Shown here: piece after piece, positions 1 through 34,210 of the stretch
Layout of the letters: each line of letters opens with the position of its first letter
Position numbering within the stretch: the first letter of the stretch is position 1
From: a bacterium
Lineage (GTDB): Bacteria > Pseudomonadota > Alphaproteobacteria > Rhizobiales > JAKIUO01
Length of the DNA: 34,210 nucleotides
NCBI GenBank assembly: GCA_024228495.1
Contig: JAAETJ010000996.1
Coordinates: 1-34,210 of the forward strand
Reading direction: 5' to 3'
The notes under the pieces: model-generated
Database searches by the model: none
Seen by the model: the letters and a program-made list of their open reading frames with translations, nothing else
What the model was told of the DNA's origin: nothing
Translations under genes and position numbers: made by a program

Positions 1-158
1 CGCGGCAGCGTCTTGGTCAGGAAGTGGCTGTACCCCATCCGATCCTTGATGGTGCCAAAGGGGTGTTCGACAGTTTCGCGGCGGGTCCGCATGGCATCTG
101 GATTGAGATCAAGGCGGTCCTGCATTCTTTCTAGAATATCCTCATGCTTCCGCCGGGT
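1..158 (-). pseudogene. IS1182-type transposase fragment, both ends missing
   Basis: The minus strand reads without a stop from about 158 down to the window edge. It gives a DDE transposase C-terminal region containing RRETVEHPFGTIK and, further on, HFLTKTLPR, both characteristic of IS1182-family (DDE_Tnp_1) transposases. The reading frame enters at an abrupt junction near 155-160 and leaves the window at base 1, so the N-terminal part is lost and the C-terminus is unseen. The neighbour across the junction is a different IS family on the other strand, so this is a dead remnant produced by insertion or recombination. The family is recognised from memory of the motif and was not searched. Confidence 0.75.
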
Positions 159-356
159 ATCCTGCAGGAGTTTTATCAGGTGGCGTTTCGCAAAAAGGTC
201 TATGAAACCATTGACCAACTGCAAACCGATCTCGATGAATGGATCGACTTCTATAATAATGAACGCACCCATCAGGGAAAAGTCTGTTGCGGTAGAACCC
301 CGCATGATACCATGATGGACGGCAAAGCAATCTGGATGGAAAAGTTCATAAACTGA
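156..356 (+). pseudogene. IS481-type transposase C-terminal fragment
   Basis: The plus-strand frame ends at a TGA at 354-356. It encodes the last 65 or so residues of an integrase-core (rve) transposase: a FYQVAFRKK stretch, then a helix with DLDEW, then NNERTHQGKVCCGRTP. That last motif, containing the final catalytic Glu region, is typical of IS481-like transposases. The frame is open from an ATG at 144, but bases before about 156 belong to the adjoining IS1182-type fragment, so the ATG is probably accidental. The N-terminal two thirds and the first catalytic residues are missing, so no active enzyme can be made. Confidence 0.75.
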
Positions 357-390
357 ACTTGACCTGACAGACACCGCCTAAAACCCGGTA

Positions 391-418
391 ACTGTCAGAT
401 CAGGTCGGAATTAGTACA
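391..418 (+). repeat. Probable right terminal repeat of the IS481-type element
   Basis: Downstream of the transposase stop the sequence CTGTCAGATCAGGTC leads to a terminal GTACA. IS481-family elements end in short inverted repeats of the TGT...ACA type, so the element boundary probably lies near 418. A partly complementary GACCTGACAG at 361-370 could pair with this repeat to form a hairpin. The left end is not present in the window, so the repeat cannot be checked against a partner. Confidence 0.45.
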
Positions 419-472
419 ACTAATTAAATGTCCGAGGTGAGGTATATAAATCCGTACCCAGCCAATTCGGAC

Positions 473-493
473 TTTCTGATCTGTAATCAGAAA
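473..493. terminator. AT-rich hairpin beyond rnj, weak terminator candidate
   Basis: TTTCTGAT and ATCAGAAA form an 8-bp stem around a 5-base loop, about 25 bases past the rnj stop on the minus strand. It is the only clear hairpin at the end of the nuo-birA-rnj array. It lacks a GC-rich stem and a U-tract, so intrinsic termination here is doubtful. Confidence 0.3.
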
Positions 494-515
494 ACTCCTT
501 TTGGCTCTCTTCTTC

Positions 516-2210
516 TCATACATGAGTGAGATGGACGATGACCACGGGCTTTTTGCCCCACAAACGATTGATTTCGGCGCGTATTGAGCGTCGCACGGCC
601 TCCGTCGCCTTCTTTTCATCGCGCTTTTGTTTCTTTGGCAAACTGCGTATTGTTCCCTCAATGAGGTTTTCGATCATATTCTCTAGTGGTTTGCGTTTGC
701 TAACCTCGGCTGGAATACCCTGCGTTTCCAGCAACAGATCGATGATCTCATAATCCTTTTCATCAAGTATGACCGTTGCAACAACAAGCCCGACAAAGGC
801 CAGTTTGCGGCGCTCTCGCATTGGTTCTTCGTGATGAATGGCAATCGTTTTCCCGTCCAGAAACCAGCGCCCGGTGGGCATCTCATCGACCATGATCAAC
901 GAACCTTGATCATGGTCCAGCGGCAACAGCCTCATCGCCTCACCATTGGTGATAATGTTAGTGTGGGCAATATCATTTTGTTCGGCAAATTTGCGGTGCT
1001 CGCTCATATGACGATATTCGCCATGCATGGGGATAAGAGCTCCAGGCTTGAGCCATTTATAAAGTTGCCTGAGCTCATCGCGCTGCGGATGTCCTGTTGC
1101 ATGAACAAGACCATCTGAAGTAGTAACAATCTCGACCCCAATATCTGCCAGATTGTTTAGCAAGCTGCTCACCGAACGCTCATTGCCTGGAATGGTGAAA
1201 GATGAAAAAATGACCATATCACCCTTGGCAAACTTGACCTTGCTATGTTCGCCTTTGGCGATACGGGCCAGCGCTGCCCGGCTTTCCCCTTGCGATCCCG
1301 TGCACAGTAAAACAATGTCGCTGCGCTGCATCTCCGAATAGTGATCTTGATCAAGAAAAATCAGATCCTCCGGCAGATACCCTGTTTCCTGCGCTGCCGT
1401 GATCACGCGCCATAGAGATAGCCCCGCCACAACCACATAGCGATTGGCTTTCTTGGCCGCCATGGCCACAGCTTTTATGCGGGCGACATTGGAAGAAAAG
1501 GCTGTCACGATCACGCGTTTGGGGGCATCCTTGATGATCTTTGCCAATGAGCGCGCGACCTCACCTTCAGATACAGAATGTCCTTCCTTGAGGACATTGG
1601 TCGAGTCGCAAATCAAAACATCTACGCCCTCCTCCCCGACTTCCATCAAACGTTTTTCGTCCACCAGAGCGCCGACCACCGGTTCTGAATCCAGTTTCCA
1701 ATCTCCACTATGAAATACAATGCCTTCGGGGGTGCGAATGACCAAGGCGTTCGATTCTGGAATAGAATGGGTCATACTAACATATTCAACATTGAACAGG
1801 CCCACGTCAAAACGCGAGCCAAGCGGCATCTCGGTGACATCAAATTCCTCCGGCGATCCATAGCTCGAGACCTTTCCCGCAAGAAGCGTCGCTGTAAAGG
1901 GCGTTGCATAAACAGGGGCGCGCAAAAATGGCCACAACTGGATCAAAGCTCCCAGATGATCTTCATGGCCGTGGGTCAAAACGATCCCTTCCAGATTGTC
2001 TCTCTCCTCGTGGATAAAGCTGATATCGGGAAAGATCAGCTCAACCCCGGGCTCAGAAGCCCCAGGAAAGGTCAAACCAACATCAACCATCAGCCATTTG
2101 CGGTTGGTTGGTGACCCATAGCCGTAAAGATAAATATTCATGCCGATTTCTCCCGCGCCCCCAATGGGCAGCAGGACAAGCTCGTTCTTTGTTTTTTTCT
2201 TGTTTCTCAT
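516..2210 (-). CDS. rnj: Ribonuclease J family protein
   Basis: A 564-residue metallo-beta-lactamase and beta-CASP nuclease of the RNase J family, which degrades and matures RNA with 5'-3' exonuclease and endonuclease activity in the cytoplasm. The zinc-binding signature THGHEDHLG lies at about residues 79-87. Further metal-ligand regions are MTHSIPES (His148), HSGDW (Asp170) and DSTN (about 202-205), and a C-terminal MHGEYRH is the RNase J-type motif. Length matches alphaproteobacterial members. It lies 26 bases after birA, continuing the nuo-birA array, and no promoter is obvious in the gap. No strong Shine-Dalgarno precedes the ATG, which suggests translation tied to the upstream message. 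An IS remnant starts about 100 bases beyond its stop. Confidence 0.93.
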   Translation of the reverse strand: MRNKKKTKNELVLLPIGGAGEIGMNIYLYGYGSPTNRKWLMVDVGLTFPGASEPGVELIFPDISFIHEERDNLEGIVLTHGHEDHLGALIQLWPFLRAPVYATPFTATLLAGKVSSYGSPEEFDVTEMPLGSRFDVGLFNVEYVSMTHSIPESNALVIRTPEGIVFHSGDWKLDSEPVVGALVDEKRLMEVGEEGVDVLICDSTNVLKEGHSVSEGEVARSLAKIIKDAPKRVIVTAFSSNVARIKAVAMAAKKANRYVVVAGLSLWRVITAAQETGYLPEDLIFLDQDHYSEMQRSDIVLLCTGSQGESRAALARIAKGEHSKVKFAKGDMVIFSSFTIPGNERSVSSLLNNLADIGVEIVTTSDGLVHATGHPQRDELRQLYKWLKPGALIPMHGEYRHMSEHRKFAEQNDIAHTNIITNGEAMRLLPLDHDQGSLIMVDEMPTGRWFLDGKTIAIHHEEPMRERRKLAFVGLVVATVILDEKDYEIIDLLLETQGIPAEVSKRKPLENMIENLIEGTIRSLPKKQKRDEKKATEAVRRSIRAEINRLWGKKPVVIVHLTHV

Positions 2211-2236
2211 ATTTTATGTTCGGCCCAAACTTATGA

Positions 2237-3025
2237 TCAGGAACCAGATCCTTCAATTTTGATGATAGTGCCGCTGGAGATAGTTTTTTCTTCGCCAGAG
2301 CAGTCTTCCAGTACAAGCGCTCCGCTGCGCGAAATCGTTGTCATGCGCCCTTCTTGGCACACATCGCCAACCATGATGGTCATTGTCTGGCCGATATGAC
2401 ATGAGCGCTCCAGCCACGCAAGGCGTAGCGTTTCAAAGCCTTCACCATCTTGCCAGATAGACAACCAGTCCCTCATGGATTGAGCCAGTGCTACAAACAA
2501 CTCATCGCGTGAACAGCTCCAACCATTATCCAAGAGGTTCCCGGCGGCAACCAATCCTTTAATCTGCGGATTGGACGCTAGGTTTAAACCAGTTCCAATG
2601 ACAATATCAAACAAGCCGGATTGGCGCGATCGTTTGCTCTCGATGAGAATGCCGCAAACTTTGCGCTCCTTGAGCAAAATATCATTGGGCCATTTAACGC
2701 ATAAATCACCAACATGAAACTGATCACTGGCCATTTGTTCGATAGCCGTGATCGAAGCAAGCGCGGCGATGATCGATATTTGCGCAAGATGCTCTGGAGA
2801 GCAGTTTGAGCGGATCAGCAAGCTCGCATACAGATTGCCCGTTTGCGAGATCCATTGACTGCCTTTGGTACCGCGCCCATTGGACTGACGATCAGCACAA
2901 AACCAGCTATTCGGTTTTTGCCCCTTCGCACATTGACGCAGGGCTTCTTGATTAGTTGAATCAATTTCATCAAACCAGAAATATTGATAACCCTGCGGCA
3001 AAGGGAGGGAGTGCGTTTCCATCAC
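2237..3025 (-). CDS. birA: Biotin--[acetyl-CoA-carboxylase] ligase, monofunctional
   Basis: A 262-residue biotin protein ligase that activates biotin with ATP and transfers it to the biotin carboxyl carrier subunit of acetyl-CoA carboxylase. The adenylate-binding loop is NGRGTKGSQW (about 49-58, a variant of the usual GRGRRGR form). The KWPNDIL motif (111-117) is the family signature for biotin and ATP binding. There is no N-terminal winged-helix domain, so unlike the Escherichia coli protein it should not act as a repressor. It starts 3 bases after nuoN ends, so translation is probably coupled to the nuo operon. This nuoN-birA-rnj arrangement recurs in rhizobial relatives. Confidence 0.92.
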   Translation of the reverse strand: MMETHSLPLPQGYQYFWFDEIDSTNQEALRQCAKGQKPNSWFCADRQSNGRGTKGSQWISQTGNLYASLLIRSNCSPEHLAQISIIAALASITAIEQMASDQFHVGDLCVKWPNDILLKERKVCGILIESKRSRQSGLFDIVIGTGLNLASNPQIKGLVAAGNLLDNGWSCSRDELFVALAQSMRDWLSIWQDGEGFETLRLAWLERSCHIGQTMTIMVGDVCQEGRMTTISRSGALVLEDCSGEEKTISSGTIIKIEGSGS

Positions 3026-3028
3026 GCT

Positions 3029-4480
3029 CTACTTGAACAATGAATTGGCAGCAACACCAGCAGCAGTCACAAGCGGGGTGGGATAAACCACATATCCAAG
3101 CACGAACAATCCTGATCCAATCAGCACAATGCGCAAGGAGCCATGCATGGGGACGAAATCTTCCGCTGGCTCATCAAAGAACATAATTTTGACGATCCGC
3201 AGATAATAAAAAGCTCCGACCACACTGGCCAGCACCCCAATGATCGCCAGCGGCACCAGTTTGGCCTCGATGGCCGCCAACAGCACATAAAACTTGGCAA
3301 AGAACCCGGCAAGCGGCGGGATACCAGCGAGCGAAAACATCAACATGGCCAGCAAAAAGGCCATGGTCAAATCATTTTTGGCAAGCCCGGCCAGATCAGA
3401 AATATTTTCAACAGTGCCCTCTTCGCGGCGCATCGCAAGGATGGAGGCAAAGGTACCAAGGGTCATGATGGCATAGATCACCATATAGATGACCACGGCC
3501 CGCACACCCGTCTCAGATCCCGATGCGAGGCCCACCAGCGCAAACCCCATATGACCGATAGAGCTGTAAGCCATCAGGCGCTTGATATTGGTCTGACCAA
3601 TGGCTGCAAAAGCGCCAAGCACCATAGAGGCAATAGACACGAATACGATGATTTGCTGCCATTGCGGCGTGATGGAGGGAAACGCTCCGTACAATACCCG
3701 CACGATCATCGCCATAGCGGCGATCTTGGGGGCGGCTGCAAAAAAGGTGGTGACAGGTGTTGGAGAACCTTCATAAACATCTGGTGTCCACATATGGAAA
3801 GGCACCGCCGATATTTTGAATACTAGCCCGACCAGCAGGAACACCAGGCCGAAAATAATACCTATGGTTGCACCGCCGGTATGAATGGAGCTAGCAATCT
3901 GCGCGAACCCGGTGCCGCCCGTAAAGCCGTATATCAGCGACATGCCATAGAGCAACATGCCAGACGACAAGGCACCCAGCACAAAATATTTGAGACCCGC
4001 TTCACTGGAGCGTTCGGAATTTCGATTAAAGGCGGCGATGACGTAAAGCGCTAGACTTTGCAGCTCGATACCCAGATAAAGAGCAATCAGGTCATTGGCT
4101 GAAATCATCATCATCATGCCAGCAGTTGCCAACAGGATCAGTACTGCAAACTCATATTTCCACAAATTAGCCTTCGACATATAATCGTAAGCCATAAACA
4201 TAGCGATGGCCGCCGACAAGAGGGTTACGATTTTCATCAAACGCGCAAACGGGTCAATTATAAAACTGCCAGAGAACATGGTACCGGCAAGATCGCCCTG
4301 CATATACAATAAAGTGGCAGCAAGAACGAGGATTGCGAACGTCGCAAAACTCATGAAAATGGCGTTCTTTTGCTTGATGAATGCACCGATCATAAGCAAG
4401 AGCAATGCACCAACCACCAGAACGACCTCTGGAAGGATAGAGCTATAACTACCAATATTGGCTGCAGTCGTTGTTGGCAT
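3029..4480 (-). CDS. nuoN: NADH-quinone oxidoreductase subunit N
   Basis: A 483-residue polytopic membrane protein, one of the three antiporter-like proton-channel subunits (N, M, L) of complex I. It is hydrophobic throughout, compatible with about 14 transmembrane helices. It contains the conserved antiporter-family segments [17 protein letters not shown] and [17 protein letters not shown], which carry the channel lysines and the Lys/His of the central axis. The length is standard. It is the last nuo gene in the operon, 19 bases after nuoM and 3 bases before birA. Confidence 0.96.
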
Positions 4481-4499
4481 GAGCGTTTCCTATTGGTCC

Positions 4500-6050
4500 C
4501 TATCGTGACGCCAGCATGGCAGCGTCATGCGCGGCCTGTACGGCGTTCTTGTAATTATGCAAAAGCTGCTCGACGGACGCAGTCGTCACATCGATAATGG
4601 GTGCCGGCCAAATGCCGAATAAAATCGTCAACAGCACAAGCGGCGCCAGAATGGCCAGCTCGCGCATATTGAGATCTGTGATATTTTTCAGTGAAGCTTT
4701 TTCCAGCTTGCCGAAAATAACCCGGCGATAAAGCCACAAGGCATACGCCGCAGAAAGAATGACACCAAATGTCGCGGCAAAGGCCACCCAGGTATTGGCT
4801 TTAAACGCACCAATCAGCGCCAGAAATTCTCCGACAAATCCGCTGGTGCCCGGCAGGCCTACATTGGCCATCGTGAATACCATAAAAAACACGGCGTAGA
4901 GCGGCATGCGATTAACAAGGCCGCCATAGGCGCTGATCTCTCTTGTGTGCATGCGGTCATAAACAACGCCAATGCACAAAAACAGAGCAGCTGAGACGAT
5001 CCCATGTGATAACATCTGGAAGATTCCGCCTTGAATACCCTGAGCCGTCGCGGTGAAAATTCCCATCGTCACAAAGCCCATATGGGCAACTGAAGAGTAG
5101 GCGATCAGCTTCTTGATATCTTCTTGCACCAAAGCTACCAGCGATGTGTAGACGATAGCGATACAGCTCAGCACGAAGACAACAATAGCGAACGTGTCCG
5201 ATGCAACGGGAAACATGGGAATGGAAAAGCGCAGAAATCCATAGCCTCCCATTTTCAGCAAGATGGCGGCAAGAATCACCGACCCGGCGGTGGGCGCTTC
5301 CACATGAGCGTCCGGCAACCAGGTATGAACCGGCCACATGGGCATTTTGACGGCAAAACTGGCGAAAAACGCCCACCAAAGGATCGTTTGCAGCCCGCCA
5401 GATACGGTCAATCCCCAGAAATGGATCGGCTCGGTTGAAAATTTGTAGGTCAGCAGCTTGGAAATGTCGGTCGTGCCCGCATCCATATACATGGCCATGA
5501 TAGCCAGCAGCATGAGCACCGAGCCCAGTAGCGTATACAAGAAGAACTTGAACGAGGCATAGACCCGCCTCTTGCCACCCCATACACCGATGATCAGAAA
5601 CATGGGAATAAGACCAGCTTCAAAAAACACATAGAACATCAGCAGATCAAGAGAGCAGAATACGCCGATCATCAAGCTTTCGAGCACCAAGAAGGCGATC
5701 ATATATTCCTTTACACGCTCTTGCACACTGTCCCAGCTCGCAAGGATCGACAAGGGCATGACAAAGGTGGTGAGAATGACAAATAGCATGGAAATGCCAT
5801 CGACACCCATATGGTAGCGGAAATTGTCACCCATCCAATCGTATTTTTCGACGAACTGAAACCCGGCCTGATTATTGTCAAAATGAAACCAGATCAGCAA
5901 AGACACTAAAAACGTGAAAATGGTTGTGAACAGGGCCGCCATACGCGCATTGTTTTTGGCCACCGCATCATCACCAGGAATGACAAAAATAATCAGCGCG
6001 CCAAGCAAAGGTAAAAAGGTGACAACCGAGAGAATTGACCAACTATTCAT
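4500..6050 (-). CDS. nuoM: NADH-quinone oxidoreductase subunit M
   Basis: A 516-residue antiporter-like proton-pumping subunit of the complex I membrane arm. Recognisable segments are [22 protein letters not shown] and, further on, [17 protein letters not shown], which contain the conserved Lys residues of the half-channels. The expected Glu in the [15 protein letters not shown] region is not shifted. The length is standard and about 14 membrane helices are expected. Its start codon overlaps the last base of nuoL's stop codon, so the two are translationally coupled. Confidence 0.96.
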
Positions 6051-8032
6051 TATTTGATCCCTCCGGTGATCGTACCAGAGGCAATATCACCAAACATGAA
6101 CCAGCTGATAATTGCTGCAAGGCCAATCAGCATGACAAAGGCATAATGATAGACATAACCGGTCTGCATCCGCGCAGCTCCCTTTGTGACATCAAGAACC
6201 CGAGCGGCAACCCCATCGGGGCCAAGCCCATCGATAATTTTGCCATCGCCGCCTTTCCAGAACAGACGGCCAAGCCACATGGCAGGGCGGACAAAAATCA
6301 GATCGTAAAGCTCATCGAAATACCATTTATTGTAAGAGAACAAATAAATTGGCCGGAATATGCGTGCGAACAAAGCTGGCAGCTTCGTAAACTGGATATA
6401 GAACAACCAGGCCATGAAGAACCCGGCGATCATCATCACGAAGGGTGATAGCTTCACCCACATGGGGACATGATGCATGGCAGCAACTATTTCTCTGGTG
6501 TCAGAGATCGATTTTCCCCAGAAATGCGCAGGATCGTGACCAATAAAAAAACCTTTAAAAACAAAGCCAGCTGCCAATGCTCCCACCGCCAACAAATAGA
6601 GAGGGATCAACATGACGTTGGGGCTTTCATGAATATGCTTGGCGGCCTCCTCCTCGACGCGCGATGGTCCATGGAAGGTCATGAAAATCAGTCGCCAGGA
6701 ATAAAAGCTCGTCAAAAAGGCCGCAGCGACAGTCATCCAGAACGCGTAATTACCTACCCAGCTATGAGCCGCAAAAGCCGATTCGATGATTGCGTCCTTG
6801 GAATAGAAGCCAGCTGTGCCAATAATGGTTGGGATCCCCACCCCGGTCAGCGCAATCGTACCGATGATCATCATCGCATAGGTGTAAGGAATTTTATTGG
6901 CCAACCCGCCCATCTTGCGCATGTCCTGTTCATTGGACACGGCATGGATCACCGCGCCTGAACCAAGGAACAACAAGGCTTTGAAAAAGGCATGGGTGAA
7001 CAGATGAAAGATGCCGGCCCCATAAGCGCCAACGCCAAGCGCAACGAACATATAGCCAAGCTGACTACAGGTGGAATAGGCCACAACACGCTTGATGTCA
7101 TTTTGCGTCACACCAACTGTTGCCGCAAAGATAGCTGTCGAGGCACCAATAAAGGTCACCACCCATAAAGCAGTGGGTGATAGCTCGAACAATGGTGACA
7201 GGCGTGCCACCATAAAGACCCCGGCCGTGACCATGGTCGCGGCATGAATGAGAGCCGACACAGGTGTGGGACCTTCCATGGCATCTGGAAGCCATGTGTG
7301 CAGCAATAACTGCGCTGACTTACCCATAGCGCCCATGAACAAGAGTAGGCAAATCACCGTCATTACATCAGCTTCCCATGACAGAAAATGCATGGTCATG
7401 CCTTTTTGCGCCTTGGCGGCCGCAAATACCGTATCAAAATCCATACTGCCGAAGACGAAAAAGATTGCAAAAATACCAAGCGCAAAGCCAAAGTCGCCAA
7501 CGCGATTGACGACAAATGCCTTGATCGCTGCAGCATTGGCGGCAGGCTTGTGATACCAAAAACCAATCAACAGATAAGAGGCCAGACCAACGCCTTCCCA
7601 GCCAAAGAACATCTGCATGAAATTATCTGCTGTCACCAGCATCAACATGGCGAACGTGAACAAGGAAAGATAGGCAAAAAATCTTTGTCTGTGTGGATCT
7701 TGATGCATATAGCCAATGGAATAGACATGTACGAGAGACGACACCGAAGTCACCACCACCAGCATAACGGCGGTCAGTGTATCAACCCGAATACTCCACG
7801 AAAGATTGAGATTGCCCGAGGTCAGCCAATGCAATAGCAAGATGCTCTTGGGGCCGGCAGGATGTCCTGACAAGCCGATCTGGTAAAACACCACCCAGGA
7901 AAGAGCCGCAGAGATCATCAATAGTCCACTCGTCAGATATTCACTGGGTTTAACGCCGATGACCTTGCCAAACAGGCCTGCCACCAGAAAACCCAGCAAT
8001 GGCAAAAAGACGATAAGGGTATAAATATTCAT
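6050..8032 (-). CDS. nuoL: NADH-quinone oxidoreductase subunit L
   Basis: A 660-residue distal proton-pumping subunit of complex I. The N-terminal part gives the usual antiporter fold, with [19 protein letters not shown] and [17 protein letters not shown]. The C-terminal 150 or so residues form the long lateral helix region and final helix that run along the membrane arm. Around 16 membrane helices are expected. The length fits alphaproteobacterial NuoL. It begins 10 bases after nuoK ends and touches nuoM by one base. Confidence 0.96.
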
Positions 8033-8042
8033 AAGTGTCTTT

Positions 8043-8354
8043 CTAACCTTTCATCGCATGGATATCATCCACAGAAATTGAACCCTTGTTACGGAAATAT
8101 GTGACAATGATCGCTAACCCGATCGCTGCCTCAGCCGCCGCGACTGTGAGCACAAAAAGTGCGAAAACCTGCCCGGTCAAATCGTTGAGATGCGCCGAAA
8201 AAGCAATCAGATTGATATTGACGGCAAGCAGCATCAGTTCAACCGACATCAAAATTACAATGACATTCTTCCGGTTGAGAAAAATACCAAAGATACCCAG
8301 CGTAAACAGTATAGCAGCGACGCTCAGATAGTGTGATAATCCAACTTCCAACAT
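8043..8354 (-). CDS. nuoK: NADH-quinone oxidoreductase subunit K
   Basis: A 103-residue three-helix membrane subunit of complex I, homologous to MrpC. The second helix carries the conserved glutamate in [11 protein letters not shown] and the third carries another in [11 protein letters not shown]. Both are part of the central charged axis that conducts protons. The length and both glutamates are standard. It sits between nuoJ (72 bases upstream) and nuoL (10 bases downstream). Confidence 0.96.
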
Positions 8355-8426
8355 TGTTCTGGCTCTATCCTCATCATCTCACATTTAAAAACTATTCGGC
8401 GTTTGATCACCCGCTATCGGTCAGGA

Positions 8427-9041
8427 TCAGATCCCTTTGCCAGTCTCAACTTTTTTTATCTCGATACTCGTTTCGGGGGTTCTGGCGATCTGATCCCCGA
8501 TGTTCTGGCGCTTGGCGTTTTCGTTTTGCCTGAAGGTCAAAACAATAGCCCCCACCATCGCCGTCAGCAATATGATACCAACCGCTTCGAAATAAAAAAT
8601 ATAGTCGGTATACAAAACATGACCTATGGCTTCCGTGTTGGTTATTGCCGCAGTGTCAGGAATGGGCACTTTGGGAGTGACGCTAATCCCTCCATCCGAT
8701 TTCCATGCCCCAAACAGGACCACCAACTCAGCAAGCAAGATAAAACCTATTGTCGCGCCCAGCGGGAAATATTTCATATAACCAGCTCTCAGCTCGGCAA
8801 AATCAACGTCCAGCATCATGACCACGAACAGAAACAAAACGGCGACCGCCCCCACATAAACAATGATCAGCAGCATGGCTAAAAATTCTGCTCCGAGCAA
8901 AAGGAACAGACCTGCCGCATTGATGAAGGCGAGGATCAAGAACATCACAGCATGCACGGGATTGCGTGCGCTGATGACCATCACCGCCGATCCAGTCGTC
9001 AATGCCGAAAACAGATAGAAAAAAAGATCTGCTATCCCCAT
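8427..9041 (-). CDS. nuoJ: NADH-quinone oxidoreductase subunit J
   Basis: A 204-residue membrane subunit of complex I with about five predicted helices. It includes the conserved AEFLAMLLIIVYVGAVAVLF segment, whose broken helix links quinone chemistry to the proton channels. The C-terminal 40 residues are hydrophilic (FRQNENAKRQN onward), as is common in this family. It lies 62 bases after nuoI and 72 bases before nuoK, the loosest junctions in the 3' half of the operon. No other gene fits in those gaps. Confidence 0.95.
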   Translation of the reverse strand: MGIADLFFYLFSALTTGSAVMVISARNPVHAVMFLILAFINAAGLFLLLGAEFLAMLLIIVYVGAVAVLFLFVVMMLDVDFAELRAGYMKYFPLGATIGFILLAELVVLFGAWKSDGGISVTPKVPIPDTAAITNTEAIGHVLYTDYIFYFEAVGIILLTAMVGAIVLTFRQNENAKRQNIGDQIARTPETSIEIKKVETGKGI

Positions 9042-9103
9042 TTTGTCCCTAAGCTCCTTCGTTTAGCCCTCACTCATCCATACATCCACTCAAACATTGC
9101 GGA

Positions 9104-9595
9104 TTATCGATAAGGAGCGTCCAATTCAATGTTTTTGGCGATCTCTCGTTCCCAACGATCGCCTTTCTCAAGCAGACGCTCTTTGTTATAGAGCAACTCC
9201 TCATGTGTTTCCGTTGCATATTCGAAATTAGGACCCTCAACAATGGCCTCAACCGGACATGCTTCCTGGCACAATCCGCAATAAATGCATTTCGTCATGT
9301 CAATGTCATAGCGAGTCGTGCGCCTAGTACCATCATTGCGGCGCGGCCCTGCTTCGATGATAATGGCCTGCGCCGGACAAACTGCTTCGCATAACTTGCA
9401 AGCGATACAACGCTCTTCCCCATTCGGATAGCGCCGCAAGACGTGCTCACCGCGAAAACGCGGTGACAATGGCCCCTTCTCAAAAGGGTAGTTGACGGTC
9501 ATTTTGGGCTTGAAGAAATATTTCATCGACAACCAGAAGGCGGCGACAAACTCAAGCAAAAACAGTGATTTTATTCCCTGGGCAACTCTGGCCAT
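9104..9595 (-). CDS. nuoI: NADH-quinone oxidoreductase subunit I
   Basis: A 163-residue ferredoxin-like subunit of the peripheral arm of complex I that holds clusters N6a and N6b. Two complete CxxCxxCxxxCP motifs are visible, with Cys63/66/69/73 and Cys103/106/109/113. The N-terminal 30 residues include an amphipathic stretch ([18 protein letters not shown]) that anchors the subunit at the membrane. The length is the usual one. It is 15 bases downstream of nuoH. Confidence 0.97.
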
Positions 9596-9610
9596 ATCAA
9601 TATCCCTTCC

Positions 9611-10699
9611 CTATGGCGCCAGATCGAAAAAATGCAAAACCGAAGCGACAGCCACGACCATGAACAAGGACAAAGGCAAGAAAACTTTCCAGCCAAGGCG
9701 CATCAACTGGTCATAGCGATAGCGCGGCACAAAGGCTTTGACCATGGCGAACATGAAAAACACCAGCCAGAGCTTGAGCATAAACCACACCACACCAGGT
9801 ATCCAGTTGAAGATAGCTATATCAGCGGGTGGCAACCAGCCTCCCAAAAACAGGATGGTCGTCATGGCACACATAAAGGTGACGGCCAGATATTCCCCGA
9901 GCATGAATAACATGTAGAGCGAAGATGAATATTCCACCATGAACCCGGCAACGAGTTCTGATTCAGCTTCTGGCAAATCGAACGGTGGGCGGTTGGTCTC
10001 TGCCAGTGCCGAGATGACGAACACAATGAACATAGGGAACAATGGCAGCCAGAACCAGTTCAATATGGTCAAGGTCGGCACACCCAGCCAATTGGCCAAG
10101 CCTGTTTGCTGCGCGAGGACAATATCAGTAAGGTTTAAGGAGCCAACACATAAAAGCACTGTCACAATGACAAAGCCAATTGAGACTTCATAAGAGATCA
10201 TTTGACCAGCAGAGCGCAAAGCGCTCAAGAATGGATATTTGGAGTTCGACGCCCAGCCACCAATAATGATGCCATAGACTTCCAAAGAAGAAATGGCCAG
10301 CACATACAATATTCCCACATTGATATTGGCGACAACCCAGCTTGTGCCCTCATTGGCGGGCCAACCACTGCCCACCGGTATCACAGCCCAAACAGCAATA
10401 GTGACAAAGGCTGTAATAAGTGGGGCCAACAAAAACAGGATCTTGTTGGAACCAGAAGGGATAATCGGCTCTTTGAACAAGAATTTAGCCATATCAGCAA
10501 AAGACTGTAACAAACCCCATGGCCCCACAACATTTGGTCCCCGACGCAATTGCACAGCGGCCCAGATCTTGCGATCCGCGTAAATGATATAAGCGATAAG
10601 GATCAACAACGGCACGATAAAAGCCAAACTCTGGATCGCCTTGAGAATAGGCGTCCAGATAATCCACGGCCAGATTGCTGTCCAGAAATATTCAACCAT
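9611..10699 (-). CDS. nuoH: NADH-quinone oxidoreductase subunit H
   Basis: A 362-residue membrane subunit that forms much of the quinone-binding chamber and joins the peripheral and membrane arms of complex I. About eight helices are expected. Conserved family segments seen are [19 protein letters not shown] near the N-terminus, [23 protein letters not shown] in the middle (acidic quinone-pocket loop) and the C-terminal [14 protein letters not shown]. Its first 8 bases overlap the end of nuoG, indicating translational coupling. Confidence 0.96.
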
Positions 10700-12824
10700 G
10701 TGTTTGCACCATCCCTTTCGAGTTGGCCGCGGCTTGTTCGGCGTTCATTTCTTGCTTCAAGGTGCTCATCTCGGCCATAATCACCGAGGCGCGCGTAACA
10801 GGATTGGTCAGATAAAAATCGTCAATAGCCAAGACAAAAGGCGTTGGCTGAATACGGATGGCTTCATGGCTCAACTCGCGCAAACTTGATATTGGTTCAC
10901 TTGTAATTTGACCAATAGCAGCCAATTGCGGGGCGACCTCATAGATCTGCTTGCGCAATTCCATAGAATTATCATATGGTAAGGTCTTGCCCAGTGCCTG
11001 CGAAAGCGCCCGGATAATGGTCCAGTCTTCTCGTGCTTCCCCTGGAGGGAACACGGCTCTCATGGTCATTTGCGGACGACCTTCGAAATTTACATAGGTG
11101 GCAGTTTTTTCACTATAAGCCGCTCCGGGCAGAATAACATCAGCAATTGCTGCACCATTGTCACCATGGCTGCCTTGATAAATAACAAAGCTGTTGGCTA
11201 GACGCTGGACATCGATCTCATCGGCGCCAAGCAGATATACCACCTCCATATTGCCAGTTTCGCTGGCGGCCAATATCCCATTAGTGTCCAACCCGCCTTC
11301 ACCTGGCAAGAACCCAATATCCATTGCCCCTACCCGGCCTGCAGCGGTGTGAAGGATATTAAAGCCGTTCCAATCGTCTTCTTCGCAGATCATGCCAAAA
11401 TCATTGGCCAGGCGACCCGCCAGTGCCAATACAGCACGACCATCAGAGCGGGCAATAGCCCCTTCTCCAACGATCAGCATAGGATTTTTGGCTGTTTTCA
11501 ACACTTCACTAAACTCGTGTTTGCCCTCTAAAATATCAACCAGTGTTTGGGGACCGGCTCCCAAATAATCATGATCATAAGAAAGATCGACCTGCGCCCC
11601 AACCAACCCGACTCGCGTTTGACCTGTAGAAACACCACGGCGAATACGGGCGTTCATAACTGAGGCTTCACTGCGAGGGTCCGTACCGATCATCAAAATG
11701 ACGTCAGCTTTATCAAGGCCCACAATAGTCGTGTTGAACAAATAGCCAGCGCGTCCACCATCAGGGCTCAAGCTACAGTTTTCGGTGCGGCAGTCAATAT
11801 GAGGGCTACCAAGATAGTCGCTCAGGGTCTTGAGAGCAAAAACTTCTTCGACGGCTGCCAGATCACCTGCAATGGCGGCAAACCGGTTACCGTCAATATT
11901 ATTCATGCGCTTTGAGATGGCTTCAAAGGCCTGTGCCCAAGTGGCTGGGCGCAATTTGCCGTTTTTCTTGATGTAAGGCGTATCGAGGCGCTGATTTTTC
12001 AGGCCATCACAAACAAAGCGGGTTTTGTCGGTGATCCATTCTTCGTTAATGGCGTCATTTTCCCGTGGCAGGATGCGTAATACTTTGCCACCGCGTGTAT
12101 CTATGCGGATATGGGCGCCTTGCGCATCCATGACATCGATACTCTCAGTCTTTTTCATCTCCCAGGGCCTTGCCGTAAACGCAAAGGGCCGATGAGTGAG
12201 CGCGCCCACTGGGCAAATATCAACCACATTGCCAGATAGCTCCGACAACATGCCTTTATTGAGATAGGTGGTAATTTCGGCTCCCTCACCGCGGCCAATT
12301 TGTCCAAGCTCCTCCACACCAGCGATCTCGGTCATAAAGCGTACACATCTGGTGCAAGAGATGCAGCGGGTCATGATGGTTTTGATCAGCGGCGAAATAT
12401 TGCGGTTCTCAATGGCGCGCTTGTTTTCATCGTAGCGACTGGTGCCAACGCCAAAGGCAACGGCCTGATCCTGCAGATCACATTCGCCGCCCTGATCGCA
12501 GATCGGGCAGTCAAGCGGGTGATTGATGAGCAAAAACTCCAGGGTGCCTGAACGCGCTTTTTGCACTAGAGGTGAAGTGGTGAGGATTTCGGGAGGCTGA
12601 CCTTCGGGACCCGGGCGCAAATCATTGACGCCCAGCGCGCAAGAAGCCGCAAGTTTTGGCATGCCCTTGACTTCTACAAGGCACATACGGCAATTGCCAG
12701 CGATTGATAATCGTTCATGATAGCAAAAACGGGGGATCTCACTGCCAGCTTGCTCGCAAGCCTGCAGCAGCGTCAGCCCGTCCTCCACATCCATTTCTGC
12801 ACCATCGATAATCAGCTTCGGCAT
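10692..12824 (-). CDS. nuoG: NADH-quinone oxidoreductase subunit G
   Basis: A 710-residue peripheral-arm subunit. The N-terminal region binds three iron-sulfur clusters: Cys34/45/48/62 for the 2Fe-2S cluster N1b, His102 with Cys106/109/115 for N5, and Cys154/157/160/204 for N4. The rest is a molybdopterin oxidoreductase-like domain that in complex I is structural and carries no cofactor. The CxxCxxxC ligands of the extra cluster N7, present in some bacteria, are not evident. The gene follows nuoF after a 113-base gap, the widest in the operon, and overlaps nuoH by 8 bases. Confidence 0.96.
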
Positions 12825-12937
12825 ACCTGCTCGTCCCTATTGGTCTGTCTATTCAACCGTCTATTTATCAAACTCTTGTTCGTTTTTTCTAGCTCAACAT
12901 TGCCTCTCACAGGCCATTAGTTATCGAACCGGCAACC

Positions 12938-14239
12938 TTATTCAGCAGCCTTCACCGCTCCTTGCGGATTTGGATTTTTGGTAAACTCTTCAATCCGTTG
13001 TTCAATCACCGGCCTGAAATGACGGATCAATCCCTGCACGGGCCAAGCCGCTGCGTCGCCAAGCGCACAAATAGTGTGACCCTCTATTTGCTTGGAGACA
13101 TCGAACAACATGTCGATTTCGCTTATATCGGCCTCGCCTTTGACCATTCTTTCCAGCACCCGCCACATCCAGCCAGTGCCTTCGCGGCATGGTGTACATT
13201 GGCCGCAGCTTTCATGCTTGTAAAAATAAGCCAGTCGGGCAATCGCCCTGATCATATCGGTGGACTTATCCATGACAATTACCGCCGCTGTGCCAAGCCC
13301 TGATTTAACTTCCAGCAAGCTGTCAAAATCCATAGCCAGGTCCTGGCACTGATCAGCTGGCACACATGGCACCGAAGACCCGCCGGGGATCACGGCCAGA
13401 AGATTGTCCCATCCCCCGCGCACACCGCCAGCGTGTTTTTCGATCAGCTCGCGCAGTGGAATGCCCATCTCTTCTTCCACATTGCACGGATTATTAACAT
13501 GGCCCGAAATCGAAAACAGCTTTGTACCCGCATTATTCGGCTTGCCAAGGGTCGCGAACCAACTGCCTCCACGCCGCAAGATGTCTGGAACAACCGCGAT
13601 TGATTCTACATTGTTAACAGTCGTCGGAGCACCATAGAGGCCCACATTGGCAGGAAATGGTGGTTTCAGGCGTGGCATGCCCTTGCGCCCCTCAAGGCTC
13701 TCCAGCAAGGCTGTCTCCTCGCCGCAGATATAAGCGCCAGCACCGTGATGCAAATAGAGATCAAACGGATATCCGTGAACATTGTTCTTGCCGATCAGAT
13801 TGGCAGCGTAGGCTTCATCAATTGCTGCCTGCAACCTTTTGCGCTCCAAGATGAATTCACCACGAACATAGATATAGGCAACGTTGGCACGCATGGCGAA
13901 GCTTGCGTACAAGGCCCCTTCAATCAATAGTTGAGGATCATTGCGCATGATCTCGCGGTCTTTGCAGGTGCCAGGCTCTGATTCGTCAGCATTGATCACC
14001 AGATAATGCGGGCGGCCATCTGATTGCTTGGGCATGAACGACCATTTAAGGCCGGTCGGGAACCCTGCCCCGCCGCGACCGCGCAGACCAGAGGCTTTGA
14101 CCTCGTCAATGATCCAGTCCTCACCCTTTTCAACCATAGCCTTGGTGCCATCCCAAGCACCGCGTGCCCGAGCACCCTTAAGGTCACTATCTCGCAGGCC
14201 ATAGAGATTTGTGAATATACGATCTTTATCAGATAGCAT
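12938..14239 (-). CDS. nuoF: NADH-quinone oxidoreductase subunit F
   Basis: A 433-residue NADH-oxidising subunit of complex I that carries FMN and cluster N3. The FMN/NADH-binding glycine-rich loop [10 protein letters not shown] is at 54-63. The 4Fe-4S ligands are Cys345, Cys348 and Cys351 ([13 protein letters not shown]), with Cys391 further on. The length is typical. Its ATG shares one base with the nuoE stop codon, so nuoE and nuoF should be translated in a fixed ratio, as fits a 1:1 dehydrogenase module. Confidence 0.97.
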
Positions 14240-15345
14240 CAGACATCCCCCTTATCATCATCTGAAGGGCCATCTTCTTGCGCCATCACTTTCGCCTGGT
14301 CAATCCAGCCTTCGCGGTCGATCCGCCCCCTGAAGGAAAGATACTCATCAACCCATGCCACATTGTCAGCACTCCAGCCAGCGATCTGATCAAAATGGAA
14401 AATGCCAAGACTATGCAAGGTGCTTTCGAGCTTGGGTCCAACGCCAGTGATCCGCTTAAGGTCATCGCTTGCACCTTCACGAGCTTGCGACAGGCCTGTT
14501 GGTTTGGCATCATCACTTGTGTTGGTTCCACGTTCGGTGGGCTGACTTGTGGTTTCTTCAGGAGCACTGCTGACTCCCTTCATTTGATGATCATCATCGA
14601 AACTTACCAGAGCCGGTTCAGCACTTACAAATGTACTTGCCGCAACAGTACCAGAATAGGCGGTCGAACCTGCCGCGATGTTAGACAGAGCCTCAGCGCC
14701 CATAGCCGCAACGCCAGAACTCGCACTATCTCCCTCATTCGCATATAGCGAAGCATCAGTCAGACTGGTTGCACCGCCATCTGGGCATGAGCAACTACGG
14801 TCATTTTGAGGACCCGGTGTCACATCACGGCCAGCTTCCAGATCATCCAGCAGCATGGTGAAGTTTTCGGCATTGAGGTCTTCGAAATATTCTTGATTGA
14901 TTTGCACCATCGGCGCATTGGCACAAGCTCCAAGACACTCGACTTCCAGCCACGAAAACAGCCCGTCTTCACTGACCTGATTTTGGCCACCAACACGCTT
15001 TTTCAAAACCTTTGCGAGTTCATCAGAGCCACGTAACAGGCATGGGGTGGTCCCACAAAGCTGAATAAAGAATTTGCCCACCGGAGCGAGGTTGAACATG
15101 GTGTAAAAGGTCGCGACCTCTGTCACTCTTATCGGGGCCATATCAAGCATTTGCGCGATCTTTTTGATCGCGGCTTCTGGCAACCAGCCATAGTGCTGCT
15201 CTTGAGCGCGCCACAAAAGCGGGATCACGGCAGATGCCTGCTTGTCAGCTGGATACTTGGCAATCTGTTCGTTAGCCCAGGCAATATTTTGTTCGGTAAA
15301 CTCAAAACTGTCGGGTTGATTGTTACTCACGGGTCTCACACTCAT
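14239..15345 (-). CDS. nuoE: NADH-quinone oxidoreductase subunit E with C-terminal extension
   Basis: A 368-residue subunit, roughly twice the size of the Escherichia coli protein. Residues 1-175 are the thioredoxin-like 2Fe-2S domain, with cluster N1a ligands Cys97, Cys102, Cys137 and Cys141. Residues 176-290 form a linker rich in Ala, Ser and Thr with no evident fold. Residues 295-355 form a small domain beginning [12 protein letters not shown], a helix-hairpin-helix-like motif often seen on alphaproteobacterial NuoE. The nuoD stop and nuoE start overlap (ATGA type), and nuoE overlaps nuoF by one base. The role of the extension is unknown to me. Confidence 0.95.
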
Positions 15346-16526
15346 CGATCGATCTCCCCAAACACCACGTCCAAGGTTCCAATAATTGCTGCTACATCTG
15401 CCAACATATGTCCCTTGCTTATAAATTCAGTACCCTGCAAATGGGCATATCCCGGTGCGCGTATCTTGCATCGATAAGGCTTGTTGGAGCCATCTGACAC
15501 GAGATAGACGCCAAATTCGCCTTTCGGCGCTTCGACAGCTGCATAAACTTCACCCTTTGGTACGCGGTAACCTTGCGTGTGCACCTTAAAGTGATGGATC
15601 AAACTTTCCATGCTTTGTTTCATGTCACGGCGTGATGGCACCGAGCAGCGGCCAGATTGCACGCGGACCGGTCCTTTTTCGGAAGCCAGCAATTCGCAGC
15701 ATTGTAAGATTATTTTGATCGATTGGCGCATCTCTTCCATGCGGATCAGATAGCGATCATAGCAATCACTGTTCTTGCCAACAGGTACGTCAAAATCCAG
15801 TTCGTCATATATTTCATAGGGCTGGGATTTGCGCAGATCCCACGGAGCGCCTGCTCCGCGCAACATGACACCCGAAAATCCTCGCGCCATGGCTTCGTCC
15901 AGCGTAAACACACCAATGTCGACATTACGCTGCTTGAATATACGGTTACCCGTCAGCAATTTATCGATATCTTCGAGCACTACCAAAAAAGGTGCGCAAA
16001 AGGCCTCTATATCCTCAATCAGCTGATCTGGCAGGTCCTGATGCACGCCGCCAATGCGGAAATAGTTGGCATGCAATCTGGCACCGGATGCGCGCTCATA
16101 AAAGATCATCAGCTTTTCACGCTCTTCCCAACCCCAAAGAGGCGGCGTCAAGGCACCAATATCAAGCGCCATGGAAGTGACATTCAATAGATGATTGAGA
16201 ATACGCCCAATTTCGCAAAACAGCACGCGAATGATTTGACCGCGACGTGGCACTTCAAGCTCCAGAAGTTTTTCAGCCGCCAGACAAAAGGCATGTTCCT
16301 GATTCATGGGGGCCACATAGTCCAGCCGATCAAAATAAGGGATCGCCTGCATATAGGTCTTGTGCTCAATGAGTTTTTCGGTGCCACGATGCAACAGGCC
16401 GATATGAGGATCAGCGCGCTCGACAAGCTCTCCATCCAGCTCCAGAACCAGACGTAAAACGCCATGAGCCGAGGGATGCTGCGGTCCAAAATTGAGCATA
16501 AAATTGCGAATTTCTTTTTCGCTCAT
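15342..16526 (-). CDS. nuoD: NADH-quinone oxidoreductase subunit D
   Basis: A 394-residue 49-kDa-type subunit, descended from hydrogenase large subunits, that forms one wall of the quinone site. Recognisable segments are [14 protein letters not shown] near the N-terminus (quinone-site His), HRGTEKL, and the C-terminal [12 protein letters not shown]. It is separate from nuoC, not fused to it as in Escherichia coli. It starts 72 bases after nuoC and overlaps nuoE by 4 bases. Confidence 0.97.
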
Positions 16527-16598
16527 CGTCTATTCCAGCTCCCCACGCTTACCGTGTCCAAAATCGCTCTATTGTTCTGCATAGTCATCAATTACGTG

Positions 16599-17204
16599 TT
16601 AATCAATGCTGGTCTTTTCATCCCCGGGCAACACACCATCAGCGCCCTCCCACGGAGAAAGGTCATCAAATCGGCGAAATTCTTGAGCCAGTTTCACCGG
16701 CTCATAAACCACGCGCTTTAATTCGTCATCATAGCGAACCTCAACATAGCCTGTGAGGGGGAAATCCTTACGCAAGGGATGACCGGTAAATCCATAATCT
16801 GTCAAAATGCGCCGCAAGTCTGGATGCTTTTCAAACAAGATACCGTATAGGTCATAGGCTTCTCGCTCATACCAGTTGGCTGCTGGAAACAATTCCACGC
16901 AACTATCAACGGGGGTATCTTCATCTGTTTCCACTTTCACCCGGATGCGCTCGTTCTGGCTGGGGCTAAGCAAATGATAGACAACATCAAAGCGATCGAG
17001 CCGCCCGGGAAAATCGACGCCGCACACATCCATCATGCAACTGAACTGCAAACGCGGGTCATCCCTTAAAAACTTCAAGACATCCAGCAGACGTGCCCGA
17101 TCAACAAGAATTGTCAATTCGTCAAAAGCCACGATTGAGTCGAGGATCGAGTCGCCCAATGCGTCGCTCAGATAACTCGCCAGTTCTTTTTTTGTGTCAG
17201 GCAT
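16599..17204 (-). CDS. nuoC: NADH-quinone oxidoreductase subunit C
   Basis: A 201-residue 30-kDa-type subunit of the peripheral arm. The family signature around residues 110-150 is present ([26 protein letters not shown]), followed by [16 protein letters not shown]. It supports the N2 and quinone region together with NuoB and NuoD and carries no cofactor. The length is standard for the unfused form. It lies 55 bases after nuoB and 72 bases before nuoD. Confidence 0.96.
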
Positions 17205-17259
17205 AAATCAGTTCCGTTTTGAATGCGTTCAAACCATCTTCTGTTGCTAGTTTTGTTGG

Positions 17260-17838
17260 TTAGCGAATAATCGTCCCCGTACGCCGAATTTTCTTTTGCA
17301 GCAAGAGAACGCCATAGACCAACGCTTCGGCGGTCGGTGGGCACCCAGGCACATAGACATCGACTGGTAGAACACGGTCGCAACCACGTACTACAGAATA
17401 AGAATAATGGTAATAGCCGCCCCCATTTGCACAACTGCCCATAGAGATCACATAACGCGGCTCTGGCATCTGATCATAGACTTTGCGGATGGCCGGTGCC
17501 ATCTTGTTAGTCAAGGTACCCGCCACGATGATCACATCAGACTGTCGTGGACTGGCACGAGGGGCAAAGCCAAAGCGCTCGAGATCATAGCGCGGCATGG
17601 CCGCCTGAATCATCTCGACAGCGCAACAGGCCAGGCCAAAGGTCATCCACATCAAAGACCCGGTGCGGGCCCAGTTGATGACGTGATTGGCATTGGTAAC
17701 GAGGAACCCCTTGTCAGCCAGTTCTTCAGAAACATGGCTAAAAAAGGGATCATTATGGCTCGCAGATGAAGCAGCAGGCGAGAAACCGCGGGTTCCTTCA
17801 ACCGGTGGGCCATAGGTCGGTGGTACAATCAATCCCAT
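17260..17838 (-). CDS. nuoB: NADH-quinone oxidoreductase subunit B
   Basis: A 192-residue subunit that binds the last cluster, N2, which reduces quinone. The tandem cysteines are Cys71 and Cys72 (GLACCAVEM), with Cys136 (MGSCANGGG) and Cys166 (PGCPP) completing the set. The N-terminal 35 residues are a variable extension typical of alphaproteobacteria. The start overlaps the end of nuoA by 10 bases, and the alternative later starts would lose conserved residues. Confidence 0.97.
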
Positions 17839-18194
17839 TCAAGTGCTCCCTTGCGCCAGGCATAGACAAATCCAATAATCAACTCAGCGATAAACACCAT
17901 CATCGTCCAATAGCCAACAGCGCCAATTTCCTTGAAGGAAACCGCCCAGGGAAACAGATAGACGGCTTCCAGATCGAAAATGATAAATAAGATAGCAACG
18001 AGATAAAATCGAACGTCGAACTTCATGCGGGCATCATCAAAAGGATTAAACCCACATTCGTAGGCCGATATTTTCTCTGAGTCCGGCTTGCGCGGGGCAA
18101 TCAGGAATGGCACCACAAACAGCACCAATGCGATGAAGCCACCAATCGCTGCGAATATGAGAACAGGCAGATAGCTAATTACAAGTTCGTTCAT
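17829..18194 (-). CDS. nuoA: NADH-quinone oxidoreductase subunit A
   Basis: A 121-residue three-helix membrane subunit of complex I and the first gene of the nuo operon. The loop after helix 1 carries [16 protein letters not shown], the conserved quinone-site loop with its cysteine. Helix 2 contains [13 protein letters not shown], with the conserved acidic residues. The length is standard. A 580-base non-coding stretch precedes it, and the operon promoter should lie there. Confidence 0.96.
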
Positions 18195-18775
18195 ATTTGC
18201 CTATCCTCATGGGTCGTTTATCCAAGTTCCCTGACGCCAACAAAACAGCACCCCGAGAGTTCTTGTTCTCTCTAGCAGCTTGCGCGGGTTTTGGAAATTA
18301 AAGATTGGCTAATTTCGCAAGAATTGGCGCACCTGATATGATCAGACTACCCGCTTATCGGCAAATCTTGCTCCGCTGAAACCGGCAGTTGCAGTATAAG
18401 GGTTTAGCGCAATTTTGAACCTGCTTTCAAGTCCCATGACATAATTATATATTGCCCTGCCTGCTGGGCGTAAATTATATTCAAATTTCACTCGCTATTT
18501 GGCAAATGCCACCTGACGAGACAGGTTCTGCCAATGACCCCCGTTAGGAATGGAGGGATTACCACACCGTAAAAAGAATAGAATCATCACTTTTAAAATT
18601 GAGTGCCAGGAAAAAAACAGCCAGGTTCAACCTCATGCATGCCCATCAGCACTCAAACAAGCTGCGGTCGAATTCCAATCTGTTGCACACCTACAGGGCC
18701 CGACCGGGCGACGGGCGAACAGGCCACCCAATCAGAGGCCTTTGCGATGCAAAGAATAGCCATGAAATGATTTAA
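18195..18775. other. Intergenic region between tRNA-Asp and nuoA, no gene seen
   Basis: This stretch separates the tRNA genes from the nuo operon. I see no protein gene with a credible start or a recognisable family, and no known small RNA. A GC-rich patch near 18690-18740 could fold locally, and CTTTGC-GAT-GCAAAG (18740-18754) is a short hairpin downstream of tRNA-Asp. The nuoA-proximal half presumably holds the operon promoter and leader. Confidence 0.6.
18393..18420 (-). promoter_or_regulatory. Possible nuo operon promoter
   Basis: On the minus strand GTTCAA (18415-18420) and TATACT (18393-18398) are separated by 16 bases, giving a weak -35 and a good -10 about 200 bases upstream of nuoA. 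It is the best sigma70-like match I found in this intergenic region. I scanned by eye only, so another site may be the real one. Confidence 0.3.
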
Positions 18776-18852
18776 TGGCGGGAGTGACGGGACTCGAACC
18801 CGCGGCCTCTGGCGTGACAGGCCAGCGCTCTAACCAACTGAGCTACACCCCC
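18776..18852 (-). tRNA. tRNA-Asp (GTC)
   Basis: A complete cloverleaf on the minus strand: acceptor GGGGGTG pairs with CACTCCC (one G-U), the anticodon stem CTGGC/GCCAG encloses anticodon GTC, and the T arm contains GGTTCGAGTCC. Discriminator G is followed by an encoded CCA, giving 77 nt in all. It lies about 100 bases downstream of tRNA-Val on the same strand and may be co-transcribed with it. Confidence 0.97.
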
Positions 18853-18958
18853 GTAAGGTGTTTTGCCAAAAAAGCAATTGCAACGATGTATGTCAGGCGC
18901 TGCGTCAAGTCAAGCGCCCAGAACATCGTTTACAAGTTTTCTCTTGAATTAAGAGATA

Positions 18959-19034
18959 TGGTGGGCGGTGAGAGGCTCGAACTCCCGACCCCCTCGGTGT
19001 AAACGAGGTGCTCTTCCAGCTGAGCTAACCGCCC
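18959..19034 (-). tRNA. tRNA-Val (TAC)
   Basis: A complete minus-strand tRNA: acceptor GGGCGGT pairs with ACCGCCC, and the anticodon stem CCTCG/CGAGG encloses anticodon TAC. The T arm carries AGTTCGAGCCT, and CCA is encoded after discriminator A. Length is 76 nt. It sits between hupB and tRNA-Asp, as in many rhizobial genomes. Confidence 0.97.
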
Positions 19035-19175
19035 CCAGACGGCAAAACATACTCCCTCTAATCCCAAAATAGCAAGCCTTCATATGGACTTTTTTTTATT
19101 TCGCCCCGAACGTTAAAAAGATCGTTCTGCAAAGGCCTTGCAAGGTAGGAAAATGAAGGGGAGTACAACGTAAAC

Positions 19176-19204
19176 GGGGCAGGCAAAATCTACTTGCCTG
19201 CCCC
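19176..19204 (-). terminator. Strong hairpin after hupB
   Basis: An 11-bp perfect stem (GGGGCAGGCAA with TTGCCTGCCCC) and a 7-base loop lie 24 bases past the hupB stop. On the minus strand it is followed by GTTTACGTT, only a weak U-tract. It should end hupB transcription or protect the message's 3' end. Confidence 0.7.
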
Positions 19205-19227
19205 ATTCGTATCAGATGCGTTTGCGC

Positions 19228-19503
19228 TCATGAATTAACAGTTTCACGCAGAGCTTTACCAGCTTTGAATTTTGGTACCTTTGCGGCAGGCACTGTCATT
19301 GGCTTGCCGGTCGATGGATTCCGGCGGATACTTTCTTTACGATTGGCTACCTGAAAACTGCCGAAACCGATGATTCTGACTTCACCACCACCTTGGAGTG
19401 TTTTTTCAATTGTAGCGAATGTCGCTTCAACGGCTTCTGCCGCATCTGTTTTTGACATATTCGCTTCTTCAGCGACTGCGGCAACCAGTTCGGTTTTATT
19501 CAT
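19228..19503 (-). CDS. hupB: DNA-binding protein HU
   Basis: A 91-residue histone-like protein that bends and compacts DNA in the nucleoid. The fold is complete: an N-terminal helical dimerisation part, then GFGSF (46-50) and the beta-arm with RRNPSTG (60-66), where the proline intercalates into DNA. The frame stays open upstream to 19644. I chose the ATG at 19503 because MNKTEL is the family's standard N-terminus and the extra 47 residues have no HU character. It is downstream of lon on the same strand but separated from it by a terminator, so it probably has its own promoter. Confidence 0.95.
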   Translation of the reverse strand: MNKTELVAAVAEEANMSKTDAAEAVEATFATIEKTLQGGGEVRIIGFGSFQVANRKESIRRNPSTGKPMTVPAAKVPKFKAGKALRETVNS

Positions 19504-19561
19504 GATGGAGTTCCTGTTGTCTATTGAAACTTGTTTTGATTCGACGCATACAGTAGTAAAG

Positions 19562-19577
19562 CCCCCATTCATGGGGG
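19562..19577. promoter_or_regulatory. Palindrome in the hupB leader
   Basis: CCCCCATTCATGGGGG is a near-perfect GC palindrome 59-74 bases upstream of the hupB start. On the minus strand it is followed by CTTTACT. It could be a protein-binding site or an mRNA hairpin that shapes hupB expression. No regulator is known to me for this exact sequence. Confidence 0.35.
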
Positions 19578-19690
19578 TTTCGAGTGAAATTGCAAGCATT
19601 TTCCGCAATGAATCAGCGATCTGCAGGCCTGAATTGCGCAACAATCACTGTTTCTGTGGATAGCCATGACTATTCAGTGGGTAAGTTAAC

Positions 19691-19723
19691 AAAAAAAGAG
19701 GAGAGCAAATGATCGCCCTCCTC
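19691..19723 (-). terminator. Intrinsic terminator of lon
   Basis: On the minus strand GAGGAGGGC and GCTCTCCTC form a 9-bp stem with one mismatch around an 8-base loop. It is followed directly by a run of seven T (19691-19697). It lies about 60 bases after the lon stop and is the clearest rho-independent terminator in the window. Confidence 0.85.
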
Positions 19724-19784
19724 CTAAATCGATTTTCTTTTTACCGCTTTCGTCTCATTTTGACTGGTTTTCTTAAACGAATAG

Positions 19785-22205
19785 CTAGTGAGGCAGGACA
19801 GTTTTTGATGGATCATCGCCATCAATGCCACTTGATGTGCCTTCGTCCTCGTCCTCGGACCAATCAATCGGCGTTACTTCCCCGATCAACGCTACCTTCA
19901 ACACCTCGTCAATATGGCTGACCGGAATAATCTCCAGCCCGTTTTTGACATTGTCGGGAATTTCGACAAGGTCCTTGGCATTTTCATCGGGAATTAAGAC
20001 CGTTTCGATGCCGCCACGAAGCGCAGCCAACAGTTTTTCTTTCAAACCACCAATTGGCAGCACGCGGCCACGCAGGGTAATTTCCCCCGTCATCGCGATA
20101 TCCTTGCGGATTGCTATACCAGTCATGACCGAGACAATGCTTGTCGCCATTGCAACACCAGCAGATGGTCCATCTTTCGGGGTTGCCCCTTCTGGCACAT
20201 GCACATGAATATTGCGCTTGTCGAACATTGGCGGTTCAATACCAAAATCGATGGCTCTGGAGCGCACATAGGCATTGGCTGCCTGAATGCTTTCTTTCAT
20301 GACATCGCGCAAATTACCAGTAACAGTCATGCCGCCCTTTCCTGGCATCATGACGCTTTCAATCGTCAACAATTCCCCGCCAACTTCCGTCCAGGCAAGA
20401 CCAGTGACTACACCAACCATGTCTTCTCGTTCAGCTTCACCATATCGGTATCTCTTCACGCCAAGATAATCTGCCAGATTTTTTGCGGTAACTTTGACCT
20501 TTTTCTTCCCATCCATTAGAATTTCTTTGACAGATTTACGTGCAAGTTTGGCGATTTCACGCTCCAGATTACGCACGCCAGCTTCTCTGGTATAAAGTCG
20601 GATTATGTCTCGAAGAGCAGAATCTCCGACAATCCATTCCTCATCCTTGAGGCCGTGATTCTTTTGTTGTGCCGGCAGTAGATGCTGTTTGGCAATTTCC
20701 ACTTTCTCGTCTTCGGTATATCCAGACAAGCGAATGACTTCCATCCGGTCCATTAATGCAGGTGGAATATTGAGCGTATTTGCGGTCGTCACAAACATCA
20801 CATTGGAAAGATCATAATCGACTTCTAGATAGTGATCATTGAATGTGTTGTTCTGCTCAGGATCCAGCACCTCAAGTAATGCAGAGGACGGATCGCCACG
20901 ATAATCGGCGCCCATCTTGTCAATCTCGTCAAGCAAGAACAGCGGATTGGTCTTCTTGGCTTTTTTCATAGACTGAATAACCTTGCCAGGCATCGAGCCT
21001 ATATAAGTGCGTCTATGCCCCCGGATCTCGGCCTCATCCCGTACGCCGCCAAGGCTCATGCGAACGAATTCACGACCTGTCGCACTGGCAATCGATTTGC
21101 CAAGCGAGGTTTTGCCAACGCCGGGAGGTCCTACCAGACACAAAACCGGGCCTTTGAGTTTGTTGACGCGCTGTTGTACGGCCAGATATTCGATAATCCG
21201 TTCTTTGACCTTCTCCAGACCATAATGCTCGGTATCAAGCACCAGTTGTGCTTCGGCAAGATCTTTCTTGATGCGCCCCTTAACCCCCCAGGGAATCCCC
21301 AGCAACCAATCGAGATAGTTGCGAACTACAGTGGCTTCAGCTGACATTGGGCTCATCTGCCGCAATTTTTTCAACTCGGCCAGGGCTTTGTCACGAGCCT
21401 CTTTGGAGAGCTTGGTCTTGCCGATCTTTTCTTCGAACTCCGAGATATCATCGCGACCATCATCGCCATCACCCAGCTCTTTTTGAATTGCCTTCATTTG
21501 CTCATTTAAATAATATTCGCGCTGGGTTTTCTCCATCTGTCGTTTGACGCGAGAGCGGATTTTCTTTTCCACCTGCAAAACGGAGATCTCACTCTCCATC
21601 AAGCCATAGATTTTTTCCAGACGTTTGGTAACATCCGTGATTTCCAGTATTTCCTGCTTTTCAGCAATTTTTATGGACAGATGCGATGTCATGGTATCAG
21701 CAAGCTTTGAATAGTCATCAATTTGACTGACAGTCGCCAAGACTTCACGAGCAATCTTTTTGTTGAGCTTCACATAGTTTTCAAACTGCGCGACAACCGA
21801 GCGTGCCAAGGCTTCAATTTCCTTGTCGACGCTGATTTCTTCTTCAACGAATTCCACTTCGGCTTCATAGTAATCTTCATTGTCGGTGTAATTGACGATA
21901 CTGGCACGAGGGCCACCTTCAACAAGCACTTTAACCGTTCCATCTGGAAGCTTGAGCATCTGCAGTACCGTAGCGACGATACCCATCTGGTAGATTTCTT
22001 CGAATCCAGGATCATCGTCAGCAGCATTTTTTTGCGCTGCCAAAATAATCTTCTTGTTACTGTCTTTGACTTTATCCAAAGCATTTATCGACTTTTCCCG
22101 CCCCACAAAAAGCGGTACGATCATATATGGAAAAACAACAATATCTCTCAAAGGGAGAACAGGATAAAGCGTCTGCTCCCCATCTTTTTGTTTTTTCTCG
22201 TCCAT
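19785..22205 (-). CDS. lon: ATP-dependent protease La
   Basis: An 806-residue Lon protease that unfolds and degrades damaged and short-lived regulatory proteins in the cytoplasm. An N-terminal substrate-binding domain (about 12-215) is followed by a coiled-coil region. The AAA+ module has Walker A GPPGVGKT (359-366) and Walker [10 protein letters not shown] (422-430). The C-terminal protease domain has catalytic Ser681 in DGPSAG and Lys724 in GGLKEK. A purine-rich AAGGGAAG lies just before the ATG as ribosome binding site. It follows clpX on the same strand, 257 bases away, so it is probably a separate transcription unit. Confidence 0.97.
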
Positions 22206-22335
22206 TGATCATTCTTCCCTTTAGTTTGAACCTCGTTATTCTCAACCCAGGCATAAACATCTAATGACATCTGAAGATTTTACGATTTGGTGAGCAACTG
22301 ATTCATTTTTGTTTGCATGTTTGAATAACAAAGTA

Positions 22336-22362
22336 GGGCCGGGAACGTAAAATTCCAAGCCC
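22336..22362 (-). terminator. Probable clpX terminator
   Basis: On the minus strand GGGC-TT-GGAA pairs with TTCC-CG-GCCC around a 7-base loop, about 100 bases beyond the clpX stop. A T-rich stretch (TACTTTGTT) follows. The stem has an internal 2x2 mismatch, so it is a moderate candidate. Confidence 0.5.
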
Positions 22363-22462
22363 CGCTCGTTAAAATTCGTTCAAAATATCTACAAATCCCT
22401 TTGAACCACGTGTCAACGAAACAGCTGACTGCCTCTGATGCCTATGGATCAAATGGTTGAGG

Positions 22463-23737
22463 TCAAGCAATTGATTCCACCTCATCCTTGCGTTTTCCTT
22501 CTTCGGAATAGATACGCAAAGGACGCGCAGTGCCCTCGACAACCTCTGGGCTAATAACGACTTCGACAACACCATCGAGACCTGGCAGATCAAACATGGT
22601 ATCGAGCAGAATATTTTCAAGAATAGAACGCAGGCCACGTGCACCTGTTTTTCTCTTGATGGCTCTTCTGGCAATCGCGACCAGCGCCTCATCGGAGAAA
22701 GTCAATTTCACATCTTCCATCTCGAACATACGCTGGTACTGTTTCACAAGTGCATTGCGCGGTGTGGACAAAATCTTCACCAAGGCGTCTTCATCAAGAT
22801 CTTCGAGAGTGGCAAAAACGGGTACACGTCCGACAAACTCAGGGATTAGACCAAAACTGAGCAGATCTTCAGGCTCAACACCACGCAGGACATCACCCAT
22901 GCGGCGATCATCTTCAGCTTCTACCGTTGCTCCAAAACCGATAGACGTGGTTCGTCCGCGCTTAGCGATAATTTTTTCAAGCCCTGCAAAAGCTCCGCCA
23001 CAGATAAACAGGATATTGGTGGTATCAACCTGCAAGAATTCCTGTTGCGGATGCTTGCGTCCTCCTTGAGGGGGAACGCTAGCGACGGTGCCTTCCATGA
23101 TTTTCAACAAGGCCTGCTGCACACCTTCACCTGATACATCGCGGGTGATGGATGGATTGTCTGATTTTCGTGAAATCTTGTCGACTTCATCAATATAGAC
23201 AATCCCACGCTGCGCACGTTCCACATTATAATCCGCAGACTGCAACAGCTTAAGAATGATATTTTCGACATCTTCCCCAACATAGCCAGCTTCCGTCAAA
23301 GTGGTCGCATCAGCCATGGTGAACGGCACATCGAGAATTCTGGCCAGCGTTTGAGCCAACAGCGTTTTACCACAACCGGTGGGCCCAACGAGCAAAATGT
23401 TGGACTTGGACAATTCTACATCATTATTCTTGCTTGCATGGTTCAAGCGCTTGTAGTGATTATGTACCGCAACAGCCAAAACACGTTTGGCATAACCTTG
23501 CCCGATCACATAATCGTCGAGAACATTACAGATCTCGAGAGGGGTAGGCACACCCCCGTTTGATTTCACAACAGCGTTCTTGTTCTCTTCACGTATGATA
23601 TCCATGCAGAGTTCAACACATTCATCGCAGATAAAAACGGTCGGACCTGCAATCAATTTGCGAACCTCATGCTGACTTTTCCCGCAAAAGGAACAATAAA
23701 GGGTGTTTTTGGAATCTTTGCCGCTCGATTTACTCAT
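22463..23737 (-). CDS. clpX: ATP-dependent Clp protease ATP-binding subunit ClpX
   Basis: A 424-residue AAA+ unfoldase that feeds substrates to ClpP. The N-terminal zinc-binding domain has Cys15, Cys18, Cys37 and Cys40 (CSFCGK and CDEC). Walker A is GPTGCGKT (118-125) and Walker B is IVYIDEVDK (about 179-187). The segment LVGP...[11 protein letters not shown] and the later [11 protein letters not shown] are standard ClpX sequence. The length is normal. It lies 329 bases after clpP, in the usual order, with a gap large enough for its own promoter. Confidence 0.97.
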
Positions 23738-24066
23738 GAATTATTCCACGTTCCTTATTCTGTCATCTCGTCCTGATCGACATCTGGCCAACAAAATTAT
23801 ATTGCCCTTGTCACCCTTTTTCATTCAAACGAATGATGAATGTTGATTTCAGTGTGTTACTTTCACCTGTAACGTCACAATATACCATTAACAACCCCGC
23901 AAATCTACGCAGCCAGCGATTTTATGCGAACAAAAAGACTGGCAACTGATTTGACATTAAACGAGCGTTGTTATTAGCTCCTTGTGTTCTCGCATTAAGC
24001 GGGACGTTCAAAATAATCACCAAATCAAACCATTTTGAGGCCGTAAGGGCACAATATCGGGGCAAT
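23738..24066. other. Intergenic region between clpP and clpX
   Basis: No gene is seen here. On the minus strand a perfect TATAAT (23796-23801) lies about 60 bases before clpX, but the hexamer 17 bases upstream (ATGAAA) is a poor -35, so a promoter is possible but not secure. A short palindrome, CATTC-AAAC-GAATG, lies just beyond it near 23822-23835. Confidence 0.5.
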
Positions 24067-24705
24067 CTAGGTATCATCTTCCTCATCAGGTGACACCTCG
24101 CGTTTTGTCAGCACTTTGTCGATTAGGCCGAATTCCATGGCTTCTTGAGCAGTCATGAAGTGATCTCGATCAAGAGTTTTTTCAATCATTTCGTATTCTT
24201 GATCGGTATGCTCGACATATACTTCGTTCAAACGCCGTTTCATTTTCACAATATCTTCCGCATGGCGTTCAATATCGCTGACCTGGCCCTGAAAACCACC
24301 AGAGGGCTGATGCACCATGATGCGCGCATTAGGCAATGCAAAGCGCATATCCTTGCTGCCAGCACATAACAGCAATGACCCCATCGAAGCTGCCTGCCCC
24401 GTACAAAGAGTCGAAATGGCAGGGCGAATGAACTGCATGGTATCATAGATGGCCATACCAGCGGTTACGACACCACCTGGTGAATTGATATACATGGAGA
24501 TTTCTTTTTTGGGGTTTTCGGCTTCCAGAAACAGCAATTGAGCTGTCACCAGCATTGCCATATTATCTTCCACCGGCCCCGTTAAAAAGATAATACGCTC
24601 TTTCAACAGTCTTGAAAAAATATCATATGAACGCTCTCCACGATTGGTCTGCTCGACGACCATGGGAACGAGGGTGTTCATATAGAGATCTACGGGATCA
24701 CGCAT
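24067..24705 (-). CDS. clpP: ATP-dependent Clp protease proteolytic subunit
   Basis: A 212-residue serine peptidase that forms the double heptameric chamber used by ClpX and ClpA. The catalytic triad is visible as Ser107 (GQAASMGS), His132 (MVHQPSGG) and Asp181 (LDRDHFM), all shifted by ten residues from the Escherichia coli positions 97, 122 and 171. The N-terminal extension is short. The C-terminus ends in a run of acidic residues (PDEEDD). It is downstream of tig with a clear terminator between them. Confidence 0.97.
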
Positions 24706-24896
24706 TATGTGTCTCCTTGGAAAACAGTTTAAAACGCTGTTGCGCTTTATTCATCTGACTATGCGAATAAGTCACTCTCATAACCTGAGTAACAGATTCC
24801 CTGTTCAGAACAATATGAAATAACGGCCAGCCTGTGACAATCACCAAAAACAGTGACAAGACAAGCGAGTGGTCGCGCTGATGCCATCTATTCGTA

Positions 24897-24937
24897 CAAA
24901 GAAATTGGCCATCTTGTTTTCAATCAAGATGGCCAAT
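24897..24937 (-). terminator. Intrinsic terminator of tig
   Basis: A perfect 13-bp stem (ATTGGCCATCTTG with CAAGATGGCCAAT) closes an 8-base loop, starting 4 bases after the tig stop on the minus strand. TTTCTTTG follows as U-rich tract. It should separate tig from clpP transcription. Confidence 0.85.
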
Positions 24938-24941
24938 CATT

Positions 24942-26294
24942 TCAATCTTCATCATCCTCAGCAACAGCGACAAGCTCCTCACGAGAAACTTTTTTCTCGT
25001 CGATCTGCATAAGCTCCAGCAGATAATCAATTACTTTTTCCTCAAGCAAAGGTGCCCTGATTTCAGCAACTGCAGAAGGGTTTTGCTGGTAGAATTCAAT
25101 TACCTGCTGCTCTTGGCCAGGGAACTGCTTGATGCGTTCGCTAAGAGCGGCAGTGACTTCTTTCTCGCTGATCGTGATCTCATTTTTTTCCGCAATCTGC
25201 GAGAGAATAAGACCGAGCCTGACGCGACGCTCGGCAATATCTTGATATTTCTTGCGCGCATCATCTTCTTTATCTTCGCCATCCTCGCCGAAGTTTTTGC
25301 CATCATCACCCATTTTACTTGTGACTTGTTCCCATATTCCGTCAAATTCGTTTTCAACAAGTGAGGGCGGCAGCTCAAACTCATGAGCATTGTCAAGCTC
25401 ATCCATGATCGTTTTTTTCATTTTGTCACGACCATAGCCGTCCTGCTCTCCTTTGATCCCGCCTTCAACAGCAGTGCGCAGGGCTTCAATCGTATCAAAC
25501 CCGATGGTCTTGGCAAATTCATCATCAGCTTTTGGCATTGATGGCTCACCTACTTCCTTGACGGAGACTTCAAACTGAGCGCTTTTGCCGGCCAGATGTT
25601 CGGCATTATAGTCTTCGGGAAAAATCCCCTCGACGGTGATCTCGTCGCCAGCCATTGCGCCAATCAAACCCTCTTCAAAACCGGGAATAAAGCCTTGGCT
25701 GCCCAGCACCAGAAACGCATCTTCGGCGGAGCCACCTTCAAAGGTTTCCCCATCCAACTTGCCGACAAAATCAAGGGTAAGCCGATCTTTGTCCTTGGCT
25801 TTGCGTGTAACAGCCTCATAGCCGACGCTGTTTTCAAGAATATCTTCGATGCCCGCATCAATTTCTTTGGGATCAATATCAGCGACCAGTTTTTCGACCT
25901 TCATCTTGGAAAAGTCTGCCAGATCAAATACCGGTAGAATTTCGTACGTCATCAGGTAAGACAAATCCATCTCGCATGTCAGGATCTGCTCAATTTCCTT
26001 GTCATCCTCGGTCATTTTGATCATTGGCTGGAAAGCGGCGCGCTCATCACGTTCTTTTAGAACCGCATCATTTGTTGACGAGACCTCTTTTTGAATAATT
26101 TCACCCATCGCCTGCTTGCCGTAAAGGCGACGAAGATAGTCATAAGGTACTTTGCCCGGCCGGAAGCCCTTGAGCTGAACCTTGTCCTTCATTTCTTCAA
26201 GCTGCTCTTTCAGCTTTGCTTCAAGATCTTTGGCCGGGATAGTGATTTTCAACTCACGTTTCAAACCATCAGATTGTTTTTCGGTTACCTGCAT
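24942..26294 (-). CDS. tig: Trigger factor
   Basis: A 450-residue ribosome-bound chaperone and peptidyl-prolyl isomerase that shields nascent chains at the exit tunnel. The ribosome-docking signature GFRPGKVP is at about 43-50. An FKBP-type isomerase domain spans about 160-250 (VGKLDGETFEGG, GFIPGFEEGL). The C-terminal part is the helical chaperone domain and ends in an acidic tail. The length is typical. It heads the tig-clpP-clpX-lon series and lies 64 bases after tRNA-Leu. Confidence 0.96.
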   Translation of the reverse strand: MQVTEKQSDGLKRELKITIPAKDLEAKLKEQLEEMKDKVQLKGFRPGKVPYDYLRRLYGKQAMGEIIQKEVSSTNDAVLKERDERAAFQPMIKMTEDDKEIEQILTCEMDLSYLMTYEILPVFDLADFSKMKVEKLVADIDPKEIDAGIEDILENSVGYEAVTRKAKDKDRLTLDFVGKLDGETFEGGSAEDAFLVLGSQGFIPGFEEGLIGAMAGDEITVEGIFPEDYNAEHLAGKSAQFEVSVKEVGEPSMPKADDEFAKTIGFDTIEALRTAVEGGIKGEQDGYGRDKMKKTIMDELDNAHEFELPPSLVENEFDGIWEQVTSKMGDDGKNFGEDGEDKEDDARKKYQDIAERRVRLGLILSQIAEKNEITISEKEVTAALSERIKQFPGQEQQVIEFYQQNPSAVAEIRAPLLEEKVIDYLLELMQIDEKKVSREELVAVAEDDED

Positions 26295-26358
26295 ATGTTC
26301 CTACTCTGAAGAGCCCCTGCGCGGGTCTCATTCAATGCCTTCCTGGCTGAATTAATAT

Positions 26359-26443
26359 TGGTGCGGGCGGAGGGACTTGAACCCCCACGGCATAAGCCAC
26401 CAGATCCTAAATCTGGCGTGTCTACCAATTCCACCACGCCCGC
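26359..26443 (-). tRNA. tRNA-Leu (TAG)
   Basis: A complete class II tRNA on the minus strand, 85 nt with encoded CCA. Acceptor GCGGGCG pairs with CGCCCGC, the anticodon stem CCAGA/TCTGG encloses anticodon TAG, a long variable arm follows, and the T arm contains GGTTCAAGTCC. It lies 64 bases upstream of tig on the same strand. Confidence 0.97.
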
Positions 26444-26750
26444 ATTCGCCCCTGTCGCCACTTTTTTCTTCTGTAGCTTCAAAAAACCTTGTTCTCTTCC
26501 GCCCAGTGATGGTCGGGCTAAGATGTATTTAGACAAGTAAATCAGGACACCCAAAGCGGTGCCCATCAAAGAGTTCAACCTTATAAGCAGAAAAGTTTTG
26601 CCTGTTAAGCCCTATTTTTCAAGCATGGCAACGAAGCTGAGATATTTTTGACCGGTGTGCGATCAAAATGAGCGCAAAAAACAGAGTAGAAAAGCAACAG
26701 ATACACATACCGATCTTTTCGCAGCTAACAATGCAATTAAATTTTTAAGA
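26444..26750. other. Intergenic region upstream of tRNA-Leu
   Basis: No convincing gene. The open frame that runs through tRNA-Leu on the minus strand (26285-26578) is the tRNA read as protein. The region becomes AT-rich towards 26700. The tRNA-Leu promoter should lie in the first 60 bases, but I could not fix it by eye. Confidence 0.5.
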
Positions 26751-26897
26751 TTATTTTGAGGTTAGAAGCAGAATAAGACTCAAACCGTAAGTTACGGGGA
26801 GCAACGCGGCCCAGAAATCAAGATTAATTGTGAAACTCGTACTATAGACGGAAAACCCGAACCAAACAACACCCAAAGAGATTAGAATTTTACTCAT
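26751..26897 (-). CDS. Possible small membrane protein, unknown
   Basis: An ATG at 26897 opens a 48-residue frame with two hydrophobic stretches: ILISLGVVWFGFSVY near the N-terminus and FWAALLPVTYGLSLILLL near the C-terminus. This fits a two-helix membrane miniprotein. A GAGG sequence five bases before the ATG is a good ribosome binding site. I prefer this ATG to the one at 26960, which has no such site. I do not recognise a family. The surrounding DNA is AT-rich and otherwise empty, so the frame could also be chance. Confidence 0.4.
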   Translation of the reverse strand: MSKILISLGVVWFGFSVYSTSFTINLDFWAALLPVTYGLSLILLLTSK

Positions 26898-27179
26898 AAC
26901 AACCTCACAAACAGCTGGCTTTTGGTTCCAAAATAGTAATAGAACACACATGATACTCAATTAGAATTAACAGTAGCAATTATCATGCCAGACATAATGC
27001 TTCCCATCAAACAATTCCGGTAATCCTCTAAAACACCACATACAATCGCATTCTTGTCTAATTCATCCGAATATGAATATACAAAACCTACAATCAAATA
27101 GAACTTCATATGAGAACTATTCGCCGTTACAATACAACCTCTAGCTAAAGATCTCGTTAATTTGAATTGGAAAATCTGT
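26898..27179. other. AT-rich intergenic region upstream of the cysteine synthase
   Basis: No gene is visible. A plausible plus-strand promoter lies near 27105-27134, with TTCATA and TACAAT about 16-17 bases apart, some 50 bases before the cysteine synthase start. It was judged by eye and is weak at the -35 position. Confidence 0.35.
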
Positions 27180-28220
27180 ATGGTCGAGCAAGCAGAAAAT
27201 TCGGTCCTCGCGGCAATTGGTCATACCCCTTTAATCAAATTGAAACGCGCATCGGAACAAACCGGATGCACCATATTAGGCAAAGCCGAGTTCATGAATC
27301 CAGGCCAATCGGTCAAGGATCGCGCCGCCTTGTTTATTATCAAGGATGCAATCGCGCGTGGAGAGCTTCGTTCTGGAGGCACTATTGTCGAGGGAACGGC
27401 AGGAAATACCGGGATCGGGCTTTCCATTGTCGCAAATGCCCTTGGCTATAAAACAGTAATCGTGATCCCGGAAACCCAGTCCCAGGAAAAAAAGGACGCG
27501 CTGCGTCTACAAGGAGTACATCTTATAGAAGTCCCAGTTGCTCCCTATAAAAACCCAAATAATTTTGTGCGCTATTCGGAACGACTGGCAACAGCTCTGG
27601 CCAAAACGGAACCAAATGGCGCAATCTGGGCCAACCAATTCGACAATATTGCCAATCGTCAGGCTCATATCGAAACAACAGCTGTTGAGATCTGGGAGCA
27701 AACCAGTGGATTGGTTGATGGCTTTATCTGTGCTGTTGGCTCCGGGGGCACGCTAACTGGCGTCTCCATAGGGCTAAAGGACAAAAACCCCAATATTAAG
27801 ATCGGGCTTGCTGACCCCATGGGAGCAGCACTTTACAGCTATTACACCACGGGGGAGCTGGCCTCGGATGGTTCATCAATCACCGAGGGAATCGGCCAGG
27901 CCCGTATAACGGCGAATTTGGAGGGCTTGACCATCGATCACCCCTATCAGATCTCAGACACCAAGGCCCTACCCTTGCTATTTGATCTGGTGGTGGAGGA
28001 AGGGCTTTGCCTTGGCGGGTCCAGCGCCATTAATATCGCTGGCGCTATCGCGCTGGCCCGTGATCTTGGCCCGGGCAAAACGATTGTCACTATCCTTGCT
28101 GATTATGGCTCACGCTACGGGAGCAAACTGTATAATCCACAATTCCTCAAAGATAAGGAGTTGCCCTGCCCGTCCTGGCTGCTCGATCAGAAAATAGATT
28201 TACCAGATGTCATGGAATAA
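27180..28220 (+). CDS. cysK: Cysteine synthase family protein (PLP-dependent)
   Basis: A 346-residue fold-type II PLP enzyme, expected to make cysteine from O-acetylserine and sulfide. The PLP lysine is Lys46 in NPGQSVKDRAA. The phosphate-binding and substrate loop is EGTAGNTG (71-78), where classical CysK has a TSGNTG form. The second glycine-rich loop is GSGGTLTG (187-194). The protein is somewhat longer than the roughly 310-residue classical CysK. I chose the ATG at 27180 over a TTG at 27162 because the fold starts just after it; neither has a strong ribosome binding site. It is a lone plus-strand gene between minus-strand blocks. Related cystathionine beta-synthase activity cannot be excluded. 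Confidence 0.85.
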   Translation: MVEQAENSVLAAIGHTPLIKLKRASEQTGCTILGKAEFMNPGQSVKDRAALFIIKDAIARGELRSGGTIVEGTAGNTGIGLSIVANALGYKTVIVIPETQSQEKKDALRLQGVHLIEVPVAPYKNPNNFVRYSERLATALAKTEPNGAIWANQFDNIANRQAHIETTAVEIWEQTSGLVDGFICAVGSGGTLTGVSIGLKDKNPNIKIGLADPMGAALYSYYTTGELASDGSSITEGIGQARITANLEGLTIDHPYQISDTKALPLLFDLVVEEGLCLGGSSAINIAGAIALARDLGPGKTIVTILADYGSRYGSKLYNPQFLKDKELPCPSWLLDQKIDLPDVME

Positions 28221-28396
28221 TTTCCTATCGCATCGCAAAAAGCCATTTGAACTCGCCAAAAACCACCCTGATGTAAAAAGGCGAAAAAGACGCAATCAAA
28301 GTAATTATTTTTGATGACAAAATAATAAAAGTTCTGGTATAGCTTCCCAACTTGCAGCCAATAGCTATTTGATTGCTCATTGGGCAGGTATTATGT

Positions 28397-28472
28397 TCCC
28401 CGGTAGCTCAGTTGGTAGAGCAGTCGGCTGTTAACCGACTTGTCGCAAGTTCGAGTCTTGCCCGGGGAGCCA
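28397..28472 (+). tRNA. tRNA-Asn (GTT)
   Basis: A complete 76-nt plus-strand tRNA: acceptor TCCCCGG pairs with CCGGGGA, the anticodon stem GTCGG/CCGAC encloses anticodon GTT, the T arm contains AGTTCGAGTCT, and discriminator G is followed by encoded CCA. It converges on the DUF502 gene, whose stop lies 16 bases beyond. Confidence 0.97.
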
Positions 28473-28488
28473 ATCTTTACCGCACGAT

Positions 28489-29244
28489 TTAGCCCTTCGG
28501 CACATCAGAATCAACCACTGGCAGATCCGCGATTATCTCTGGTATTTCGTCGAGATTTTCAGGGAGGGTAATAAATTCTGCTGGCATATTTTCAGGTGCC
28601 AGCGCGCCAAGCGAAATATATATCTTCATCAATTGCTCCACCTGCATGCCCGGTACAGGAGTAATATTTTCCACCGGCATAAATAATAAATAGCCGGACA
28701 TAGGAATAGGCGAGGTTGGAAAATAGACCAGCTTGCGCGCGGCCCCATCAAGCTCATAGGTTTGCGGGGATGCGAGTAATGCCAACGTGTCGATGCCCCC
28801 AAGGCTGCCAAGACGACAACGCACAACACTCATCCCGGCAAGCTCATTTTCGTTCTGCTCGCCAGAGGCAAACCGAACAATCCTAGCAACAGGCTTGTAG
28901 ATCGAACGAAAAAATGGCACGCGGTCCATGGCGGCATCAAATGCGCTTTCAATACCCTTGCGTGCTGTGGTCCGCACAAACAGACCCAATATCCAGATCC
29001 CTGCAATGGCGACCAGCAATCCAAGGGCAAAAGCCACAACTTCATATTCACGCCCCACCAGCACCTTTCCGCTTTGCAGCAAAAGCTCGCCAAAAAAGGT
29101 GCCCGGTCCCAGAGCATCCTTGATCCAACGCACCAACCAGATGATGATAAATATCGTCAGCACTACTGGCAGCAAAAAAAACAACCCCGCCAGAAAGGTT
29201 CCCACAACGCTGGTTTGCCAGAAACTGGATATAAATCTGAACAT
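28489..29244 (-). CDS. DUF502 family membrane protein
   Basis: A 251-residue protein of the DUF502 family, widespread in proteobacteria but of unknown function. The N-terminus has a long hydrophobic helix (about 13-40), then a second at about 70-92. The soluble remainder includes the family-typical stretches VPFFRSIYKPVARI and VYFPTSPIPMSGYLLFMP. GGAG five bases before the ATG is a good ribosome binding site. It lies 97 bases past the DUF4166 pseudogene on the same strand but is probably not part of that cassette. Confidence 0.85.
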   Translation of the reverse strand: MFRFISSFWQTSVVGTFLAGLFFLLPVVLTIFIIIWLVRWIKDALGPGTFFGELLLQSGKVLVGREYEVVAFALGLLVAIAGIWILGLFVRTTARKGIESAFDAAMDRVPFFRSIYKPVARIVRFASGEQNENELAGMSVVRCRLGSLGGIDTLALLASPQTYELDGAARKLVYFPTSPIPMSGYLLFMPVENITPVPGMQVEQLMKIYISLGALAPENMPAEFITLPENLDEIPEIIADLPVVDSDVPKG

Positions 29245-29341
29245 ATCACTCCGATCTTGGGTCAGCGCCTATTCGCATCACCAACCACGCATATCCTATC
29301 GCGAAAAAGATAGTGAGGGAACCTGTTCTTGTGTATCATAT

Positions 29342-29972
29342 TTATTGGATGATCGGTGCATTGAATGTTCCACTATAAGTGTAGATTTCTCCCCACAGGG
29401 GATGTTTGATTGAAAAGCCCATTGTGATTTTTCGATCATACAAGGCTTTTCCAAAGATCGAAGCTCTACCTAAAAGCAATTGCCCTGGTATTGGCACTTG
29501 TATCCCTCCGATTTTCAATAAATATCCCGTGCTATCAAAATGGACCGCTCCGCCCGCTTGCGTGATATTCATCTTGATGCCCATGCTTAGCCATTCGCTA
29601 GTGCCAATATATTCAATCACTTCGCTTCCCCCGGCATATTCCATGCGGGAACGAAAAAACCCCAGGCTGTATCTTGCCCGGAACAAAAAAGCGTCGATGC
29701 CAAAACATACCCAGCTTGCCAGGAAGCGAGCTATTTTGCACCTGCACGGGTATATTATCTTCGCGCAAGAGTACAAGCCCACCCATCAATCGTACAAATC
29801 CCAACAACAAGATTGCGGGTCTTGGATAATAGACCGACATCACGCCGTTGAGCTCCAACTGCTCACTGCTGTCTGAGTGCAACCCGTAGTGCGCCCGCAC
29901 TATTGGGGCTACATGTTGCCAATCATCGCCAAGGGCTTGCTCTAATATTGGCTTTTGTTTGAAATTATCCAC
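29342..29972 (-). pseudogene. DUF4166 protein, frameshifted
   Basis: Two overlapping minus-strand frames together encode one DUF4166-like protein of about 209 residues. The N-terminal part starts at a GTG (29972) with GGGGAG six bases ahead and reads through FWHRRFFVPGKIQPGVF. The C-terminal part continues in the next frame from FRSRMEYAGG to the stop at 29342, including SIKHPLWGEIYTYSG. The switch falls at a run of six T on the coding strand (near 29654-29659). Reading five T instead restores one frame. Without correction, the first frame ends about 14 codons after the switch. It follows the DUF2269 gene by 14 bases. It is either a true pseudogene, a sequencing error, or a gene expressed by slippage. 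Confidence 0.7.
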
Positions 29973-29986
29973 GATTAACTCCCCAA

Positions 29987-30484
29987 TTAACTCCAAAGAG
30001 CTGAAAGGTCCGGTTTCGCGACCATCAACCAGACCGCTCCGACCAGCGCCAGGAATGCCGGCCAACCCAGCCAGAACCAAAGGCGGGCCTTTTGATGATA
30101 AACGGTGGGCAATGGCGTTCCAGTCTCAAGGGCCGCAATAGCCATATCACGCATCTGGATTTGCAAATAGACAACGGGCAACCAGCAGATGCCAGCCAGA
30201 ATATAAAGGCCAAAGGATACCACCACCCAGGGTTCACTTATCGGCAACCCAAGTTCGCGTAACAGCAGATAGCCGCTAAGAGGCTGATATATCACGGTTG
30301 GTGTGGTGAACAGATAATCAGCGAGGACAACATGGCGGGCCGTGACCGCCTGCGTATGAAGGTCCCCTGCCCGATCAGCCATCCATTTGTAAAAGGCACT
30401 GCCAAGACCAGTGCCAAACAGTAAAAATGCGCTTAGAATATGGCTCCATTTCAATAGATTATATGCCGTAAAGTCTTCCAGCAT
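29987..30484 (-). CDS. DUF2269 family integral membrane protein
   Basis: A 165-residue membrane protein resembling the DUF2269 family (predicted integral membrane proteins of unknown function). Four hydrophobic segments are visible: near LLKWSHILSAFLLFGTGLG (about 10-30), around 53-75, PWVVVSFGLYILAGICWLPVV (about 84-104) and RLWFWLGWPAFLALVGAVWLM (about 133-153). The early KWSHILSAF motif, with a conserved His, is typical of the family. It starts 3 bases after the SDR-DoxX gene stops, so the two are almost certainly co-translated. The pairing of DUF2269 with NAD-binding DoxX proteins is known from other bacteria. Confidence 0.8.
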   Translation of the reverse strand: MLEDFTAYNLLKWSHILSAFLLFGTGLGSAFYKWMADRAGDLHTQAVTARHVVLADYLFTTPTVIYQPLSGYLLLRELGLPISEPWVVVSFGLYILAGICWLPVVYLQIQMRDMAIAALETGTPLPTVYHQKARLWFWLGWPAFLALVGAVWLMVAKPDLSALWS

Positions 30485-30487
30485 GAT

Positions 30488-31759
30488 TTAGTCCTCCAGA
30501 TTTTGCATGATCAGTATCGCGACAAGGATGGGAATGTTTTTGGCAAGAGGCCCAAAGGGGTCTGACCACATCATGGGCGCGACCCAGCTAAGCGCCAGCG
30601 TATAAACGGCAATCAGTCCAATTTGCAGAGCTGCTATCTGCTTGATACGAAACCGCATGAGCAGCGATAGTCCAATAAATATATCCAGAAGCACTGCCCC
30701 ATAGAAGGCTATTGTTCCCGTCGACCCCGTAAAACCCAGCTTAGCAAGCAATGCAAGGCTTTTCTCAACAGGAAAGAAGAACAAAGACACCACTCCCGCC
30801 ATGATCCACATAATGGCCAGCGCTATGCGCAGAGTCGGCCCAAGGAAATACAGACTGGCCGCTGATCTCGCCTCTTTGCTAGCCGGGTTTTGAGCCAGAA
30901 ATTGCGATAGCCCAATTGGTGTAAAGCCAAGCTTTGATGGACAATCGTCACCCACAAATTCTCGCGCTCCTTTCAGCATTGTCACGGCCTGTCGATTAAT
31001 CGGCATATCGGCGAACAGCGCCCCCCCTCCGGCCAGCGCCCCTGCGAGGCCATAAGGAATTTTAAGCGGACGGTGTTTTGCGTGCCCCAGCCAGTTTGTC
31101 AGAGCCTGCAAATAGCTTTTCAGCGTGACGCACTCGGCACCAACCAGATTGATACGATGTCCTGTCGCCTGCGGGCATTGGATCGAGGCTAATACAGCTC
31201 TGGTCACATCCTCAATCGCCACTGGCTGCAGTGGCTGCCCCCCGTTACCAATAACCGGCGTAACTGGCAAGGAAGCCAATGCCTTAAAAAAGCGCCAACT
31301 TTCGCCGCTCCCACCGATGATCAATGATGGGCGCAATACCACCCATTCCACCTCCAGCGTTGCAAGCGTATCATCCGCCCGCTGCTTGGATAAATGATAA
31401 GGGCCGGTAGCACTTTCATCTGTACCCAGAGCAGAGATCTGAATGATCCGCTTCACACCCGCTGTTTTACTCGCGGCAAACAACGCCCTTGGAGCTTTGT
31501 CATGCAAGGCCTCAAAACTTTGTCTACGCGTTGGCTTAAAAATCCCAACAGCATTGATGACGAGGTCAACATTTTCAACCACATCACTCCAGTCGTCAGG
31601 ACGGTGAGCAGTTGCAAAATCAATAATCCGCCAGTCGTGACCATCTGCTCCCGTATGGGGCGTTCTTGATGTAAGAACTAGACTGTGTTCTTCGCTGGCC
31701 AGCGCTTGTACGATATGTTGACCTATAAAGCCTGTCGCCCCTGTTACCAATATCCTCAT
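30488..31759 (-). CDS. SDR-type NAD(P)-binding protein fused to a DoxX-like membrane domain
   Basis: A 423-residue two-part protein. Residues 1-290 form an atypical short-chain dehydrogenase (NmrA/epimerase-like) with the dinucleotide-binding loop GATGFIG (7-13), and YHLSKQRAD carrying the Tyr and Lys of the active site. Residues 310-423 are hydrophobic, with about four membrane helices of the DoxX-like type. The frame is open up to 31798, but I chose the ATG at 31759 because the Rossmann fold starts exactly there and GGGACA lies just ahead. It begins 13 bases after the small membrane protein gene and ends 3 bases before DUF2269. The substrate is unknown. The fusion suggests a reductase tethered to the inner membrane. 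Confidence 0.85.
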   Translation of the reverse strand: MRILVTGATGFIGQHIVQALASEEHSLVLTSRTPHTGADGHDWRIIDFATAHRPDDWSDVVENVDLVINAVGIFKPTRRQSFEALHDKAPRALFAASKTAGVKRIIQISALGTDESATGPYHLSKQRADDTLATLEVEWVVLRPSLIIGGSGESWRFFKALASLPVTPVIGNGGQPLQPVAIEDVTRAVLASIQCPQATGHRINLVGAECVTLKSYLQALTNWLGHAKHRPLKIPYGLAGALAGGGALFADMPINRQAVTMLKGAREFVGDDCPSKLGFTPIGLSQFLAQNPASKEARSAASLYFLGPTLRIALAIMWIMAGVVSLFFFPVEKSLALLAKLGFTGSTGTIAFYGAVLLDIFIGLSLLMRFRIKQIAALQIGLIAVYTLALSWVAPMMWSDPFGPLAKNIPILVAILIMQNLED

Positions 31760-31772
31760 TTTACTGTCCCTT

Positions 31773-32144
31773 TTACCAAAACGTGGGCGCGCTTGCATTT
31801 AGTTCGGCATCAAGTTGTTTGAAAGGCGTGCACCCTATGACGCGGGCAATCTCCAAAAGCGCGATGATCAAGCAAACCAGAGCGAACAATAAGGACCTTG
31901 AGAATGCAACTTCCGTGGGTAGCGCATGGTTTGAAAAAGCTGCCATAAACAGCACACCAAGCGCTGGCGCCAATACCATCATCACCATTGAATAAGCCGT
32001 CCGGAAGGTAGCGCTGAGTCCAGTGCGGCAAGCATCCCCCAAGGTCCCATTTAAAGGTTTCGTCAATAGCAATGCAAACAAAGCAACTGTTCCGCAGGCC
32101 GCAATGCCGCTAGTCAAAAGAGTTGCCGTCATATCAATATTCAT
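31773..32144 (-). CDS. Small membrane protein, unknown, first gene of the regulated operon
   Basis: A 123-residue protein with three clear hydrophobic segments: about 7-29, 50-69 and 83-103. I do not recognise a family. There is no good ribosome binding site before the ATG at 32144. The promoter predicted just upstream would start transcription at or within a few bases of this ATG. The message may therefore be leaderless, or translation may start at the second ATG (32132, Met5). It follows the regulator gene on the same strand, with the palindromic operator between them, and precedes the SDR-DoxX gene by 13 bases. Confidence 0.65.
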   Translation of the reverse strand: MNIDMTATLLTSGIAACGTVALFALLLTKPLNGTLGDACRTGLSATFRTAYSMVMMVLAPALGVLFMAAFSNHALPTEVAFSRSLLFALVCLIIALLEIARVIGCTPFKQLDAELNASAPTFW

Positions 32145-32147
32145 TTC

Positions 32148-32177
32148 ATAATATTCGTTGTTTCTGTAATAACAGAA
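32148..32177 (-). promoter_or_regulatory. Predicted promoter of the membrane-protein/SDR operon
   Basis: On the minus strand TTCTGT (32172-32177) and TATTAT (32148-32153) are 18 bases apart. The -35 hexamer lies inside the palindrome at 32161-32179, so a bound repressor would block RNA polymerase directly. The -10 element ends only 3 bases before the ATG at 32144. Confidence 0.5.
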
Positions 32178-32179
32178 AT
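32161..32179. promoter_or_regulatory. Operator copy 2, palindromic
   Basis: TTTCTGTAATAACAGAAAT contains a perfect 7+7 inverted repeat (TTTCTGT and ACAGAAA) around the 4-base centre AATA. It is identical over 19 bases to the copy at 32749-32767 and lies in the same orientation. It sits between the regulator gene and the gene it is predicted to control. It is the likely binding site of the GbsR-like regulator. Confidence 0.75.
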
Positions 32180-32194
32180 GATTACTTAGTAAAA

Positions 32195-32713
32195 TTACCG
32201 ACCAATTAGCCGGATGATTTTACTGCCCATATTGACCATTTTCATTAAGGTCTCATTGGGAACTTTCTTTACATCTTCATACCAGTCCGACATTTGATCG
32301 ACAAAGGTAAGCATATCGCCGATCTGTTGTTTGACATGGGGATCCGTCTGCTTTTCGCGTGCCGCCTCTTCCGAAAGATCACGCAAGATCGATAAGGTTG
32401 GGTCGATTTCGCGTTGTTTGCGGCTTTCAACAATGACGTTAAACGTCTCTTGAACATCTTTTAGCGCTCTAAAATGATCGCGCCGGTCGCCAATCACATG
32501 AGCTTTGTGAACCAGCCCAAGACCTTGCAATTCCTTCAAGCTATTGGAGACATTGGAGCGCGCAATATTGAGCTCTTCGCAAATCTGCTCTGCGGTCATC
32601 GGTTTGCGTGCCAGATACAGCAATCCATGTATCTGCGACACGGAGCGATTAACGCCCCAACGGCTACCCATCTCCCCCCAATGCAACACAAATTTTTCAA
32701 CAATCGGTGTCAT
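32195..32713 (-). CDS. GbsR/MarR-family transcriptional regulator
   Basis: A 172-residue winged-helix regulator resembling the GbsR subgroup of MarR proteins. The DNA-binding part spans about 25-90, with the recognition region ICEELNIARSNVSNSLKELQGLGLV and the wing including DRRDHF. The C-terminal half is helical and probably mediates dimerisation and ligand sensing. GGAG lies 8 bases before the ATG. A palindromic operator overlaps the predicted -35 of its own promoter, so autorepression is likely. GbsR proteins elsewhere sense choline or respond to osmotic stress; the signal here is unknown. Confidence 0.82.
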   Translation of the reverse strand: MTPIVEKFVLHWGEMGSRWGVNRSVSQIHGLLYLARKPMTAEQICEELNIARSNVSNSLKELQGLGLVHKAHVIGDRRDHFRALKDVQETFNVIVESRKQREIDPTLSILRDLSEEAAREKQTDPHVKQQIGDMLTFVDQMSDWYEDVKKVPNETLMKMVNMGSKIIRLIGR

Positions 32714-32736
32714 AATACCTGCTCCAAATATTTTAT

Positions 32737-32765
32737 ATTATACATACATTTCTGTAATAACAGAA
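32737..32765 (-). promoter_or_regulatory. Predicted promoter of the GbsR-like regulator gene
   Basis: On the minus strand TTCTGT (32760-32765) and a perfect TATAAT (32737-32742) are 17 bases apart, ideal spacing for a sigma70-type promoter. The -35 and most of the spacer are covered by the palindrome at 32749-32767. Transcription would start about 15-20 bases upstream of the gene's ATG. Confidence 0.65.
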
Positions 32766-32767
32766 AT
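32749..32767. promoter_or_regulatory. Operator copy 1, palindromic
   Basis: The same 19 bases as at 32161-32179, about 35 bases upstream of the regulator's start codon. At this copy the symmetry extends one base further on each side (an A at 32748 pairs with the T at 32767), making an 8+8 inverted repeat. Its position over the promoter indicates negative autoregulation. Confidence 0.75.
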
Positions 32768-32903
32768 TACTATAGTTTCATTCGGTTGGCAACCCTCGGA
32801 TTTTCACACCCACTGAAAGAGTACCCGTTTCAAGTCTCAAACGTAACATCTGCTTACTGATGGAGTATGGTTTAATTAGCCGGTCTGGTGATCGCTTCAA
32901 GGG

Positions 32904-33058
32904 CTAAAGCAGATGCAACTTGTCGATCCGGCGCATCAATTTGAGGTCGGCGTCGGACACGGAACGGTGCTTGTGATAGAGGCTGCCCCGGCAAATGCCG
33001 AGCGCTTTGGCTTGATGGTTGAGCGGTAATTTGTGGTTGCGATCAATTATTTCTTTGC
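32904..33058 (-). pseudogene. IS3-family transposase OrfB fragment
   Basis: About 50 codons of the N-terminal region of an IS3-type OrfB, in the -1 frame relative to OrfA as expected for this family. It has DRNHKLPL, then QAKALGICRGSLYH, then DLKLMRRIDKLHL, and then hits a TAG at 32904-32906. The catalytic integrase core is absent, so the element is dead. The truncation point lies about 140 bases from the regulator's operator. Confidence 0.75.
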
Positions 33059-33298
33059 GCTCGGCAATCCCGCTTTGGTGAGCGCCGTTTCTAAAAAATC
33101 ATTTTCCAGTATCAATTCGCCGATCTTGGCGTGCAGGGTTTTGACGTCAATGGTGGGCTCAGGCTTCTGCTTGATCTGGTTGTAATGAACATCAAATTGC
33201 TGCGCCAATTCACTCAAGGTCTTTTCACCCTTGATCACTTTAAGCGGGACTTTGGATTTGGAAGCCGGGGTGTGATTTCTGCGTACTCGTCTCGTCAC
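33047..33298 (-). pseudogene. IS3-family transposase OrfA, internally deleted
   Basis: An 83-residue frame starting at a GTG with AGGAG 8 bases ahead. It matches the IS3-type OrfA pattern: VTRRVRRNHTP, then GEKTLSELAQQFDVHYNQI, then DVKTLHAKIGELILENDFLE. The usual stretch after NQI (a tryptophan-containing helix end and linker of about 20 residues) is missing in frame, so the helix-turn-helix region runs directly into the leucine-zipper-like segment. Together with the broken OrfB this is a decayed insertion. Confidence 0.75.
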
Positions 33299-33331
33299 AA
33301 AGGGGCTCCTGTTTTCGGCAATCATGCCGGT

Positions 33332-33625
33332 TTACAGTCCATAAATACACTTATAGGAACTGTGCAGATTTCCCGAGCCAGTTTTCTGGAGGACATCTTG
33401 GATTGGTGCGACCTCCTGGTCCAGCCATCGCTGAGTAGCTTTGTTACGTTCTTGTAAAGCACGTAGGTCAGCGCGCGCAACTCCGCCACCACAAGCATAA
33501 CCACCACATCCCGCAAATGGTGCCGGGGCCATGTCGCGCTCATCTTCGTGTTGAATAAACTGGTAGCACAAAAAGCCGGACCTGTTCAAAAAAGTGTATA
33601 TGATCTCTCGGGGCTCGACATCCAT
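33332..33625 (-). CDS. Unidentified ORF between IS remnant and PGPGW gene
   Basis: A 97-codon frame starting at an ATG. It contains a hydrophilic stretch, ALQERNKATQRWLDQEVAPI, that looks protein-like. An overlapping frame (33322-33543) also reads plausibly (RHHLRDVVVMLVVAELRAL), so I cannot say which, if either, is translated. No family is recognised. Its place next to a decayed IS3 element suggests it may be part of a degenerate mobile or accessory gene. Confidence 0.3.
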   Translation of the reverse strand: MDVEPREIIYTFLNRSGFLCYQFIQHEDERDMAPAPFAGCGGYACGGGVARADLRALQERNKATQRWLDQEVAPIQDVLQKTGSGNLHSSYKCIYGL

Positions 33626-33648
33626 TTAATGTTTGACGAACCCTCAAC

Positions 33649-33915
33649 CTAATTGCTGTTCTCTCGATTTTGGCGAGTTTGTTCGAGTTTTCTGCCTCGG
33701 CCATTCCATTTGAGGGTTATATTGCGACGCCAGCGTCGCACGGATGGCAGGTCATGGGACAGGACCAGCAAGCCAAGCGGAATCATCCAGAAGCCCAGAA
33801 TGGGTAGAAAACCCAATATACCACCGATGATCAAAAGTAGGCCTACGGTCATGCGGGCTATCTGTGATTTTGGTAATTTGAACTCCTTGCTACCAATGCG
33901 GATTTTGGGGCTCAT
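33649..33915 (-). CDS. PGPGW-type small transmembrane protein
   Basis: An 88-residue protein with a basic N-terminus (about 1-20), one or two hydrophobic segments (MTVGLLLIIGGILGFLPILG and FWMIPLGLLVLS) and a basic, Arg-rich C-terminus. This matches the PGPGW family of putative transmembrane proteins, common next to metabolic genes in rhizobia. Its function is unknown. It is oriented away from metC, leaving a 135-base divergent intergenic region that may hold promoters for both. Confidence 0.7.
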   Translation of the reverse strand: MSPKIRIGSKEFKLPKSQIARMTVGLLLIIGGILGFLPILGFWMIPLGLLVLSHDLPSVRRWRRNITLKWNGRGRKLEQTRQNRENSN

Positions 33916-34050
33916 GCGATCGATCCTTCCTGATCAACTTTCACGATTTAATTCTCGCATCATAGACATGAATATGGTCTTTAACAGGAAAACTATTGAT
34001 TAGAGTGAGGTGCGCTGCCCATTCATTGATAAAGTCAGAAAGCCAAACTA

Positions 34051-34210
34051 TTGAAAACCCCCACCAAGCTGTGCCATTTGGGACGTCATGAAAAACAACA
34101 GGGCGGGTTCGTTAATCCACCGGCCTATCGTGGTTCGACTATGTTGTTTTCTTCGCTCAAAGAACTCTACAACCCTCCAAAGGGATATGGTTATGGTCGT
34201 GGCGGATCAC
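34051..34210 (+). CDS. metC: Cystathionine beta-lyase, N-terminal part (runs off window)
   Basis: The frame opens at a TTG (34051); an in-frame TAA at 34030-34032 rules out any start further upstream. It gives KLCHLGRHEKQQ, then GFVNPPAYRGST, then YGYGRGG, the typical N-terminus of PLP-dependent Cys/Met metabolism enzymes of the MetC type. The NPP-ST and YGR-G elements belong to the cofactor phosphate-binding arm from the neighbouring subunit. Only about 53 residues are inside the window, so the catalytic lysine is not seen. The family also contains other gamma-family lyases, so the exact reaction is inferred. Confidence 0.75.
   Translation, partial: MKTPTKLCHLGRHEKQQGGFVNPPAYRGSTMLFSSLKELYNPPKGYGYGRGGS

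Follow-up and report, generated by a model that had tools for sequence, protein, structure and literature searches.

A GbsR-type regulator and its palindromic operators as a probable autoregulatory switch ahead of an SDR-DoxX operon

Our analysis of a 34,210-nucleotide stretch of alphaproteobacterial DNA (hereafter the window) indicates that, very probably, a GbsR-type dimeric repressor acts on the palindrome TTTCTGT-N4-ACAGAAA and controls both its own gene, at operator 1, and the operon that follows it, at operator 2 (Table 1). A repressor dimer would occupy each palindrome. At operator 1 it would mask the -10 element and the start site from which its own gene is transcribed and so limit its own synthesis, while at operator 2 the same repressor would control the operon for a small membrane protein, an SDR-DoxX protein and a DUF2269 protein, until an inducer freed it from both operators. 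Within the recognition helix, Asn57 would correspond to T at half-site position 5, where Met or Ile in a sister branch linked to cytochrome bd (cyd) genes would read A.

Table 1. Features of the switch and the adjoining operon in the window
Feature	Position	Strand	Remarks
GbsR/MarR-type regulator, 172 aa	32195..32713	-	ORF; recognition helix residues 52-65, with Asn57
Predicted -35, TTGCCA	32787..32792	-	
Predicted -10, TAATTT	32764..32769	-	17 bp from the -35; overlaps the left arm of operator 1
Operator 1, TTTCTGT-N4-ACAGAAA	32749..32766	none	lies across the regulator gene's predicted -10 and start site
Terminator-like hairpin, weak	32198..32213	-	folds from the final codons of the regulator gene
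A/T tract TTTTACT	32188..32194	-	stands where the conserved T-tract is found, at -16 to -10 from operator 2
Operator 2, same 18-bp palindrome	32161..32178	none	between regulator and operon
First operon gene, 123-aa predicted membrane protein	31773..32144	-	no Pfam match
SDR (NAD-binding) fused to DoxX_3	30488..31762	-	start 31762 placed by homology
DUF2269 integral membrane protein, last operon gene	29987..30484	-	ORF and Pfam

The 19-mer TTTCTGTAATAACAGAAAT occurs in two exact copies, at 32161-32179 and 32749-32767, with the regulator gene between them on the minus strand, as a sequence-only reading had noticed, and no match to it with up to three mismatches turned up when the window was dinucleotide-shuffled 100 times. 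The same reading had described a 19-bp palindrome; the repeat is indeed exact over 19 bp, but the palindrome proper has only 18, with 7-bp arms TTTCTGT and ACAGAAA around the centre AATA, and base 19 lies outside it. To judge from its sequence, such a site fits a dimeric regulator. A scan of the 5.1-Mb genome found no perfect site besides these two, and its 18 sites with up to two mismatches, against 25 for a reversed control pattern, amount to background; most of the near-matches that we read, including both one-mismatch sites, lie within long ORFs. A wider regulon in the organism's own genome was therefore rejected.

The motif is conserved near orthologues, as the proposed search upstream of them bore out. 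Eighty relatives chosen by protein alone, together with the window, gave 81 regulators, 78 of which have TTTCTGT-N4-ACAGAAA upstream (at most 2 mismatches of 14, at most 150 bp from the start), in proteobacteria, Verrucomicrobiota and Planctomycetota, compared with 0.13% of random 153-bp windows from the same loci; one of the three exceptions is cut by a contig end. A second copy (at most 2 mismatches) lies 3' of the regulator gene in ~40% of this set. A motif-first scan of 289 alphaproteobacterial genomes, in which regulators were located separately by protein, returned 22 perfect sites, 14 of them within ~0.9 kb of a regulator gene; a perfect site occurs near the regulator in 10 of the 27 regulator-bearing genomes, and elsewhere in 8 other genomes (Fisher p 2e-7). 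The operator pair is real and conserved and most likely forms part of an autoregulatory switch. The conservation near orthologues and the footprint of a related regulator on a sister motif (PMC6096048) support the earlier proposal that the palindrome is the operator of a GbsR/MarR branch under its own control and is repeated ahead of the following gene. We also observed a perfect operator at 1501-1518 of locus L237, which belongs to the same genome as locus L142 and lies on a contig other than the regulator's; it stands 5' of a fatty acid desaturase gene, adjoins a YhhN gene, and is a possible distant target of the regulator.

The protein is a GbsR-type MarR regulator with a MarR-type winged helix and an Mj223-like fold. 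It matches MarR_2 with 43.5 bits (cut-off 27), and among solved structures Mj223 (1ku9; structural match VIA Z 16.1, rmsd 3.7, 148 aligned) is its best relative in sequence as well as in fold; the recognition helix in Table 1 is that of the predicted structure model. The choline-responsive GbsR/CudC group does not include it, since it reaches 60.6 bits against the CudC equivalog model, far below the cut-off of 218, and its neighbours are SDR-DoxX and DUF2269 genes, not osmoprotectant genes. GbsR, OpcR and OpuAR of Bacillus are repressors of the same family and Mj223-like fold but differ in controlling osmoprotectant genes and in having choline or glycine betaine as ligand (PMC6207618, PMC7396694).

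The nearest characterised relatives of the regulator are CydE and CioR. CydE of Alishewanella sp. WH16-1 is a GbsR-type autorepressor that controls cydAB, and its footprinted site is the sister motif TTTCAGAAATTTCTGAAA, with site 1 reading TATTTCAGAAATTTCTGAAAGTTCA (PMC6096048). CioR of Chromobacterium violaceum represses its own cioRAB operon; it differs in controlling cioAB, and a search of its description found no defined operator motif (PMC11837568). Our comparison used cyd-linked relatives in place of the CydE protein sequence itself. Plasmid and genome searches showed that relatives adjoining cydDC or cydAB are mostly 36-47% identical to the window protein, and the cyd-linked regulators group in one clade, whose 56 tips invariably have Met or Ile at residue 57 and whose base has low support (0.24). 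The CydE site has the same layout as that of the window, and its site 1 contains an exact 18-mer that is also present 5' of several cyd-linked regulators, but its half-site is TTTCAG instead of TTTCTG and its target is cydAB; the cyd-linked branch differs further in its S51/M57-type helices and in the rarity of a second operator. The window shares with CydE and CioR a palindrome in its own promoter region, whereas it has neither adjacent cydAB or cydDC genes nor a place in the Met/Ile57 clade with TTTCAG..CTGAAA. With A51, N57, the operator TTTCTG..CAGAAA and its membrane and SDR neighbours, it falls instead within the SDR/DUF-linked GbsR-like branch, a group that we define here by Asn, Thr or Ser at residue 57, TTTCTG..CAGAAA, and membrane or SDR neighbours. 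To call this an uncharacterised branch, as had been done, was nearly right for the SDR/DUF-linked regulators themselves and overlooked the characterised sister branch of CydE and CioR. The operator is not new in kind; the branch, the operator code and the T-tract that keeps a fixed spacing to operator 2 (see below) appear to be undescribed in open-licence papers, where we found no description of them and where searches with motif strings and DUF names returned nothing on the SDR/DUF-linked branch.

Across 208 loci, cyd-linked regulators go with TTTCAG and the SDR/DUF-linked branch with TTTCTG. In the combined set, TTTCAG..CTGAAA is found at 45 of 46 cyd-linked sites and TTTCTG..CAGAAA at 89 of 105 SDR/DUF-linked ones, a further 12 being mixed. 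Met or Ile at residue 57 accompanies A in the half-site, Asn accompanies T (77/79), and Thr is permissive. Residue 57 separates the operator types by 31:3 against 3:77 among non-redundant sequences (p 4e-21), an association in which the half-site base seems to follow the recognition helix and which comes from related sequences and reflects largely one deep split of the tree, with few independent changes. Within the A51 branch, no column is associated more strongly with A-type half-sites than residue 57 (z 8.8), and one SDR/DUF-linked regulator (L138) combines Met57 with an A-type operator, an independent switch of both. Two loci depart from the rule: a cydA-linked regulator (L136) has Met57 yet a T-type operator, and a member of the cyd clade on a Pseudoalteromonas plasmid (L120) has no adjacent cyd genes and a mixed operator, TTTCTG..CTGAAA.

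The promoter of the regulator gene keeps a fixed register with the palindrome. Among non-redundant orthologues it is preceded by a TTGACA-like -35 with a peak at -28 to -25, and the best -10 begins at -5 to -3 in 71 of 114 members of a larger set. This conserved promoter 1 consists of a TTGACA-like -35, 17 bp and TAATTT, and the positions of its elements mean that operator 1 covers both the -10 and the start of transcription. TTGCC stands at -26 in the window and in all three of its congeners, its closest relatives. The initial suggestion that both operators cover a -35 is not supported by this geometry at operator 1, and at operator 2 there is no conserved sigma-70 promoter to be covered. The two promoters then proposed, TTCTGT-17-TATAAT and TTCTGT-18-TATTAT, are literally present with those spacings. 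TTCTGT, however, makes a poor -35, and two of the three congeners (L001 and L003) lack the stretch containing TATAAT. The window's -10, TAATTT, is weak; TATAAT lies further down and may give the window an additional promoter.

Operator 2 is a trait of part of the family: about half of the SDR/DUF-linked branch (56 of 105 loci) carries it 3' of the gene, as do 18 of 43 unassigned loci, against 1 of the 46 loci linked to cyd genes. No conserved sigma-70 -10 or -35 was detected in 64 non-redundant operator 2 sites, whereas both are obvious at operator 1. Instead, 61 of 75 sites have an A/T tract (at least 6 A/T of 7 bases) at exactly -16 to -10 from the operator, mostly T7 on the coding strand and in a position independent of the distance to the stop codon, and a hairpin abuts this tract at 37% of sites against 10-13% of controls. 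The window has the second operator with a tract of 6/7 A/T, weaker than T7. We rejected the tract as a plain terminator only, since most loci have no adjacent hairpin and yet the spacing to the operator is fixed, and also as a -35 with its -10 in or 3' of operator 2, where no -10 was found.

How operator 2 would act can be explained in several ways. In one, which we hold to be just short of probable, the regulator transcript stops at a terminator and the operon is driven by a separate, non-conserved promoter under operator 2, the T-tract being perhaps an UP element. The TTCTGT-18-TATTAT of the window, a correspondingly placed CATAAT-like element in two of the three congeners, the hairpin CCGGCTAATTGGTCGG, and the many loci in which operator 2 closely precedes the start of the next gene all agree with this, although the 64 sites show no conserved promoter elements and a free-standing terminator needs no fixed spacing to an operator. 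Alternatively, and more doubtfully, operator 2 might be a repressor-dependent terminator, such that polymerase that has started at promoter 1 and crossed the regulator gene runs into the bound repressor with its active site over the T-tract and is released there, but, when the repressor is absent, reads through into the operon. The fixed place of the tract whatever the stop-codon distance, the excess of adjacent hairpins and the lack of a conserved promoter argue for such a device. There is a precedent in YtgR at trpRBA of Chlamydia, whose operator likewise lies between the regulator gene and the genes behind it and ends read-through transcription, even though YtgR is an unrelated iron-dependent regulator and acts in a 348-bp intergenic region with an added promoter (PMC6504234). 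Against it stand the lack of a clear hairpin at most loci and the weak tract of the window. The position at which polymerase stalls relative to a roadblock is, moreover, a general estimate, which weakens the case. That T-tract, 9 bp and operator form a conserved repressor-controlled terminator module, with initiation blocked at operator 1 and polymerase released at operator 2 via the U-tract, we consider slightly more doubtful still.

It is improbable that operator 2 is an auxiliary site looped to operator 1 across the regulator gene by a tetramer. Two identical sites ~590 bp apart would suit a loop, as would the outer half-sites TTCTGT and ACAGAA that orthologues carry at operator 1 exactly 9 bp beyond the inner ones (z ~13 and ~14) and that suggest more than one dimer; the right one is enriched at operator 2 too (z 11), and both are poor in the window. 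Half of the branch, however, has no second site, and the loop leaves the fixed T-tract unexplained. That the palindrome is an RNA hairpin (stem 7, loop 4) and no DNA site is extremely improbable: the inverted repeat could fold as RNA, but transcription is predicted to start within operator 1, specificity tracks the recognition helix, and variants such as TTTCAGT..ACAGAAA break the pairing with no compensation.

Across phyla, the neighbours of the regulator genes, identified in GC-rich loci by Pfam and tblastn, include SDR with DoxX_3 or DUF1731, DUF2269, DUF4166, DCC1, MBOAT, DUF2071 and, rarely, fatty acid desaturases; our guess is that they do membrane lipid or redox work. Elsewhere in the window, short minus-strand ORFs lie upstream of the regulator (33047-33625), the first of which we take, by eye, to be a transposase fragment, and a listed 97-aa ORF at 26285-26578, which runs across a tRNA-Leu gene (26359-26443), is probably spurious.

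The association at residue 57 leads to the prediction that a single residue sets a single operator base. If the terminator module were true, it would be a compact device for placing termination under repressor control and would allow regulator and operon to be tuned separately from one promoter. The motif marks operons of SDR, DoxX, DUF2269, DUF4166, DCC1/MBOAT and DUF2071 genes as one regulon type, and a widespread regulator branch without assigned function gains a motif, a promoter geometry and a footprinted relative.
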